A stretch of 64,000 bases of DNA from Lacticaseibacillus rhamnosus. Its GTDB lineage: Bacteria > Bacillota > Bacilli > Lactobacillales > Lactobacillaceae. Under the pieces are notes generated by a model that was given only the letters and a program-made list of their open reading frames with translations, did not search any database and had not been told where the DNA came from. The position numbers and the translations under genes are program-made. This document shows, piece by piece, positions 1-64,000 of the stretch (position 1 is its first letter; each line of letters begins with the position of its first letter). The stretch lies in the NCBI RefSeq assembly GCF_900636965.1, contig NZ_LR134331.1:2914001-2978000 (forward strand). The letters run 5' to 3'.

Positions 1-227
1 TTAATGTCGACACGAAATCCTTCCGCTTTGGCAATTGCCTGCATGAGATCAATATCGATCCCGACATACTGATTATGTTTATCGGCAAACTCAAACGGGG
101 CATAAGTGACATCCGTTCCAATCACATATGTTTTCTTCGCCGCGTGCGTTGATACCGGCATCGCCATACTCAGTGTCAGTATCAACGCAGCCACCCCAGC
201 TACGCACCACTTCCAAACCCGTTTCAT
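1..227 (-). CDS. Amino-acid ABC transporter substrate-binding protein, N-terminal part (runs off left edge)
   Basis: Only the first 75 codons lie in the window. They encode a basic start (MKRVWKW), a hydrophobic signal segment and a likely cleavage after THA, then the opening of a periplasmic-binding-protein fold of the polar amino-acid type (YVIGTDVTYAPFEF, followed by GIDIDLMQAIAK). In this family the protein binds an amino acid such as glutamine outside the membrane and delivers it to an ABC permease. Some relatives are fused to the permease, which cannot be judged here. The substrate is not readable from this fragment. The start is the ATG whose complement is at 225-227; the ribosome site before it is weak. 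Confidence 0.8.
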   Translation of the reverse strand, partial: MKRVWKWCVAGVAALILTLSMAMPVSTHAAKKTYVIGTDVTYAPFEFADKHNQYVGIDIDLMQAIAKAEGFRVDI

Positions 228-433
228 GAAAACACCATCTTTCTCATATTTACTTAACACCACGACAAATCAACCATCGTGATCCGGCAGTGGCCCTTTA
301 TGACTGAGCCCAAAAAACATTTTGCCGTATTCACAGCTACCAAGTCTACCGATTTTCTGAAAGCTTGTCCATGCGCACTGAGAAGAAGATTGTTTTATAC
401 TAAGAGAAACTAATAAGAAAATGGGATGAAGCC

Positions 434-982
434 ATGTTTAGCTACCTAATTGATTATGACCTGAAACTAGCACTACCTCGTCCGGAAATTGATGGCCCGC
501 TTTTATTCGAGCAAATCGAAACTAGTCGCGATTCATTGGCCGCTTTTTTACCATGGGTTGCTACCACGTTAACTGCCGATGATGAAATCAATTTCTTAGC
601 TGCCACCTTGAAAAGCTTCGGTGAACAACGCGCGCTGCATTTGGTCATTCACCAAGCTGATGCCCCGGTTGGTATTATCAGTCTCAATACCATCGATCAC
701 ACCCTTCATCATAAGGCCGATATCGGTTACTGGCTGACATCATCTGCGCGTGGCAAGGGTATCATGCATAAGTCAGTCGAAGCCATGGCTGATATTGCTT
801 TTCATGATTACGATCTTAATAAGCTGACACTGAATGCAGCCGTCACCAACGATGCCAGCAATCACGTCGCCGAAAAAGCCGGGTTTCATTTGGACGGCAT
901 TTTACGTCAGGAAGATCCGCATCACAATGGCGACTTTCTTGACGTAAACACCTACTCCTTGCTTCGGTCAGAATGGTCTTAA
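434..982 (+). CDS. GNAT-family N-acetyltransferase (RimJ/RimL-like)
   Basis: A 182-residue protein of the GCN5-related acetyltransferase fold, of the subgroup that includes RimL and ribosomal-protein serine acetyltransferases. It would transfer an acetyl group from acetyl-CoA to an amine, often a protein N-terminus. The acetyl-CoA pyrophosphate loop is visible as SARGKGIMHKS near residue 105, preceded by the strand DIGYWL, and the C-terminal NHVAEKAGFHLDGILR is the usual helix-strand pair after it. It stands alone with a hairpin terminator downstream. The physiological substrate cannot be deduced. A parS-like site begins at the base after its stop codon. Confidence 0.8.
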   Translation: MFSYLIDYDLKLALPRPEIDGPLLFEQIETSRDSLAAFLPWVATTLTADDEINFLAATLKSFGEQRALHLVIHQADAPVGIISLNTIDHTLHHKADIGYWLTSSARGKGIMHKSVEAMADIAFHDYDLNKLTLNAAVTNDASNHVAEKAGFHLDGILRQEDPHHNGDFLDVNTYSLLRSEWS

Positions 983-998
983 TGTTCCACGAGAAACA
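983..998. promoter_or_regulatory. parS-like ParB site (one mismatch)
   Basis: TGTTCCACGAGAAACA, 15 of 16 positions of the ParB consensus TGTTNCACGTGAAACA. It is intergenic and begins directly after the acetyltransferase stop codon. Confidence 0.55.
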
Positions 999-1056
999 TT
1001 AAGCGCTTATTTTTCAAAACGGGCACTTATTGAAAAGTGGCCCACGAATCATTTAA

Positions 1057-1101
1057 AAAGCGAATGAGTCTCCTTAAACTTTAGGAGAACTCATTCGCTT
1101 T
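1057..1101. terminator. Bidirectional hairpin between convergent genes
   Basis: A 17-bp inverted repeat (AAAGCGAATGAGTCTCC and its complement, with one bulged base) separates the acetyltransferase gene from the convergent SpoIIM-like gene. Short A/T runs flank both sides, so it could serve either direction. Confidence 0.65.
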
Positions 1102-1158
1102 AGTTTATGTTGCCAAAAAAAGATTGACACTCGGTTCAAGACAAACATCCATCAGCTA

Positions 1159-1782
1159 TCAATGAACAATCAGTCGCAAAAGTACCGGGGTCACAAAACC
1201 TTCAATCAACGCTGCCACTGCAATCATGGGTACGACGATGCAAACATATTGTAAGGCAATGGCTTTGACATCCAGCGGTGACTTTTCATAATGAGCATCA
1301 GAAAAGAAACGCTTGATTGAATGACGCAGTGCGCGATTGACTTGTGCTGCTAGGGTCACACCGATAATCAAAGCGCTCATTTCAAGAATGCCGTGTGGTA
1401 GAATTCCCAAAGCAAATGCGGCTAGTGCTCCGCTGAGACCCATCTTGGCTGCATAAACGCCCATGACTAAGCCGACTGACGCACATGTCACCACATACGA
1501 AAGCCAATAAAGAAATGGAATCGGGATCATACTTATTAGCATCAGCCCCAAAGCAACGCGTTCATTATTAAGCAAGATCATCCAAAAAGCATGGAGATTG
1601 TCTTTTGGTTCTGCAAATTTGTCTGACAATCCGGTCACAATTTGGTGAATAAATGTCGGATTCGCATCCATCACAATGTAGGTAAGTAAGCTCACCATAA
1701 TGGTAATCGCAATAAACAAGAGCCAGCCTACCAACAAATAATGCCCGATAATATCCAAGTGATACGTCAACCGTTTTTTCAT
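1159..1782 (-). CDS. SpoIIM-like (DUF95) integral membrane protein
   Basis: A 207-residue protein with about five hydrophobic segments and the hallmark of the stage II sporulation protein M family, GILPHGILEMSALIIG, around residues 125-140. SpoIIM works in spore engulfment in Bacillus, but non-spore-formers carry homologues next to MoxR/DUF58 genes, as here, where their role is unknown. The gene is divergent from the MoxR operon, with a 215-bp shared upstream region. The start is supported by GGAGGGG placed correctly before the ATG. A role with the neighbouring ATPase is inferred from context only. Confidence 0.75.
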   Translation of the reverse strand: MKKRLTYHLDIIGHYLLVGWLLFIAITIMVSLLTYIVMDANPTFIHQIVTGLSDKFAEPKDNLHAFWMILLNNERVALGLMLISMIPIPFLYWLSYVVTCASVGLVMGVYAAKMGLSGALAAFALGILPHGILEMSALIIGVTLAAQVNRALRHSIKRFFSDAHYEKSPLDVKAIALQYVCIVVPMIAVAALIEGFVTPVLLRLIVH

Positions 1783-1997
1783 ATGGTCCCCTCCAATCAG
1801 TCTGCTTATGGGGTCAGGCTATAGTATACCCTACGCTGAAATAAGGCGCTATTGAGAAGATTACCGCCAACAACATCAGCATGAGTTTGACTGATTGCCA
1901 ACACTGCAGGAAGAAGCAAAAAGGTTGCCACTGACGGCCTCAGCTTGTGACTTGCTGTTTCCACAATTTTACTGAATAATGGCCGCATGGAGGTGTC

Positions 1998-2942
1998 GTG
2001 ATCGTGATGGAAATCAGCGAAGCACAAGCAACTTTTAACGCAGCGCGCAAACAGGTCGAACAAGTCGTCGTTGGTAAACCGATGCCGATTTTGCTGGCAT
2101 TTACCGCTTTATTAGCTGGCGGCCATGTCTTATTTGAAGATATTCCCGGGGTTGGTAAAACCACCCTCGTTCAAACCATCGCCAAAACCTTGGACATACC
2201 CTTTTCCCGAATTCAGTTTTCGCCTGATATGCTGCCTAGCGATGTTCTAGGTACCTCAATCTTCAATCGGGCCACCAATGCATTTGAATTTCAACGCGGG
2301 CCAATCTTCACAAGCGTTTTGCTGGCCGATGAGATCAATCGCGCCACACCAAGAACCCAAGCAGCGTTACTGGAAGCCATGGGTGAAGGCCGAGTTACTG
2401 TCGATGGCCGCACTTATCCGCTTCCGCCTGACTTTTTCGTCATGGCAACGGAAAATCCCACCGATTACGCCGGCACCTATCCGTTACCAGAAGCGCAATT
2501 AGACCGTTTCATGTTACGCCTATCCCTGGGGTATCCCGATGCGGCCGCAGAAAAAAGTCTCCTTGTCAGTCCTGATCGGCAAACCATGATTGCAAATTTG
2601 AAACCCGTCCTTGATGCGGCTAGCTTGGCTGCAAGTAAACAAATCGTGCCAACCATCACAGTCACTGACGCCATTGCCGATTATGTCCTGAAACTGGTTC
2701 AAGCCACCCGCGCCGATCAGCGAATTCGACTAGGCATCAGTCCGCGTGGTGGGATTGCCTTAGTGTCAGCAGCAAAAGCGTTTGCCCTGCTCAACGGACG
2801 ATCCTTCGTCAAGCCCTCTGACATTCAGCATTTGGTCATTCCCGTCTTTGGCCATCGCTTGATTCTTAAAGACCCGACTGTAAAATCAGCCGATCTGTTA
2901 ACCGAGATTCTTCAGCATACCGCCGCTCCAATTCGGAGGTGA
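1998..2942 (+). CDS. MoxR-family AAA+ ATPase
   Basis: A 314-residue AAA+ protein of the MoxR group, thought to act as a chaperone that remodels or activates partner proteins. Walker A is GVGKTT at residues 51-56, Walker B is LLADEIN with Asp111-Glu112, and the ATENP sensor segment follows. It opens an operon with a DUF58 protein four bases downstream and a transglutaminase-like membrane protein, a classic MoxR arrangement. GGAGG at 1989-1993 is followed by three in-frame candidate starts (GTG 1998, GTG 2004, ATG 2007). The first is rather close to the ribosome site, so the true start may be one of the other two. Confidence 0.9.
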   Translation: MIVMEISEAQATFNAARKQVEQVVVGKPMPILLAFTALLAGGHVLFEDIPGVGKTTLVQTIAKTLDIPFSRIQFSPDMLPSDVLGTSIFNRATNAFEFQRGPIFTSVLLADEINRATPRTQAALLEAMGEGRVTVDGRTYPLPPDFFVMATENPTDYAGTYPLPEAQLDRFMLRLSLGYPDAAAEKSLLVSPDRQTMIANLKPVLDAASLAASKQIVPTITVTDAIADYVLKLVQATRADQRIRLGISPRGGIALVSAAKAFALLNGRSFVKPSDIQHLVIPVFGHRLILKDPTVKSADLLTEILQHTAAPIRR

Positions 2943-2946
2943 ACCC

Positions 2947-3939
2947 ATGCATTGGCGTAACGTTTTTCTGAACAGTGCCCTTGTCGCCATTTTTGGCTGC
3001 CTAATCTGTTTTGGCATGGCGTTTAATTCGCCGACGAGTTGGTTTGTCAGCGAGTTTGTGTTCGTGTTGTTGCTGCTCCTCGTTCTTCCCTTATTACTAC
3101 CATTGCGACGGCGCCTTAAGTTTACCGCTGACAACCCCACTTTAATTGCCAACCGGCCAGCTCGGCGTTTCTTTACGCTGACGCACGGCAAATGGCTGCC
3201 TAATTTAATTTTATTAGATGCTGCTAAAACCAGCACTTGGCACCTTCCCAGCGGTCAGCGAACAGCCAGAATCACGTTACAATTACCCCGCGGTGTTTAT
3301 CGCCAACTTCCTTTCAGCGTGACCGTGACCGATTGGTTTGGTTGGTTCCGCAAAACACTACCCTTACAGCTCACGACGCCGCTAACCGTGGGCCCTACCC
3401 GTCAGCCTGAAGCTGCTGCGCGGATGGCCGACCATTTTGTTCAAAAAATGGCCGCTTCGGAAGCAGGTCTGCCAAGTGATCGGATCAAAAATTTCCGTGA
3501 TTATTTCCCGGGTGATAACATTCAGCAAATCGCCTGGAAAATCAGTGCCCACGCTGATTCATTAATCGTGCACGATGATGAACATGAAAGCCAGACCGCT
3601 TGGACCTTGCTGCTCATCATCAGTCCTTCACTGTCTGTTGAGGCGGGACTAAGTTTGTTTGCAAGCTTAATGGATACCGGAATCTTTAGTGGGGATGGCT
3701 TTTTGCTGGATCAGCGGCTCACGCGTGTTTTTCGTGGTCAACAAGATGCTTTGCTTGCAGGGTTTGAACCTAAGGGCAGCGCCAATGTCGAATGGCTGCA
3801 TGACTTATCCGCCCCGGGTCACCAACGCGCCTACCTAATTCTCGCTGCCAACACTGCAACCGCCGTCCCGTTTCAACAAGTACTTGCTCCGGCTGTGACA
3901 ACCGTGGCAACACTGTCAGGAGGTGGCGACCATGCCTAA
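2947..3939 (+). CDS. DUF58-domain membrane protein
   Basis: A 330-residue protein with two N-terminal membrane helices (about residues 8-25 and 32-52) and a cytoplasmic part with the DUF58 signature DRIKNFRDYFPGDNIQQIAWKISA (only the core is diagnostic: R-x-Y-x-x-G-D, then I-x-W). DUF58 proteins are vWA-like and almost always sit beside a MoxR ATPase; their biochemical role is not established. The start has a good GGAGGTGAACCC leader. The end overlaps the next gene by eight bases, suggesting translational coupling. Confidence 0.85.
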   Translation: MHWRNVFLNSALVAIFGCLICFGMAFNSPTSWFVSEFVFVLLLLLVLPLLLPLRRRLKFTADNPTLIANRPARRFFTLTHGKWLPNLILLDAAKTSTWHLPSGQRTARITLQLPRGVYRQLPFSVTVTDWFGWFRKTLPLQLTTPLTVGPTRQPEAAARMADHFVQKMAASEAGLPSDRIKNFRDYFPGDNIQQIAWKISAHADSLIVHDDEHESQTAWTLLLIISPSLSVEAGLSLFASLMDTGIFSGDGFLLDQRLTRVFRGQQDALLAGFEPKGSANVEWLHDLSAPGHQRAYLILAANTATAVPFQQVLAPAVTTVATLSGGGDHA

Positions 3940-6097
3940 GTGGCTGCAACGACTTTTAGCAGTTTTGTTATCATGGTGGCTACTTGCGCTTTTCTTAGAA
4001 CCTTTTGCTACTATCAATCCAATCGCCCACCCACGCGCATTAATCGTCTATATCCTGATGATGAGTCTGATTGACTTTTTGGCCGTGCTACTACCGCGCC
4101 AATGGCCATGGTGGCTGCTATTGGGCTGCGGCACGACAATCGGTGGGCTTTGGGGCGTACTGCCGCTGAAGCAGCCATTTGGCGTTTCGTGGTTCACGGC
4201 GTATTTACACACCTTTACCAGTGCAACCGGAAAATTCGTGCAGGCTGGCGGCGTCGATGTTCCAACCGTCCTCAGCATGACGCTGGTGATCACGTTGGTA
4301 GCTTTTCTGTTGCTGTTAACGGTTGTGGTTCGTTTCTATCCTGGCGCTATTGCCATCGTTCTTAGTTATCTGGTGGCTGTGCACATTTTTAACGGCAGCG
4401 AATTAACCATTCAATTTATCCAGTTGGCTTTGGTAACCGGTTTGATGGCGATGCTCCATCTTTATGCTGATCATTGGCGCCCGTTCTTACTGGGATGTGT
4501 CTTCATAAGCGGACTAACGCTTGGCCTCGCTTGGCTTTCATCGGCGACCCCACTAAATGATCAGCTGGCAAATGTGTCGATTCCTTTTCGTGACCGGTTA
4601 AATCAGCGTGGTTTTTATGCCGGTATTGAGACTTATATCAACGGCCCCGGACGAACGGGCTTTACTGAAAATAGCCGCGTTTTGGGAGGACCGGTCTACG
4701 ATGACCCCACTCCGGTTTTCACGGCAACCAGTGCTAAAGCCAGTTATTATCGCGTTGCCGTTGATGCAGAATATACCGGTACTGGTTGGCAGGCTGGTGC
4801 TGATCAAAACCAGAGTATGCCATTAGACGGTGCCACCATGCGCGACTCGGCGGCTACTATCGATTACGGGCCTGCCACAAGTACGGCCTTAACTTTCAAC
4901 GGTGGTAAAACCTATTTACCGCTTCCTTATGGTCAATTGACCTTCACCGGCGGCCAACCCGATCCCACGACCGATTTTTTGCTCAATCCGGAAACCCGCC
5001 GCATGCAAACAACCGACCAAGCACGTTTTCAGCGATTGGACATTCAGGTGCAACCAAAACAGATCTCAGCAGCACAATTGGCCGCGGCGACCAGTTCCCG
5101 TCAAAAGGTTGCGTCCCGTTATCTACAATTGCCACGCACCCTGCCAAAAAGGATCAGAACACTTGCCAAAAGAATCACCGCCAAGGCCACGACCCCATAC
5201 GAAAAGGTACTGGCTGTCCAAAATTATCTCAAATCAGATCCACGCTTCACGTATTCAAAAACCGATGCACGCCGCACCCCGCCAACCCGGGACTATGTGG
5301 ATTATTTTCTTTTTGATTCGCCCATCGGTTACTGTGATAACTTCTCCTCGGCAATGGTTGTACTATGTCGCAGTATCGGCTTGCCAGCGCGCTGGGCTAA
5401 GGGATTCAACACTGGCACATTGCTCGGTGGTTCCGGAAATCAGAAAAGATACGTGATTCGCAACAGCAATGCCCATTCATGGCCGGAAGTTTACTTCGAT
5501 AACTTAGGCTGGCTGCCGTTTGAACCAACACCAGGCTTCAGTGACCCGGCAACTCCCGATGAAAATGTTTCGCCTCCAAGTCCCAGTAGCAGCGGCACTG
5601 AAAGCGTTCAGCCGTCCAGCACTAGCAATTCATCCTCGTCCAGTTCGCGTGTGTCCGCCAGTACAGTGTCCAAACAAACGAAACGACAATCTCGGCCGTC
5701 TCTCAACCGCCTGAGTTGGCTAAAAAAATCATTGTTCATCATCTTATTAGCTCTACTGTTGATAAGTGTCTGGCAGTTACCAGCGCTCGTCATGCTGATA
5801 TTAGGAATCGGACTGGGATCGACAAACTTTTCGGCGCGTTATCGCATACTTCTTCGGGCGTTACGTTGGGTCAAGAAACGACCCGTGAACCAGTCGCTTG
5901 ATGATTATGCTCAGGCCATCGATAAACGATTAGGCCAGCAAGCGTATATGTTTAACTTAACCAAGGCTTATGAAGAAACAGTTTTTGGCAATCTGCCGGT
6001 TAACACAGCCATATTGCGACCTCATTGGAAAGCACTCACTAAGCAACTTGTACATGATCGTTATTGGTGGCAGCGCTCAAAAAAGCATAAATCATAG
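3932..6097 (+). CDS. Transglutaminase-like multi-pass membrane protein (TgpA/YebA type)
   Basis: About 721 residues: several N-terminal membrane helices (to about residue 200), a large external region with a transglutaminase-like core, a Ser-rich linker near residues 550-580, one more membrane segment and a short cytoplasmic tail. Catalytic Cys468 lies in GYCDNFSSAM and His515 in NAHSWPEVYF. The third position is in GWLPFEPTPGF, where many transglutaminases have Asp and this protein has Glu. I chose the ATG at 3932 because AGGAGG lies just ahead of it; a GTG at 3923 overlaps that ribosome site. It is the last gene of the MoxR operon. A function in cell-surface protein processing or cross-linking is inferred from the fold. 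Confidence 0.85.
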   Translation: MPKWLQRLLAVLLSWWLLALFLEPFATINPIAHPRALIVYILMMSLIDFLAVLLPRQWPWWLLLGCGTTIGGLWGVLPLKQPFGVSWFTAYLHTFTSATGKFVQAGGVDVPTVLSMTLVITLVAFLLLLTVVVRFYPGAIAIVLSYLVAVHIFNGSELTIQFIQLALVTGLMAMLHLYADHWRPFLLGCVFISGLTLGLAWLSSATPLNDQLANVSIPFRDRLNQRGFYAGIETYINGPGRTGFTENSRVLGGPVYDDPTPVFTATSAKASYYRVAVDAEYTGTGWQAGADQNQSMPLDGATMRDSAATIDYGPATSTALTFNGGKTYLPLPYGQLTFTGGQPDPTTDFLLNPETRRMQTTDQARFQRLDIQVQPKQISAAQLAAATSSRQKVASRYLQLPRTLPKRIRTLAKRITAKATTPYEKVLAVQNYLKSDPRFTYSKTDARRTPPTRDYVDYFLFDSPIGYCDNFSSAMVVLCRSIGLPARWAKGFNTGTLLGGSGNQKRYVIRNSNAHSWPEVYFDNLGWLPFEPTPGFSDPATPDENVSPPSPSSSGTESVQPSSTSNSSSSSSRVSASTVSKQTKRQSRPSLNRLSWLKKSLFIILLALLLISVWQLPALVMLILGIGLGSTNFSARYRILLRALRWVKKRPVNQSLDDYAQAIDKRLGQQAYMFNLTKAYEETVFGNLPVNTAILRPHWKALTKQLVHDRYWWQRSKKHKS

Positions 6098-6105
6098 CGC
6101 GAGGT

Positions 6106-6121
6106 TGTTTCACGTGGAACA
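6106..6121. promoter_or_regulatory. parS site (full consensus match)
   Basis: TGTTTCACGTGGAACA. Its complement reads TGTTCCACGTGAAACA, a complete match to the ParB consensus. It lies in a 546-bp gene-free stretch. Confidence 0.7.
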
Positions 6122-6194
6122 CTCGGTTTAATCTTTTTCGCCACGAAACCCAGCTCATCCATTCCTTTGCGCCATTTAGGAAAATCAGCATAAA

Positions 6195-6262
6195 AGCCCG
6201 GTCATCACGCCCAAGGCCACCTATGCTCCGGTTTCTAACCGGGCTGGCTCGCGCTCACTAAA
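6195..6262. repeat. Dispersed 68-bp structured repeat, copy 1
   Basis: About 60 of 68 bases are the same as 58311-58378, same orientation. The ends AGCCCGG and CCGGGCT (about 45 bp apart) can pair into a hairpin. It lies between genes. I do not recognise it as a named element. Confidence 0.7.
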
Positions 6263-6352
6263 TTGCCGGTTACAGTCGAAAAGCAAAAAATTTTCTTGTG
6301 AATTTTCAGTTTAGGTTATAAGATAGATAAGCAACGTCTTAGCTTAAGTTGC

Positions 6353-6368
6353 AGTTACACGTGAAACA
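6353..6368. promoter_or_regulatory. parS-like site (one mismatch)
   Basis: AGTTACACGTGAAACA, differing from TGTTNCACGTGAAACA only at the first base. Intergenic. Confidence 0.6.
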
Positions 6369-6463
6369 GAACGCAAACAATTCAGCCACTTATCATAATC
6401 CCTTTTTTCTAAATGAAACAAGCACTCACAACCCTTGATAAATCAACGGTTGCGAGAAAAAAC

Positions 6464-6493
6464 TTGCACTTACTAATAAAAAGCGCGTATGAT
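6464..6493 (+). promoter_or_regulatory. Candidate promoter of the glycosyltransferase gene
   Basis: TTGCAC at 6464-6469 and TATGAT at 6488-6493 with an 18-bp spacer. This would give a leader of about 145 bases ahead of the gene. Confidence 0.5.
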
Positions 6494-6500
6494 AATATAA

Positions 6501-6635
6501 ACAGTTTCTCAGAAGAACCAAAAACTGTTATGACCCCGCTACTATTTTTTTAGTAGTTGTGCCACTTCGACTGGACGCTGCAGTCAGCTCGTAACGTACT
6601 CAGAAGAAAGGGGGGGAGCCGCTGATCTTAGCGGC
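6501..6635 (+). promoter_or_regulatory. Structured 5' leader with four hairpins
   Basis: Four short stems follow one another: ACAGTTT/AAACTGT (6501-6528), CTACTA/TAGTAG with a T6 loop (6539-6556), GACTG/CAGTC (6569-6585) and GCCGCT/AGCGGC (6618-6635). The last lies between the very strong ribosome site AAAGGGGGGGAG (6607-6618) and the start codon at 6644. With that stem formed, the spacing falls from 25 to 8 bases. CTCAGAAGAA occurs twice, once in the first loop and once just before the ribosome site. No known riboswitch class is recognised. Confidence 0.45.
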
Positions 6636-6643
6636 GAACACTT

Positions 6644-7753
6644 ATGAAAGTTATGATCGTTCTAGAAAATATCGTCATGGATGGCGTTAAACGCGCTTCA
6701 ACCGTTTTAGGTAACGACCTCGTCAAGCACTACGATGTTAGTTTTTATACTTTAGCAGATGCCCCTGCCTACTTTGAGTTGGACGCACCTCTGCTCATCG
6801 CACCGCGCCCAACCGATCCTAAACTTTTAAACTTTTTTGGTAGTGACCCATACACCCACTATCATGACCAAATTGCGGATTTGATCACGACAATTCGGGA
6901 TCAGCACTTTCAAACAGTTATCTTACCAGCCGGTTTAACAACGAGTTTTGCTCCGCTGATTAAACGGGCTTTGCCAGACGTTAATCTCATTGGCTGGATG
7001 CACAACAACTACGCTACTTACATGGAAGATTACTATGTCCAGATGCAAGCTGAGTTTGAAGGCGGCTTGCAAGCTGTCGATACACTCGTTACGTTAACCG
7101 AAAGCGATTTGAATTCCTATAAGCGTTTCAATCCGCGTACCGTTAAAATCTACAATCCGCTCACCCTTGTTCCTACTGGTGAAGCTGATCTAAACGCCCA
7201 CCGCATCGCCTTCACCGGCCGAATCGCCATCGCCCACAAAGGAATCGATTTTTTGCTTGAGGCCGCCGCTTCACTTCCGGACGACTGGAAGATCGCAATT
7301 GCCGGCGCTGGAACCGATGAAGACATGAAAAACTTCTATGACCTGATCGACTATTTTAACGTCAGTGACAAGCTTATTTATCAAGGACCGCTAAAAGATA
7401 AGGCTTTGCGTGATCATTACCGTGCCGCTTCAATCTTCGTATCCACGTCGCGTTGGGAAGGCATGCCGCTGGTTATCGGCGAAGCTATGGCCTCAGGTTT
7501 ACCGGTTGTTGCCATGGAAAATACCGGTTCCCGCGAATACCTTGGCAACAACGACTATGGCCTGCTGACCAAAGCGCAGGATGTCCCGGATTTTGTTGCT
7601 AACCTCAAGAAAATGATTAACCAAACCGATTTGCGCCAGCACTACGCCCATCAAAGTTTGGAACGTGCCAGCCACTTTAGCCCGGAAAACATTGTGTCGC
7701 AGTGGATGCCGATTATTGAGCACCAACCAACACACGTCTCAATTGCCGGATAG
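6644..7753 (+). CDS. GT4-family glycosyltransferase
   Basis: A 369-residue GT-B fold enzyme of family GT4. The C-terminal nucleotide-sugar half shows AFTGRIAIAHKGIDFLLEAA, and the retaining-enzyme motif EGMPLVIGEAMASGLPVV (E-x7-E) lies near residues 270-287. The N-terminal acceptor half starts with a short Rossmann strand (KVMIVLENIVMDG). It would transfer a hexose from a nucleotide sugar to a glycan, lipid or teichoic-acid acceptor; the acceptor is not evident because no other cell-wall genes adjoin. It is monocistronic, with its own terminator and an unusual structured leader. Confidence 0.85.
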   Translation: MKVMIVLENIVMDGVKRASTVLGNDLVKHYDVSFYTLADAPAYFELDAPLLIAPRPTDPKLLNFFGSDPYTHYHDQIADLITTIRDQHFQTVILPAGLTTSFAPLIKRALPDVNLIGWMHNNYATYMEDYYVQMQAEFEGGLQAVDTLVTLTESDLNSYKRFNPRTVKIYNPLTLVPTGEADLNAHRIAFTGRIAIAHKGIDFLLEAAASLPDDWKIAIAGAGTDEDMKNFYDLIDYFNVSDKLIYQGPLKDKALRDHYRAASIFVSTSRWEGMPLVIGEAMASGLPVVAMENTGSREYLGNNDYGLLTKAQDVPDFVANLKKMINQTDLRQHYAHQSLERASHFSPENIVSQWMPIIEHQPTHVSIAG

Positions 7754-7791
7754 TTAGCAGTACAGTTCTCCAAAAGTTACCATGCTTCATC

Positions 7792-7828
7792 AAAAAAGCA
7801 CTCACGGAAAATCCGCGGGTGCTTTTTT
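7792..7828 (+). terminator. Intrinsic terminator of the glycosyltransferase gene
   Basis: AAAAAAGCAC and GTGCTTTTTT arms with an inner ACGG/CCG extension, ending in a T6 run. Confidence 0.8.
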
Positions 7829-7856
7829 GAGTGAATTAGATTATAGAAAGCTTGTA

Positions 7857-7872
7857 CGTTCCACGTGAAACC
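7857..7872. promoter_or_regulatory. parS-like site, first of three
   Basis: CGTTCCACGTGAAACC: the 14-base core GTTCCACGTGAAAC is intact and only the outermost bases differ. Confidence 0.6.
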
Positions 7873-7889
7873 TATTGTTGATGACAAAA

Positions 7890-7905
7890 AGTTCCACATG
7901 AAACA
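7890..7905. promoter_or_regulatory. parS-like site, second of three
   Basis: AGTTCCACATGAAACA: two mismatches to the consensus, one in the central CACGTG. Confidence 0.45.
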
Positions 7906-7922
7906 CCTAAACCGAAGATGCT

Positions 7923-7938
7923 TGTTTCATGTGGAACA
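7923..7938. promoter_or_regulatory. parS-like site, third of three
   Basis: TGTTTCATGTGGAACA; the complement has one mismatch to TGTTNCACGTGAAACA. The starts of the three sites are 33 bp apart, about three helical turns. Confidence 0.5.
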
Positions 7939-7964
7939 GTTGTGTCACTTGGTAGGAAATCACA

Positions 7965-9359
7965 TCAATTCTTACCGACTGCAGCCGCTTTAGGAATTGG
8001 CTCTTGGTTTGTCATGACTGCTGGTGAGAACAGTCGCTTGATCAACTCATCTGGCAGTTGGTGCTGCCGGCGAAGAAGTTCAGGAATGGCAATGTGGGTT
8101 TTAAGACTGGTCTTAACGAGTTTGGTTGTCGCTTCATAGCCAAGGTACGGACTAAGAATCGTTGCGCTAATCGCCGAGTGTTGCACATTTTCATCAGACT
8201 GCGCTTCGTTGACGGTTAATCCAGTCACGCAATTCGTTGTCAAGGTGTCAATGCCTCGGGCTAAATAGCGCTCGCCTTGCAACAAGTCACGGAAAATAAT
8301 CGGTTCAAAGGCATTTAGTTCCAACTGCCCTGCTTCTGCTGCCATACTAATCGTTAAATCCTGCCCGATAACCTGAAAAGCAATCTGATTGACGACCTCA
8401 GGGATGACCGGATTCACCTTCCCCGGCATAATCGAAGACCCTGCCTGTTTCGCCGGTAAATGAAGTTCATTCAAACCAGCTTGCGGACCACTGCTCAGCA
8501 ACCGCAAATCGTTAGCAAACTTAGATAAATCCGTCGCCAACCCCTTCATTGCTCCGGAAAAGGCAACTAAGACATCACAATTCTGAGTGGCATCGATCAA
8601 ATCATCAGCTGACTCAAGCTTTAAGTCAATGAGCCGGTTAACCTGGGACACAATGTGCGCGCGATAATAAGGAGTCGCGTTCAACCCGGTACCGATTGCC
8701 GTCCCCCCTAAATTGACCTGGCGTAAATCTTCCGCCGCTCGCGTCAACCGTTTTTGGTCGCGCTGGAACAAACTGGCATACGCATGAAAACTATGACCAA
8801 ATGTAGTTGGCACTGCATCCTGCAATTGTGTGCGCCCGACTTTAACCACGTCCGCAAACTCGTCTGCTTTGACCAACAACGACTTAATTAAAAAGGTCAA
8901 GGCTTGCTGCAATGGCGGCAAAGCTTGCAAAGCCGCCATTTTCCCGGCTGTGGGATAAGTATCATTCGTTGACTGACTCTGATTCACATCGTCATTCGGG
9001 TGCACCGGCTCAGCGGTATGCTGACTGGCCAAGTTGGCAATGACCTCGTTAACATTCATATTAACCGAAGTCCCGGCACTTCCTTGAATCGCCGGCGCCA
9101 CCAGTGCATCACGATGTTCACCCATCAACAAGCTGTTACATGCCGCAACAATTGCTTTCGCTTTAGCGGCTGACAATGTCCCGCCAGCTGCATTCACTTG
9201 TGCCGCCGCCTTTTTAATGATAATCAGACTTTTAAAAAGCAAAGCATCGGTCCGTTCATGACTAATTGGAAAATTCGCCAGTGCGCGGGTCGTGTGGATC
9301 CCATATAAAACATCCTCATCTACTGCCAGCTTGCCAATACAATCTTCCTCGATACGCAT
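7965..9359 (-). CDS. aspA: Aspartate ammonia-lyase
   Basis: A 464-residue enzyme of the aspartase/fumarase superfamily, which would convert L-aspartate to fumarate and ammonia. The opening RIEEDCIGKL...YGIHTTRALANFPIS follows the AspA pattern rather than the class II fumarase one. The superfamily signature GSSIMPGKVNPV is at about residues 307-318 and the substrate loop GSAGTSVNMN at about 93-102. The length is normal. I start at the ATG at 9359 because AAAGGGAG sits six bases upstream; an in-frame GTG further up lacks such a site. A class II fumarase remains possible. Fumarate production could link to the malate locus beyond the IS element, but no shared transcription is seen. Confidence 0.8.
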   Translation of the reverse strand: MRIEEDCIGKLAVDEDVLYGIHTTRALANFPISHERTDALLFKSLIIIKKAAAQVNAAGGTLSAAKAKAIVAACNSLLMGEHRDALVAPAIQGSAGTSVNMNVNEVIANLASQHTAEPVHPNDDVNQSQSTNDTYPTAGKMAALQALPPLQQALTFLIKSLLVKADEFADVVKVGRTQLQDAVPTTFGHSFHAYASLFQRDQKRLTRAAEDLRQVNLGGTAIGTGLNATPYYRAHIVSQVNRLIDLKLESADDLIDATQNCDVLVAFSGAMKGLATDLSKFANDLRLLSSGPQAGLNELHLPAKQAGSSIMPGKVNPVIPEVVNQIAFQVIGQDLTISMAAEAGQLELNAFEPIIFRDLLQGERYLARGIDTLTTNCVTGLTVNEAQSDENVQHSAISATILSPYLGYEATTKLVKTSLKTHIAIPELLRRQHQLPDELIKRLFSPAVMTNQEPIPKAAAVGKN

Positions 9360-9396
9360 TGTGAACTCCCTTTCATATACCAATATTTACGTTCTT

Positions 9397-9424
9397 AGTA
9401 TATGCGTGTTCCAAAAAGCGTCAA
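9397..9424 (-). promoter_or_regulatory. Promoter of aspA
   Basis: On the minus strand TTGACG, a 16-bp spacer and TATACT, ending about 38 bp before the start codon. Confidence 0.65.
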
Positions 9425-9655
9425 CGTTTAATGTAAGCTAGTCTGACAAGTAGATTAAAAAGTATACCAATTAAGCAATTTTCTTACCATCTTGTTGGTC
9501 GCGATCTACCTTATCGAAACAGGCAAGCGCCCGCCATCGTTCCACTGGCCAATCATTTGATGCGCCTGACATGAGTCAAAAAAGGTAACCAAAATGAGTC
9601 CGGACAGTGACATTACTATTTTGAATATCAAGAACTTGAAAAATACAGCGTCTCA
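9425..9655. other. Gene-free stretch upstream of aspA up to the IS element
   Basis: No convincing gene, RNA or repeat is seen between the aspA promoter and the left end of the insertion sequence. It is AT-rich with only short frames. Confidence 0.5.
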
Positions 9656-10862
9656 CTTGCAACTTTTTTCCCCAGTTTACAATTCAAGTGCAACACCCTG
9701 ACGACTAGACCATAAAGGCCATGAAGACCTATTCTTGTTAGTGCTAGCTAAACAAGAAAGCAGGAATCTTCATGACCCACTCTCAGACTAACACCCACAA
9801 GCATTACCAACAACTCAGTTTTAGCGACCGTGCTACAATTCAGGCCCTTCAGGCTGCTGGTGACACCGCGACCGTGATTGCACAGAAGCTTCATCGCAGT
9901 AAAGCGACAATCTCACGAGAAATCACGCGTGGATCTGTAACTCAGCTCGACTCGAAGCGTCACTCGCATCAAGTCTATCTTGCGGAAACTGCCCAAGCCA
10001 TGCACGACCGTAAACGCGATAGAACCGGTCACTACGCCTTTCTTAAGACCGGCCGTGCGTTCTTCAAGGCTCTCGCCAGGGAGCTTACTCGTAAGCCGCG
10101 CGTACACAGCGTTGATAGCTTCGTACACTTCTATCGCGACCAGGGCAAGGCTTGCCCTTCAACGACAACTGTGTATCGCTACATCGACGCCGGGCTGCTT
10201 GAGCTAGACAACATGACACTTCCCAAGAAGCTCCGACGCCGCATCAAAGGCTATAAGAACGCCCACAAGCGCAAGAATAAGAAGATATACGGCGACTCAA
10301 TCGAGTTGCGTCCTGCGGCCGTGAATGACCGCACAGGCGTGGGACATTGGGAAGGCGACTTGGTCAAAGGTATTCGCTTAGCTGATGAGCCAGCATTAAT
10401 GACGCTCACAGAACGGTACAGCCGGACTGAGATCATCGTCAAGATTCCTGACTATCATGCGGGCACCTGCCTTAAAGCCTTGCAGGACACGATCGACGAC
10501 TACGGGGCCAAGGAATTTGAGAGTATCACTTTTGACAATGGTTCCGAGTTTGCCAAGTTATCAGAGATTGTTGGAACCCAGATTTACTTCGCACATCCGT
10601 ACTCGCCTTGGGAGCGTGGCACAAACGAGAACGCCAATGGACTGCTTAGGGAATTCTTCCCGAAAGGGAAGTCTCTCAGAGCAGTTACCCTGGTTGAAAT
10701 TCAAGCAGTCCAATCCGCACTGAACCATCGTCCCAGACGTATTCTGAACTATCTTCGCCCATGCGATTACTACCGATGCATGGCGTAACAGCCTAGACCA
10801 CTATCAAGAATTCGTTATCATCGTTGCACTTGACTTGAAAATTGAGGCTTGCAACTTTTTTT
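9656..10862 (+). mobile_element. IS30-family insertion sequence
   Basis: An element of about 1.2 kb around one transposase gene. Imperfect terminal inverted repeats of about 25 bp are seen at 9670-9694 and 10823-10847 (GTTGCACTTGA followed by a less conserved half, about 21 of 25 matching). Just outside these, CTTGCAACTTTTTT occurs in the same orientation on both sides (9656-9669 and 10848-10861), either as part of the ends or as a target repeat. The exact boundary is therefore uncertain by about 15 bp. The copy looks intact. Confidence 0.8.
9772..10788 (+). CDS. IS30-family transposase
   Basis: 338 residues. The N-terminal helix-turn-helix (LSFSDRATIQALQAAGDTA, then IAQKLHRSKATISREI) and the DDE catalytic core are both present: first Asp in GVGHWEGDLVKG, second in ITFDNGSEF, and Glu in NENANGLLREFFPKG. 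The family catalyses excision and insertion of the element at its inverted ends. Codon use is richer in C and G third bases than the neighbouring genes, consistent with recent acquisition. The ribosome site is weak, as is common in transposases. No frameshift or stop is seen, so it could be active. Confidence 0.93.
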   Translation: MTHSQTNTHKHYQQLSFSDRATIQALQAAGDTATVIAQKLHRSKATISREITRGSVTQLDSKRHSHQVYLAETAQAMHDRKRDRTGHYAFLKTGRAFFKALARELTRKPRVHSVDSFVHFYRDQGKACPSTTTVYRYIDAGLLELDNMTLPKKLRRRIKGYKNAHKRKNKKIYGDSIELRPAAVNDRTGVGHWEGDLVKGIRLADEPALMTLTERYSRTEIIVKIPDYHAGTCLKALQDTIDDYGAKEFESITFDNGSEFAKLSEIVGTQIYFAHPYSPWERGTNENANGLLREFFPKGKSLRAVTLVEIQAVQSALNHRPRRILNYLRPCDYYRCMA

Positions 10863-10870
10863 CCGAGTGC

Positions 10871-10920
10871 AAAAAGACGCTGCCGTCAAGAACGCTTCTA
10901 GCTTCTTGACGGCAGCGTCT
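10871..10920 (-). terminator. Strong intrinsic terminator for the minus-strand small genes
   Basis: A perfect 18-bp stem (AGACGCTGCCGTCAAGAA and its complement) with a 10-base loop. On the minus strand it is followed by T5, so it ends transcripts arriving from the small genes at 10966-11598. Confidence 0.8.
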
Positions 10921-10965
10921 ACCACTTAAGAACCCTTGCGATGGCAATCATCCCTACTTCACTCT

Positions 10966-11256
10966 TTATGGATTATTGTTTTCCAAAACTATATATAACT
11001 TTTCCAAACTATTAAATGACATAAAGTTGGACAAATCCAAGGAACCATCATGCTTAACAGTGACTTTCTCAGAAACGATGCCACACAGGACGTTATCGAG
11101 AGCACGCTGCGTAAACATCTTTTCTTCCTGAAGACTTTGTATGCCGAGAACAAGTGCCTTCAGTCGCTTGTTTTTTCTATGAATGACTACAAAGCAAATT
11201 AAAGGGCCAATAGATAAAACTGCTACAATCAGGAAAACCGCAATTAAGTGATTCAT
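10966..11256 (-). CDS. Small membrane protein of unknown function
   Basis: About 96 residues: one strong N-terminal membrane helix (HLIAVFLIVAVLSIGPLICFVVI), a basic stop-transfer (HRKNKRLK), then a soluble part with heptad-like hydrophobic spacing. I do not recognise a family. I start at the ATG at 11256; a TTG 39 bases further upstream is also in frame and neither has an ideal ribosome site. It is followed by a strong terminator and probably shares a transcript with the small gene upstream of it. Confidence 0.5.
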   Translation of the reverse strand: MNHLIAVFLIVAVLSIGPLICFVVIHRKNKRLKALVLGIQSLQEEKMFTQRALDNVLCGIVSEKVTVKHDGSLDLSNFMSFNSLEKLYIVLENNNP

Positions 11257-11349
11257 ATCCGAACAACTCGCTTCTATAAGATTAAAACCAGACAATCCAG
11301 GAACGGCAGCACTGCCGAAACCTGAGTCTTACTTTTCCATCTTCATTGT

Positions 11350-11598
11350 CTACCGTGCAGGCTTTTTTAAATTCTTGGAAAATATAACAACTAGGAAAAC
11401 AAGTATAAACAAAGCGAAAAGTATTCGTAATCCTTTAAAAGTAAATAATTCTCCATCTTCAAAGAGTTGATAAAGATTAATAAACTCAAACATAAAAAGT
11501 AAACCCAGCGGCCCAAAAACCGCTCGCCTTTTTCGTTTCATTTCACTGTGCGCGAATCCATCTTGAGATTTAACCTTATGATCATCACTGAGTGCCAC
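11350..11598 (-). CDS. Small two-helix membrane protein of unknown function
   Basis: 82 residues with a charged N-terminus (VKSQDGFAHSEMKRKRR), two hydrophobic segments (AVFGPLGLLFMFEFINLYQLF and LRILFALFILVFLVVIF) and a basic tail. The start is GTG, supported by AGGGAGGG seven bases ahead. The family is not recognised. Together with the gene at 10966 it forms a small minus-strand unit between the IS element and maeE. Confidence 0.6.
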   Translation of the reverse strand: MALSDDHKVKSQDGFAHSEMKRKRRAVFGPLGLLFMFEFINLYQLFEDGELFTFKGLRILFALFILVFLVVIFSKNLKKPAR

Positions 11599-11818
11599 AC
11601 TTATCCCTCCCTACAGGTATAAGCATAACAAAGGCGGTCATCATTTGATCCAACAACATTTAAACGTAGGGATTTCGGCATTTAACGTTCATTTCAGCTA
11701 TAACTACGCCGACAAATTCTTTTTTCACCTAATGTCTTAATTCTTATAGATAACGCCAAGCAAAAAGCCCCCGTACGCAATCGTCATCGACCTTGTAAGG
11801 AAGCTTCTAAATTGATTT

Positions 11819-12997
11819 CTAGGCTTTCGCTGTTGCTTTTGCTGCGTCCCGAACGCTTTCTGCTACCACTTCAGCAACATCCCCGTCAAACGCATTAGCA
11901 ATGATATTCGTGGTTGACAATTCATCATCCGGAATCAAGCTGGCAATTCCTTTAGCCGCGGCAATCTGCATGTCAATTGTAATTTTGCGTGCCCTAGCAT
12001 CCAGAGCGCCGCGGAAAATGCCTGGGAAAGCGAGCACATTGTTGATCTGGTTTGCAAAATCACTGCGCCCAGTTCCGACAATATACGCACCAGCCGCCAA
12101 CGCTTCATCCGGGAAAATCTCCGGTTCCGGATTGGCCATGGCGAAAATAATCGGTTTGGGCGCCATTGTTTTGATCCACGCCGGATTGAGAATGTGCGGC
12201 GCCGATACCCCAATAAAGACGTCCGCACCTTTCAAGGCATCTTCTAACGTCCCGGTGCGGTTTTCGCGATTCGTTATCTTAGCAATCGCCGCATGATGTG
12301 GTGGCAGTTGATCAGCGTTCTTTTCAGCTAAAATGCCCACCTTATCCACCACTATGATGTGTTTGACCCCGGCTGCCAAGAATCGCCGGGCAACGGATAG
12401 CCCCGCCGAGCCGCCGCCATTAACCACCACGCGAATGTCTTCAATCTTTTTATCCGCTACTTTCAAGGCATTGTACAAAGCGGCGAGCACCACAATCGCA
12501 GTGCCGTGTTGATCATCATGGAACACGGGGATATTGAGTTCATCAATGAGCCGTGTTTCGATTTCAAAACACCGCGGCGCACTGATATCCTCAAGATTGA
12601 TCCCGCCAAATGTTGGTGCAATGGCTTTAACCGCAGCAATGATTGCTTCAGTGTCTTGCGTATCCAACACAATCGGCACGGCATCAACCTTAGCAAACCG
12701 TTTGAACAAAGCGGCTTTTCCTTCCATCACCGGCATCGCAGCTTCGGCACCGATATTGCCTAACCCTAAAACCGCCGAACCGTCACTGACAACTGCAACC
12801 GTATTTTTCTTAGTGGTTAAGTCATAAACGAGCGACTGATCCTTGGCAATAGCAGAAGAAACTGCCCCGACGCCTGGAGTATACGCAATACTCAAATCAT
12901 CGCGCGTCTCAATTGGTACTTTCGGTTCCACACTCAATTTTCCGCCATTTATTTTTGCTTGATCTAGCGCAAGTTGATTAAAATCCTTCTTTGCCAT
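11819..12997 (-). CDS. maeE: NAD-dependent malic enzyme
   Basis: A 392-residue cytosolic enzyme that oxidatively decarboxylates L-malate to pyruvate and CO2, letting the cell grow on malate. Expected residues are visible: Tyr39 in AYTPGV, the catalytic Lys94 in MEGKA, metal ligands Glu136-Asp137 and the HDDQHGTA segment at 160-167, and the dinucleotide fold GGGSAG at 194-199. The length is that of the short bacterial (NADP_ME/MaeA-like) form. The start at 12997 has AGGAGG nine bases ahead; an ATG nine bases upstream abuts the ribosome site. The gene follows maeP by 36 bp and is surely co-transcribed, matching the known Lacticaseibacillus mae locus. Confidence 0.93.
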   Translation of the reverse strand: MAKKDFNQLALDQAKINGGKLSVEPKVPIETRDDLSIAYTPGVGAVSSAIAKDQSLVYDLTTKKNTVAVVSDGSAVLGLGNIGAEAAMPVMEGKAALFKRFAKVDAVPIVLDTQDTEAIIAAVKAIAPTFGGINLEDISAPRCFEIETRLIDELNIPVFHDDQHGTAIVVLAALYNALKVADKKIEDIRVVVNGGGSAGLSVARRFLAAGVKHIIVVDKVGILAEKNADQLPPHHAAIAKITNRENRTGTLEDALKGADVFIGVSAPHILNPAWIKTMAPKPIIFAMANPEPEIFPDEALAAGAYIVGTGRSDFANQINNVLAFPGIFRGALDARARKITIDMQIAAAKGIASLIPDDELSTTNIIANAFDGDVAEVVAESVRDAAKATAKA

Positions 12998-13033
12998 GTG
13001 AATCATCCTCCTTAAGTTTCGAAACTAGTCGAT

Positions 13034-14359
13034 TTAAAAGATCATCCGCAAAATCGCCGTCATTGAAATAACCGTAATCGCGCCACCCAAGCGTGTTGCC
13101 ACCTGAGCAAATGGCATCAGGTTCATCCGATTCGCCGTACTGAGAATAGCCACGTCGCCAGTACCGCCCATCCCGCTCTGGCAAGCCGTCACAATAGCCG
13201 TTTCAACCGGATTCATGTTCAGGAACCGCGCTACGAAGAAACCGGTGGAAACCACAGTGAGCACCACACTGATAACAATGATAAAATATTGCCAACTCAA
13301 CATGCCAACAACATCTTTTAGCGGAATGTATAGTAAACCCAATCCCGCCATCAACGGAAACGTAAAATTACTGGAAATAAACTTGTATAACTGTTTGGCG
13401 CCTCGTTGGGTTTCACCCGGAATGACATTGACATATTTCAGAATCGCCGCGGCAACAATCATCAAAACCGGCCCTGGAAAGCCAGTCACGGATTGCAACA
13501 ACATCCCTAAAATGAACAAGGTACATGCCGTGAGGACGCCTGCACCCATCATTTTTAGATCAAGCGGTCCCGTATCGTCTTTCAACGCGTCTGCCAAGTC
13601 ATCTTCTGCCCCATTCAGTCGAACCAACTGTCCCTGCCCCGATAACTCCGGACGCTTCTCTCCCAACCGATTCAATAAACCTGAACACATAATGGCAAAG
13701 AAGTTACCGATAATCGTTGCCGGAATTAACTGAGCCACAAGCGCGCCGCTGGTCGTCCCTGTGATCGTGCTGTATCCTAGAGACAGCGGCAAGATGCCTT
13801 CCCCGATGCCGCCAGCCAAAACCGGCGTCACAATGAAGAACAACGTATGCTTCCACTCCAGACCCAATAACACGCCAACCAAAGTGCCCACACCCATCGC
13901 CAGAATCATGCCAAGCATCATGGGAATAATCATCCGCATCAACCCTTGAATCAGGATCTTGCGGTTCATCCCCAAAATGCTCCCACAGACTAGACATGCA
14001 ATATAGAAATAAAGAAAGTTTGCTTGCTTCATCAACATGTCAGTTGCTTTTAACACGTTCGGATTCAGGGCGTTATAAAACACAAGGATCGATGGGACTA
14101 ACAACGACAGTATGGCTGGCCCGCCGAAATTCTTAACCACCGGAATGTTGGCACCAATTGTCCCTAACAACCAGCCCATCGTCAGAATCACTGCAAAGCC
14201 ACCAAGCATATTGACCGGCAGCTGCTGCATCGCGCCGGCAAGGATGATCACCATGGCCATCACCAGATAAACTGGCAACGGCACGGAACCAATCCTGATC
14301 GCCATCCACTTACTTTGTGAACTCTCCGGTGCGCTAGGTGTTCCCGTTTTACTCGCCAT
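13034..14359 (-). CDS. maeP: Malate permease of the 2-hydroxycarboxylate transporter family
   Basis: A 441-residue protein with about eleven membrane helices of the CitS/CitP/MleP (2HCT) family. The two conserved Gly-rich re-entrant loops are visible as AGGIGEGILPLS near residue 193 and SGMGGTGDVAIL near residue 403. In this genomic place it imports L-malate for MaeE. The start is the ATG at 14359, preceded by AAGGGGGGAAAAGAAA. An in-frame upstream extension lacks a ribosome site. It is divergent from maeK, with regulatory motifs between (cre-like site and TTATTTAA pair). Confidence 0.92.
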   Translation of the reverse strand: MASKTGTPSAPESSQSKWMAIRIGSVPLPVYLVMAMVIILAGAMQQLPVNMLGGFAVILTMGWLLGTIGANIPVVKNFGGPAILSLLVPSILVFYNALNPNVLKATDMLMKQANFLYFYIACLVCGSILGMNRKILIQGLMRMIIPMMLGMILAMGVGTLVGVLLGLEWKHTLFFIVTPVLAGGIGEGILPLSLGYSTITGTTSGALVAQLIPATIIGNFFAIMCSGLLNRLGEKRPELSGQGQLVRLNGAEDDLADALKDDTGPLDLKMMGAGVLTACTLFILGMLLQSVTGFPGPVLMIVAAAILKYVNVIPGETQRGAKQLYKFISSNFTFPLMAGLGLLYIPLKDVVGMLSWQYFIIVISVVLTVVSTGFFVARFLNMNPVETAIVTACQSGMGGTGDVAILSTANRMNLMPFAQVATRLGGAITVISMTAILRMIF

Positions 14360-14400
14360 TTTCTTTTCCCCCCTTAGGACTCTTACTATCCGCAGCATAA

Positions 14401-14414
14401 TGTAAGCGCTTTAA
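14401..14414. promoter_or_regulatory. Catabolite-responsive element (cre) of the mae operon
   Basis: TGTAAGCGCTTTAA matches the CcpA consensus TGWAARCGYTWNCW at all but one position and lies 42 bp upstream of the maeP start codon, where binding would block transcription. Glucose repression of malate use fits this. Confidence 0.7.
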
Positions 14415-14424
14415 AGAGTGAAGA

Positions 14425-14461
14425 TTATTTAACTTTTTTAAGCATCAAAGCATTTATTTAA
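14425..14461. promoter_or_regulatory. Candidate MaeR operator: paired TTATTTAA boxes
   Basis: TTATTTAA occurs at 14425-14432 and again at 14454-14461, 29 bp apart start to start (about three turns), between maeP and maeK. CitB/DctR-type regulators bind AT-rich direct repeats, so this is the likely MaeR target. The assignment is inference. Confidence 0.5.
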
Positions 14462-14506
14462 GCCATTATTGAGTGATTCACAAACAATAACTTCTGACGG
14501 AGGAAG

Positions 14507-16060
14507 GTGAAAGGCTTGAAAATAAAAGGATGGCGCCTCTGGAGTTGGCTGTCACTCATCTTCACCTCAACTTTATTAGTGACGGTTTTCACAGTCTATG
14601 GCTTCACCTTATTGGAAAATCGCCAGCAGTTCGAGACGCGTGAAAGTCAACTTTTACTGTCAGTCGGCCGCCAATTGGCTCAAGAACCACGTGTCATTTC
14701 TGCGCTTAAGGCCAATAAGGCTGATCCGGCAACGCGCGCTTACGCCAATTCTGTTGCCAAAAACTTCAAACTCGACTTTGTTGTCATCATGAACATGCAA
14801 GCGATTCGCCTCACCCATCCTGATCCAAAGCAGATTAACCGCCATTTTCGAGGTGGGGATGAGGTTCGCGCCTTGCAGGGACACGCCTATGTTTCCGTGC
14901 AACGCGGAACCCTAGGGCGCTCCTTACGTGGGTTTGTTCCTGTGTACCAAAACCACAAACAAATTGGGGTAGTGGCACTCGGCATTAAAGTCACGGCCTT
15001 ACAAATGCTCATTCATAACTCCCAAAACGGCTTTCGCTTGGCATTACTAGTCGGCATCGTTATGGGCATCCTCATCGCCTTTTTGGTGGCTTATTACATT
15101 AAGCGGCAACTACACGATCTTGAGCCTAAAGAAATTGCTCGGTTGCTTGAGGAACGTAATGCCATGCTGGAAGAAACCAAAGATCCGGTAATTGTTGTGG
15201 ATCTCAACCAGACGATTGTGCTAGTTAATAGAGCTGCCAGCAAACTGCAGCGCCACCTCATTCATGAACAAGCATTTATTGGCCGGCCGTTAACCACTTT
15301 AATTGCCCATCCGGAACGCATTAAGCTGACGGTCAAGACCGAGCAGTTTTATCAGCAAGATGGTCAGGATTATTTGTTCTCAGCCGCACCAATTATCGTG
15401 AAGAAGCAAAAAATCGGTTACGTTATCTTTTTACGCAACGCCACTGAGGCTATTTTCGTTGCCGATCAGCTGGCGAACACCACAGCTTATGCCAACGCAC
15501 TGCAAAGCCAATCCCATGAGTTTATGAACAAGCTGCATGTTATTTACGGATTGGTTTCGATCAAACAGTACGATGAATTGGCGATTTATTTACAAGACCT
15601 TTTGAAACCGGAACAAGAATTTGCTAATCGCCTCGCATTGTTAGTAAAAAATCCGCTCGTAGCTGGGTTCATGATTGGCGAACGCGAGAAATTTGCGGAA
15701 CGTAAAACAACGCTCAACTTTGAAATCGTGCCAGAACTGCCTGCCAATCCCAATGTTAGCGAAACTAAATCACTTTTAACCCTCAGCCGTTATCTGCACT
15801 TTGGTCTTTTACAGCAAGATTTGCCTGCGACCATTCTGATTCAGCTCGATTATGCTCAGGACCAACTGACCATCACCTATCATCTAGCACAACCGCTTAG
15901 CCGTAACGCGTTGTTGTCAGTGATTCATCAAGATTACTTCCAACAATTACTTTCTGATTTGCATGGCACAGCCACCCTAAGTCCAGCCGAACCACTTGTG
16001 TTGACTTTGGTGGTGGACTACCACGAGGAGGCAAAAAATGACCAACATTCTCATCGTTGA
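14507..16060 (+). CDS. maeK: Malate sensor kinase of the CitA/DcuS type, ATP-binding domain degenerate
   Basis: 517 residues: membrane helix about 13-34, extracytoplasmic sensor domain, second helix about 177-198, a PAS domain about 215-315, and a DcuS-like dimerisation helix with His337 in SHEFMNKLH. It should sense malate and phosphorylate MaeR. The C-terminal 130 residues should be the ATP-binding domain, but I cannot find the N box: the equivalent stretch reads TLSRYLHFGLL instead of GNLxxNA. No DxGxG or GxGxGL box is seen either. The frame is unbroken. The start is GTG at 14507 (GGAGG close by) or TTG at 14516. It overlaps maeR by 23 bases. Confidence 0.85.
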   Translation: MKGLKIKGWRLWSWLSLIFTSTLLVTVFTVYGFTLLENRQQFETRESQLLLSVGRQLAQEPRVISALKANKADPATRAYANSVAKNFKLDFVVIMNMQAIRLTHPDPKQINRHFRGGDEVRALQGHAYVSVQRGTLGRSLRGFVPVYQNHKQIGVVALGIKVTALQMLIHNSQNGFRLALLVGIVMGILIAFLVAYYIKRQLHDLEPKEIARLLEERNAMLEETKDPVIVVDLNQTIVLVNRAASKLQRHLIHEQAFIGRPLTTLIAHPERIKLTVKTEQFYQQDGQDYLFSAAPIIVKKQKIGYVIFLRNATEAIFVADQLANTTAYANALQSQSHEFMNKLHVIYGLVSIKQYDELAIYLQDLLKPEQEFANRLALLVKNPLVAGFMIGEREKFAERKTTLNFEIVPELPANPNVSETKSLLTLSRYLHFGLLQQDLPATILIQLDYAQDQLTITYHLAQPLSRNALLSVIHQDYFQQLLSDLHGTATLSPAEPLVLTLVVDYHEEAKNDQHSHR

Positions 16061-16727
16061 AGACGATCCCATGGTGCAATTTATTCATCGCAACTATCTG
16101 GAAAAGCTTGGTACTTTTGAGACGATTTACTCGTCGGAGACCATTGCCGAGGCCAAAAAACTGCTGGCAAGCCGTTCGATTCAACTCATTCTTCTGGATA
16201 TTCGCCTGAAAGATGGTAATGGGATCGACTTTTTAACCGAACTACGCCGCACCAAGCAAATGGTTGATGTTATTTTAATCACCGCAGCCAATGAAGTCGA
16301 AATCGTAAATGACGCCTTACATCTGGGTGTCATTGATTACCTTATCAAACCTTTCACGATGGAACGCTTCGAAAAAAGCATCCAGCGTTTTAAAACGAAA
16401 AATCAAGCGCTGGTCAGTCAGCAATTGAATCAAAGTCAACTCGATGCTTATTTAGAACCACACACGCACGCTTCTTCCATTCGCGACTTGGATAAAGGTC
16501 TAAGCAAAGCAACTTTGAAAATGATTCAAGCCGCAATTCAACAATTGCCATCATCTTTTACGGTCGCACAATTAACCGCTGAAACTGGCTTATCGCACGT
16601 CTCGGTTCGAAAGTATCTAAACTTTTTGGAGGATCATCGCTTTCTGAAAAGTGATACGATTTACCGCAAGACCGGCCGTCCATTCAAGACTTATCAGGTG
16701 ATAGCGCCATTGCCGATGCGGTCGTAA
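16038..16727 (+). CDS. maeR: Malate response regulator, CitB/DctR family
   Basis: 229 residues. The receiver domain has the acidic pocket Glu8-Asp9-Asp10, phosphoacceptor Asp54 in LLDIRLKDG, Thr82 and Lys104 (YLIKPF). The C-terminal part has a winged/HTH segment (FTVAQLTAETGLSHVSVRKYL) followed by KTGRPFKTYQV, typical of CitB-type regulators. It would activate maeP-maeE when phosphorylated. AGGAGG inside the end of maeK provides the ribosome site, and the overlap indicates coupled translation with the kinase. A hairpin terminator follows. Confidence 0.9.
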   Translation: MTNILIVEDDPMVQFIHRNYLEKLGTFETIYSSETIAEAKKLLASRSIQLILLDIRLKDGNGIDFLTELRRTKQMVDVILITAANEVEIVNDALHLGVIDYLIKPFTMERFEKSIQRFKTKNQALVSQQLNQSQLDAYLEPHTHASSIRDLDKGLSKATLKMIQAAIQQLPSSFTVAQLTAETGLSHVSVRKYLNFLEDHRFLKSDTIYRKTGRPFKTYQVIAPLPMRS

Positions 16728-16796
16728 ATTAATCCGGAAATCTTCAGTACGGCTAATTGGAGGTTAGCGCAGTGCCTTTCTATAACGTGGCCACAT

Positions 16797-16847
16797 AAAA
16801 AACGTTAACGTCAATCAAACTAACTAGTTGATCGCGTTAACGCTTTT
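16797..16847. terminator. Bidirectional terminator between maeR and a convergent gene
   Basis: A long hairpin with CGTTAACG outer arms and an inner ATCAA(A)CTA/TAGTTGAT stem. T-rich tracts occur on both strands (CTTTT on plus, T6 on minus). Confidence 0.75.
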
Positions 16848-16910
16848 GATATTGGCCGAGGTGCTTCTTGACTTATTTTTGGCCACTGACGATGCTTGCT
16901 GACTTACTGA

Positions 16911-17459
16911 TTAGTGACCCGTGACCATGTTAGTGAAGACCCGTGATGTGATGACCGGATCGTCCTTAGTCTTCTGTGATTGTGCCGATGCCCGCCAATG
17001 ATAACGATCTAACGGTTGCACCTGAATCTGGTGCGTTTGTGGATGCTTCTTCTGCATCCCTTTCAACGTGCGATACCAGCTATGTTCACCTGTTTTCAGA
17101 TCGATTAATGCATAGCCTTTACCATTTATGCCAGACTTTCGAAAATCATAGTTATGATCTTCTTTTGACTTCACAACCAACATTCGGCGATTCCAGCCCG
17201 CTGCCTGCACATGATAAAGCAGCGTGTTGGCATCAGTGGTCGTTTGGCGTTTTTGTGGGATCCGTTCGATTAGAAAAGGCCCAACGCCGGATTTTGTGAT
17301 TTCAAAATGCCGAGGCAGTTTGATTGAAAAGCCCTCTGCATCGGCCCCAGGATCACGCTTATTCTTTGGACCATAAAGGCTCATCGCAATCGAGCTGACT
17401 GTCAACAAAACACTTAATCCAATCATCGCTGATATTGCCACCAAATTCCTCTTTTTCAA
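16911..17459 (-). CDS. Membrane-anchored extracytoplasmic protein, unknown function
   Basis: 182 residues starting from a TTG with GGGAGG six bases ahead. A lysine-rich start (KKRN) is followed by one hydrophobic segment (LVAISAMIGLSVLLTVSSIAMSL) and a hydrophilic, positively charged domain rich in beta-type sequence. It has no lipobox. I do not recognise the family. It is convergent with maeR and monocistronic; nothing in its neighbours suggests a pathway. Confidence 0.55.
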   Translation of the reverse strand: MKKRNLVAISAMIGLSVLLTVSSIAMSLYGPKNKRDPGADAEGFSIKLPRHFEITKSGVGPFLIERIPQKRQTTTDANTLLYHVQAAGWNRRMLVVKSKEDHNYDFRKSGINGKGYALIDLKTGEHSWYRTLKGMQKKHPQTHQIQVQPLDRYHWRASAQSQKTKDDPVITSRVFTNMVTGH

Positions 17460-17598
17460 GTGTTTCCTCCCGTTTGATCTAGCTAAGTCGTACAATCAAG
17501 ATATGTTGATTTCAGTATAATATCTCTTTTCAGTGATCCACCGCTATCAGTTTGAAAGTTATAGAAATTTCAGGATTTTCCAAAAATGATTTCATGGC

Positions 17599-17614
17599 AG
17601 TTTCACGTGAAACA
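17599..17614. promoter_or_regulatory. parS-like site (one mismatch)
   Basis: AGTTTCACGTGAAACA, differing from the ParB consensus only at the first base. It lies in the region upstream of the 2-hydroxyacid dehydrogenase gene. Confidence 0.6.
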
Positions 17615-17675
17615 CACTCACCGTGAAAGTACTAGATCGATATCAAGGAAGTATTTATACGAGGGAGTTTTATAG

Positions 17676-18653
17676 ATGATAAAGATTGTTTTACTCGATG
17701 GCTATGCATTGAACCGCGATTTAGATTGGAGTGCTTTAAAGAAGCTCGGGGAATGTCATTTTTACGATCGCACACCGGTCAACGATACGCAGAAAATCCT
17801 AGCTAGAATTGGTGATGCAGAGATCGTTTTAACGCACAAGACACCTTTGACTAAAGCGATTATTGGCAAGGCGCCCAATCTTAGATATATTGGTGTCATG
17901 GGAGACGGTTATGATGTGATTGATGTTGAGGCAGCAAGTGCCAGAGGAATTCCTGTGACCAATGTCCCTATCTACGCAACCGATGCCGTCGCTCAATTCA
18001 CTTTTGCCCTCATCCTAGAGATAACCAGTCATGTCGGGCTTCACAATCGACTTGTTCATGAAGGCCGTTGGGAAGCGAGTCCCGACTTTACTTTCTGGGC
18101 AAAAAAGCTGACCTTATTAGCGGGGAAAACCCTTGGATTAGTTGGCTATGGCCGAATCGCTCAAAAAGTAGCTTCCATTGCCCATGCATTTTCAATGAAG
18201 GTAGTTTTCTATGATCGGCGGCCCAAAACGCATGACAATCAAATGAGCCAGCAAGTTAGTCTAAAGGAATTACTCACTACCGCTGATATCATTAGTTTGC
18301 ACGTCCGGCAAGCACCGGAAACCCTTAATCTGATTCGACGTGAAACAATTGAACAAATGCGTCCAGGGGTGATCATCATTAACACCGCCCGCGGTAAACT
18401 CATCAATGAAAATGACCTTGCATTGGCATTAAACCAGGGAAAAATTGCTGCTGCCGGACTGGACGTCTCACAACAGGAACCCATTCAACCGGACAATCCC
18501 CTCTTAACCGCTAAAAATTGTTATATAACACCACATATCGCTTGGGCTCCCTATGAAACCAGAGAGAAATTATTGGCACTCACGATTGCTAATCTAACGG
18601 CCTTTCTCAAAGGCACACCGCAAAATGTCGTCAACGTGCAAGCATTTCACTAA
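17676..18653 (+). CDS. D-2-hydroxyacid dehydrogenase, glycerate dehydrogenase-like
   Basis: A 325-residue NAD(P)-dependent enzyme of the D-isomer-specific 2-hydroxyacid dehydrogenase family, which reduces 2-oxoacids such as hydroxypyruvate or glyoxylate. The nucleotide fold motif is GLVGYGRIAQ near residue 150. The catalytic set is Arg in HVRQAPET, Glu in SQQEPIQPDNPL, and His in ITPHIAWAP. The sequence resembles the HprA/glycerate dehydrogenase group more than D-lactate dehydrogenase, but the substrate is a guess. GAGGGAG provides the ribosome site. Monocistronic. Confidence 0.82.
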   Translation: MIKIVLLDGYALNRDLDWSALKKLGECHFYDRTPVNDTQKILARIGDAEIVLTHKTPLTKAIIGKAPNLRYIGVMGDGYDVIDVEAASARGIPVTNVPIYATDAVAQFTFALILEITSHVGLHNRLVHEGRWEASPDFTFWAKKLTLLAGKTLGLVGYGRIAQKVASIAHAFSMKVVFYDRRPKTHDNQMSQQVSLKELLTTADIISLHVRQAPETLNLIRRETIEQMRPGVIIINTARGKLINENDLALALNQGKIAAAGLDVSQQEPIQPDNPLLTAKNCYITPHIAWAPYETREKLLALTIANLTAFLKGTPQNVVNVQAFH

Positions 18654-18841
18654 AAGCGAAGAACACCCTTTACAGTGATGACAAGTAAAGTTTGGGATCA
18701 GTTGTTTTAAATCTCGGTATGCAGAAACACTCTCCTGAGCACTAAGCTATAGTGAAGCTGGCAAGGCTATTGACATTAATAAATGCACTCAAACCTTCAA
18801 TTTTTTCGAATGACACTTTAAAATGATAGGAGAGAAAACCT

Positions 18842-19234
18842 TTGCTTAATACGAAGGCTCTAAAACTGTACTTGTTTTCTTCAGCTATGGGTGTATTCAT
18901 GTGGTTAAGGCATTCATTACCGTTCCAATCTATTGGGGTCGCAGTTTCTCTGAATTTAGGTTACATTTTCTTTCTATTCGGTGGCATATTTCAAAAACCC
19001 GAGTTAGTCGCGGCCAGTTCCTTCCTCATCATCTATGGAAATTTGGGGTTTGTTAAGCAAGTAAATGGCGATACAGGTTATTCCTTCTCAAAAGTTGCCT
19101 CTCTTTTAATCATCATTCTTTGCCTTATAACGTTTTATCTGCTGAAAACAAACACTTTGTCGTTCCTTATACCCTTGGTGTCACTAATAATAAATGGAGC
19201 TTTAGTCAGTATAAAAACCCACGATCAGAATTGA
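18842..19234 (+). CDS. Small polytopic membrane protein, unknown function
   Basis: 130 residues with four predicted membrane helices and almost no loops. It starts at TTG with TAGGAGAG ahead. No family is recognised. A weak terminator-like hairpin follows the stop. The region upstream (18654-18841) holds no other gene. Confidence 0.5.
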   Translation: MLNTKALKLYLFSSAMGVFMWLRHSLPFQSIGVAVSLNLGYIFFLFGGIFQKPELVAASSFLIIYGNLGFVKQVNGDTGYSFSKVASLLIIILCLITFYLLKTNTLSFLIPLVSLIINGALVSIKTHDQN

Positions 19235-19245
19235 TGAGCTCTCTT

Positions 19246-19290
19246 AAGCCGAACGGTCAAAATGAAATGGCCGGGGCTTTTTATTTTTTT
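19246..19290 (+). terminator. Terminator after the small membrane protein gene
   Basis: AAGCC...GGTC pairs with GGCC...GGCTT, followed by a T-rich run. The stem is imperfect. Confidence 0.5.
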
Positions 19291-19465
19291 GATTTAGAAA
19301 AAGGGTTCTTTTACACCTGTTTGAACATAAACCGTTTGCAAGTGCGGAACTGGTCAACGTCACGATCAGGAACTTTTATACCAAGGATTCACTTTAAGCA
19401 TTGATACAACCAAAAAAGAGACCCCCTTTGCGTGAAAGAGTTGTCCCTTTTGCGATATATCATGA

Positions 19466-20320
19466 TTATTCCGAAGCTTTTGGCAGCGCCGTCTTCTTGT
19501 TAGTAATATCGATAAATTTCGCTTCGCCGTCAACTGAATCAACCGCTTTTTGCAAGCGTTTCATGGCCGCCGTGGCGATTGGCAAGTCGACAAATTCCTT
19601 GGTCGCGTTGTCTAATTCGACTTCATCAGCAACCGAGTCTTTGAGTGGCCGCGGATTGCTTTCGTCTAGCGCCCGGAGTACGACTGGCTTAAGTGGTCCC
19701 ATCTGTAACAATTCGAGCGTGGTTTCATAGTCAATGCCGTATGCATCAGCTAAATCCAAGGTTTCGCGAATACCGGCTTCGGCTGCCATAATCGCAACAT
19801 TGGTGATCAACTTTAGCTTAGCGCCGTTGCCTTGGTCACCAACATACCTGATCTTGCCAAAGGTCTCCAAAACCGGCGCAACTGTCTCTACCACTTGCTT
19901 GTCACCAGCTGCAATCAGCACCAGACTGGCTTCACGAGCATATTTCACCCCGCCGATCATCGGCACATCTAGCAAAGTCGCATGTGCTGGCATGGCACTT
20001 TGAATCGCGGTGATTTTTCGAGGATCCAATGTTGAAGTGACAATCAGCGTGCTGCCCGGCTGTAAATAATTGACAATTCCCGGGTCATCTACCGTCCCGA
20101 TATGCAATGCTGGCACATCAGCTGACATGACCGACGTGATAATGATTTTAGAAGCGGTCACCGCATCTTCCAGTGAGGTCGCCGCCCGAACATGGTCCCC
20201 AGTCAGTGCCGTCATTTTAGCCGGTTCTTTGTCCCAAATCACGACATCATAACCAGCCTGGGCCAAATGCGGCACGATCTGACTACCCATATCGCCAACA
20301 CCGATAAATGTTATTTTCAT
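19466..20320 (-). CDS. 3-hydroxyisobutyrate dehydrogenase-family oxidoreductase
   Basis: A 284-residue beta-hydroxyacid dehydrogenase. The N-terminal Rossmann motif GVGDMGSQIVPHLAQAGYDVVIWD matches the GxGxMG pattern of the family, and GNGAKLKLITN carries the expected active-site lysine near residue 170. The family oxidises 3-hydroxyacids (3-hydroxyisobutyrate, tartronate semialdehyde, gluconate-like) with NAD(P). The substrate is not evident. The ribosome site is GAAAGGAAA before the ATG. It lies downstream of the unknown gene at 20629 on the same strand but 308 bp away. Confidence 0.8.
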   Translation of the reverse strand: MKITFIGVGDMGSQIVPHLAQAGYDVVIWDKEPAKMTALTGDHVRAATSLEDAVTASKIIITSVMSADVPALHIGTVDDPGIVNYLQPGSTLIVTSTLDPRKITAIQSAMPAHATLLDVPMIGGVKYAREASLVLIAAGDKQVVETVAPVLETFGKIRYVGDQGNGAKLKLITNVAIMAAEAGIRETLDLADAYGIDYETTLELLQMGPLKPVVLRALDESNPRPLKDSVADEVELDNATKEFVDLPIATAAMKRLQKAVDSVDGEAKFIDITNKKTALPKASE

Positions 20321-20628
20321 GGCTGTTTTCCTTTCAATTTAAGGCTAAGCTCCCAACAAAATTATTAAAGGGTTGTAATAACTTCCAGCAATAAAAAGAT
20401 AAAACATTTGTGCATAATCATCACGCAACCGGGCGAATCATTTTCCGCTGTATCATCTTCAAATTAGCATGATTAAAAGCCGATTTCAAAAACAAAGCTC
20501 ACTTGCTGGCTTTAATTTTGCCAAGACGCAAAAAACGCTGCCTCGCGCCGATTCGTTATTTTTAAAATCCACTTATTTGGCGATCCTTATTTTTTCGCAA
20601 CTAAAGATCGGCGTCCGTATCAGCCAGA
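20321..20628. other. Gene-free spacer
   Basis: 308 bp between two minus-strand genes. I see no convincing gene or RNA. A plus-strand frame crossing it has no ribosome site and overlaps the next gene. Confidence 0.5.
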
Positions 20629-21027
20629 TTACTCTGGTGCCTTGCCTGACACGCGCGTCAGACTCACGGTCAAAACATTGTCCTTGGTCGTGTTATAGTC
20701 AGCCAAAATTCCTTTCACAACACCTTGCGAAGGTCCATGTGTTCGGGTTGTTTCTTCATAATTTTGAATCCACGTACTGACCGCATTGAAGCCGAATTCA
20801 AACCCTTCAAACACCTGCATGTAAACCGATGAGCGCGGATTGGTCGCGATGATCGTAATCTTCTTGACGCGGCCATTTTCAATTTGCATGGTCAAGTTGA
20901 TGAGCTCGTCAGCAATTAAAGTCACGGTTCCATTTTCAGCAGTTCGCGGTAATTTATAAGCCGCCAAGCGCATATTAGCGTTATACACCCGCTGAACATA
21001 AGCATAACTCCCCAGGTCTTCGTGCAT
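20629..21027 (-). CDS. Conserved-looking protein of unknown function
   Basis: 132 residues from the ATG at 21027 (GAAGGG lies about ten bases upstream). It is soluble, with mixed alpha/beta character and no signal or membrane segment. The central stretch GTVTLIADELINLTMQIENG and the tail VLTVSLTRVSG suggest a small beta-sheet domain. I do not recognise a family. Base composition matches its neighbours, so there is no sign of recent transfer. A GTG nine bases upstream is an alternative start. Confidence 0.55.
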   Translation of the reverse strand: MHEDLGSYAYVQRVYNANMRLAAYKLPRTAENGTVTLIADELINLTMQIENGRVKKITIIATNPRSSVYMQVFEGFEFGFNAVSTWIQNYEETTRTHGPSQGVVKGILADYNTTKDNVLTVSLTRVSGKAPE

Positions 21028-21157
21028 GATTTTCACTGCCCTTCACTTGTGTCAGTCAACAGCTGGCCTACGCATTCTGATCTGCTGCGCCCCGTTATTT
21101 AATAGTGTACAATTTATCTTTAAAAAGGAGAAGTAAACAGCTCGGTAGTCAATCCTT

Positions 21158-21189
21158 AAAGAAAAAGCCGCCTCTTCACTGAGACGACT
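21158..21189 (-). terminator. Terminator of the amidotransferase gene
   Basis: On the minus strand GTCGTCTC pairs with GAGGCGGC (with G-T pairs), followed by TTTTTCTTT. Confidence 0.75.
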
Positions 21190-21199
21190 CTTTCAAGTT

Positions 21200-21880
21200 C
21201 TATTTTGTTGGCGTAGTTATGAAATCCAGCATACGGAAGATGGCTAAGCGGTTAGCCTCTGGTGGATCGACGCGCATAATTTCTGCGGCCGTTTGATGTA
21301 AAGCGTTATCGTCTAAAGCATAAGCCGCATCGTTAATTGCTATTTCGCGAACATCATCAGCTTGCGGTTCCAGATGAAACTGTAAACCAATTACATGATC
21401 ACCAAGTAAATAGCCTTGGTTTTTTAACAATTCATTACTGAATAACAACGTCGCTTCATCCGGAACTTGAAACATTTCTTCGTGCCAATGCAAAGCCAGC
21501 AACGAATCTGGTAAACCGGGAATCATATGCGTTTGTAGATGTACAGGCGCCCAACCAACCTCTTTAGCCGGTGCTTTGCTAACTTGATAGCCCATCGTCT
21601 TTACGATTTGTTGCGCGCCATAACAAGCACCAAAGATTGGTTTATGCTGGCTCAACAGTGTCTTAATAAGACGACGCTCCGCCTTAATCCAATCAATATC
21701 GTCATTTGGGCTCATCGGTCCTCCTAAAACAACCAACAAATCTGTTTCAGAAGCGGTTGGTAATGTGCCGTCAAATTGATAAGGATGGTAAACGTAAAGC
21801 TCATGTCCGTAAAAATCTGCCCAAGTCTTAATAGCCCCCGGACCTTCATTGGGAGTGTGTTGCAAAACGTTAATTCGCAT
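21200..21880 (-). CDS. Class I glutamine amidotransferase (GMP synthase-like)
   Basis: 226 residues of the GATase1 fold. The catalytic triad is visible as Cys86 in GACYGAQ and His169/Glu171 in LQFHLEP, with the oxyanion strand LVVLGGPMSPND before it. Stand-alone members act on gamma-glutamyl compounds or supply ammonia to partners; no synthetase partner is nearby. The ATG at 21880 has AAAGGATTTAAA in front. An in-frame upstream extension is not supported. Monocistronic with its own terminator. Confidence 0.82.
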   Translation of the reverse strand: MRINVLQHTPNEGPGAIKTWADFYGHELYVYHPYQFDGTLPTASETDLLVVLGGPMSPNDDIDWIKAERRLIKTLLSQHKPIFGACYGAQQIVKTMGYQVSKAPAKEVGWAPVHLQTHMIPGLPDSLLALHWHEEMFQVPDEATLLFSNELLKNQGYLLGDHVIGLQFHLEPQADDVREIAINDAAYALDDNALHQTAAEIMRVDPPEANRLAIFRMLDFITTPTK

Positions 21881-22058
21881 TTTAAATCCTTTCACATCTC
21901 CGGCAATGTTTGATTTGGGTTTCGCCTGCAATTACCCAAGATGCTTTATCTTAACACTTACTCAGGAAATTTTATATCTCAAAAAGCAAGTGACGAGTTA
22001 CGCTTACATCTTTGCAGCCAGTACGGTAATCTTTTTTCCATCACACAAGCTACTGTGA

Positions 22059-22988
22059 TTAGCGATTAATCGACCGCGCCATCCGCTGAATCGTATGCCG
22101 TTCCCCACGAATTGCTTTGCTGACGGCGTATAAATTATTGACCGGCGACTCAAAGCCCCAAGCGGAATCGCCGACATGTTGCATATCGACACCGCAGATT
22201 TTGTTGCGAATTGCCATTGCCTGCAACACCCGACTGCCGCTGCCTTCCTGACTAGTACCGATCGCACTCATGACCAAGCCGCCTAACTGATGAACCACTT
22301 TCACGACTTCGGTTAAATCGGCTTCGTCAAATCCCGGCACTGAGCCAACTGCTGGCGCCAAAATCACATCGGCTCCTGCTTCGATAAAGTCTTTGGCCGT
22401 TTCTGCTGTCATGATCCGTTCATCAACTCCGGAAGCATGCATTTTACCCGCAATAATCAAGCCGCTGAAGTATTGCTTGGCCACGGTAATGCTATGGATA
22501 ATCGCTTCATTAGTGACCCCCGTGCCCGGATTCCCGGTTAGAACCATGAACTGAAAACCCATTGCTTCTGCTTTTTTGATGACAGCCTCACTTGCGGTAC
22601 AGCCGGGTAAAATCGCAATCTGTTGTTCCATCATGTTAGGATGATCGCCAATCGGTTCAAGATTAATCCCCACTGGCCGCCCAACCAATTTCTTCAATCG
22701 GTCAATGCTCGCTTTGCCATCATGCTTAGGCGCAGCAGCAAGATGCCGTTCACCCGGATAAAGACCGAAAATTTTCGGATCATTCACATCCAACCGGTTA
22801 CACAAAATCATATCCGCCCCAAAAGCAGCCGCAATTTCTGCCGTCGTAATGCTATCCAGATTCTCTTGCGTCACGATATTTTCACTCACAATTATTCGGC
22901 CTTCGCTGGCTTTGATGCTTTCTTTTAACTGCTGCCCATTAAACTGCATGACTTCACTGGTACTGGCACTCAACAATCGTTTCACCAT
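22059..22988 (-). CDS. TIM-barrel-like protein resembling PEP phosphonomutase relatives (DUF7916 type)
   Basis: A 309-residue soluble protein with repeating strand-helix units typical of a TIM barrel, such as GADMILCNRLDVNDP, GFQFMVLTGNPGTGVTNE, LIIAGKMHASGVDE and GADVILAPAVGSVPGF. I recall proteins of this type annotated formerly as haloacid-dehalogenase-like or as a domain of unknown function related to phosphonomutase/isocitrate-lyase-like barrels. No catalytic motif can be assigned with confidence. Good GGAGG before the ATG. Monocistronic, near a tRNA gene. Confidence 0.55.
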   Translation of the reverse strand: MVKRLLSASTSEVMQFNGQQLKESIKASEGRIIVSENIVTQENLDSITTAEIAAAFGADMILCNRLDVNDPKIFGLYPGERHLAAAPKHDGKASIDRLKKLVGRPVGINLEPIGDHPNMMEQQIAILPGCTASEAVIKKAEAMGFQFMVLTGNPGTGVTNEAIIHSITVAKQYFSGLIIAGKMHASGVDERIMTAETAKDFIEAGADVILAPAVGSVPGFDEADLTEVVKVVHQLGGLVMSAIGTSQEGSGSRVLQAMAIRNKICGVDMQHVGDSAWGFESPVNNLYAVSKAIRGERHTIQRMARSINR

Positions 22989-23160
22989 GACTGTAAACCT
23001 CCAAATTTATTAAAAAGTTAGTTCAACCTTTGATATCATCATTATACTTCCGCCGCTGCTTCGATTTCGTCTTCGTCAAACATTGACTCATCGACACTCC
23101 AGAAGAAAAATCCAGTAGTGTCACCGACTAAATGCAAAAATGTTTATTCACTTCAGCAAC

Positions 23161-23214
23161 AAAAAAAATCACGACCCGCAAGCATATTTTATACTTACAA
23201 ATCGTGATTTTTTT
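23161..23214 (-). terminator. Terminator of the tRNA-Lys gene
   Basis: AAATCACGA and TCGTGATTT form the outer stem, with A/T runs of seven or eight bases on both sides. On the minus strand it ends the tRNA transcript; it could also act on the plus strand. Confidence 0.75.
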
Positions 23215-23222
23215 ATCTATTC

Positions 23223-23295
23223 TGGGTGGTCAGGGGATCGAACCCTGGACCCACGGATTAAGAGTCCGTTGCTCTGCCAGCTGAGCTAACCACCC
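23223..23295 (-). tRNA. tRNA-Lys (anticodon CTT)
   Basis: A complete 73-nt cloverleaf on the minus strand: acceptor GGGTGGT/ACCACCC with discriminator A, D-arm with AGCTCAGCTGGCAGAGC, anticodon stem ACGGA/TCCGT around loop CTCTTAA (anticodon CTT, codon AAG), and T-arm GGTTCGATCCC. CCA is not encoded. It stands alone between prs and the TIM-barrel gene. Confidence 0.95.
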
Positions 23296-23467
23296 ATTTA
23301 TTTATGTCTGTCGCGCTTCACGACTTAAATATAATATCATGTACCCCTTACTGGCGCAAGTGTTTTGCGAACTTTTTTGCGAAAAATCGTTCAATTTGGT
23401 ATTTTGACGCCTTCGACAGACTTTTCTATGGCGTATTGCCGACTTGCTTTGAGCCATGCTGACATGC

Positions 23468-23495
23468 AAAAAGACGGCCGCGGCCGCCTTTTAAA
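23468..23495 (-). terminator. Terminator of the prs-like gene
   Basis: On the minus strand AAGGCGGCC pairs with GGCCGTCTT and runs into T5. A very GC-rich stem. Confidence 0.85.
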
Positions 23496-23500
23496 AGTTG

Positions 23501-24421
23501 TTAGAATAAAACGTGAATGGACTGATTGCTGTTGATCAACTTGATGGCCTTGCCTAGCATCGGGCCAACAGAAATTTGATCGAGTCCTTCGAATTGATGC
23601 TTGGGATCGAGTTGAATCGTGTCAGTGATGACAACCTTCTTCAATCCTAGATGTTTGATCCGATCAACGGCCCCGCGTGAAAAGACGCCGTGAGTAGCAG
23701 CTGCATAAACATCTAGTGCACCAGCTGCACTTAAGGCTTTGTAGGAGTCAACGATTCGATCACCTGTATCAATCAGGTCATCAATCACAATGGCGTGCAT
23801 CCCTTCAACGTTACCGATCACGCCGATGTGTTCCTGATCACGTTTGTCGACAATCGCAATTGGCGTATGTAATTCTTCTGCCAATGCCCGCGCCTGTTTG
23901 GTTCCGCTATGATCAGGGGCGATGACGACCACATTATCGCCAAGATTCAGCTTTCTGAAGTAGTCGCCGATTAACCGGTGGGCTTTCAGATGGTCAACTG
24001 GAATGTCAAAGAATCCCTGAATCTGGTCGGCATGCAGTTCAACCGCCACAATCCGATCGACTCCATCCATTTCCAACATATTGGCGACCAGTTTTGCAGT
24101 AATCGGTTCGCGTGATCGTGCTTTGCGGTCAGCACGCGCATAGCCATAGTATGAAATGACCACGTTAATATGGTGTGCACTTGCGCGGCGCAATGCATCC
24201 ACCATGATCATGAGCTCCATGAAGTTTTCATTCACTGGATCAGAGACCGATTGGATGACATAAACATCAGCACCACGAACACTTTCCGGCAGCTCGATTT
24301 GAACTTCTCCATCGGCAAAATGATTCACTCGAGCGGGCGATAACGGTAAACCCACTTCGGCCGCAATCTTTTCCGCGAGTGGTCGATTGCCATTGAGACT
24401 GAATAATTTTAATTCGTGCAT
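23501..24421 (-). CDS. Ribose-phosphate pyrophosphokinase paralogue
   Basis: 306 residues of the class I PRPP synthetase family, which makes PRPP from ribose 5-phosphate and ATP for nucleotides, His and Trp. The canonical stretches SYYGYARADRKARSREPITAK (residues 90-110, shown here only as a landmark) and VELHADQIQGFF with His130 are intact. The PRPP loop is DDLIDTGDRI at 214-223 instead of the usual DxIDTAGT, and the flexible loop reads VDKRDQE rather than VDKRR. Lactobacilli often carry a second, diverged prs, and this copy stands alone rather than beside glmU. A TATAAT -10 element lies at 24460-24465 and AAAGGGAG precedes the ATG. Confidence 0.85.
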   Translation of the reverse strand: MHELKLFSLNGNRPLAEKIAAEVGLPLSPARVNHFADGEVQIELPESVRGADVYVIQSVSDPVNENFMELMIMVDALRRASAHHINVVISYYGYARADRKARSREPITAKLVANMLEMDGVDRIVAVELHADQIQGFFDIPVDHLKAHRLIGDYFRKLNLGDNVVVIAPDHSGTKQARALAEELHTPIAIVDKRDQEHIGVIGNVEGMHAIVIDDLIDTGDRIVDSYKALSAAGALDVYAAATHGVFSRGAVDRIKHLGLKKVVITDTIQLDPKHQFEGLDQISVGPMLGKAIKLINSNQSIHVLF

Positions 24422-24621
24422 CGATTTCTCCCTTTTTCACATTTAACGGTTTGCAATGTTATTATACGAGATAAATCGAGAAATTGCGACTGGTTATGCA
24501 ATGAGTTAAAGTAATAACAGAATATTTGCAGATTCATAAGCAAGGCTTCGGCAATCGTCCGCTTTAGCATTTGCCATGCTTTGATCCAACTGCAAGACTA
24601 GGAAATGGGAGGCTCTTTATC

Positions 24622-25551
24622 ATGAAACAAAGCCATTTGATCGGCCTTGCAACCCCACTGTTGTTGTCAGCGGGCACTTTAGCAACTGCTGAGCGTTTTT
24701 ACCAATATGCATTTCGGCGAATCAATTACATTCCTGATGCCCGTAGCTCCATGCAAAAATACGCCTCATCATATTACCGTCATGTCCACTGGGTTGAAAG
24801 TCAGCGGCATATTGAAGCCTGGCATATGACAGCTCCGGATAATCAGCGGCTTGAAGCACTTTGGCTGCCGCATCCCGGTAGTCAAAAAGCGGTGATTATC
24901 GGTCATGGTTATAAGGGCACCGGGATTACCATGAGTAACTTTGCCCACATGTTTTACGACTTGGGCTTCAATGTGTTGTTGCCTGACGATCGTGGCCATG
25001 GTGAATCTGATGGCGAGTACATCAGTTTTGGCTGGTTGGATCGGCTTGATTACCTTGGCTGGCTGCAACGCATTCTTGACCGGCTTGGCAACGATGCCCA
25101 GTTATTGCTGTTTGGCACGAGCATGGGTGGCGCCACGGTTTCATTGGTCGCAGGCGAGCCGAGTTTGCCGAAACAGGTCAAGGCCGTAATTGAAGATTGC
25201 GGGTACACGGATGTTGAAACGGAACTGGCTTATCTTTTAAAGAAGCAATTCCACCTTCCACCGTTGCCACTGGTACCATTAGCCAGCTTCATCAATTATC
25301 GGCGCTTAGGTTATCCTCTCCGCGTGGTCAACGTCCGTCAGGCTTTAACGCGAAACCGCCTGCCATTACTAGTCATCCACGGCGCTGAAGATGTTTATGT
25401 GCCAACCAAAATGGGCCGCGAAAATTACGCTGCCTCCGCTGGTCCCAAAGCGCTCTGGATTGTCCCGGGTGCGGCCCACGCCGAAAGTTACTGGATTAAC
25501 CCCGCGGCCTATCAAGCGCACGTGAAGCGATTTTTGGATATTTTCTTTTAG
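24622..25551 (+). CDS. Alpha/beta hydrolase, membrane-anchored or secreted
   Basis: 309 residues from the ATG at 24622 (GGGAGG ahead; the longer upstream frame has no ribosome site). A hydrophobic N-terminal segment (GLATPLLLSAGTLATA) suggests a signal anchor. The alpha/beta-hydrolase core has the oxyanion strand VIIGHGYKG, the nucleophile Ser167 in GTSMGG, an acid in HGAEDVYVP and the His in GAAHAESYW. It resembles BAAT/acyl-CoA thioester hydrolase-like proteins of the YqkD group found across Firmicutes. The substrate is unknown. Monocistronic with two terminators downstream. Confidence 0.82.
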   Translation: MKQSHLIGLATPLLLSAGTLATAERFYQYAFRRINYIPDARSSMQKYASSYYRHVHWVESQRHIEAWHMTAPDNQRLEALWLPHPGSQKAVIIGHGYKGTGITMSNFAHMFYDLGFNVLLPDDRGHGESDGEYISFGWLDRLDYLGWLQRILDRLGNDAQLLLFGTSMGGATVSLVAGEPSLPKQVKAVIEDCGYTDVETELAYLLKKQFHLPPLPLVPLASFINYRRLGYPLRVVNVRQALTRNRLPLLVIHGAEDVYVPTKMGRENYAASAGPKALWIVPGAAHAESYWINPAAYQAHVKRFLDIFF

Positions 25552-25608
25552 CGCTAGCAGTCCCAATAATAGCCATCATGTGGTAGCTAAGTTTCGTTGC
25601 CGTTTCCT

Positions 25609-25639
25609 CCGCGTAGCCTTCAAACTGCGCGGTTTTTTT
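25609..25639 (+). terminator. Terminator after the alpha/beta hydrolase gene
   Basis: CCGCG and CGCGG arms followed by T7. Confidence 0.7.
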
Positions 25640-25640
25640 A

Positions 25641-25679
25641 ATCTAAAAAGACTCAGATCGCCTCTGAGTCTTTTTAGAT
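25641..25679. terminator. Bidirectional terminator between convergent genes
   Basis: A perfect 17-bp stem (ATCTAAAAAGACTCAGA and complement) with loop TCGCC; A/T runs are built into the stem in both directions. It separates two convergent hydrolase genes. Confidence 0.85.
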
Positions 25680-25718
25680 CGCCGGATGAGTGGCTGCTAT
25701 GACTGCCACTTCCGCAGA

Positions 25719-26672
25719 CTATTCAAATTCGTTTTCTTCAGCTTGATCTTGCTGCTTGCTTAACGCATCAAACGTCCGCAGCATCTCCAAGTTCGTCTCA
25801 ATACTTTCCGGCCATTCCCAATGTTGAACATTAAACACATGCTTAAGGTGCGGCCCCGCACTTGCCGGCCATAGCTTCGTTGTATAGGTGACGTGATTAG
25901 CATCGAACACCTTCAACAAGGCTTGGCTTTGCAAGTAAAAGCTGTCATTTTGCCCGCCAATCAGCATAAACGGCGGCAGGTCCAAGCCTTTGACAACCTG
26001 CGAGAAATTCAGGTGATCGGCCAGTGCCTGATCGCCGCCGCTTAACTTGTCCAGATAAAACGCGGCCATATCGCTCATGTCACCGGCTGCTTCGGGAAGC
26101 TTACTTGGTTCGGCGACTGGACAAACCAGCGCCACCAGGGTGAAGTTGAAATTAACCCGACTCACACCAAAGAGTTCCTGTAACTCCGCACTCTGCTGGA
26201 TGCAGGCAACCAAGGACGCCAGGTGGCCGCCAGCTGAATCCCCGGTCAAAAGCACATGGTCAAGGTCAAATCCGCGTTGAGGGCCAAAATGCGATAACCA
26301 GCGCAGACTAGCAAAGATGTCTTGAATCTGGCCGCGTAAATCAACATCCGGTAACAACCGATAGCCCATACCCATCACTGCGTATCCTTGACTAGCCAAA
26401 TAGCGGCAATAATTACGATTCAAATTACGATCACCATAAAACCACCCGCCACCATGAATATCGATGACGGTCGGCATGGTTGCGTTGCGTCTTTTGGCCG
26501 GATAGTACAGGTTCAGGGTTTGCTGCGGATCAGCCGACTGTTCGTACCGATATTCCGTCTCCCAATGAACATCTTCCGGTACCCGTTCATCCGCGTACCG
26601 TGCCTTATCCCGAGCAGCCGTTTGCGCCCAGCTCGCTTGAACTTTTGCCAACATTGCCTCTTCATCTGCCAT
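25719..26672 (-). CDS. Alpha/beta hydrolase (esterase/lipase, hormone-sensitive lipase type)
   Basis: A 317-residue cytosolic esterase. The HSL-family oxyanion motif HGGGW is at residues 73-77 and the nucleophile Ser146 in GDSAGGH; a likely acid lies in GGQNDSFYLQ and His in PHLKHVFN near the C-terminus. Such enzymes hydrolyse short acyl esters and are common in lactobacilli. GGAGG stands about ten bases before the ATG. It is immediately downstream of the mtl terminator but not part of that operon. Confidence 0.85.
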   Translation of the reverse strand: MADEEAMLAKVQASWAQTAARDKARYADERVPEDVHWETEYRYEQSADPQQTLNLYYPAKRRNATMPTVIDIHGGGWFYGDRNLNRNYCRYLASQGYAVMGMGYRLLPDVDLRGQIQDIFASLRWLSHFGPQRGFDLDHVLLTGDSAGGHLASLVACIQQSAELQELFGVSRVNFNFTLVALVCPVAEPSKLPEAAGDMSDMAAFYLDKLSGGDQALADHLNFSQVVKGLDLPPFMLIGGQNDSFYLQSQALLKVFDANHVTYTTKLWPASAGPHLKHVFNVQHWEWPESIETNLEMLRTFDALSKQQDQAEENEFE

Positions 26673-26723
26673 TAACGAATGCCTCCATTTCCTCGTGTTA
26701 AAAGGTTATTCCTATATTAACGC

Positions 26724-26755
26724 AAAAAGACTGCCGGTGCGTCACCCGACAGTCT
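26724..26755 (-). terminator. Terminator of the mannitol operon
   Basis: On the minus strand AGACTG-TCGGGTG pairs with CACCGG-CAGTCT and is followed by T4, just past the end of mtlD. Confidence 0.8.
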
Positions 26756-26780
26756 AATCGTTTGATTTTAAGCCCGTTTT

Positions 26781-27935
26781 TTAACGATCCTTGGATTTAA
26801 CACTTGCTTCAACTTCATCAATCAAAGCAGCATCTTTTAACCCGGTTACTTCTTTAATGACGTCTACCAATGGCTGATCCTTGAGCATCGCCTGAAGTTT
26901 AACGGCTTCGGCATCATTAGGTTCAACATAATGGAACATCATGCCAACCGTATCCATCAAGACGCTGTAATCCAAACCGCGTTCCTTCAGTTCCCGAATC
27001 GGTCGGATGAAGCGTTCGTTGTAGCCAAGCTTACGAATTGGCGTCCGGGCAACTCGCGAAATATCATCGGAAATATACGGGTTCTGGAACCGTTGCAAGA
27101 CCCGATTTTGATAAGTCTCAAGTTCCTTTTCATCAAAGTTCTTGAATTCAGCTAAAAGCAGCGAGCGGGTTTCGGCAAGTGCACCCTTGGCCTGATTGAA
27201 GACTTTAGGATCCTTGATGGCTTCACCGATCGTGCTGTAGCCCAAGTACTTGCCGGTGTAAGCCGTGGTTGCGTGGCCAGTGTTGACTGAGAAGAGCTTG
27301 CGTTCAATGTATGGTTCGAGATCAGGCACATAATCGACGGTCTTAAGCTTCAGATCATGGTTCTTCATCTGGCTTTCGTCAACAACCCATTCTTTGAAGT
27401 CTTCAACACTAACCGCTAATGGATCATCATGTTTTTGCTGCGGGACAATGCGATCAACCGCTGCATTAGGGAAGCCAACGTACGTATCAGCAAAGGTCTT
27501 GCCGGCGTCATCAAGATGTTCATAAACGCTCTTCTTCAGCGACTGTGATCCGCCAATCATGTTCTCACACGCAATCACATCTAATGGTTGGTGGTTGTTA
27601 GCGGCCGCGCGTGCTTGCAAACCTTGAGCAATCAGCGGCGCAATGATCGGGAGAATCTTCGGGCCAATCGCCGTCGTAACCAAGTCGGCTTGGGCAATAG
27701 CTTTCACAACTGCCTCAGGATCCTTGGCGTTATTCAACCCGTCAACATTGTCCACATGAATTTTCTTTTCACCCGGGGCGGCCAAAGTGATGGTGTATTC
27801 CCCGCGCTGATTTAACGCATTGATAATCGTCTCGTTAACATCGACAAAATTGATTTTGAATCCATTAGCGGCAAGCGTTTCACCGATAAAGCCGCGACCA
27901 ATATTACCTGCACCAAAATGTACTGCTTCCATCAT
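26781..27935 (-). CDS. mtlD: Mannitol-1-phosphate 5-dehydrogenase
   Basis: A 384-residue cytosolic polyol dehydrogenase that oxidises mannitol 1-phosphate to fructose 6-phosphate with NAD. The N-terminal motif is [13 protein letters not shown], then a long-chain dehydrogenase body; the C-terminal domain has [16 protein letters not shown] with the catalytic-lysine/histidine region expected for MtlD. The length is typical. It is the last gene of mtlA-mtlR-mtlF-mtlD and begins three bases after the mtlF stop, with a tandem ATGATG start; the second ATG could be used. Confidence 0.95.
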
Positions 27936-27938
27936 GAT

Positions 27939-28385
27939 TTATTCAACTTCCTTCAGTAAATTGACGATTTCTTCCGGCGTTTGTGCGTCGGCCAGTTTTT
28001 GAACATTTTCAACATCGCTACAATAAAGCGCAATTTGTGAGAGTAGTTTGAGATGCTCGCCGTTTAATCCGGCAATGCCGAACACAACGGTGACGAGATT
28101 CTCATCAGCCGGATCATCCGACCAATCAACTCCCCACGGATATTGAACGACCGAAATACCGGTCTTTTTAATATATTTCATGCCGTCTTCAGTGCCATGG
28201 GGAATCGCAATAAAGTTACCCATATACACTGAAACGTCACGATTACGATCAATCATTGAATCAATATAACCCGGTTCAACGTTGCCATTGTCGACCAAGA
28301 GTTGGCCGGCCTGACGAATGGCTTCTTCCCTGGTCTTGGCTTCTTGACCAAGTTTGATCGTCTTTACGTCAAGTCCTTTCATCAT
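27939..28385 (-). CDS. mtlF: Mannitol-specific PTS enzyme IIA
   Basis: 148 residues of the EIIA-Mtl/Fru family, which passes phosphate from HPr to the EIIB domain of MtlA. The phospho-accepting His63 is in AIPHGT. It starts at ATGATG directly after the mtlR stop (GAAGGTGAC is the ribosome site inside the end of mtlR), so translation is coupled to the regulator. MtlF also phosphorylates and controls MtlR in related bacteria. Confidence 0.93.
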   Translation of the reverse strand: MMKGLDVKTIKLGQEAKTREEAIRQAGQLLVDNGNVEPGYIDSMIDRNRDVSVYMGNFIAIPHGTEDGMKYIKKTGISVVQYPWGVDWSDDPADENLVTVVFGIAGLNGEHLKLLSQIALYCSDVENVQKLADAQTPEEIVNLLKEVE

Positions 28386-28386
28386 G

Positions 28387-30441
28387 TCACCTTCGATCAA
28401 TTTTTTGAATTTCGTGCATAAAAACTTCTGTCATCACTTGATATAACTGACTATAGTGGCCTTTTTCAAAAAGCTGTATGTCCGCTGGTGAGGCAACTAG
28501 CTTGGCGCTAACTGCACTCAGGAGGGTCAATGTTTCTTGTGGAACAGGATTCGGCGTCAGCAACAGGAGAATCCGCTGCAGTTGGATCGTGCCCATGTCC
28601 ATTGCCGCTAAAGGTATCGCTGTTTTGAGATCAAACGCCCCGATATATGGGGTTGTGACACCGCGACTACTCGTGTGAATCATTGCTAAACCTGTATTCG
28701 GGATGCCAACCGGCGCTAACTCCAATCTTTTTAACAGTGCTTCTTTGACAATTGGCGGTTCAACGACAACGGTCGGTAACCGAGCAAGCATCGCATCGAT
28801 AGCAGCAGCAATCGTGGTGACCGGCTCATTCAAGTCGTTGACGGCAAAGTGTTGTAGTAACCCATCTGCTGCCATCACCATGGTTTTTAGGCTCTCAAAG
28901 GCGGTAACTGTTTGGTCCAGTGACGGTTGATTCAACGGCCGCACTTGTTTAGGTGTGGCGCGCTGAACAAGCCGGCGCACTTCCGCTATTTCCTCGCGTC
29001 CCAATATCGGAGTAATCACCAAGTACTGATGCTTAAACCCCGGCAGCGGCATGGTAGCAAGGACCAGATCGTAATGTTCAAGTTGTTGTTCCGGTAAATC
29101 ACTCACCTGAACAATCTTAATCTTACGGATTTCCGGTACCTGCACACGCAACTTTCCAGCAATCAAGCTGCCGGTTCCGGGTCCATCACTAGTAACCAAT
29201 AGCACCGCAACGGGCTTTTCTGCTGGCGCGTGATCCAAAACCGAAGCGAAGTATAAAACCAGATAGGCAAGCGCGTCGCCAGTGAAGGCTCCTTGGCCGA
29301 AAACATGGTCAGCCGCCTTTTGAACCGCTTGGTAAAGTTCAGAATAATCATCTTGCAAATGAGCAAGTACGGGATTGGTCATTGTGACACCAGACAGCCA
29401 ATCCCCTCCAGCCGTTCGTTGGACATGAGCCAGTAATGAGGAATAAAGCTGTGGGTTCCCGGAAAATTTCCCGGGAAATGATCGGGCTACTTCCCGAATA
29501 AGATCCTGAACTTCAAGGTTGATGGTTAAATCAAATTGATCAACCGGTTCGCCTGCCAACCCGCCGCGAATATTACTCAGTTCGATGGCAAGGAATTGAT
29601 AATCACCGACACGTACTTTTTCGCGGATTGTCGAATCCATCTCGGCTAGGAATTGTAGCGCCAGTTGTTGATCCTGAAACAGTCGTTCCTGATCAAAATG
29701 CTGCTGCGGTTTAACGTGATGGTCCTCACGCAATCTTCGTGTATTAATTGCAACCGTTAGTAGCACTGCTTTACGTTGATTGTCATTTAGATCCGCTAAA
29801 GCTTTAATCTGAGACAGTGCGGTGTTAGCAGCAAGTAATTCTTCTTGCGGTAACCGTTCAATGAAATAGTTCGCCACCGGATCAAAGTCTTGCTGCGGAT
29901 CGTTTAGGAAGCGAAAGAACACATACGGATTAATTTCAGCATTCAAGACGCCGACCAGAACCCGGCGAATATCACCTTCTTGTCCTTCGATCCAGATACC
30001 AGCTGCTTTTTGCCGATTCAGCTTAAGATGATATTCATTTAACGCCGGTTCGAGAATATCCAGATCTTGCTTAATCGTCGTAATGCTGACATCTACCGCA
30101 TCAGCTAAGGCTGTCATCGTCAAAGTTTCATCCGTTGTCAGCAACATCAGTGTTAGCGCACTCTGCCGCTGACTGGGATCAAAGGTGAGATCTTGCCGTT
30201 GATGTGACAAGGCTGCAGATAGACTGGCTAAATCAGCAGCTGCTCCCACAATCCGGTACGAGCTGCCATTGCCTTTGTCCAATTTCAAATTCACCGTTGC
30301 GATATCATGTTCCAGTTGCGAAAGCTCACGGTAAATGGTCCGGCGGCTGACACCCAGCTGTCGCTCCAGCTCGTCGCGGCTTATGCCGGCGGGCTGGCTC
30401 ATCATCAGTCTGATCATTTCCTGTTCACGATTCGTTAGTAA
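28387..30441 (-). CDS. mtlR: Mannitol operon activator, PRD-containing
   Basis: 684 residues: two N-terminal winged HTH units (GISRDELERQLGVSRRTIYRELS; then a second at about residues 95-130), two PRDs (about 180-390), an EIIB-Gat-like domain near 405-490 and an EIIA-Mtl-like domain at the C-terminus (AMIHTSSRG). The family activates mtl genes when one PRD is phosphorylated by HPr and the EIIA/EIIB-like parts are not. The phospho-Cys of the EIIB-like domain is missing: the loop reads LLVTSDGPGTG where CxxGxGT is usual. The start is the ATG at 30441 with GGGGCG ahead. It lies inside the operon between mtlA and mtlF. Confidence 0.9.
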   Translation of the reverse strand, partial: LLTNREQEMIRLMMSQPAGISRDELERQLGVSRRTIYRELSQLEHDIATVNLKLDKGNGSSYRIVGAAADLASLSAALSHQRQDLTFDPSQRQSALTLMLLTTDETLTMTALADAVDVSITTIKQDLDILEPALNEYHLKLNRQKAAGIWIEGQEGDIRRVLVGVLNAEINPYVFFRFLNDPQQDFDPVANYFIERLPQEELLAANTALSQIKALADLNDNQRKAVLLTVAINTRRLREDHHVKPQQHFDQERLFQDQQLALQFLAEMDSTIREKVRVGDYQFLAIELSNIRGGLAGEPVDQFDLTINLEVQDLIREVARSFPGKFSGNPQLYSSLLAHVQRTAGGDWLSGVTMTNPVLAHLQDDYSELYQAVQKAADHVFGQGAFTGDALAYLVLYFASVLDHAPAEKPVAVLLVTSDGPGTGSLIAGKLRVQVPEIRKIKIVQVSDLPEQQLEHYDLVLATMPLPGFKHQYLVITPILGREEIAEVRRLVQRATPKQVRPLNQPSLDQTVTAFESLKTMVMAADGLLQHFAVNDLNEPVTTIAAAIDAMLARLPTVVVEPPIVKEALLKRLELAPVGIPNTGLAMIHTSSRGVTTPYIGAFDLKTAIPLAAMDMGTIQLQRILLLLTPNPVPQETLTLLSAVSAKLVASPADIQLFEKGHYSQLYQVMTEVFMHEIQKIDRR

Positions 30442-30479
30442 CATGTTTTTCGCCCCAGACGGCCGCAACTCGACCTCGC

Positions 30480-32297
30480 TTATTTCAATTTCTCAATAAG
30501 TTTATCATAGTTCGTCGCGTTCAAAAGACCATCCACGGTATAGACTTGAACATTGGCAAATTGTAATTTAACACGCCGGGCAGTTTCTTTCGATGCGATG
30601 ATTAAGACATGATCCTTATCATCAATCTCACCGATCGCAACATTACGAACCTTGACGTCTTTGTTGAGTTTTCGCAACTCAGAGCGGAATGTCGCTTGTG
30701 CCATAGTTGCCGAGCCGATATTTTGATCGTGATGCAGGAAGTCTACTTCTGTAATCTTATCGAAGTCGATATCGTTAAGCTCGTCTTCTGGCGTTTCCTG
30801 CTTAGCTTTTGGCGTTTCTTTAGTTGCGGTTTCATCTGTCCCGCCAACTGCTTCAGCCTTCAAACTAGCAATGATCTCATCATACTTAGGACTATTCAAG
30901 AAGTTCTCAACAGCGACGTGTGCTGCATCAGGCGTTTGTTTCTTAGCCCGATCAGCCAATTCTTCTTGCGTCACAACTAAGAGTCCCGGCTTATCCTGCA
31001 AGTTGCTAATGGCCGTGTTGGTAACCGACAGATCCAAACCAGCCTTCTTGACTTTATCACGAAGAATCGAAGCACCCATGGCACTGGAGCCCATGCCGGC
31101 ATCGCAAGCAAAGATAATTTGCTTAATGCCTTTAGCCTGGCTCATGACATCTTTAGCAGCAGCCACATCCTGACCTTTAGCTTCAGCTTTCATCGACTTC
31201 ATCTTCGCTTCACTGGCTGCCAACTCATCGCCAGTACCCTTATCGCGGCGCAAGATGAATGCCGAAATCAGGAAGGAAACGGCAGTGGCACCAGTAACCC
31301 CAACGATTAAGCCGATATAGTTTCCGATATTAACCGGTGACATCGCGAGCAACGATAGGATGGAGCCGGGAGATGGCGAACTCTTTAAGCCAACATTGAA
31401 GATTGAGAACAAGGTCGTCCCAGTCACACCACCAGCCATAACTGACAGGAACAATGCCGGTTTCATTAGAACATATGGGAAGTAAATTTCGTGAATCCCA
31501 CCTAAGAAATGAATGATGATGGCTGAAGGTGCAGAACCTTTGGCCGCACCCTTACCGAATAAGGCAAATGCAAGCAGGACACCAAGCCCCGGACCCGGAT
31601 CAGGTTCAAGCAGGAACAGGATGGACTTACCATGTTCAGCTGCTGCCTGAATCCCAAGCGGTGTTAAGATCCCTTGATTGATCGCATTATTTAGAAACAG
31701 GATCTTAGCTGGTTCAATGAAAATATTTGCTAACCATAACAGACCATGATTGATAATCCAATCAACGCCGGCTGCCATTGCGTTAGTCAAGCCGGAAATG
31801 ATCGGTCCCATTAAGAAGAAGCCAACAATTGCTAATAGCATCCCGATAATGCCGGCACTGAAGTTATTGACCAGCATTTCAAAACCTTGGCGAATCTTGT
31901 CTTGGACCCGATCGTCCCATTTCTTAATACACCAGCCGCCTAGTGGGCCCATCACCATTGCCCCAATGAACATTGGGACATTGGTTCCGACAATAACCCC
32001 CATTGCAGCAATGGCGCCAACAACGCCGCCACGGTGACCTGCTACCATTGAACCGCCGGAAAAAGCGATGAGCAATGGTAATAGGTAAGTGACCATTGGC
32101 GTGATCATTTTTGCTAGTTGCGCATTTGGCAGCCAGCCACCTTTAAGGAAGATGGCAGTAATGAGGCCCCAAGCAATAAAGGCGCCGATGTTAGGTAACA
32201 CCATGCCGGAAAGCTTGGTCCCGAATGATTGCATACCGGCCTTCAGATTGAATTTCTTCTTCTCTGTTGCCGGCGTGTTTGCTGATTTAGCTTCCAA
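30480..32297 (-). CDS. mtlA: Mannitol-specific PTS enzyme IICB with an additional EIIB-like domain
   Basis: About 605 residues. The membrane EIIC part (residues 1-345) carries the family patterns FIEPAKILFLNNAINQG and LEPDPGPGLG and imports mannitol. An EIIB domain follows with the phosphocysteine near residue 400 (FACDAGMGSSAMGAS). After a charged linker, a second domain of about 95 residues (about 510-605) aligns with the first EIIB, but at the cysteine loop reads LHHDQNIGSATMAQA, so it lacks Cys. Bacillus MtlA ends after the first EIIB. The start is taken as TTG at 32297, ten bases from AGGAG; a GTG nine bases upstream is almost touching that site. Confidence 0.92.
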   Translation of the reverse strand: MEAKSANTPATEKKKFNLKAGMQSFGTKLSGMVLPNIGAFIAWGLITAIFLKGGWLPNAQLAKMITPMVTYLLPLLIAFSGGSMVAGHRGGVVGAIAAMGVIVGTNVPMFIGAMVMGPLGGWCIKKWDDRVQDKIRQGFEMLVNNFSAGIIGMLLAIVGFFLMGPIISGLTNAMAAGVDWIINHGLLWLANIFIEPAKILFLNNAINQGILTPLGIQAAAEHGKSILFLLEPDPGPGLGVLLAFALFGKGAAKGSAPSAIIIHFLGGIHEIYFPYVLMKPALFLSVMAGGVTGTTLFSIFNVGLKSSPSPGSILSLLAMSPVNIGNYIGLIVGVTGATAVSFLISAFILRRDKGTGDELAASEAKMKSMKAEAKGQDVAAAKDVMSQAKGIKQIIFACDAGMGSSAMGASILRDKVKKAGLDLSVTNTAISNLQDKPGLLVVTQEELADRAKKQTPDAAHVAVENFLNSPKYDEIIASLKAEAVGGTDETATKETPKAKQETPEDELNDIDFDKITEVDFLHHDQNIGSATMAQATFRSELRKLNKDVKVRNVAIGEIDDKDHVLIIASKETARRVKLQFANVQVYTVDGLLNATNYDKLIEKLK

Positions 32298-32332
32298 AGC
32301 AAACACTCTCCTTTCCCTTGTTTACGAAGATT

Positions 32333-32362
32333 ATTGTAACCGCTTTATGTAATCGCTGACAA
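32333..32362 (-). promoter_or_regulatory. mtl operon promoter
   Basis: On the minus strand TTGTCA (32357-32362), an 18-bp spacer, and TACAAT (32333-32338). The long spacer fits an activator-dependent promoter. Confidence 0.65.
32336..32349. promoter_or_regulatory. cre-like site over the mtl -10
   Basis: TGTAACCGCTTTAT matches the CcpA consensus TGWAARCGYTWNCW with two mismatches and overlaps the -10 element, a position that would repress. Confidence 0.5.
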
Positions 32363-32369
32363 AAGCTAC

Positions 32370-32393
32370 TTTGGCACAGTTAGTTGTGCCAAA
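32370..32393. promoter_or_regulatory. MtlR operator candidate
   Basis: A 9-bp inverted repeat, TTTGGCACA-6 bp-TGTGCCAAA, lying just upstream of the mtl -35. Bacillus MtlR sites have the form TTGNCACA-N4-TGTGNCAA, so the half-sites match while the spacer is two bases longer. Confidence 0.7.
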
Positions 32394-32691
32394 TATTCAG
32401 CATCAATCGCGTCAGCACTATTTGTGGGTCAAAATCATACGTGTCAGATAGTAACAGTGTTCGTTATCTGTTTCACAAGTTATCTAAATCTAGACGCTGT
32501 TGCTCGCCTTCAATTAAGCCCTGTGGATTGCTTTTTGAAAAAGAAAAATCAGTTTCTTCTATCTAAGTCAGGAACATCTCAGTGCTATTTCAACTGCCAG
32601 CGTTAATCATAAAGCCGCGCTCATTCGTGATCTGGTTTACAATGCGATGGCGATTTAGCCACAGCGCCGGATTTTTAAAAGAATGCAAATT

Positions 32692-32703
32692 AGGTATAGA
32701 CCA
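32692..32703. promoter_or_regulatory. NagR/DasR-like operator 1
   Basis: AGGTATAGACCA resembles the GntR-family core TGGTNTAGACCA and lies just upstream of the nagB -35. Confidence 0.6.
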
Positions 32704-32706
32704 TTG

Positions 32707-32735
32707 TTGACAGCGGCATTTTATGGTGTTATATT
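32707..32735 (+). promoter_or_regulatory. nagB promoter
   Basis: Consensus -35 TTGACA (32707-32712), 17-bp spacer and TATATT (32730-32735), about 30 bp before the start codon. Confidence 0.85.
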
Positions 32736-32746
32736 GGACTAGACCA
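32735..32746. promoter_or_regulatory. NagR/DasR-like operator 2
   Basis: TGGACTAGACCA, 43 bp from the first copy and touching the -10; binding of both would bracket the promoter. Confidence 0.6.
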
Positions 32747-32765
32747 GATAAGGGGGATATCAATC

Positions 32766-33476
32766 ATGGATGTTAAAGTTTTTGATAATGATACAGAAGC
32801 AGGAAAATACGCATTTGAATTGATTAAGCAAGGCATGGACAACGGTGCCAAGGTGCTTGGCTTGGCTACTGGCAGCACACCGGTCACCATGTATCAGGCA
32901 ATGGTAAACAGTGACGTTGATTTCAGTAACATGACCTCGGTTAACTTGGATGAATACGTGGGTATGTCACCGGACAATGATCAAAGTTACCATTACTTCA
33001 TGAAGAGCCATCTTTTTGACAAGAAACCGTTTAAGGAAACCTTCGTGCCAAACGGTCTTGCCAAGGATCCAGAAGAAGAAACCAAGCGTTATAACAAAGT
33101 GATTGCCGATCACCCAATTGACATTCAAGTCTTGGGTATTGGCCGCAATGGTCACATTGGCTTCAACGAACCAGGCTCACCATTTGATGCCGAAACCCGG
33201 AAGGTACCTTTAACCCAAAGCACCATTGACGCCAACGCCCGCTTCTTTGAAAACGAAAACGACGTACCACGCTATGCTTACTCCATGGGCATTGGTTCCA
33301 TTATGAAGAGCAAAAAGATCTTGCTTTTGGCATTTGGCGAAAATAAGGCCGATGCCGTGCAAAAGATGATCGAAGGCCCTGTTACCAACGACGTGCCAGC
33401 ATCTATTTTGCAAAAGCATCCAGATGTTGTCGTTATCTTGGACAAGGCTGCCGCAAGTAAGTTAAGCCACAAATAA
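32766..33476 (+). CDS. nagB: Glucosamine-6-phosphate deaminase
   Basis: A 236-residue cytosolic enzyme that converts glucosamine 6-phosphate to fructose 6-phosphate and ammonia, allowing amino-sugar use. Family motifs: [23 protein letters not shown] with the catalytic Asp, and [15 protein letters not shown]. It is the short Gram-positive form without the allosteric extension of the Escherichia enzyme. AGGGGG precedes the ATG. The promoter is near consensus and bracketed by two NagR-like operators, consistent with induction by amino sugars. A perfect hairpin terminator follows. Confidence 0.95.
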
Positions 33477-33538
33477 TCAGCCATTCAGCACCATTTAATG
33501 GCGTGAGCGGCCACATTAGTTTGCGCAGGTGAACATTA

Positions 33539-33578
33539 AAAATTCGACCCTGGAGAATTTTATCTGGGGTCGAATTTT
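33539..33578 (+). terminator. nagB terminator
   Basis: A perfect 12-bp stem AAAATTCGACCC/GGGTCGAATTTT with a T-rich end. Confidence 0.85.
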
Positions 33579-33754
33579 GTTTCTGCTTCTTTAATAGGAA
33601 GTTGCTGATTCTCAACGTCCTAAATCACCGCGCTGAATTGTCTGTCTGCGCGGCTTTTGTGTAAGCGGTTTGTTTGTTTACCCGCCACGGCTCACACCTA
33701 GGCAGATCCATGGTAGAATGAGGCCATCATCTTAATTTATATATGGAGGAAACT

Positions 33755-34540
33755 ATGTACAAAGCTGTTGTCTTTTTTGATTTAGACAAAACCCTGCTGA
33801 ATGATGAAAAACAGGTCCCGCCGGAAAATGTTGCTGCACTAAAAGCGCTCGAAGCCAACCATGTCTTGCCTGTCATTGCTACTGGCCGCAACTACTACGA
33901 ACTCGATGACATCATGGCCGTTACCGGTGTTCGAAGCGCCATTGCAGCAAATGGTGGTGATATTTTCCTGGAAGGCGAGCATATTTTCCAAAGCGTGATC
34001 GGTGAGCCGCAACTGACACGGTTTCTTAATGCTAGTGCTGCCCGCAATATTCAGGTCGCGATGTATACAAGTGACCAATCAGCCTTAACGGGACACAATG
34101 AGTTGACCACTGATAATTACGCTCAGGTGCGGCAAACCCCGCCGCCGATTAAGCCCGATTTTTACAAACATGAAGCCGTCTGCATGCTACTAATGTTTGT
34201 ACCTTGGACCGATGCCGGCGATCAAGTCGGACAACAATTCATTAAGGATTTTCCGGAAATGACCTTCTACCGTAACTCACATTACACCTTTGATGTCGTT
34301 AATCGCGGCATTTCTAAAGGTACTGGCATGAACATCTTGCTGAATCAACCCGCATTGCGCGATATTCCTACCTACGCATTCGGTGACGGGTATAACGACA
34401 TTCCCCTTTTGCAGGCAGCCGATACCGGGATCGCGATGGGTAATGCTTATCCTAAAGTTGCTGCCGTTGCTGACTATCAAACCGATGACTACCGTAGTCA
34501 TGGCATTCCCAATGCACTCGCGCATTTCAACTTGATTTAA
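33755..34540 (+). CDS. Cof-type HAD-IIB phosphatase
   Basis: 261 residues. The HAD nucleophile motif DLDKT appears at residues 8-12 (FFDLDKTLLND), motif II is VIATGRNYYE, and motif III/IV is AFGDGYNDIPLLQAADTGIAMGNA. Cof/YidA-like proteins dephosphorylate sugar phosphates and similar metabolites, and several paralogues per genome are normal. The ATG at 33755 follows GGAGGAAACT; an in-frame start 12 bases upstream lies inside the ribosome site. Monocistronic. Confidence 0.9.
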   Translation: MYKAVVFFDLDKTLLNDEKQVPPENVAALKALEANHVLPVIATGRNYYELDDIMAVTGVRSAIAANGGDIFLEGEHIFQSVIGEPQLTRFLNASAARNIQVAMYTSDQSALTGHNELTTDNYAQVRQTPPPIKPDFYKHEAVCMLLMFVPWTDAGDQVGQQFIKDFPEMTFYRNSHYTFDVVNRGISKGTGMNILLNQPALRDIPTYAFGDGYNDIPLLQAADTGIAMGNAYPKVAAVADYQTDDYRSHGIPNALAHFNLI

Positions 34541-34549
34541 TTCGGTTTT

Positions 34550-34582
34550 AACCTCATCGGCCACATGCGGTGAGGTTTTTTG
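34550..34582 (+). terminator. Terminator of the Cof-type gene
   Basis: AACCTCATCG and CGGTGAGGTT arms followed by T4-T6. Confidence 0.8.
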
Positions 34583-34775
34583 GTTCTTCTCAGCCATCAT
34601 TTAACCAAATTTCAGGTTGACTATTCGAACAAATGTTCCCATAATAAAAACTGGTATTCAGTCGTGAAAATATTTTTATTTTTGACGGCAGATCATTGAT
34701 ATATCAACATTTCTGCAACTTCCTATAACGTGTTCACGGGGTAAAGTCAAGACCGCAACTGCGCGATTTTTCTGC

Positions 34776-34841
34776 TATACTCAAAGCATGTTGCACGTTA
34801 TTTGGGCGTGGTCGTATCACCGATCAGTAACGCTGCAACAT
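34776..34841 (+). promoter_or_regulatory. Extended -10 and leader hairpin ahead of a small gene
   Basis: TGCTATACT (TATACT at 34776-34781) is an extended -10. Directly after it, ATGTTGCA-CGTTA (34788-34800) and TAACGCTGCAACAT (34828-34841) form a 13-bp stem with one bulged C and a loop containing an inner TGGT/CACC pair. There is no T-run, so it is a leader structure rather than a terminator. Confidence 0.5.
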
Positions 34842-34871
34842 CGATAAATCTGCTGATGGAGGGGTCTCGTT

Positions 34872-35132
34872 ATGTTAGAACAATCGACAATGCATCCTGT
34901 GGTTTGGATCAATCAACATACTTATATCAGTATCGTTAAGAATGCGGACTACAATTTAGAAGTTTGGGAGATTACCGCCGAAAATCGGCAGCATCGGATG
35001 GCTCGGATGAACTACAAATATCATCGCGATAATTTCGCCGGGTTTATCTATCGGCTCTTTCCGCAGATCGATCTCATTCAAATTCACAATATTCAAAAGA
35101 AGCTTAATCCCTATTTTGATTTAGAAGTTTAG
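34872..35132 (+). CDS. Small soluble protein of unknown function
   Basis: 86 residues, no signal or membrane segment, rich in aromatic residues and His (WEITAENRQHRMARMNYKYH). GGAGGGG precedes the ATG with good spacing. I do not recognise the family. It is followed after ten bases by a second small gene encoding a membrane protein, so the two probably form a unit under a promoter with a leader hairpin. Confidence 0.6.
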   Translation: MLEQSTMHPVVWINQHTYISIVKNADYNLEVWEITAENRQHRMARMNYKYHRDNFAGFIYRLFPQIDLIQIHNIQKKLNPYFDLEV

Positions 35133-35142
35133 AGGTGTTCAC

Positions 35143-35319
35143 ATGGATAGTCTGGTTTTGCAACTGTTAATCATGGTCGTAGTCGCCTTGGTCATGACGT
35201 TAACGATTATTATTGCGGAATGGCGCACTAAGACGTTCAAAACATGGCAGATTAGCGTTCAATCCGTGGTTGCGGTGTTGTTATTAGCCATCGGTATCAG
35301 TTTGCTGACGGTTCGCTGA
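35143..35319 (+). CDS. 58-residue two-helix membrane protein
   Basis: A short gene read directly from the sequence: ATG at 35143 with AGAGGTG ahead and TGA at 35317-35319. It encodes two hydrophobic helices (LVLQLLIMVVVALVMTLTII and SVVAVLLLAIGISLLTV) joined by a charged loop (AEWRTKTFKTWQ). Family unknown. Its placement ten bases after the 86-residue gene suggests co-translation. Confidence 0.55.
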   Translation: MDSLVLQLLIMVVVALVMTLTIIIAEWRTKTFKTWQISVQSVVAVLLLAIGISLLTVR

Positions 35320-35647
35320 TTTAGAAAACCTGATTGCGATGCTGCCAAGTATGGCATTACGATCTGCTTGGTATCTATCGAATGTCACAACGCCCAGTGA
35401 TATTTTGACAACCTAGCCAAGCTACCGACTGCCACTGAAAAGCACGCTAAGAAAGAAACCAGCATTAATAAGCTATGTACATCCTGCTAAGCTAATCGGC
35501 TTTCGAGAAGACGTATCTTGTCACTCGAAGGTCGATTTTCATATTCATGCCCTATTTAGGTGCTTACTTTAAAAAATAGTCGTTATTTGCGGTAACATTT
35601 AAACTTCTATGATAAAATTAAGCAAAAATCACAGAGGGGGCGTTTGT
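35320..35647. other. Gene-free stretch
   Basis: 328 bp with no gene I can support. An AT-rich promoter-like segment (TTGCGG, 17 bp, TGATAA, near 35586-35614) precedes the next gene. No clear terminator is seen for the small gene upstream. Confidence 0.4.
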
Positions 35648-36424
35648 ATGCATCATTTGGAAATCCCTGCTTCGATCGCACAACAGTTGGTTGATGGTTT
35701 AATGGGCGGCTATAAGGATTACCTTGCTGAGCGTAAGCAGAAACAGCAGTCTTTGACTATTAGCGGTGCGTTTGCCTGGACCCGGAGCAATTTCATCGAC
35801 TCTAAGATTAGCGAACTAGTCAGTAAGGAACCTTCAATTAGTAGTCAACCCGATAAGGCCGGATACGCTTGGGAATACATTCAATTTATCCACGAACAAA
35901 GCAATCATCGCTCATTGATCATTGTTAAAAATGCGCGGCAGCTAAAGCGTCGATTCAATAATACGAATACGACTGTAGACAAAAATAATTATCTTTATCA
36001 ATTAGCCGGCATCAATAATGAGTTGAGTGCAGCCGGCTTACTAAGCAGTCGGCAAACTAATGGCGTCATTCAGCTGGAACTAGCTTTGCCTGATACCAAC
36101 AATGCTGTTGTAAGTCTCATGAATCAAACAGCTCAAAAATCATCACCGTTCTCAAAATTCTACATTGTGACTTACGCGGTAGATAACGACAGCAAAATGA
36201 TCAAGCATATTGAACTAACGATGCCGAATCAAACCGAAATGACTTTGAAACCCATTCAAGACTTAACCCCTTTAATCAAACACAGTCCATTCCAGATCAG
36301 CCTTGAGGAAGTTGAGCCGATTCAGTCTGATCAGGTGCCCGACGCAGCATATGAACAAAACACCCTGTTTGGCTACGAAATTAATGCTGATCCGGAAACA
36401 GAAATGGAGGCAGACGCTGAATAG
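35648..36424 (+). CDS. Partner protein of an HTH-metalloprotease gene, unknown function
   Basis: 258 residues from the ATG at 35648 (AGAGGGGG ahead). It is soluble, with an N-terminal helical part (HHLEIPASIAQQLVDGLMGGYKDY), a Lys/Arg-rich middle (KNARQLKRRFNNTN) and an acidic C-terminal tail ending in ETEMEADAE. No catalytic motif is apparent. It resembles uncharacterised proteins found beside XRE-IrrE genes, though I cannot name the family with confidence. The next gene starts 11 bases later, so the pair is an operon. Confidence 0.55.
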   Translation: MHHLEIPASIAQQLVDGLMGGYKDYLAERKQKQQSLTISGAFAWTRSNFIDSKISELVSKEPSISSQPDKAGYAWEYIQFIHEQSNHRSLIIVKNARQLKRRFNNTNTTVDKNNYLYQLAGINNELSAAGLLSSRQTNGVIQLELALPDTNNAVVSLMNQTAQKSSPFSKFYIVTYAVDNDSKMIKHIELTMPNQTEMTLKPIQDLTPLIKHSPFQISLEEVEPIQSDQVPDAAYEQNTLFGYEINADPETEMEADAE

Positions 36425-36435
36425 CGGCAATTAAT

Positions 36436-37617
36436 ATGTTTATTGGTTCAAAACTCCAGGCCCTACGAGAATTAAACGGCTATACACGTAAAGAATTAAG
36501 TGATGTCATTGGCGTCACCCAGCAGGCTGTCTGGCAATACGAAAACGACAATGTCATGCCGAAAATAGAAATTCTAAACACATTTCAAAAAATTTTTAAC
36601 GTCGAAATGCTCTTTTTAATAAGCGGAAGCGCCCCGAAACACGTTGTCCATGAAGAAAAAATAGCCTTCAGAACATCTGACCATTCAAGTCGCAAAAAGA
36701 CTAAATTAGAAGCACGCTACTTAGACTTTGCCGATGACCTGACAAGTTATTTTGAACAGTTCGTCCGCACCAGCCCCACCGGATTTGATCAGCTTCAAAA
36801 ACTGGTCCATCAGTTGGTACTAAATCAGCATGAGCCTTCACCGATTCGCAAAGTGGCAAAAGTAGCACGAAATTTTTTAAAACTTCAGGATAATCATGAC
36901 TTAATGGCCAAGCTTGAACAAATAGGCATTTATATTGTTGAAAAAGATCTCGGTAGTGATATTGATGCCTATTCAACGATTGCTGACAGCGGCCGTGCCT
37001 GGATTGTATTGGGTTCCATCAAGAAATCAGCAGTTCGGCGTAATTTTGATCTTGCCCACGAATTAGGTCATTTACTGCTCCACAAGACGCTTGATTTCGA
37101 TGAATTAACCCCCTCCGAATATAAGCAAATTGAGCACGAAGCCCACACATTTGCTGCTGAATTACTTCTGCCACTTGAAGACTTTACACATGATTTCAAG
37201 GCGCTGTATCGCCGTTCAAATCCTGATTACTACCTTGACTTAAAACGTAAATATCAGGTTTCAATTGTTGCTATGGCAATGCACGCCTATGATCTTGGGC
37301 TGATGAGTTATCAAGAACAGCGCTATTTCTTTGGGCAACGCAATAAAAAAGGATACCGATTAATGGAACCTCTAGATGATCAGTTGATCCCCGTACGCCC
37401 CGGCAAATTGCGTGCTTTGATCACACTGTTGTTTAATCAGCACATACTAACGCTCAATGATCTTTATCAAAGACTACATGTCCGACCTACATTTGTTACC
37501 CGCCTTTTTGCTCTGGATAGTAACTTTTTTGAGAAATATCAGCCACAGCATCAGTATGTGAATCACCATAATATTATTGCGTTCCCGCAGTCTTTCAATA
37601 GAAATTCAAGCATTTAA
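36436..37617 (+). CDS. XRE-type HTH fused to an ImmA/IrrE-like metallopeptidase
   Basis: 393 residues. The N-terminal XRE domain is at about residues 6-60 (LRELNGYTRKELSDVIGVTQQAVWQYEN). A zinc-protease domain follows with HELGH at 208-212 in FDLAHELGHLLLH and the third-ligand region EHEAHTFAAELLLP at about 233-246. ImmA/IrrE proteins cleave repressors or antitoxins to switch on mobile elements, stress responses or toxins. Here no integrase or phage gene is near, and the only obvious partner is the unknown protein encoded just upstream. A large C-terminal part (about 250-393) has no assigned role. The ribosome site is poor, suggesting coupling to the upstream gene. Confidence 0.8.
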   Translation: MFIGSKLQALRELNGYTRKELSDVIGVTQQAVWQYENDNVMPKIEILNTFQKIFNVEMLFLISGSAPKHVVHEEKIAFRTSDHSSRKKTKLEARYLDFADDLTSYFEQFVRTSPTGFDQLQKLVHQLVLNQHEPSPIRKVAKVARNFLKLQDNHDLMAKLEQIGIYIVEKDLGSDIDAYSTIADSGRAWIVLGSIKKSAVRRNFDLAHELGHLLLHKTLDFDELTPSEYKQIEHEAHTFAAELLLPLEDFTHDFKALYRRSNPDYYLDLKRKYQVSIVAMAMHAYDLGLMSYQEQRYFFGQRNKKGYRLMEPLDDQLIPVRPGKLRALITLLFNQHILTLNDLYQRLHVRPTFVTRLFALDSNFFEKYQPQHQYVNHHNIIAFPQSFNRNSSI

Positions 37618-37657
37618 TCTGCTATGTTTGGGTTATTGTCATCATCCCTAACCAATT

Positions 37658-37707
37658 AAAAACGAGTGAGTCTCTGGAGAATAAAAAACGGAGATTCACT
37701 CGTTTTT
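37658..37707. terminator. Terminator after the HTH-metalloprotease gene
   Basis: AAAACGAGTGAGTCTC and GAGATTCACTCGTTTT arms with a T5 end. The arm sequence is similar to that of the hairpin at 1057-1101 (GAGTGAGTCTC versus GAATGAGTCTCC). Confidence 0.8.
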
Positions 37708-37723
37708 GGTTTCACGTGGAACT
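37708..37723. promoter_or_regulatory. parS-like site
   Basis: GGTTTCACGTGGAACT; the 14-base core GTTTCACGTGGAAC is intact and only the outer bases differ. It follows directly after the terminator. Confidence 0.55.
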
Positions 37724-37994
37724 TTTTCAAAAAATCTTAACATCCGGTTTTTGGTGAAATCTGTTATTTCAACCATCAACTTGACGCCAAGACTCAATTG
37801 GCATAGTCGAACTGGTGACAGTGTTTGCCCCTGTATATTCTTATGATTTTATAAACGTTTTTATCATCACGAGCTAGTTTCTTAATCAACCAAACATCAT
37901 GAACTTCACAAAGTTTATGGTTGGACGTTAACCAATTCAATCCGTATACTGACACCAACAGCACGGTGACGAAATACGTTTTCACGGAGGCAGC
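37724..37994. other. Region upstream of the exporter operon
   Basis: About 270 bp, AT-rich. It probably holds the exporter promoter, but no clear -35/-10 pair stands out. A minus-strand frame of 75 codons spans it without a ribosome site. Confidence 0.4.
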
Positions 37995-39065
37995 ATGATG
38001 AAAAACAGACAGAACAAGCATAAAGGCATCTCACAACGACTGGTCATTATCGGAATCGGCGTTTTGGCAGTCATCGTTGTTACGATTATCTTTTTCGTAA
38101 CTCAGCAGAAGCAAACAAAACCGACAACTGCGCCGGCTACCCTCACGACTTATCAGGTCAAACGCCATGAGTTGCGGTTATCCGGCCAGGTACAAGCTGT
38201 CCGTTCGCAAAAGATCGATATTCCAGAAGGCACCGTCCAAAATCTCACCGTCAAAAACGGGGACACGGTCGCGGAAGGCCAACAGTTATTGACGGTCTAT
38301 CATCCCGATGTCCAGCAAAAGATTGCCACTGCCACGCAATCACTCGCAAAACAGCAACGCAGCCAAAAGCAATTGGATGACCAAATTAACCAACTGAAAA
38401 CATCGCTGAATCAACTGGCTGCAGACGATCCACAAAAATCCGAGATTCAGTCACAACTTACGGAAGCCCAAAACAATCGCCAGGATGCAGCTGCAAGTGT
38501 TGACCAAGCCACACAGGAGCTGAATCAATTGCAACAGGATCTAAACACCGCCGTTAAAGCGCCTTTTGCCGGCCGCTTATATATCGACTATCAATCAAAT
38601 GGCAGTCAAAGCATCACGGAAACCTCTTCAGACATGGAGGCAGTCGGCGAAGTGTCCGAATTTGATTACAATGATGTCAAAGTGGGACAAAGCGCAACCG
38701 TCCAGGCACTTTCAACGAAGACGAAACAAACAACGGCGATTGATTTTATTAGTAGTGATCCCGCCAAATCCAGTAAGCCGAATCTGGCTAAATATGAAGT
38801 GACGGCCAAACTGGATCAAGGCTTCCTCAATGGTCAGTCTGTCAGCATCATCTTGCCATTAGGCGGCCTCGAGATCCCTAAAACCGCTGTCCGTCAAGGT
38901 GCTGTCTATAAAGTCGTCAATGGTCGTGCTGTCCGGACTAAGATCACTTATACCAAAAAAGACAACATGTATGAAGTTACTGAAGGTCTCGACAGCGGCG
39001 ATCGCATCCTCCAAAGTCCGACCAAGTCAATCAAAAACGGAGCGAAGGTGACTGTCGATGATTGA
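37995..39065 (+). CDS. HlyD/MacA-like membrane-fusion (adaptor) protein
   Basis: 356 residues: a membrane anchor at about residues 16-35, a lipoyl-like half-motif (VQNLTVKNGDTVAEGQQLLTVYHPD), a coiled-coil hairpin rich in Gln/Leu (about 110-190), the second lipoyl half, and a beta-barrel C-terminus. In Gram-positives such adaptors act with an ATPase and a MacB-like permease (YknXYZ-type) to expel peptides. It begins the three-gene operon with GGAGGCAGC before tandem ATGs, and its end overlaps the ATPase start by eight bases. Confidence 0.88.
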   Translation: MMKNRQNKHKGISQRLVIIGIGVLAVIVVTIIFFVTQQKQTKPTTAPATLTTYQVKRHELRLSGQVQAVRSQKIDIPEGTVQNLTVKNGDTVAEGQQLLTVYHPDVQQKIATATQSLAKQQRSQKQLDDQINQLKTSLNQLAADDPQKSEIQSQLTEAQNNRQDAAASVDQATQELNQLQQDLNTAVKAPFAGRLYIDYQSNGSQSITETSSDMEAVGEVSEFDYNDVKVGQSATVQALSTKTKQTTAIDFISSDPAKSSKPNLAKYEVTAKLDQGFLNGQSVSIILPLGGLEIPKTAVRQGAVYKVVNGRAVRTKITYTKKDNMYEVTEGLDSGDRILQSPTKSIKNGAKVTVDD

Positions 39066-39747
39066 CCTTCAAAATGTCAATAAGAGTTACGGCCAAGGTG
39101 ATACCGCTTTTCACGTTCTCAAGGATATTAATCTGCACATCGACCAAGGCGAGTTTGTCGCGATCATGGGGCCTTCCGGATCCGGAAAGACAACGCTGAT
39201 CAACATCATTGGATTTCTTGATACGGCATTTGAGGGCAAATATCTTTTTGAAGACGAAAATGTCGCCAACTTCAATGCCACAACCGCCTCACATATGCGC
39301 AATCGTAATGTCGGCTTTGTTTTTCAAAACTTCAGTCTGATCCATAATCTGAATATATTTGAAAATGTCCTCATTCCTCTAAGTTATGGTGGTAAGCGCC
39401 GATCAGAAGTTAAAGGACGAATCGCCGAGCTGCTCGATTCGGTTGGCCTTCCGGGAGTCGAAGATAAGCTGCCGCGCAATTTATCCGGTGGCCAGCAGCA
39501 ACGTGTGGCCATTGCCCGCGCGCTGGCGAATTCGCCGCAATTTCTGATTGCCGATGAACCGACCGGCGCTTTAGACAGCCATACTTCAGAAGATATTATG
39601 CAACTTTTCAAAAAACTGCACCGACAAGGCGGTACGATCATTATGGTCACCCATGATGAACATGTGGCGCTGGAAAGTGACCGTATGATCAAGGTCCTGG
39701 ATGGCCAGATCATCAGTGACACGGAGGTGGCCCATGCGACTAACTGA
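39058..39747 (+). CDS. ABC transporter ATPase of the MacB/LolD type
   Basis: 229 residues. Walker A GPSGSGKTT at about 38-46, Q-loop NVGFVFQNFSL, signature LSGGQQQRVAIARAL, Walker B LIADEPTGALD and switch His in MVTHDEH. It would power the permease encoded next. The ATG overlaps the adaptor stop, and its own end overlaps the permease start by 14 bases, so the three products are translated together. Confidence 0.93.
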   Translation: MIDLQNVNKSYGQGDTAFHVLKDINLHIDQGEFVAIMGPSGSGKTTLINIIGFLDTAFEGKYLFEDENVANFNATTASHMRNRNVGFVFQNFSLIHNLNIFENVLIPLSYGGKRRSEVKGRIAELLDSVGLPGVEDKLPRNLSGGQQQRVAIARALANSPQFLIADEPTGALDSHTSEDIMQLFKKLHRQGGTIIMVTHDEHVALESDRMIKVLDGQIISDTEVAHATN

Positions 39748-40927
39748 GCTGATTCGAATTTCTTTTCGCGCATTGGCAGCTAACAAGCGGCGCAGTTTCC
39801 TGACCATGCTGGGGATTATCATCGGTATTGCCTCAGTGGTGACCATCCTGTCGTTAGGTAACGGCATCAAAGCCGCGACCGTCAAAAACCTGCAAGCAGA
39901 TACACAGGGACAACAAACCGCCGAAATCACCTTTAATCCCAACAGCAGCGGTGACGCCGATGCGGGCTTTAAGGAAAGCGATGTCGCCCTTGCCAAGCAA
40001 ACCGCACCGGATAAAATCCAAAAAGTCGTCATCAAACATGAAAAAGAACGTCTGCAAGTCATGGGGCAATTAGCAAATGCCGACACCACCATGTCAGTGA
40101 CTTTAGTGAATAAAACCAAACCCAACGTTTCGCTTATCGCCGGATCCGGTTTTAATCAGGATTCCTTACAAGCAGACGGTCAGGACGCCTTGATTTCCAA
40201 GAATCTGGCCAAGAAGATTTTCCATGGTAATTCTGCCGCCTTACACTCTTCACTAATCCTAGGCACTAAAAGTTACAATATCGCTGGGGTTTTCAGCCCA
40301 CCCAAGTCTAATTATTCGGCATTAGACGTCGAAGTTCTGGTTCCGGAAAAAGCCTATCGCGCCGGTCAGCTTTCACAAGAAGGACGCAAACTTGCCATCA
40401 CCTACAAACGCGGCAGTGATGTCGGCCAACTGACCAAAAATGTCGTGAAGCAGTTAAAGAAATCCGGCAGTGAACATCGCAGTGGCAGCTATGAATACTT
40501 CGATTACGGCGAACTGCTTAAGGGAATCGGTAACGTCATCAGCGGCTTAACCTTGTTTGTCAGCGCCATTGCCGGAATTTCCCTTTTGATTGCCGGTGTC
40601 GGCGTCATGAACATGATGTACATCTCGGCCTCAGAACGTTCGCAGGAAATCGGGATCAGAATGGCAGTCGGTGCCACACCGGCCGAAATTATGAAACAGT
40701 TTCTGCTAGAGTCCGTCATGTTAACACTAACCGGTGGCATCATCGGTCTACTTGTCGGGGCCATGGATGCGTGGCTCATCGCCATGTTCCTACCCTTCAA
40801 ACCGGTTGTCACGGTTGGCTCGATTGTCGGAACCTTTGCAATTTCCAGCATCGTCGGGATCGTCTTCGGCTTGCTACCGGCAAAAAGTGCGGCTAACAAG
40901 AATTTGATTGATATTTTGAAATCGTAG
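39734..40927 (+). CDS. MacB-like ABC permease (FtsX domain)
   Basis: 397 residues from the ATG at 39734 (GGAGGTGGCCC ahead). It has an N-terminal membrane helix (RRSFLTMLGIIIGIASVVTILSLGNG), a large external domain (MacB_PCD type, about 50-260) and three C-terminal helices of the FtsX fold with SERSQEIGIRMAVGATPAEI between the first two. With the adaptor and ATPase it should form a mechanotransmission-type exporter for antimicrobial or signalling peptides. No two-component system of the Bce type is adjacent. Confidence 0.92.
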   Translation: MRLTELIRISFRALAANKRRSFLTMLGIIIGIASVVTILSLGNGIKAATVKNLQADTQGQQTAEITFNPNSSGDADAGFKESDVALAKQTAPDKIQKVVIKHEKERLQVMGQLANADTTMSVTLVNKTKPNVSLIAGSGFNQDSLQADGQDALISKNLAKKIFHGNSAALHSSLILGTKSYNIAGVFSPPKSNYSALDVEVLVPEKAYRAGQLSQEGRKLAITYKRGSDVGQLTKNVVKQLKKSGSEHRSGSYEYFDYGELLKGIGNVISGLTLFVSAIAGISLLIAGVGVMNMMYISASERSQEIGIRMAVGATPAEIMKQFLLESVMLTLTGGIIGLLVGAMDAWLIAMFLPFKPVVTVGSIVGTFAISSIVGIVFGLLPAKSAANKNLIDILKS

Positions 40928-40941
40928 TGTTTAGATGGCCG

Positions 40942-41859
40942 CTAGAAACTTACCAATATCCGTCCTTGCGAATGTGCGACTTTGGATTGCCACTGCGCTT
41001 CCCGAATCTTTTCAAATGGATAAACCGTTTGGATATGCGCTGTTAACGTTCCATCGGCTAACATCATGAGTAATTGTCGGTAGCCATTAATCCCTATCGT
41101 GCCATTGGTAAATCGAAATGTTTGGCCGGCTTTACGTAACTGAAAGTCAGGCACTGACAAGGACAATAATGCAAACTGGTCAAACATTTCAGCAAGTAAG
41201 TGCAACAATTGCGGTTGCCCTACAGTGTCAATAATCTTATTTGGAGGCGTCACCCGATGCAGTTGCGCTGCCAAGTCATGTTCATAATTCACAACGATAT
41301 CTGCGCCAAGAGAAGCGACAAAGTCATGATTGATCGTACTAGCAAGTGCGATCACCCGGGCTTGTCGTTTTTTCAATAACTGAATCAGATATGTTCCTAC
41401 CCCTCCTGAAGCGCCTGTTACTAAAACTGTATCTCCCGCTTCAACCGCTGCCGTCTGGACTGCTAACATCGCAGCATCGGCACCGCCAATAAGCGTGGCT
41501 GCCGCTTGCAAAGTTGTTGCTGCTGGCACAGGAAAAAGAAACGGTGGCAATCGTGAATCAAGATACGTTTGATTGGCGCCGCTTGGTTGCACGCCGATCA
41601 CATTTTGTCCTACCAAATGTCGGTCGCGTAACAGACCCACTGCCTGAACCACGCCCGCAAACGCATAGCCTACAGTCAATGGTAGTTTGACCGGACGCAT
41701 TTGTTTTAGCTTGCCTTCTTCTGTCATCCAATCATATGGCAAAACAGGTGTATACTTCACTTGAACCAAAGCACTCAATGGTGAAACTGCAGGTTTAGGC
41801 TTGTCGACAATTTTCAAGCCATCAATACCACTGTAATTCGTTTGAATAATCTGTTTCAT
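40942..41859 (-). CDS. Quinone oxidoreductase-like NADPH reductase (MDR superfamily)
   Basis: 305 residues of the medium-chain dehydrogenase/reductase superfamily without the catalytic zinc cysteines, as in quinone oxidoreductases. The cofactor loop is VLVTGASGGVGTYLIQLLKK near residue 145, and the GroES-like N-terminal domain includes VGYAFAGVVQAVG. It would reduce quinones or enones with NADPH. The ATG at 41859 has GAGGGAG eight bases ahead. It is convergent with the exporter operon and divergent from an HTH regulator that may control it. Confidence 0.82.
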   Translation of the reverse strand: MKQIIQTNYSGIDGLKIVDKPKPAVSPLSALVQVKYTPVLPYDWMTEEGKLKQMRPVKLPLTVGYAFAGVVQAVGLLRDRHLVGQNVIGVQPSGANQTYLDSRLPPFLFPVPAATTLQAAATLIGGADAAMLAVQTAAVEAGDTVLVTGASGGVGTYLIQLLKKRQARVIALASTINHDFVASLGADIVVNYEHDLAAQLHRVTPPNKIIDTVGQPQLLHLLAEMFDQFALLSLSVPDFQLRKAGQTFRFTNGTIGINGYRQLLMMLADGTLTAHIQTVYPFEKIREAQWQSKVAHSQGRILVSF

Positions 41860-42023
41860 TTTAAGGACTCCCTCGTATATTGATACGCCAAGTCTAGCGA
41901 GTCCGTCAGGCAAGATATAATAAGAATACTAATATTTCCGATTCGTCTATTAGTAAGCACAGATGGTTCGTTCGCTGCTTGCAATATGCGGCTGTTTGCC
42001 AACACGTCAAAGGAGGACAACTT

Positions 42024-42845
42024 GTGACAACCACTATCGGTAGCATCCTGAAACAAACCCGCAAAGCTCAAAAACTAACGCAGAAGACTGTTGCTACTGG
42101 GATCTGTTCACAAGCCATGCTTTCCGCAATCGAACATGACAAGTACATCCCTAACGTAGCGCTGACACTAGCTTTATGCCGGCGCCTTGGTCTGAGTCTT
42201 GAAACCTTAAGTTTGGCGGAAAATTACGCGATTAGTCAGACCGCTGATTTGAATGCTAAGTTGGATCGCTTATGTAATGCTCATGAATATGAGGCGTTAT
42301 TAGCTTTCTTGCAATCACCCACTACTTCAGCAGCCATTGCAACTGCCGCGCAAACCGAAGCTTACTATTACTACTTGAGTATCGCTGAATATCAAACCCA
42401 TCATCAATCAGCACTGATGCATATTCAACTGGCTTTAGCACAGCACAGTGCCGGTACACCATTGACAGTGCTAGATCGCTTAAGTTTTGCGACAAAGGCC
42501 GTTATAGAAGCGACTGCCGGTCAGAAAAAAGCAGCCGACCGCGATTTTTCAACCGCCTTTGAAGAACTTGAAACAACCGCTTATGCACCAAATCTAAATA
42601 GTTTATTCTACCTTCATGCATACACTGCATATAAAGCAGGCGACTATCTTGCATGTGCCAACCAACTGCAGGCAGGGATCGATTTTGCAACTGCACACGG
42701 CTCTCATTATATGTTGGCCAACGATTACTACCTACTTGCATCTGCTGCACAAAAGCTCAAGAATGCTGACACGCAACGTGAAGCAAGTCAGCGAGCGGCG
42801 ATTTTTAAAGAGCTTTTTGGGGATACGATTTTCCACGACTTCTAA
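42024..42845 (+). CDS. XRE/Rgg-like regulator with TPR-type C-terminus
   Basis: 273 residues from a GTG preceded by AAAGGAGGACAACTT. The N-terminal HTH (LKQTRKAQKLTQKTVATGICSQAMLSAIEHDK) is followed by a long all-helical region with repeating Tyr/Ala-rich helix pairs, as in the peptide-sensing RRNPP regulators (Rgg, PlcR, MutR). A ligand peptide gene is not seen in the neighbourhood. It is divergent from the quinone oxidoreductase gene (164-bp gap) and followed by an SRPBCC protein gene, which suggests those as targets. Confidence 0.75.
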   Translation: MTTTIGSILKQTRKAQKLTQKTVATGICSQAMLSAIEHDKYIPNVALTLALCRRLGLSLETLSLAENYAISQTADLNAKLDRLCNAHEYEALLAFLQSPTTSAAIATAAQTEAYYYYLSIAEYQTHHQSALMHIQLALAQHSAGTPLTVLDRLSFATKAVIEATAGQKKAADRDFSTAFEELETTAYAPNLNSLFYLHAYTAYKAGDYLACANQLQAGIDFATAHGSHYMLANDYYLLASAAQKLKNADTQREASQRAAIFKELFGDTIFHDF

Positions 42846-42916
42846 AATATCAGCATTCTTATTTTTATAAAGTCCCTTCTCTGCTTATTCTCAAAGTATC
42901 AAAAGAAGGGAGCTCC

Positions 42917-43348
42917 ATGATGATGAAAAACTTATTTACCAATGTTATCGCCGTTCACGCAAATGCAACCGAGGTCAAGGCTATGCTTGCCGATCCAACG
43001 CAAATGCTTAAGTGGATTCCGGAAATCGATACAGTCACTGAAGACCAAAATCAATTTCAGATTATTCGTCAAACAACCGCACTTAATCAGTCCGAAATGA
43101 TCACTGTCACAACAGCCGCTGACAGTATCACTTACCATAGTACTGAAGGCCGTCTTGCCTATGACTTGACGTTTACATTCACCACCGCTGACGATCAAAC
43201 GGTTGTGACGGAAACCTTGGCTGTACCTGAATCAACTGATACCCATCTGCCACTAAAATTACTTGCTCCGATTGCCAAACACGCATTTTACGAAAATCTA
43301 ACCAACTTTGCTACCTTGGTCGAACGCCTAGCCTACGAAACAAAATGA
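42917..43348 (+). CDS. SRPBCC/START-like ligand-binding protein
   Basis: 143 residues with the pattern of the polyketide cyclase/START-like fold: IAVHANATEVKAMLADPTQMLKWIPEI at the start (the WxxxI pattern is typical) and a long C-terminal helix (AKHAFYENLTNFATLVERLA). These proteins bind hydrophobic molecules or act as cyclases or aromatase-like enzymes; nothing narrows this. GAAGGGAG precedes triple ATGs. It ends at a strong terminator. Confidence 0.7.
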   Translation: MMMKNLFTNVIAVHANATEVKAMLADPTQMLKWIPEIDTVTEDQNQFQIIRQTTALNQSEMITVTTAADSITYHSTEGRLAYDLTFTFTTADDQTVVTETLAVPESTDTHLPLKLLAPIAKHAFYENLTNFATLVERLAYETK

Positions 43349-43361
43349 AAACTGCATAACG

Positions 43362-43392
43362 AAACCGTCGCGCAAAAGTCGCGACGGTTTTT
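43362..43392 (+). terminator. Terminator of the SRPBCC gene
   Basis: AAACCGTCGCG/CGCGACGGTTT stem with a T5 end. Confidence 0.88.
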
Positions 43393-43471
43393 GCTATCAT
43401 GACCAAGATAGCTCATGGCAGATAACGATGTGGGTTATAATCAGAACACGTCCAACCTAAAGGAGATATCC

Positions 43472-44707
43472 ATGGCGCTTTATCTTTTTCTCAGCTTATT
43501 AATTATCGTGTTACTGATCCTGACATTGCTACAGTATCTCAACACCAATCGCATCGTTGATCAACAGCTCACACAGCACAAAATGATGTTTCCCAATCAA
43601 ATTCGCAGGGCTCGCAGTGTTTACATGCGCGGTATTTTTCGCGCTAACCATCGACAGCGCAACTTACGCACTACTGCCATTGTCTCGGATATCCTCGCTG
43701 CCATCTGCTTAGTCAACGCCGTCGTTGTTCACTTTCAACCTGATTCAACGGTTAGCTTGGGAAATTCGTTACTTCGCGGTCAAGCGCTCCATGTTTCTTC
43801 ACAGCTCAATACAACCATTCAAAACACTTCTTTGTTGATCGGCATGTTGCTGGCACTGGTGAGTCGAGTCGTTTGGTTGTACCTGTCACGGTGGCGTTAC
43901 CAGAAACTAGTTAAAGCAGACAGCGAACACGCCAGCGGCCCCACTGACCTTTTCTGGACGCCCGCTGTGTTACTTCAAAATCAGTATCATTTACAGCTCG
44001 GTATTCAAGCAGTGCTCATCGTCGGTATCATCTTTCTTGCCTTAACCGGTCTATTCGACTGGCTTCCAACGCCAAACAACGCAACATCACAACCACAGTC
44101 TCAATCGGTTCCTGCATCCCCCAGCTCAAGTCGTACCTCGGCTCCATCAGTAAACACCGAGTCAAATACAAGCAATGCAAGCTCCGGTTCAACACCGCAA
44201 ACCACGCAGCCAACCTACCCGATTGATGACATGAAAAAGGCACCACTTGCCCCGGCTGTCGCATTGGCAAACCTGACCGATGCCGACCGAGCTGCCCTAC
44301 TTTTCACGATGTACTGGACCATGAACGGGTTGCAAACTTATCAAGTGGCTGAATATGCCAACAGTACCGATGAAACATACAGCTATCATCTAGTATCTGG
44401 CGCCAGTGGACAATTAATCGTCTTTTCCGAGACGATTCCGTCTGTGAATCAATCCGATTATATGTTCTACGCCTTTATTCAGGGTGAAACCGTTAAACTC
44501 TACAACATGTATCAGTCCAAGCAAGCTATCACCAGTCTCGCCAGCCAGTACAATCTTACTGTGACAGGCACAACCATTACGCCAAACATGCCGGAGATTC
44601 AGGATAGTAACATCAATATGCGGCAACTCATCAGTGCTTTCCTAACAGACCCGGCTTTTGCCAAAATCAAATCAGGGTTAACCCAAGGCGTAGCGGTACC
44701 ACTGTAA
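43472..44707 (+). CDS. Multi-pass membrane protein with Ser/Thr-rich linker and extracellular domain, unknown function
   Basis: 411 residues from the ATG at 43472 (AAAGGAGATATCC ahead). There are four membrane helices (about 2-21, 70-88, 120-140, 178-198), then a linker of about 50 residues that is almost all Ser, Thr, Pro, Gln and Asn, then an extracellular domain of about 160 residues with YWTMNGLQTYQVAEYA and YMFYAFIQGETVKLYNMYQ. The C-terminal domain resembles small secreted lipoprotein-like domains of lactobacilli, but I cannot name it. Monocistronic. Confidence 0.6.
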   Translation: MALYLFLSLLIIVLLILTLLQYLNTNRIVDQQLTQHKMMFPNQIRRARSVYMRGIFRANHRQRNLRTTAIVSDILAAICLVNAVVVHFQPDSTVSLGNSLLRGQALHVSSQLNTTIQNTSLLIGMLLALVSRVVWLYLSRWRYQKLVKADSEHASGPTDLFWTPAVLLQNQYHLQLGIQAVLIVGIIFLALTGLFDWLPTPNNATSQPQSQSVPASPSSSRTSAPSVNTESNTSNASSGSTPQTTQPTYPIDDMKKAPLAPAVALANLTDADRAALLFTMYWTMNGLQTYQVAEYANSTDETYSYHLVSGASGQLIVFSETIPSVNQSDYMFYAFIQGETVKLYNMYQSKQAITSLASQYNLTVTGTTITPNMPEIQDSNINMRQLISAFLTDPAFAKIKSGLTQGVAVPL

Positions 44708-44735
44708 GCTTTTGCGCCTAGTTTTTGCCATAACA

Positions 44736-44782
44736 AAAGATCCCACCACATGAGTAGAACTCATCGTGATAGGATCTTTTTA
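44736..44782. terminator. Bidirectional terminator
   Basis: AAAAGATCC and GGATCTTTT form the outer stem, with ATGAGT/ACTCAT inside. It separates convergent genes. Confidence 0.75.
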
Positions 44783-44806
44783 ATCACTACATTTTTAACA
44801 AAACGG

Positions 44807-47800
44807 TTAACGGTGCGCTTTCCGTTTCCGGCCAGCTAATCCGAATAAGCCGCTCATCGTTGCCAGCAACAATCCCATGAGGCTTAGTGTTTGTGACTGA
44901 GTATCGCCTGTTTGTGGAAGTCGATGTTTCGTTCCATTATGCGTGGAGATCTCGGACTGTTGGGTGCCAGTGCCTGTATTCGGCAAGTGATGATCAGGCG
45001 TTCCCGGCGTTGTCCCAGTATCCGTTCCGGTATCCGGCAAGTGATGACCCGGCGTATCCGGCGTTGTTCCGGTCCCAGGATCAGGACTTGGCAAGGCAAC
45101 AATCTCAAAAATAGCCTGCTGCGTGTTAACATTTTTCAACAGATTATTTGGCAACAACGCCTTGATTCGTTGCAGGCCAGATGTGCTGAGAGCTACCGCA
45201 TAGCTTCCCGGATTAACAGGAGCTTGACCGTCTACAAAGATCAGATCGCCGGCTTGAAGCTGAATTTCAGTTCCGTCACCCAAAACTAACCGATAATAGT
45301 CGTCATTCAAAGCGCCTGGCTGGCCATCGTAAGTTTTCTTTTGACGACCACTGAGCGTTGCAGATATAGGCGCTGGTGTAATGGTGATGGTTCCGCTGAA
45401 CGTTTGATCAGTAACCTGATAATTAGGACCAATCGCTACGGCCAATTTAGCCAGCCCGCTTGCTGTCAAATGATACGTGTACGTCCCGACATTGACGCTG
45501 TCGTTTTCAACTGCAATATCTGTGTTCGTCAAGGCGATCTTTTGAGACTTTTCTGGCAGTTGGACAGTTATCGCTAATCCGCCTGCTTGACTTGCACGAG
45601 TGACACCGTTGTATTGGAACTGACCATGATTAACTGTGGCATTCACCGTTAGCGGCGTAATCGTAATGGTGCCGGTCAATCCCGCCAATTCATCTTGATC
45701 TAACTCGTAGTTCTTGCCAACAGCCTTCTGTAACTTGGCGATACCGGTTTGGCTCAACCGATAACGATACGTACCTGCTGCTGTGCCGTCATTTGTCACA
45801 AGGATATCTTCCCGAGTCAGTTGTATCGTTGTTTTGGCCTCGGCTTGCGGCAGGTAAAGGCTTGCCTGTAATCCCGCGGCGGCACTTGCTTTAGTATGAC
45901 CATCATAAACAAAAGACGTGTCATTAACCGTCACCGCACCGGTAACCGGTTTGATTGTAATCGTACCAGTCAATCCCGCCAAGACTTTGGCATCAAATTG
46001 GTAATTATCACCTGATGCCTGACGTAATTTAGCGATTCCGTTAGCATCCAATTTGTATTGGTACTGACCTACGCCCACACCATCATCGGTTACAAGAATG
46101 TCTGTGGCGTTCAGATGTACCGAAACAACCTTAGTACCAAGTTTGATGTTGGCAGTTAAGTCGTGTGCCTGACTCGCCTTAGTTTGTCCATCATAACTAA
46201 ATGAAACATCATTCAGATCAGCTAATGCCGTAGCTGGCGTGATCGTGACCGTGCCGCCAAGTTTGATTAAGTCCTCCTTTTTAAATTGATAATTATTTCC
46301 TGTTGCCTGGCGTAGCTTTGTCATACCAGCAGCACTTAACTTATAGCCGTACTGGCCAGCATTGACCCCGTCATTGACGACAACAATGTCAGCCGCGGTT
46401 AGCGCAACGGTTTTTGCGTTTTCGCCTAGTTTGACTGTGGCCTGAATGCCCTGAGCTTCACTGGCCTTGGTTTTGCCATCATATTCGAACGAAACATCAT
46501 TGCTATCAACTGAGGTGGTAGCTGGCGTGATCGTGATGGTTCCCGTGACTTTAGCCAGATCGTCTACCGTTAGCTGGTAGTTATTTCCGGTTGCTGCTAT
46601 CAGCTTAGCTTTACCAGCATCGCTCAGCTGATAGCTGTACTTGCCAGCATCTACATCATCATTCTCAACAACAATATCAGCTGACATCAGCTCAACCGTT
46701 TTTTTAGTTTCGCCTAGTGTTACCGTGGCTTGAATACCTTTGGCTTCACTGGCCTTGGTCTTACCGTCATATTCGAATGAAACGTCATTGCTATCTGCTG
46801 TGGTAACGGCTGGCGTGATCGTGATGGTTCCCGTGACTTTAGCCAGATCGTCTGCAGTTAGCTGATAGTTATTTCCGGTTGCTGCTATCAGCTTAGCTTT
46901 GCCGCTGTCGCTCAGACTGTAAGTGTATTTGCCAACGGTTGCTCCGTCATTGGCAACGATAATGTCGGCTGATGTTAAGTCAACGGTCTTTTCGCTTTCG
47001 CCTGGCTTGACTACGGCTTGGATACCTTTAGCTTCACTGGCCTTGGTCTTGCCATCATATTCGAATGATACGTCATTGCTGTTTGCTGTGGCAATGGCTG
47101 GTGTGATCGTTACGGTTCCCGTGACTTTAGCCAGATCGTCTGCCGTTAGCTGGTAGTTATTTCCAGTTGCGGTTTGCAACTTAGCTTTGCCGCTGCTACT
47201 CAGACTGTAAGTGTATTTGCCAACGGTTACTCCGTCATTAGCAACGATAATGTCGGCTGATGTTAAGTCAACGGTCTTTTCGCTTTCGCCTAGTTTAACT
47301 GTAGCTTGGATACCTTTAGCTTCACTGGCCTTGGTCTTGCCATCATATTCGAATGATACGTCATTGCTATCAACTGTGGTGATAGCTGGCGTAATCGTGA
47401 TGGTCCCCACGACTTTAGCCAGATCGTCTGCAGTTAGCTGGTAGTTATTTCCGGTTGCGGCCCGCAATTTAGTTTTACCAGCATCACTTAGCTGATAGCT
47501 GTACTGACCAGCGTTTACGTCATCGTTGGCAACAATAATGTCAGCTGACGTCAGGTCAACCGTTTTTTCAGTTTCGTCTAGTGCTATCGTGGCTTGAATA
47601 TCTTTGGCTTCACTGGCTTTCGTCTTGCCGTCATATTCGAACGAAACGTCATTGCTGTCTGCTGTGACAGCGGCTGGCGTGATCGTGATGGTTCCCGTGA
47701 CTTTAGCTAAATCGTCTGCCGTAAGCTGGTAGTTATTTCCGGTTGCGGCTTGTAGCTTAGCTTTACCAGCATCACTCAGCTGATAGCTGTACTTGCCTGC

Positions 47801-50800
47801 ACCTACACCATCATTCACAACAACAACATCAGCCGATGTTAGAGCAACAACTTGTCCAGACTCACCCAGCATAACCGTGGCTTGAATACCTTCAGCTTCA
47901 CTGGCCTTGGTCTTGCCATTATATTCAAATGAAACGTCATTACTATCTGCTGTGGCAATGGCTGGCGTGATCGTGATAGTTCCCGTGACTTCAGCCAAGT
48001 CGTCTGCGGTTAGCTGATGATCGCTCCCTGCTTCCCTCTGTAACTTAGCTTTACCAGCATCGCTCAGTCGATAACTGTACTTGCCTGCATCTACGCCATC
48101 CTCCGCAACAACAATGTCCCCCGAGGTCAGGTCAATATTCTTTTCAGTCCCGTCAATGGTCAAAATCGCTTGAATGCCTTTAGCTTCACTGACTTTCGTT
48201 TTTCCATCGTACTCAAAGTGAGCATCCTTGCCTGTTGCGATTGCTCCAGCAGGGGTGATTGTAATGCTTCCTGAAACCTTATCCAAAGCCTCTGTCGTTA
48301 ACTGATAATTACTTCCTGTTGCCGCCTGTAATTTAGATTTGCCGCTGTCGCTCAGACTATAAGTGTATTTGCCAACGATTACTCCGTCATTGGCAACGAT
48401 AATGTCAGCTGACGATAGGTCAACCGTTTTTTCAATTTCGCCTAATTTGATTGTGGCTTGAATACCCTTGGCTTCACTGGCCTTGGTCTTACCATCGTAT
48501 TCAAATGAAACGTCATTGCTATCCGCTGTAGTGGTAGCTGGCGTGATTGTGATTGTTCCAGCAACCTTAGCCAAATCGTCTGCAGTCAACTGATAGTTAT
48601 TTCCAGTTGCGGCTTGCAGCTTAGCCTTACCAGCATCACTTAGCTGATAGCTGTACTGACCGGCGTTTACGTCATCGTTGGCAACAACAATGTCAGCTGA
48701 CGTCAGGTCAACCGTTTTTTCAGTTTCGCCTAGTGCTATCGTGGCTTGAATATCTTTGGCTTCACTGGCTTTCGTCTTGCCGTCATATTCGAACGAAACG
48801 TCATTGCTGTCTGCTGTGACAGCGGCTGGCGTGATCGTGATGGTTCCCATGACTTTAGCTAAATCGTCTGCCGTGAGCTGGTAGTTATTTCCGGTTGCGG
48901 CCTGTAGCTTGGCCTTACCAGCATCACTCAACTGATAACTGTATTTGCCTGCATCTACACCATCATTCTCAACAACAATGTCAGCTGACGTCAGGTCAAC
49001 TGTTTTTTCAGTCTCGCCTAGTGTTACTGTGGCTTGAATACCTTTGGCTTCACTGGCTTTCGTCTTGCCGTCATATTCGAACGAAACGTCATTGCTATCT
49101 GCTGTGGCAACGGCTGGCGTGATCGTGATAGCTCCCGCGACTTTAGCCAGATCTTCTGTAGTTAGCTGATAGTTATTTCCGATTGCGGCCTGCAATTTAG
49201 CTTTACCAGCATCACTCAACTGATAACTGTATTTGCCTGCATCTACACCATCATTCTCAACAACAATATCATCTGACGTCAGGTCAACCGTTTTTTCAGT
49301 TTCGCCTAGTTTGACTGTAGCTTGAATACTCTTAGCCTCACTGGCCTTGGTTTTGCCGTTATATTCAAATGAAACGTCATTGCCGTTTGCCGTGGCAACG
49401 GCTGGCGTGATCGTAATGGTTCCCGTGACTTTAGCCAGATCATCTGCCGTTAGCTGGTAGTTATTTCCGGTTGCTGCCTGTAGCTTAGCCTTACCAGCAT
49501 CACTCAGATTATAGCTGTACTGACCTGCATTTACACCATCATTCACAACAATAATATCAGCCGATGTTAGAGCAACAACTTGTTCAGACTCACCCAGCTT
49601 AACCATGGCTTGAATACCTGCAGCTTCACTGGCCTTTGTCTTGCCGTCATACTCAAATGAAACGTCATTGCTGGCCGCTGTGGCAACGGCTGGCGTGATC
49701 GTAATGATTCCCGTGACTTTAGCCAGATCGTCTGCAGTTAGCTGATGGTCGTTCCCTGCTACCGACTGTAACTTAGCCTTGCCAGTGTCACTCAGTTTGT
49801 ACCCGTACTGACCTGCATCTACACCATCATCCGCAACAACAATGTCCCCCGAGGTCAGGTCAACGGTCTTTTCAGTCCCGTCAATAGTCAAAATCGCTTG
49901 AATGCCCTTAGCTTCACTGGCTTTCGTTTTTCCATCGTACTCAAAGTGAGCGTCCTTGCCTGTTGCTATTGCTCCAGCAGGGGTGATTGTGATGCTTCCT
50001 GAAACCTTATCCAAAACCTCTGTCGTTAACTGATAGTTCCCTCCTGTTGCCGCTTGTAACTTAGCTTTACCGCTGTCGCTCAGACTGTAAGTGTATTTAC
50101 CAACGGTTACTCCGTCATTGGCAACAACAATATCAGCCGATGTCAGGCCAACCTTTTTTTCAGTTTCACCTAGCGTTACCGTGGCTTGAATACCTTTGGC
50201 TTCACTGGCTTTCGTCTTGCCGTCATATTCGAATGAAACGTCATTGCTGGCCACTGTGGCAACGGCCGGCGTTATCGTGATGGTTCCCGTGACCTTAGCT
50301 AGATCGTCTGCCGTTAGCTGGTAGTTATTTCCGGTTGCTGACTGTAACTTGGCTTTGCCAGTATCACTCAGCTGATAATTGTACTGACCTGCATCTACAC
50401 CATCATTCTCAACAACAATGTCAGCTGACGTCAGGTAAACGGTCTTTTCGCCTTCGCCTAGTTTGATTATGGCTTGAATTCCTTTGGCTTCACTGGCCTT
50501 GGTCTTACCATCGTATTCGAATGAAACGTCATTGCTATCAACTGTGGTGGTAGCTGGCGTGATCGTGATAGTTCCAGCAACCTTGGCCAAATCGTCTGCA
50601 GTCAACTGATAATTATTTCCAGTTACTGCTTGTAACTTGGCTTTACCAGCGTCACTCAGCTGATAACTGTACTTGCCTGCATCTACACCATCATTCACAA
50701 CAACAATATCAGCCGATGTTAGAGCAACAACTTGTCCAAACTCACCCAGCTTAACCGTGGCTTGAATACCTTTAGCTTCACTGGCTTTTGTCTTACCATC

Positions 50801-51802
50801 GTACTCAAACGAAACGTCATTGCTATCTGCTGTGGCAACGGCTGGCGTAATCGTAATGTTACCCGCTAAGTCAGTCGTGCTTAACTGATAGTTAGTTCCC
50901 GCTGCTTGTTGCAACTTAGCGATACCAGTCTCACTTAACTTGTAGCTATACTGACCAGCATTGACACCGTCATTATTAACAACAATATCTGCTAGAGACA
51001 GAGCTACCCTTTGCTCTGTGTCTCCAAGTTTCAATGCGGCTTGAATACCTTTAGCCCCACTCGCTTTGGTTTGTCCATCATAAACAAAGGTGACATCGTT
51101 GCCCGTGGCTGTGGCCGCTGCTGGTGTAATCGTAACAGTGCCTGACAAATCGGTTGTGTCTACCAGATAGTTAGATCCTGCTGCTTGTTGTAACTTAGCA
51201 ATACCGGCGTCACTTAGCTTATAGCTATATTGTCCAGCGTTTAATCCGTCATTATTGACAACAATATCGCTTGAGGCTAATGCCACTGATCGACTCGAAT
51301 TTCCAAGTTTAAGCGTTGCCTGAATCCCCTTAGCGTCACTGGCCTTAGTTTGACCGTCATAAACAAAGGAGACATTGCTTCCTCTGGCTGTAGCTTCGGC
51401 CGGTGTAATCGTGATCGTACCAGAAACTTGATTAATTTCAGTTTGGTCAATTGTGACAGTTTCTCCGAGGAGATCTTGCAACCGTGCTAAACCGACACTG
51501 TTGAGCAAATAGTGATACGTACCGGCATTTGCCGAATTTTTTTCGACCAGTGTAATATCTGCAGCTGTCAAGTTCATCGTTTGTTGCGTACCATCACTCA
51601 AGACCACCGTGACTGCTAAATCATTAGCCTGACTGGCCAGTGTTGTCCCATCATATACAAATCCGCCATTACCAAGCTTGCCGGTTGCTGTCAGACCAAT
51701 AATCAACTGTGCCGTACTTGTACCCGTAAAGTTAAAATTAGCCGCAGACTGACCGTCGTCATTAGTCAGTTTAGCAATGCGATCCCAAGCGGCTTGTGAA
51801 AG
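44807..51802 (-). pseudogene. Downstream part of a split giant adhesin: MBG-like repeats and LPxTG anchor
   Basis: About 2,331 codons lying in the same frame as the gene at 51803-54961 and separated from it by a single TAG. It encodes about 23 repeats of about 96 residues of the MBG type (pattern VSFEYDGKTKASEA...ITITP), then a Pro/Thr/Gly-rich wall-spanning segment, the sortase signal LPQTGD, a hydrophobic helix and an RKRKAHR tail. There is no ribosome site or plausible start at its head (the first start-like codon is a TTG inside a repeat), so it is not expected to be translated unless the stop is read through or reverted. The C-terminus would otherwise be fixed to the peptidoglycan. Confidence 0.85.
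45361..51680 (-). repeat. Tandem array of MBG-like repeats, about 288 bp per unit
   Basis: About 22-23 units of about 96 codons. Units 4 to 19 (about 46240-50860) are highly alike, while the first three and last four are diverged. Longer blocks are also duplicated: units 6-8 (with the odd ATGKDAHFEYDG unit) recur as units 12-14, and unit 11 recurs as unit 15. Confidence 0.9.
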
Positions 51803-54800
51803 CTAAACGGTGCAAACACCAGTTGCCGTCAGCGCATCAGCGGCAACTTGATTACCATTGGCGTCAAAGAAATTAAGATCACTCAGCTGAAGTGTCCCAG
51901 CATCAAAGCCTTCACCCAAACTTAATGAAAATTGCTTGGTATCAACTGTAATTGGCTGGCCTGTTGCCGTTGTGGTTTGAGTCCCGACCAACGCATAAGA
52001 AGCTGCCAGACGCTGATTGTAATAGATTTTCGCCGAACCGCTTTCAGCGCCGTAAGTGTATGTCACCGTATACGTTGTCGGCTGCGTATTATCCACGTCA
52101 CCGGTAACAATACCGTTCTTATCTTTCTCCGAAACAATCTTCCCGTTTTCATCCGTGACCGTCCATGTCAGTTCGCTTAAAGGAACACTGGTGCCATCTT
52201 GTTTGACTGCATCTATAAAATTCAATTCCGGCTTCCAAACCTGGCCGGTGAAAAGACTGATATCATGGGCACGAATCACCGGATCATCAAGATGAACATT
52301 GTAATGACCTGTATATGTGACCCCATCGTTTCCTTTCAAAGACCAGTCAAAACTGAATCCCTGCGTTTGCGCTGGCATCTTAAATGACTTGCTTGCCGTA
52401 TCGAAGGTCACTTTGACCCCATTCGAACCTTTGATGTTTGAAACAACGATGTCTTGGTGAGTAACACCAGAAATGGCGACATCAAAGAAGTCACTTAGGC
52501 TTACGTGGGCTGAGTCTGTATAAGCATCTGCACTTTGATTGAGCGCATCTGGTGTAGCTGGCTGCGCAGTGCTTGCTTGTAAAACCGTGATCCGGTTCGT
52601 TGAGAAAGCTTCCTTACCGATGACCGGTGCGCCTGCAATGATCACTTTAGGCATCAAATTAACGTTGAAAGCTTTTGCCCCAATGGTCGTGACGCTGCTC
52701 GGAATTGTCAGCGCATTTAAAATGACATTGGCTTCAAAGGCTTCTTGACCAATCGTTTTTAACCCGTTACCTAATGTCAGGTTGCTGATAGAGTTGTAAA
52801 CAAACGCGTACTTCCCGATATCAGTCACGCTATCTGGTACAACCAGCTCATTTTGAATCTGATTGTATCCAAAAGCCGTGTCCCCAATTGTTTGCAAACC
52901 GTTATTTAATTTCAATGCCGGAATTCGATTGCCAACAAACGCTGCATTGCCAATTGAGACCAGTTTTGCCGGAAATGCAATTGCATTATTGATAGTATTG
53001 TATGCAAAGGCACTATCTCCAATTGTCTCAAGTGCCGTTGCTCGGCTAAAGTCAGCATTCCCTAGTGGGCCAAATTCAGCAAAGGCCAGATTACCAATTG
53101 ACTGCAATTTGGGTCCAAACGCTACTTTCACAAGCTTCCCGCCATAAAAAGCCTGGTCACCAATCTGCTCTAATGAATCAGGCATATCCATTGAAGTTAC
53201 AGTTGCAAAGGCAAAGGCTTGATACCCAAGCGTCGTTAGCTGACTGTCAGGTGCCACTGTAATTACCGTAATTTTAGCAGCATAAAAAGCTGCATTCGTG
53301 ATTGTCTTAATATTAGCCGAGAGATTAAGTGAGTCAATTTGATTTTTCGGATTATCTTTTCCGTCAATTTGCGGTAATTCCTTAGTATTTTCAATAAACT
53401 GAAACGCCCCATCCGTGATCACGCGAACATCATCACCAAATGTTAACTGATCAGTATAAAGATGGAAAAACGCCTGCTGATCAATAGTTGCTGCGTTGAT
53501 CGTCACCTGACCAATTCTCGACATGGCAAAGGCTTGATTGCCAAAAGTCGTTGCCGCGCCATTCAGTGATAGTGATGCCGCATACACTTGATAAAAAGCC
53601 TTCTCACCAAGTGCAACGTTATCTGGCACATTGATAGCGTCTGTTACCTTAGCAAACTGAAAAGCATTATCACCAATCGTATTTGCGCCTGTAATATTAA
53701 CAGAACCTGTGATTTGGGCGTATATAAACGCTCCCTCACCAATATCGGTTTGTCCATTTATAGTGAGCGCTTGCGCCTTGAGGCTAGCAAATGCATTTTT
53801 ATCAATCGTCTGTGCATTATTAACGGTAACATCCCCAGCAATATTGGCAGACTCAAAAGCAGACTCGCTAATATCGGCTTGACCATCAATTTTTAAAGAT
53901 GAAGCTGTAAGACCAAAGAATGCCTGTGTCTCGATAGTCTTAGCATCAGCAATGGTTATACCACCACTCAAGTTTGCATAAGCGAAGGTCTTTGTTCCAA
54001 TATTGGCAGTGCCATTAAGAGTGACAGAAACCGCCTTTACACTAGCGAAAGCTGCACTACCAACATCAATAGCATTTTCAATTGTAATATTGCCTGTGAA
54101 TTGACTGTATGCAAAAGCATTTTCGCCAATGGACGTGACGGTATCAGCCACATTAACATTACCCAAATTATTAAGCGTTGCAAAAGCGCCATTGTTAATC
54201 GCCGTCACTTTAAAAGTTTGGCCATTATAGGTAACAGACGCGCCAATGTTAATATCGGTGACGTTGGCGTTGGCGCGGCCGGTAACCGTTGCTGTACCGT
54301 TTGCCGTATCAAGACTGTAGGTATAGTCGCCAATGGTCTGCGTACTTTCAGCAGCTGTTGCATTGGCCGGAGCTTGCGTGTTGGCCTGAGTTGTTGTTGC
54401 CGATTGTGCTGCTAAGGATGCTTGTGACGATGCAGATGAAGCCGTCGATGATGCTGCGGCCGAAGTTGTCTGAACAGCTGCGGATGCAAGTGAGCGGTCT
54501 TCTTGGGTCACCGTTTGCGGTTTAACTGCTGCCGAACCTGTCGCTAGCGACTTCGAATCGGTTGCATCACTCGTGCTTGCTGCTGAATCGCCGGTTGACG
54601 CTACAGCTGAACTAGCGATGCTTGATGCAGATGACTGAGTTGCAGAACTAGCAGCGTTGACAGCCGCACTACTTGAAGCAGCCGCTGTATTTTGCGTTGT
54701 TGTGCCGGCTGGCTGTGTGTTACCAGTCGCTGTTTTTGCAGTCGTTTCTGCTGTAGCACCGGACTGACTGGTAACGGCTGTCGTTTGTGGGGATTTGCTG

Positions 54801-54961
54801 TCAGCGTGAACCTCCTGCCCCGGCTGAAAAAGTGCAGGCATCAATAATAATGCCGTGCCTGCAATTAGCCAGCGCTTCTTTGCCTTGTACATTCGAAAGC
54901 GAACATGCACTGTTTGTTTTGTTCGCAAAGCAGCCACCGTCCGTTTAGACCCGAACTTCAC
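51803..54961 (-). CDS. N-terminal part of the split adhesin: signal peptide and BspA-type leucine-rich repeats
   Basis: 1,052 residues. It starts at GTG after AGGAGGGG. A KxYKxGKxW-type signal peptide is visible at residues 23-31 (RMYKAKKRW, two positions off the consensus), with likely cleavage after VHA (about residue 53). A Ser/Ala/Thr-rich stalk runs to about 210. About 600 residues of BspA-like LRR_5 repeats follow (TIGDSAFAYNTI, IGNAAFVGNRI and similar), then Ig-like domains and the start of the first MBG-like repeat. It ends at TAG (51803-51805), after which the frame stays open for 2,300 codons. The truncated product has a signal but no wall anchor and would be secreted. BspA repeats often bind host proteins. 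Confidence 0.88.
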   Translation of the reverse strand: MKFGSKRTVAALRTKQTVHVRFRMYKAKKRWLIAGTALLLMPALFQPGQEVHADSKSPQTTAVTSQSGATAETTAKTATGNTQPAGTTTQNTAAASSSAAVNAASSATQSSASSIASSAVASTGDSAASTSDATDSKSLATGSAAVKPQTVTQEDRSLASAAVQTTSAAASSTASSASSQASLAAQSATTTQANTQAPANATAAESTQTIGDYTYSLDTANGTATVTGRANANVTDINIGASVTYNGQTFKVTAINNGAFATLNNLGNVNVADTVTSIGENAFAYSQFTGNITIENAIDVGSAAFASVKAVSVTLNGTANIGTKTFAYANLSGGITIADAKTIETQAFFGLTASSLKIDGQADISESAFESANIAGDVTVNNAQTIDKNAFASLKAQALTINGQTDIGEGAFIYAQITGSVNITGANTIGDNAFQFAKVTDAINVPDNVALGEKAFYQVYAASLSLNGAATTFGNQAFAMSRIGQVTINAATIDQQAFFHLYTDQLTFGDDVRVITDGAFQFIENTKELPQIDGKDNPKNQIDSLNLSANIKTITNAAFYAAKITVITVAPDSQLTTLGYQAFAFATVTSMDMPDSLEQIGDQAFYGGKLVKVAFGPKLQSIGNLAFAEFGPLGNADFSRATALETIGDSAFAYNTINNAIAFPAKLVSIGNAAFVGNRIPALKLNNGLQTIGDTAFGYNQIQNELVVPDSVTDIGKYAFVYNSISNLTLGNGLKTIGQEAFEANVILNALTIPSSVTTIGAKAFNVNLMPKVIIAGAPVIGKEAFSTNRITVLQASTAQPATPDALNQSADAYTDSAHVSLSDFFDVAISGVTHQDIVVSNIKGSNGVKVTFDTASKSFKMPAQTQGFSFDWSLKGNDGVTYTGHYNVHLDDPVIRAHDISLFTGQVWKPELNFIDAVKQDGTSVPLSELTWTVTDENGKIVSEKDKNGIVTGDVDNTQPTTYTVTYTYGAESGSAKIYYNQRLAASYALVGTQTTTATGQPITVDTKQFSLSLGEGFDAGTLQLSDLNFFDANGNQVAADALTATGVCTV

Positions 54962-55179
54962 GATATGACCCCTCCTAGTTATTTACCACATTAAAATACA
55001 AAAAAAGGCATAAATCCTAATATTGTAGAATCATAGTACTTACCATTTATTTTATATCATTTTCATAACAAATGGGTCACATTTTCACCGTTCATCATTT
55101 TATTAATAGATTGCATTCCCCGATACCGCCTCGGTTTACTGGCAGTATCGAAAATAACATTAACATTTAAAGCAAATAA

Positions 55180-55213
55180 AAAAGACACTTGATCAACTAG
55201 TTGACCAGGCACC
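55180..55213 (-). terminator. Terminator of the metQ-mtnU-mtnE operon
   Basis: On the minus strand GTGCCTGGTCAACT pairs imperfectly with AGTTGATCAAGTGTC and is followed by T6. Confidence 0.75.
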
Positions 55214-55226
55214 TTTCCTTAACGTT

Positions 55227-56396
55227 TTAAAATAACCCCAACCTTCCAATCCGTTCCGCCGCTTCCTGCAACCTCTGCGGACTCGTGAGCAAGCCGATCC
55301 GGACATAACCTTCTCCATGGCGACCGAATCCGTTACCAGCCGCAACTGCCACATCCGCCTGATCGAGCAATAACTCGGTGAACGTCTGACTGGTGTATCC
55401 AGCTGGTACCGGCATCCATGCGTAAAAAGTCCCCGGTGAACTTTTACCGTGCCAACCAATCGCGGTGGTGGCAGAAAACCAGGCATCGCGCCGTTGCTGA
55501 TACAAGTCGACCAGTGCCGGGACTGACGTTTGATCACCGAGGAGTGCTTCAATCCCTGCTTCCTGAATCGCCGGAAAAACCGAGACGAACAGATGATCCT
55601 GAATCAGATTAATCGCTTCAATCATGTCGGCATTGCCAGCAGCAAAGGCCAACCGCCATCCCGCCATATTGTAGGTCTTGGACAGCGTGTATAGCTCAAT
55701 GCCGACATCTTTGGCACCAGGCTGCTGCAGAAAACTCACCGGACGCTGGCCATCAAATCCAAGCGCGCCGTAAGCAAAATCACTGACAATCCCAATCTGC
55801 TGGGCCTTGGCAAAGGCGATCGTCTCGTCATAAAATTCCGGGGTAGCCACCGCGGTTGTCGGATTATTAGGATAATTCAGATACAGCAGTTTGGCAGCCG
55901 CGGCCACTTCCGGTTTAATTTTCGTATAATCAGGCAGCCAATTATTTTCGGCGGTCAACGTCATTAAGACTAATTTCACGCGCGCTAACGTCACCCCCGA
56001 TAGATAATCCGGGTAGCCCGGGTCCGGCAAAAGAATCGTTTCCCCGGGATTCATGAGTGCAAGCGGTAATTCGACCAAGCCGATTTTGGAACCGCCCAAA
56101 ACCGCTATCTCCTTCTCCGGATCCAACGTAACGCCATATTCCCGCGCATAGAACTCGGCCGCTGCTTGCTTAAATGTCGGCAGTCCGCGAAAAAGCGAAT
56201 ATTTATGGTTCCCGGGCCGCGCTACTGCTTGCTGCGTCGCGTGAACAATATTTTCGGGTGTCGGCTGATCCGGATTGCCTTGACCCAAATTAATCACGTC
56301 ATGACCAGCCGCAATCCGTTCATTGACATGCTTGACTAAACTGGCAAAAAATTGCTTCGGCAGTGCCTGAAGCACCTCTGATTCTGAAAATGTCAC
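55227..56396 (-). CDS. mtnE: PLP aminotransferase, probably of methionine salvage (MtnE-like)
   Basis: 389 residues, fold type I aminotransferase class I/II. The cofactor lysine is Lys240 in TLSKTYNMAGWR; the PNNPT motif (about 176-180) and the carboxylate-binding Arg in GYVRIGLL are present. The opening LPKQFFASLVKHVNERIAAGHDVINLGQGNPDQ (only partly quoted here as a landmark) closely follows my memory of Bacillus MtnE, which makes methionine from 4-methylthio-2-oxobutyrate. The neighbour is an omega-amidase-like gene as in Bacillus mtnE/mtnU, and the operon has a Met T-box. The rest of the salvage pathway is not in the window. It starts at GTG after AAGGGG. Confidence 0.75.
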   Translation of the reverse strand: MTFSESEVLQALPKQFFASLVKHVNERIAAGHDVINLGQGNPDQPTPENIVHATQQAVARPGNHKYSLFRGLPTFKQAAAEFYAREYGVTLDPEKEIAVLGGSKIGLVELPLALMNPGETILLPDPGYPDYLSGVTLARVKLVLMTLTAENNWLPDYTKIKPEVAAAAKLLYLNYPNNPTTAVATPEFYDETIAFAKAQQIGIVSDFAYGALGFDGQRPVSFLQQPGAKDVGIELYTLSKTYNMAGWRLAFAAGNADMIEAINLIQDHLFVSVFPAIQEAGIEALLGDQTSVPALVDLYQQRRDAWFSATTAIGWHGKSSPGTFYAWMPVPAGYTSQTFTELLLDQADVAVAAGNGFGRHGEGYVRIGLLTSPQRLQEAAERIGRLGLF

Positions 56397-56462
56397 TGGA
56401 TAAGCCCCTTTTTAATAAATTAGCATTAACGATTGCCCAACGATGCGACCTTTACTGACGGC

Positions 56463-57245
56463 TTAATAAAGTTCCGGCCGGCGATCTGTGAAAACCGGGA
56501 TCTGCTGGCGCGCGGCTGCAATGCGATCAAGGTCAATTGTCACAATCCTTACCTGTGGCTGATCGTCTAACTTCAACAGCCGTTCACCAAAAGGATCAAC
56601 CACCTGGCTTTGTCCGCCAAATGCATTGTTCGGATCGTTACCGACACGATTCACCGCGACCACATATGCCTGATTCTCAATGGCGCGTGCGGCTAGCAAG
56701 GCATTAAATTGCGGCAATCTTGGTGTTGGCCATTCTGCCGGGAGAAAGAACAGCTGGGTGCCATCGCTGGCCATGCGCCGGAACCACTCGGGAAAGCGCA
56801 AGTCATAACAAATTGCCACACTGGCCGGAACACCGAGGGTAAAATGATCTGCCGTTGCTCCGGCTGTGATAAACTTTTCTTCATTCATTAAGCGAAACCG
56901 ATGCACCTTATCGTACTTGGCAAGTTGCCGACCACGCTGATCAACCGTCAAACTCCGGTTATAAAAGTGCCCATTTTCGGCTGCTGCAACTGACCCGCCA
57001 ACAATTGCCAGATGATACTGCTGGGCGAGCGCACTCAAGAACGCCTTCGTCCGCAACCCATCCGGATTCGCGGTGGTGGTCAGATGTTCGAGATCATAGC
57101 CGGTATTCCACATTTCCGGCAATACAACGACCTCTGCGCCTTGTTGTGCCGCTTCAGCCACGGCATTGGCAACCGTCTGAAAATTCTTCTCCGGTTGACC
57201 AAATGCAATGTCTATTTGGGCTAATGCGATTGTTAATTGCGCCAT
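56463..57245 (-). CDS. mtnU: Carbon-nitrogen hydrolase, omega-amidase-like (MtnU)
   Basis: A 260-residue nitrilase-superfamily enzyme. The catalytic triad is visible: Glu44 (VLPEMW), Lys113 (YDKVHRF) and Cys146 (AICYDLRFPE). In Bacillus the homologous gene lies next to mtnE; the enzyme hydrolyses the alpha-ketoglutaramate made when glutamine is the amino donor, pulling transamination forward. The ATG at 57245 follows AGAGGGATTGAA; the upstream frame lacks such a site. It lies between the binding-protein gene and the aminotransferase gene, all on one transcript. Confidence 0.75.
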   Translation of the reverse strand: MAQLTIALAQIDIAFGQPEKNFQTVANAVAEAAQQGAEVVVLPEMWNTGYDLEHLTTTANPDGLRTKAFLSALAQQYHLAIVGGSVAAAENGHFYNRSLTVDQRGRQLAKYDKVHRFRLMNEEKFITAGATADHFTLGVPASVAICYDLRFPEWFRRMASDGTQLFFLPAEWPTPRLPQFNALLAARAIENQAYVVAVNRVGNDPNNAFGGQSQVVDPFGERLLKLDDQPQVRIVTIDLDRIAAARQQIPVFTDRRPELY

Positions 57246-57274
57246 TTCAATCCCTCTTTTGGTTGATTGCTTCA

Positions 57275-58114
57275 CTAAAATGCCGGGACAATGGAACCCT
57301 TAAATTTCTTAGCGATGTAATCTTTAATCGTTTGACTTTGATAATATTTTTTGATTTGCTTAATCACTTTATCGTTACGGTGTTTGGTCTGGACAACAAA
57401 ATAATTTGGATACGGGTTGTTCGTCGTCTTTTCATGGTAAATTGCATCTTGATTGATTGTGAGGCCGGCATCAAATGCAAAATTCGTATTGATTGCAGCG
57501 GCGGTCACATCCTGTAAGTGGGTCGGTAACTGTGATGCTTCCAGTTCTTCAATTTTCAGCCCCAACGGATTGGAGACGACATCGGCCTTAGTTGCCTTCT
57601 GACTGATACCAGCCTTGAGCTTAATAACGCCCGCAGCCTCAAAAAGTTGCAGCGCTCGTAACTCGTTAGACGGGTCGTTTGGTACCGCAATCGAATCGCC
57701 TTTTTTGAGCGCCTTCAAATCCTTAATCTTCTTGGAATAAACGCCCATCGGAAACGCAACGGTCTTGAAAACCTGCGTAATCTTAAAGTTCTTGGACTTA
57801 ATCTGTTCCTTTAAAAAAGGTAGGGTCTGATAGCTGTTTGCGCCTAAATCGCCATCGTTTAACGCCACATTCGGACTGTTATAGTCGGTAAACTGCTTCA
57901 ATTTGATCGTCAAACCGTCTTTTTGAGCCAATTTTGCGACCTGTTTCATAATCAGTTCGTGCGGGCCGGCTGTGACACCCACCGTAATTGTTTTGTCCGA
58001 CAATTGATCAGTGGCAGACTTGCTACTGGCTTGACTTGTGCCACATGCCGTTAGAATCACCACAAGACTGAGCGCAACGACCGCTGAAAACCCTAACTTC
58101 ACCCATTTCTTCAT
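57275..58114 (-). CDS. metQ: Methionine-binding lipoprotein (MetQ-like, NlpA family)
   Basis: 279 residues with a lipoprotein signal peptide: KK start, hydrophobic stretch and lipobox LTAC with Cys24. The body follows the NlpA/MetQ family (TITVGVTAGPHELIMKQV near residue 45; LKQFTDYNSPNVALNDGDLGANSYQTLPFL; VPNDPSNELRALQLFEAAG). It would bind methionine outside the membrane for a MetNP ABC transporter. No metN or metP gene adjoins, so this is an orphan binding protein. AAGGAGG precedes the ATG. The long leader contains a T-box. Confidence 0.88.
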   Translation of the reverse strand: MKKWVKLGFSAVVALSLVVILTACGTSQASSKSATDQLSDKTITVGVTAGPHELIMKQVAKLAQKDGLTIKLKQFTDYNSPNVALNDGDLGANSYQTLPFLKEQIKSKNFKITQVFKTVAFPMGVYSKKIKDLKALKKGDSIAVPNDPSNELRALQLFEAAGVIKLKAGISQKATKADVVSNPLGLKIEELEASQLPTHLQDVTAAAINTNFAFDAGLTINQDAIYHEKTTNNPYPNYFVVQTKHRNDKVIKQIKKYYQSQTIKDYIAKKFKGSIVPAF

Positions 58115-58235
58115 TAAAAATGCCTCCTTGTTGTCATGCGTTTTATGTGCGCATGGGTGTGTTTGCGTTACTGATAAGAGTGATGGACGGGATGAGCGGA
58201 TTAAGAAAACGAAAAAGATAACATGGTCACTAGGG

Positions 58236-58378
58236 TCGGCTGGTGCTCAAGCCATAACGCGTTCGCCAGCCCAGAAACCTGCACATAAGGACCTTGGTCG
58301 CAATGGCCAAAGCCCGGCCATCACGACCAAGGCCACTTATGCTCCGGTTTCTAAGCGGGCTGGCTCACGCTTAACAAA
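58236..58378. repeat. Inverted duplication containing copy 2 of the dispersed repeat
   Basis: Two arms of about 60-70 bp face each other within the metQ leader. The right arm (58311-58378) is the second copy of the 68-bp repeat at 6195-6262. The left arm is a diverged inverse copy (shared blocks GCCAGCCC, AGAAACC, CATAAG, CCTTGGTCG, ATGGCC). A long imperfect hairpin is possible, lying after the T-box terminator and before metQ. Confidence 0.65.
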
Positions 58379-58640
58379 AAAAGGCCCTGCTGAATCAAAA
58401 AATTGATTCAGCAGGGCCGACAATGTCGGGGTACCACCCTGGTTCGTTACCGTGTAACCTCTACGATGCCTGTTGACACCGAGACCGTTTAACGCAGGCC
58501 TAATGCGTACCCGACTCATCGCCGAATCCATTCCGCGGTCATTTTCATCAGACGCCTGCATCGATTTCCACCTGCCATCGACTCTCTAAAGCTGCGTTGC
58601 TGATTACTCTCCACTTCATGATGTTTCATCATTTTATCAG
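58376..58640 (-). ncRNA. T-box riboswitch, probably methionine-specific
   Basis: On the minus strand a leader shows a stem I region, a candidate specifier codon ATG at 58542-58540 (in GATGAAAATGACC), the T-box core AGGGTGGTACC at 58440-58430 that pairs with uncharged tRNA ends, and a 16-bp terminator stem (58383-58418, arms GGCCCTGCTGAATCAA and complement) followed by T7. Uncharged tRNA would favour the antiterminator and allow metQ-mtnU-mtnE to be read. Specificity for Met is inferred from the codon and the genes. Confidence 0.85.
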
Positions 58641-58660
58641 TTATTTTTAAAGTTGAAAGC

Positions 58661-58689
58661 AGTTTATCTGCGTCGCTGGGAAATGTCAA
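58661..58689 (-). promoter_or_regulatory. Promoter of the T-box operon
   Basis: On the minus strand consensus TTGACA (58684-58689), 17-bp spacer, TAAACT (58661-58666). Confidence 0.8.
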
Positions 58690-58709
58690 GCATTTTGTTT
58701 TTTCTGTTC

Positions 58710-58835
58710 CTACAGCAACTGTGACACTTGCTTTAAGAAACTTTCCAAGTAAAACATTTTCTGGAAATATTGTTTAGGCAGGTCAAGATTTTGAGCTCGC
58801 TGGTTGATTTTATCGAGTATCTGATTAGCCGTCAT
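58710..58835 (-). pseudogene. Truncated AbiEii-type toxin gene (first 41 codons)
   Basis: A 41-residue frame starting with ATG inside the stop of the antitoxin gene (ATGA overlap). The sequence (MTANQILDKINQRAQNLD, then KQYFQKMFYLESFLKQVSQLL) matches the N-terminal helices of AbiEii nucleotidyltransferase toxins, which normally run to about 250-300 residues. It stops at TAG, and within 20 bp the promoter of the next operon begins. The catalytic GGxxL and later motifs are absent, so the toxin is dead. The stop may reflect deletion by recombination. Confidence 0.6.
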
Positions 58836-59431
58836 TGGGCAATAACCTCCAAAACTTCTGAAAGCGTCGATTTTGGATACAGTTCTCTCTCCAGAGTCAG
58901 CAGCTCTTGATAATTTCTGTCTTTTCGTTGCATATAACGCTTTGCCGCATCATTTTTAACATAAAGCTGAGTATTCGGAGAATTCCAGGCATCCAGCAGT
59001 GCTCGTTCAACAGAGTAGATCGAAATTTTATTCTTATCAGCTGTTAACTTTGTCGTGATGCCTGCTGAATAGTAACGACCAGTTCGGTATTGTGCGTGAA
59101 TATGATTGTCTTTCAAAGCATTAGGGGCTGCGTGATAGCCTCTTGGGAACGTCATCGTATATCGCCAAGGCATTTCGTCACTTAAATCATAAAAAGCAAG
59201 TGCTGTTTCTTGTGAAAATACCCCTCGTGAAAAACGCTGAGATATAATACTCATCTCGTCTTCTAGATATCCTGAGACCACATACGTTCCTATACTCAGT
59301 TTTGTTAAAACACCTTGGGAAATACTCTTCTCTAGTTGATACGCACTGACGTTGTATCTTCTGGCAGTTCCAAACGTGAATGAAGTGTAATCATTCATTA
59401 ATTTAGCTAAGTTGGCACTAATTCGACTCAT
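58832..59431 (-). CDS. AbiEi-like antitoxin (type IV toxin-antitoxin) without its toxin
   Basis: 199 residues with the AbiEi pattern: an N-terminal winged-helix part (FTFGTARRYNVSAYQLEKSISQGVLTKL, then GTYVVSGY), and a C-terminal domain with the stretch IYSVERALLDAW typical of the family. AbiEi proteins repress their own operon and counter the AbiEii nucleotidyltransferase. The start has GGAGG, lying inside an inverted repeat that could be the autoregulatory site. The toxin gene that should follow is reduced to 41 codons, so this antitoxin is orphaned. Confidence 0.75.
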   Translation of the reverse strand: MSRISANLAKLMNDYTSFTFGTARRYNVSAYQLEKSISQGVLTKLSIGTYVVSGYLEDEMSIISQRFSRGVFSQETALAFYDLSDEMPWRYTMTFPRGYHAAPNALKDNHIHAQYRTGRYYSAGITTKLTADKNKISIYSVERALLDAWNSPNTQLYVKNDAAKRYMQRKDRNYQELLTLERELYPKSTLSEVLEVIAQ

Positions 59432-59461
59432 ATACTAACCTCCACCACATTAGTTAGTATA
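59431..59461. promoter_or_regulatory. Candidate autoregulatory operator of the AbiEi gene
   Basis: TATACTAAC (59431-59439) and GTTAGTATA (59453-59461) form a perfect 9-bp inverted repeat, spacer 13 bp. It includes the ribosome site and the first base of the start codon, and the upstream arm contains a TATACT -10-like element. AbiEi antitoxins are known to bind inverted repeats in their promoter. Confidence 0.55.
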
Positions 59462-59623
59462 TCACTTTAAAAACAATTCGATAAGCGAAAATGTCTACAC
59501 CCCTTTCTCCCTCAATACTGAGAAACTTTCAACTTTTAAAAATTAAGGTTGACTTCATTGATAACATCGCGTATGTTAACAATTATCACATTAAATGAGA
59601 TTTACATGAGAGGGGTTTTGTCG

Positions 59624-60709
59624 ATGAAGCTGGATTTAGAATTGCGTCCCGGCGCTAATCGGTTTGTCAGTGAAGCGGGGGCACTTGCATACTTGGATAC
59701 GATCTTAAAGGATTTTACCAACCCAGTCGTCATTACTGGCGAGAAAAGTTTCGCAGCCTTCACCAAGGCTTATCCTGGCAAGTTGAACTTACCGATTTAT
59801 CATTATGATGGCTCTGCCAGTGACGAGAACGGTCATGCCTTGGCTGACGAAATCGGTCAAGCCGATGCCGTGGTGGGTATTGGTGCCGGCCGCTTGATCG
59901 ACACCGCGAAAGTCGCGGCCGAAACTTTGGGCGCTGAACTCGTCAGTATCCCTACCCTCGCCTCTAACTGTGCACCCTTCACGCCCTTGGCCGCCATTTA
60001 TCATGCGCAGGGCCACACCTTCAGTTACGTAGAATATTTTAAAAAATCAGCCTACATCACCTTGGTCGATTACAACCTGCTGCTTAGCACACCGCACGAC
60101 TTTTTCGTTGCCGGGATTGGCGACACGCTTGCCAAGTGGTACGAAATGGACGGCATCACCCGCCACAAAGTCGATCAACTGAATGCTTACGGTCAATTGA
60201 GTCGCGCCTCCGCCAAGACCATTCAGGCAATTCTGTTTAAAAACGCCGAGCAAGCCTTAGCTGATCTTGACGCCGGTCGTGATACGCCAGCGTTTGAAGC
60301 AGTTGCTGACACCATCATCGGCCTTGCTGGTGAAGTCGGTGGTTTTGGCGGTATTGACGGTCGTGCTGCAGGTGCCCACGCGACGCATAACGGACTTTCA
60401 TATTTGCCGGAAACCCACGCTGTTTTACATGGCTCCAAAGTCGCCTATGGTATCTTAGTTCAGCTGGCCGAAACCGGTGACGATGACGAGATCCGATCAT
60501 TATTGCCTTTCTATGAAAAGATTGGCCTGCCGACAAACCTTGAAGATTTACACGTTACCGAAAATGTTGCTGAAAAAATCCTTCAAGTAGCCGAATTTGC
60601 AGCCAAGCCAGAAGAAACCTTCATCTTAGTCGACAAGTCATTGACGCCGCAAAAAGTTGCGGCTGCAATGGAAAAAGTCGAAGCAGTTACGAGTGAAGCG
60701 GCTGCATAA
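59624..60709 (+). CDS. Iron-containing alcohol dehydrogenase, glycerol dehydrogenase-like
   Basis: 361 residues of the GldA-type family. The NAD loop is VVGIGAGRLIDTAK (about 83-96), followed by SIPTLASNCAPFTPLAAIY. Metal ligands are Asp167 (GIGDTLAKWYE), a His at 252-255 (AHATHNGL) and His269 (HAVLHGSKVAYG). Enzymes of this group oxidise glycerol or reduce related alcohols and 2-oxo compounds; the exact substrate is not certain. The ATG at 59624 follows GAGAGGGG. Monocistronic, with a perfect terminator. Confidence 0.82.
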   Translation: MKLDLELRPGANRFVSEAGALAYLDTILKDFTNPVVITGEKSFAAFTKAYPGKLNLPIYHYDGSASDENGHALADEIGQADAVVGIGAGRLIDTAKVAAETLGAELVSIPTLASNCAPFTPLAAIYHAQGHTFSYVEYFKKSAYITLVDYNLLLSTPHDFFVAGIGDTLAKWYEMDGITRHKVDQLNAYGQLSRASAKTIQAILFKNAEQALADLDAGRDTPAFEAVADTIIGLAGEVGGFGGIDGRAAGAHATHNGLSYLPETHAVLHGSKVAYGILVQLAETGDDDEIRSLLPFYEKIGLPTNLEDLHVTENVAEKILQVAEFAAKPEETFILVDKSLTPQKVAAAMEKVEAVTSEAAA

Positions 60710-60744
60710 TCAACCGATATGTTCAGCGGGTTAGTGATGTTGAA

Positions 60745-60784
60745 AAGCCTTAGTGGGGAAATGCTCACTAAGGCTTTTTTAATC
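60745..60784 (+). terminator. Terminator of the glycerol dehydrogenase-like gene
   Basis: AAAAGCCTTAGTG and its complement CACTAAGGCTTTT with a T6 end. Confidence 0.9.
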
Positions 60785-61089
60785 CTCCGTATAACATCTG
60801 CGGCTAGATTTGATTTGTTCGTTTCATTACTGAGAGTCTGGCTCACCTTTTTGAAACTAGTAAAGATCTGGGAGTACATCATCACATGCTTGAATTTTTC
60901 CTTAAATTAACGTAGAGAAAACTCGATTTAACGTTTATTTGTTCCAAAAAATGACGGTTATTCCGGAAAACCCAACGTTAAAATATTTTTGCCCCGTTAC
61001 CGATCTGTTGTTCTATATTATGCGTAAGGAAACCGATGCTTTAATGACAGGAACGCAACGTCATGAATTGATCGATGGGGGAAATGTAC
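60785..61089. other. Gene-free stretch
   Basis: About 305 bp, AT-rich, probably holding the promoter of the small genes that follow. I see no gene with a ribosome site, no clear structured RNA and no repeat. Confidence 0.4.
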
Positions 61090-61266
61090 ATGAAGAACGC
61101 TACTATTGTGAAGGCAGCCAAACGACAAACCATTAACCACGTTGGTGCGCGAAAGTACCTCACCAGTGCCACTGTCGCAGGATCAGGTGCAAAATCCAAA
61201 AATCCGGAAGTTATTGAGAGATTGGATCATTTGGATGGTGTCGGAGGCGCAGCTTTTGATGTTTAG
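61090..61266 (+). CDS. 58-residue cationic-start peptide, unknown function
   Basis: ATG at 61090 with TGGGGGAAATGTAC ahead. The peptide has a basic N-terminal half (MKNATIVKAAKRQTINHVGARKYL), a small-residue middle (TSATVAGSGAKS) and an acidic C-terminal half ending GVGGAAFDV. It has no membrane helix, Cys or lipobox. Its stop overlaps the start of a second small gene. Candidate peptide of a two-gene unit; I do not recognise it and do not assign a function. Confidence 0.5.
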   Translation: MKNATIVKAAKRQTINHVGARKYLTSATVAGSGAKSKNPEVIERLDHLDGVGGAAFDV

Positions 61267-61456
61267 CAAACCTGTTTTTGAGCTTGTCTTTTGGGTGATT
61301 CTCGCCTTGGCCAATATTGGTCTCGGAATGCTGCTTGGTGCGACATTGATGCAATCTCTTTTAAATATATTAACAATAATCCCAATAATTTGGATAGTTG
61401 TTACAATAATAGAAATATTGACCAAGCGATTCGCAGACGAAGACCAGAAATCATGA
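61259..61456 (+). CDS. 65-residue two-helix membrane protein, unknown function
   Basis: Starts at ATG 61259, eight bases inside the end of the previous gene, with GGAGG about 11 bases upstream. Two hydrophobic helices (PVFELVFWVILALANIGLGMLLGATLM and SLLNILTIIPIIWIVVTIIEIL) are followed by a charged tail (TKRFADEDQKS). The size and coupling resemble small immunity or accessory proteins, but this is only a resemblance. A terminator lies 75 bp further on. Confidence 0.5.
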   Translation: MFSKPVFELVFWVILALANIGLGMLLGATLMQSLLNILTIIPIIWIVVTIIEILTKRFADEDQKS

Positions 61457-61529
61457 ATAGGATAAGCGAAGGGAACAAAAAGAACTTGAATTGCAGTATT
61501 TGGCAAAGAATTCCAAACAATTCCAACTT

Positions 61530-61566
61530 AAAAAGAATCGCAGCAAAGTGCTTCGATTCTTTTTTC
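61530..61566 (+). terminator. Terminator of the two small genes
   Basis: AAAAGAATCG and CGATTCTTTT arms, loop of ten, T6 end. Confidence 0.85.
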
Positions 61567-61665
61567 TAATCCAAATTAATCTCCTTAGCAGCTCGTCACA
61601 TAACTTTGTCCCGTAGCATCTCGTAATGTCAAAGGGATCAGCCGCTTACAACTAATTTTTTGCCA

Positions 61666-62865
61666 CTACTGTACGGTTTTATTTTGATCCAAATACCCCA
61701 ATGTCGCCGCAGCCACAGCCTTAGCCGCGATTAGAATGGCATCTTCGTCCAGCATAAAGTCAGGACTGTGGTGGGGATGGTTTGAGCCATCAGGCAGCTG
61801 GCAGCCGATGTAGAAGAAGCTGCTGGGAACCTTCTGCGCAAAATAAGCAAAATCTTCAGACGGATCCTGAACACCGGTATCCTTGATCGCCGTGATTTGG
61901 GGAATTTTGGCTGCTTTGATCGCTGTCATGGCTTGATTCGTCAACGTTGCGTCATTGATTAAAACCGGATAATTATCGTCATAATCCAGCTTGGTTTGTA
62001 CCCCAAACATGGCTTCCAACCCGTGATTCATCGTCACAATCTGCTGGTGAATTGTCTGCCGGGTACTTTCCTTCATCACGCGCACGTCGCCTTTTAACAC
62101 CACCGCCTGTTTGATGGCGTTAAATGAGCCAACTCCGTCAAACGAACCGATCGTGACGCTGGCCGTATCAAAAGGATCGATTCGCCGCGATACGATCGTT
62201 TGGAGCGCCGTGACCAAATAACTGCCAGCCACAATCGCATCGTTGCTCAAATGCGGCATGGAAGCGTGGCCGCCTTTGCCGATAATCGTATCGGTAAAAT
62301 TGGCCCGGCCAGTTTGGGTTGCGCCAGTATGATAGCCGATGAGTCCCGTTGGCATTGACGACATCACATGAACTCCGATGACATTTGTAACCCCAGCTAA
62401 GACCCCAGCTGCAATCATGCCTTTTGCCCCACCAGGCGATACTTCTTCTGCAGGTTGATGAATGATCCGAATCGAACCTGACAATTGGGTTTTAATTTTG
62501 TTCAATTCCTTGGCCAATACCAATAAGTAAGCCGTGTGCGCATCATGGCCGCAAGCGTGCATGACCCCGGGATTTTGCGATTTAAACGGGAGCTCATTAT
62601 CTTCCTGAATCGCCAAGGCATCAAAGTCCGCCCGTAACGCCAATTTCGGCCCCGGCTGCCCGCCTTCAATATCGACGTACATGCCATAACCGTCACCACA
62701 TGGCACGACTGACATATCCAACGCAGTGTAATAGGCTTTGATATAAGCAGCCGTTTGTTTCTCGTGAAACGATACTTCCGGATGTGCATGCAGATGCCGG
62801 CGAATCGCAATCATTTCCTGTTCATCGTCTTCCAGCGCCTGTAACAAGGTTGCCAATAAACTCAT
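61666..62865 (-). CDS. M20-family amidohydrolase
   Basis: A 399-residue metal-dependent amidohydrolase of subfamily M20D (hippurate/N-acetylaminoacid hydrolase type). Metal-ligand motifs are HACGHDAH at about 103-110 and HQPAEEVSPGG near 134-144; the His in IGVHVMSSMPTG and the late SEDFAYFAQKVPSSFFYIG are also typical. It removes acyl groups from N-acylated amino acids or related amides. Its ATG lies inside the end of the exporter gene (four-base overlap, GGAGGGG ahead), so it probably acts on an exported or imported amino-acid derivative; that link is inferred. Confidence 0.88.
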   Translation of the reverse strand: MSLLATLLQALEDDEQEMIAIRRHLHAHPEVSFHEKQTAAYIKAYYTALDMSVVPCGDGYGMYVDIEGGQPGPKLALRADFDALAIQEDNELPFKSQNPGVMHACGHDAHTAYLLVLAKELNKIKTQLSGSIRIIHQPAEEVSPGGAKGMIAAGVLAGVTNVIGVHVMSSMPTGLIGYHTGATQTGRANFTDTIIGKGGHASMPHLSNDAIVAGSYLVTALQTIVSRRIDPFDTASVTIGSFDGVGSFNAIKQAVVLKGDVRVMKESTRQTIHQQIVTMNHGLEAMFGVQTKLDYDDNYPVLINDATLTNQAMTAIKAAKIPQITAIKDTGVQDPSEDFAYFAQKVPSSFFYIGCQLPDGSNHPHHSPDFMLDEDAILIAAKAVAAATLGYLDQNKTVQ

Positions 62866-63350
62866 GCTGATTTTCCCCTCCGTGATTTTGTCTGAACTTT
62901 AGGTAACTTAGCAATGAAACGAATCAAAAATGGGCGCATGGCTTTGAAAATAACCTCCGCCACGACAAACCCGACTGCCAAGGCCATGGCAATCAAGATG
63001 ACATTATAAATCTGCTGGGCTGCACTCGCGGCTTTTCCCATGGTAAAACTACGCGCGCCTAGATACGCAATGCCGCCTGGGACAAGTGAGACTAAGCTTG
63101 GTATGTAAATGGTATTGACCGGCACCCGATGACGGATGGCAAAATAATTACCTAACAAGCCAATCACCACCGTTGCGGTAAAGTTAGGCAACACTAGGCT
63201 ATGATCCTGAAGACTAATCAGCCAATACGCACACCACGACACGCCACCCGTAATGCCTGCCGGTAGCAATGCCCGTTTAGGAATATTGGTGATCACGCCA
63301 AAACCAATGCTTGATAAAACACTCACGATAAACTCAACCAATAATCGCAC
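62862..63350 (-). CDS. ThrE-type amino-acid exporter, small subunit (ThrE_2/DUF3815)
   Basis: 162 residues with four to five membrane helices. Typical stretches are GFGVITNIPKRALLPAGITGGVSWCAYWL and NTIYIPSLVSLVPGGIAYLGAR, as in the C-terminal half of ThrE, which exports threonine and serine. In many Firmicutes ThrE is split, as here, with the N-terminal half encoded just upstream. It starts at GTG after GGGGGACGGTAAC. The reading frame begins one base after the stop of its partner. Confidence 0.82.
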   Translation of the reverse strand: MRLLVEFIVSVLSSIGFGVITNIPKRALLPAGITGGVSWCAYWLISLQDHSLVLPNFTATVVIGLLGNYFAIRHRVPVNTIYIPSLVSLVPGGIAYLGARSFTMGKAASAAQQIYNVILIAMALAVGFVVAEVIFKAMRPFLIRFIAKLPKVQTKSRRGKSA

Positions 63351-63351
63351 G

Positions 63352-64000
63352 TTACCGTCCCCCTACGACTTGGGTCAACACAATGGCAATGACAACGCCA
63401 GAACCAATCGCCCCGGCAACAAAAACCGCATCAACTGTTCGGACAATGCCGCTAATAATCTGACGCGACAAGATTTCCCGAATCGCATTGGTAATCGCCA
63501 CCCCCGGCACCAACGGCATCAAGGCACTGATAATAATGTTCCCCGAACTGGCACCCCAGCCAATATTAGCCAGCAACTCCGCTAAAATGGCCACCACAAA
63601 CGCACCTGTTGCTTCTTTAAAATAAGGCGTCGTCGTTTTCCGGGCAACCAACTCAGCCGCAAGATAACCAAAGATCCCGACAAAAAAAGCCCAAGCCAAG
63701 TCGCCATTGGTCGCTTTAAAAAGCAGCATCGGCGCCACCGACACCCAGCCAGCGCCAAGTATCCGCGCCCACCAAGGAAAATTGATCACTTGCCGCTCAA
63801 TCCGGGCCACTTCTTGTTTCAGGGCATCAAACGTAATCTGATGCGCCACAAACTCACGGGAAAGCTGATTCAATTCATCGACTTTCTGTAAATTAAACCC
63901 ACCCAAAGAGGATTTGATCAATCGCGTGCGGCTTTCATTCTCCAAACTGACAAAAACAGCTGTAATAGTTGCATAACAAGCCACCTTGGCACCGGCAGCA
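63352..64000 (-). CDS. ThrE-type amino-acid exporter, large subunit, 5' end outside the window
   Basis: At least 215 codons, continuing past the right edge (the frame is open to position 64000). A soluble N-terminal part (EFVAHQITFDALKQEVARIERQ) precedes five membrane helices with AELVARKTTTPYF and ISALMPLVPGVAITNAIREILS, the pattern of the DUF1212/ThrE N-terminal half. It would form a two-component threonine/serine exporter with the next gene. The start codon is not in the window; the internal GTG at 63984 has no ribosome site. Confidence 0.82.
   Translation of the reverse strand, partial: AAGAKVACYATITAVFVSLENESRTRLIKSSLGGFNLQKVDELNQLSREFVAHQITFDALKQEVARIERQVINFPWWARILGAGWVSVAPMLLFKATNGDLAWAFFVGIFGYLAAELVARKTTTPYFKEATGAFVVAILAELLANIGWGASSGNIIISALMPLVPGVAITNAIREILSRQIISGIVRTVDAVFVAGAIGSGVVIAIVLTQVVGGR

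Follow-up and report, generated by a model that had tools for sequence, protein, structure and literature searches.

The first 8 kb of the DNA stretch analysed here contain six short palindromes, which raises the question of whether they are chromosomal parS sites or elements of another kind. The stretch, referred to below as the window, comprises 64,000 nucleotides of Lacticaseibacillus rhamnosus (G000:C1:2914001-2978000), and the genome consists of one contig of 2,988,387 bp. A sequence-only reading had proposed that the six sites are intergenic, partly degenerate parS-like sites in an origin-proximal ParB loading zone, and that their number far exceeds the random expectation. Scanning of the window recovered all six, each being a 16-bp palindrome near TGTTTCACGTGAAACA:

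983..998, forward strand: putative parS site, core CACGAG, predicted to be weaker
6106..6121, reverse strand: putative parS site, full consensus
6353..6368, forward strand: putative parS site, intact CACGTG core
7857..7872, forward strand: first site of a putative parS triplet, intact core, mismatches at positions 1 and 16 only
7890..7905, forward strand: middle site of the triplet, core CACATG, predicted to be weaker
7923..7938, reverse strand: third site of the triplet, core CACATG, predicted to be weaker

On the better strand the sites had 1, 0, 1, 2, 2 and 1 mismatches, in the order listed, exactly as had been claimed, and core substitutions were found only at 983, 7890 and 7923. The site at 6106 was the only full consensus match in the genome. 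The intergenic placement was also correct for all six, none of which fell within a plausible gene. It was found that 983 begins immediately 3′ of the stop codon of a GNAT gene, that 6106 starts 8 bp past the stop codon of a transglutaminase-like gene, that the end of 6353 is separated from a glycosyltransferase gene by 275 bp, and that the triplet at 7857-7938 is flanked by two convergent genes. A 73-aa open reading frame over 7923 (7918-8139), which is largely antisense to a fumarase-like gene, was taken as a chance frame. In 300 dinucleotide shuffles the first 8 kb held a mean of 0.027 sites and a maximum of 1, compared with six observed, in accordance with an expected rate far below one per 8 kb.

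Four more sites with up to two mismatches were found in the window, giving ten distinct sites in total, and the zone therefore reaches past the first 8 kb to which the sequence-only reading had assigned it:

17599..17614, forward strand: further putative parS site, perfect inner palindrome, intergenic
28531..28546 (genome 2942531), reverse strand: doubtful parS-like site, within a reading frame of 693 aa
37708..37723, reverse strand: further putative parS site, intact core, intergenic
62756..62771 (genome 2976756), forward strand: doubtful parS-like site, within a reading frame of 399 aa

The position of the cluster relative to the replication origin was determined from the gene content and the GC skew. 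dnaA (PF00308) starts at base 1 of the genome, which places the cluster 66–73 kb left of oriC. dnaA is followed by dnaN, recF, gyrB and gyrA and preceded by rnpA, yidC, jag, mnmE and mnmG (all named by eye), and DnaA-box words occur on both sides of it. The GC skew was negative in 30 of the 32 bins of the window and in all five bins of the last 20 kb of the genome, and positive in all five bins of the first 20 kb and all five around +120 kb. The dnaA position, the DnaA-box words and this change of sign bore out the proposed closeness to oriC. In the whole genome, 14 distinct sites with up to two mismatches were found, 13 of them (2804276 to 2976756) within 184 kb left of oriC and one at 121739, about +122 kb. 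The sites are thus concentrated near the origin, and the even scatter that would have spoken against the proposal was not seen. At this threshold the genome gave 12 forward and 12 reverse matches, versus 4 and 2 for the reversed control pattern. A scan with three mismatches gave at least 55 forward and at least 64 reverse matches (28 and 29 for the control), which were distributed throughout the genome and could not be used to judge single sites.

The genome was also found to encode one ParB, one Noc and a ParA-like protein. A profile search with PF02195 (ParB_N) returned two proteins, at 242.8 and 244.4 kb, which belong to a gene order rsmG-noc-parA-parB at G000:C1:242795-244706 (rsmG and parA named by eye). 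Directly 5′ of parB is a 255-aa frame, which we take to be ParA from its KGGVGKTT motif. By sequence, the best solved relatives were a Spo0J chain, 6sdk, for ParB and the Noc structure 7ol9 for Noc. The recognition residues of ParB were R173, Y179, T184 and G201 in Caulobacter numbering, i.e. the parS pattern according to the rule for parS- and NBS-type residues in the consulted text of PMC7383237, from which the numbering was also anchored on the conserved GKS (170–172), N178 and R204.

Taken together, the clustering, the closeness to oriC and the encoded ParB with its parS signature support the interpretation that the six palindromes are parS sites of the chromosome and that they make up the most densely occupied segment of a ParB loading zone, or bacterial centromere, left of oriC; to this interpretation we assign a probability of roughly 0.94 as judged from sequence. 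Very probably, they serve an ordinary chromosomal ParABS system. From established ParABS biology we infer that ParB dimers would bind the 14-bp palindrome GTTYCACGTGRAAC and load CTP; the CTP-loaded ParB would close into sliding clamps and spread across the adjacent kilobases. The resulting ParB-DNA complex would be pulled by ParA and would serve as a loading platform for SMC, so that sister origins would part first. Sites with the core CACGTG would load most of the ParB, and those with CACGAG or CACATG cores would be weaker, auxiliary entry points.

To compare the sites with those of relatives, the 14 sites of the genome were masked and their flanks were matched against stretches from four relatives (G005, G006, G017 and G028). 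For 13 of the 14 sites, a corresponding site with up to three mismatches was present in at least one relative. The aligned partners of 6106, 7857 and 37708 had the core CACGTG in all four relatives. At 6353 an aligned site was present in all four, with CACGTG in three and CACACG in G017. At 983 the core was non-consensus in all four, being CACGAG in three and CATGCG in G017. The CACATG of 7890 was kept in G006 and G028, and the site was absent from G005 and G017; 7923 was kept in G006, G028 and G017 and absent from G005. A partner of 17599 was found in G028 only. As for the two doubtful sites, 28531 had two-mismatch partners in G005 and G028 within coding DNA that is 82% identical. The flanks of 62756 had no match in the compared stretches of the relatives, which lie outside the corresponding stretch, and no site with up to two mismatches was listed between the 37708 partner and dnaA in any of the four; the match at 62756 is probably due to chance.

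Pairwise identity was then calculated for 13 locus groups with 55 sequences from five species; 28531 and 62756 were left out, and one site present only in the four relatives was included. The identity was 0.50 in the 30-bp flanks, 0.59 and 0.63 at site positions 1 and 16, 0.74 and 0.85 at positions 5 and 12, and 0.90–1.00 at the remaining inner positions, values that are biased upward for the sites by the acceptance of partners with up to three mismatches. This profile indicated that it is the inner 14 bp that are under constraint as a unit. Since this lineage places little constraint on positions 1 and 16, scoring them as mismatches overstates the degeneracy of the sites. Constraint at silent positions was observed in two sites within coding DNA. 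At 121739, four of the five codons inside the site were identical in the five species and the fifth varied at position 16 only, compared with 46 of 186 amino-acid-conserved codons in the flanks. At 2880565, both amino-acid-conserved codons wholly inside the site were identical, versus 13 of 74 in the flanks. The comparison is small, and it agrees with the conservation of the sites.

The sequence-only reading had further suggested a graded set of strong and weak sites. This idea was supported in part: 983, 7890 and 7923 have core substitutions and were sub-consensus in each of the four examined relatives that keep them, but the other mismatches fall at positions 1 and 16, where constraint is weak. 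Over all loci, CACGTG was intact in every species having the site at genome positions 121739 and 2892181 and at window positions 6106, 7857, 17599 and 37708. The core was substituted in all sequences (19 of 19) at 983, 7890, 7923 and the genome positions 2880565 and 2804276. A mixed state, due to G017 alone, was seen at 6353 and at a second site that lies 42 bp (37 bp in G017) past the equivalent of 6106 in the four relatives and is lacking in the window genome. For parS1–parS10 of Pseudomonas aeruginosa, the portion of PMC4368675 consulted describes an affinity hierarchy that tracks the mismatches, with an intact CACGTG being important and core changes weakening ParB binding.

The weak cores could be decaying former parS sites, i.e. 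neutral leftovers that form no tuned set; this concerns the strength of the sites and is compatible with their identity as parS. We consider it doubtful. Turnover of sites is real, as G005 lacks two sites of the triplet, G017 lacks one and the second site past 6106 is missing from the window genome, and common ancestry alone could preserve a substitution. However, the 19 sequences of the five substituted loci all carried at most two inner changes, in flanks that are only ∼50% identical. Equally tentative is the suggestion that selection fixes the strength of each locus in a tuned array, with CACGTG sites being strong and CACGAG and CACATG sites weak, and that ParB loads cooperatively at the triplet as a single unit, in which one strong and two weak sites follow each other in steps of 33 bp, i.e. 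about three helical turns. Shared ancestry may explain the stable core pattern in part or as a whole, and the substitution at 2880565 may be dictated by the encoded protein, the site being in a reading frame.

The 33-bp steps of the triplet (7857, 7890 and 7923) were found in the window genome, G006 and G028. In G005 only the first site was present, and in G017 the first and third sites were present, 32 bp apart. A search of the family for two near-consensus sites 18–44 bp apart in register found close pairs in 19 of 397 genomes, which belong to 5 of 40 genera; the control gave no match. Within the genus, the pairs occurred in 5 of 26 searched genomes, which were exactly the five-species group, and in one other genus (g2) they occurred in 10 of 13. 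This patchy distribution implies that close parS pairs arose several times or are often lost.

Another interpretation is that the six sites belong to Noc, the nucleoid occlusion protein, rather than to ParB. noc lies next to parAB in the genome, and NBS-like sites do occur within the same stretch, e.g. at genome position 2910184. Nevertheless, the recognition residues of Noc were Q173, K179, K184 and R201 in the same numbering, which is the NBS pattern, and ParB has the parS-type R and G. The NBS is given as TATTTCCC-GGGAAATA in the consulted text of PMC7383237. The six sites instead carry arms of the GTTNCA..TGNAAC type (with AG replacing TG at 983), and none of them was among the seven distinct genome sites that matched TATTTCCCGGGAAATA with up to two mismatches. 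It is thus very improbable that they are Noc sites. Four of the seven matches lie between 2879762 and 2943465; of these, one arises by coincidence from coding sequence, another is located within a reading frame and a third is intergenic. The NBS-like match at 3502-3517 was rejected because it consists of in-frame codons of a YFPGD stretch in a DUF58 gene; its letters recur unchanged in G005, G006 and G017, and twice in G003. Apart from this, Noc-box-like sites were observed interspersed with the parS sites at window position 29465 and at G000:C1 2910184 and 2879762, and similar ones at comparable places in relatives. In G015, the side of dnaA that carries the main parS group also held 11 of the 16 NBS matches within 250 kb. 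For Staphylococcus aureus Noc, 40 of 41 loci were located within 700 kb of the origin, according to the part of PMC5540599 consulted.

We regard it as similarly far-fetched that the palindromes are operators through which a transcription factor controls the flanking genes. Intergenic palindromes would suit this role, but the flanking genes are of unrelated families, 983 and 6106 lie just past stop codons, three sites lie between convergent genes, two conserved sites elsewhere are within coding DNA, and confinement to the origin region is unexpected for an operator. Transcription terminator hairpins are less credible still: 983 and 6106 start 0 and 8 bp past stop codons and 7857-7938 separates convergent genes, but the palindrome is loopless, no T tract follows any of the six sites (by eye), a start codon follows 6353 at a distance of 275 bp, and no restriction to the origin region would be expected of terminators.

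Several other features were observed in the window. A leader of ∼155 nt (6490-6645) precedes the glycosyltransferase gene; it is nearly invariant in the five species, where the DNA before it has diverged, and it folds (z –2.0), a G-run before the start pairing with CCCC. No Rfam family matched it at E values up to 1, and nothing like it preceded the glycosyltransferase relatives of seven further species in the genus. A dispersed repeat of ∼60–130 bp at 58255-58383 and ∼6193-6256 was matched in all compared origin-side stretches except L006, one copy being just past the position of the second parS site of the relatives. A transposase gene at 9772-10788, presumably IS30-like, matched HTH_38, and its match to the integrase core (rve) was just under the cut-off. 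A T-box leader (RF00230) scored above the gathering score at 58410-58628 on the minus strand.

With the preferred parS interpretation, the system resembles Spo0J-parS of Bacillus subtilis, which has an identical 16-bp consensus and several origin-proximal sites. The order rsmG-noc-parA-parB is also common to both genomes. In B. subtilis the parAB operon adjoins oriC, whereas here noc-parA-parB is found ∼243 kb to the right of oriC, separated both from dnaA and from the parS sites on the left, so that parAB and the cluster are on opposite arms, ∼315 kb apart through oriC. No site with up to two mismatches was found near the parAB operon of the window genome. In G005, G017 and G015, parAB is likewise on the opposite side of dnaA from the main group of sites. 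A site 0.9–1.2 kb before noc was present in five other species of the genus (G001, G003, G011, G015 and G018); none with up to two mismatches was listed before noc in G005, G006 and G028, and the nearest in G017 was 6.5 kb away. The affinities of parS1–parS10 were measured in P. aeruginosa, whereas the strengths are predicted here and the triplet is in 33-bp steps. Caulobacter crescentus likewise mixes strong and weak sites among parS 1–7, of which the weak 1 and 6 are judged unlikely to be significant in vivo in the consulted section of PMC5815017; here the weak cores persist across species. In L. reuteri, parS sites at –180, –17 and +206 kb around oriC are described together with Hi-C patterns in the portion of PMC10197239 consulted, i.e. 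three sites compared with 14 here, which are mostly on one side and clustered.

All 30 genomes of the genus that were searched had matches, with a forward sum of 349 versus 101 for the control. There was no excess over the control in G014 (3 forward and 5 reverse versus 4 and 6), and the excess was weak in G023 (5 and 7 versus 5 and 2) and G020 (10 and 7 versus 6 and 4). Distinct sites near the origin lay left of dnaA in G005 (10 of 13), G015 (11 of 16) and G017 (9 of 17, with 6 of the 17 scattered far from the origin). The one-sidedness is not general, as G003 and G001 carry sites on both sides of dnaA. The glycosyltransferase was 94% identical in Lacticaseibacillus chiayiensis and 93% in L. 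zeae. No site with up to two mismatches was found in stretches of 10–20 kb around the glycosyltransferase relatives of G002, G004, G009, G016, G023, G026 and G029 or the transglutaminase relatives of G013 and G027, nor in stretches of 4–5 kb around five loci with relatives of the genes in G003, G018, G011 and G020. All 14 loci being free of sites, the cluster at these genes was seen in the five-species group only; these 13 genomes have parS-like sites elsewhere. Among the literature matches listed, no title or abstract opening dealt with parS in Lacticaseibacillus, and the table of Livny et al. (2007) may include it.

The sites themselves are expected biology. Less ordinary are three features: parAB lies far off, on the opposite arm; three of the sites form a tandem triplet; and the distribution of cores predicted to be strong or weak is conserved. 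In these food bacteria, the five-species set presents putative parS sites that have been gained or lost singly or retained at fixed addresses, and among which the sites predicted to be weak remain weak.
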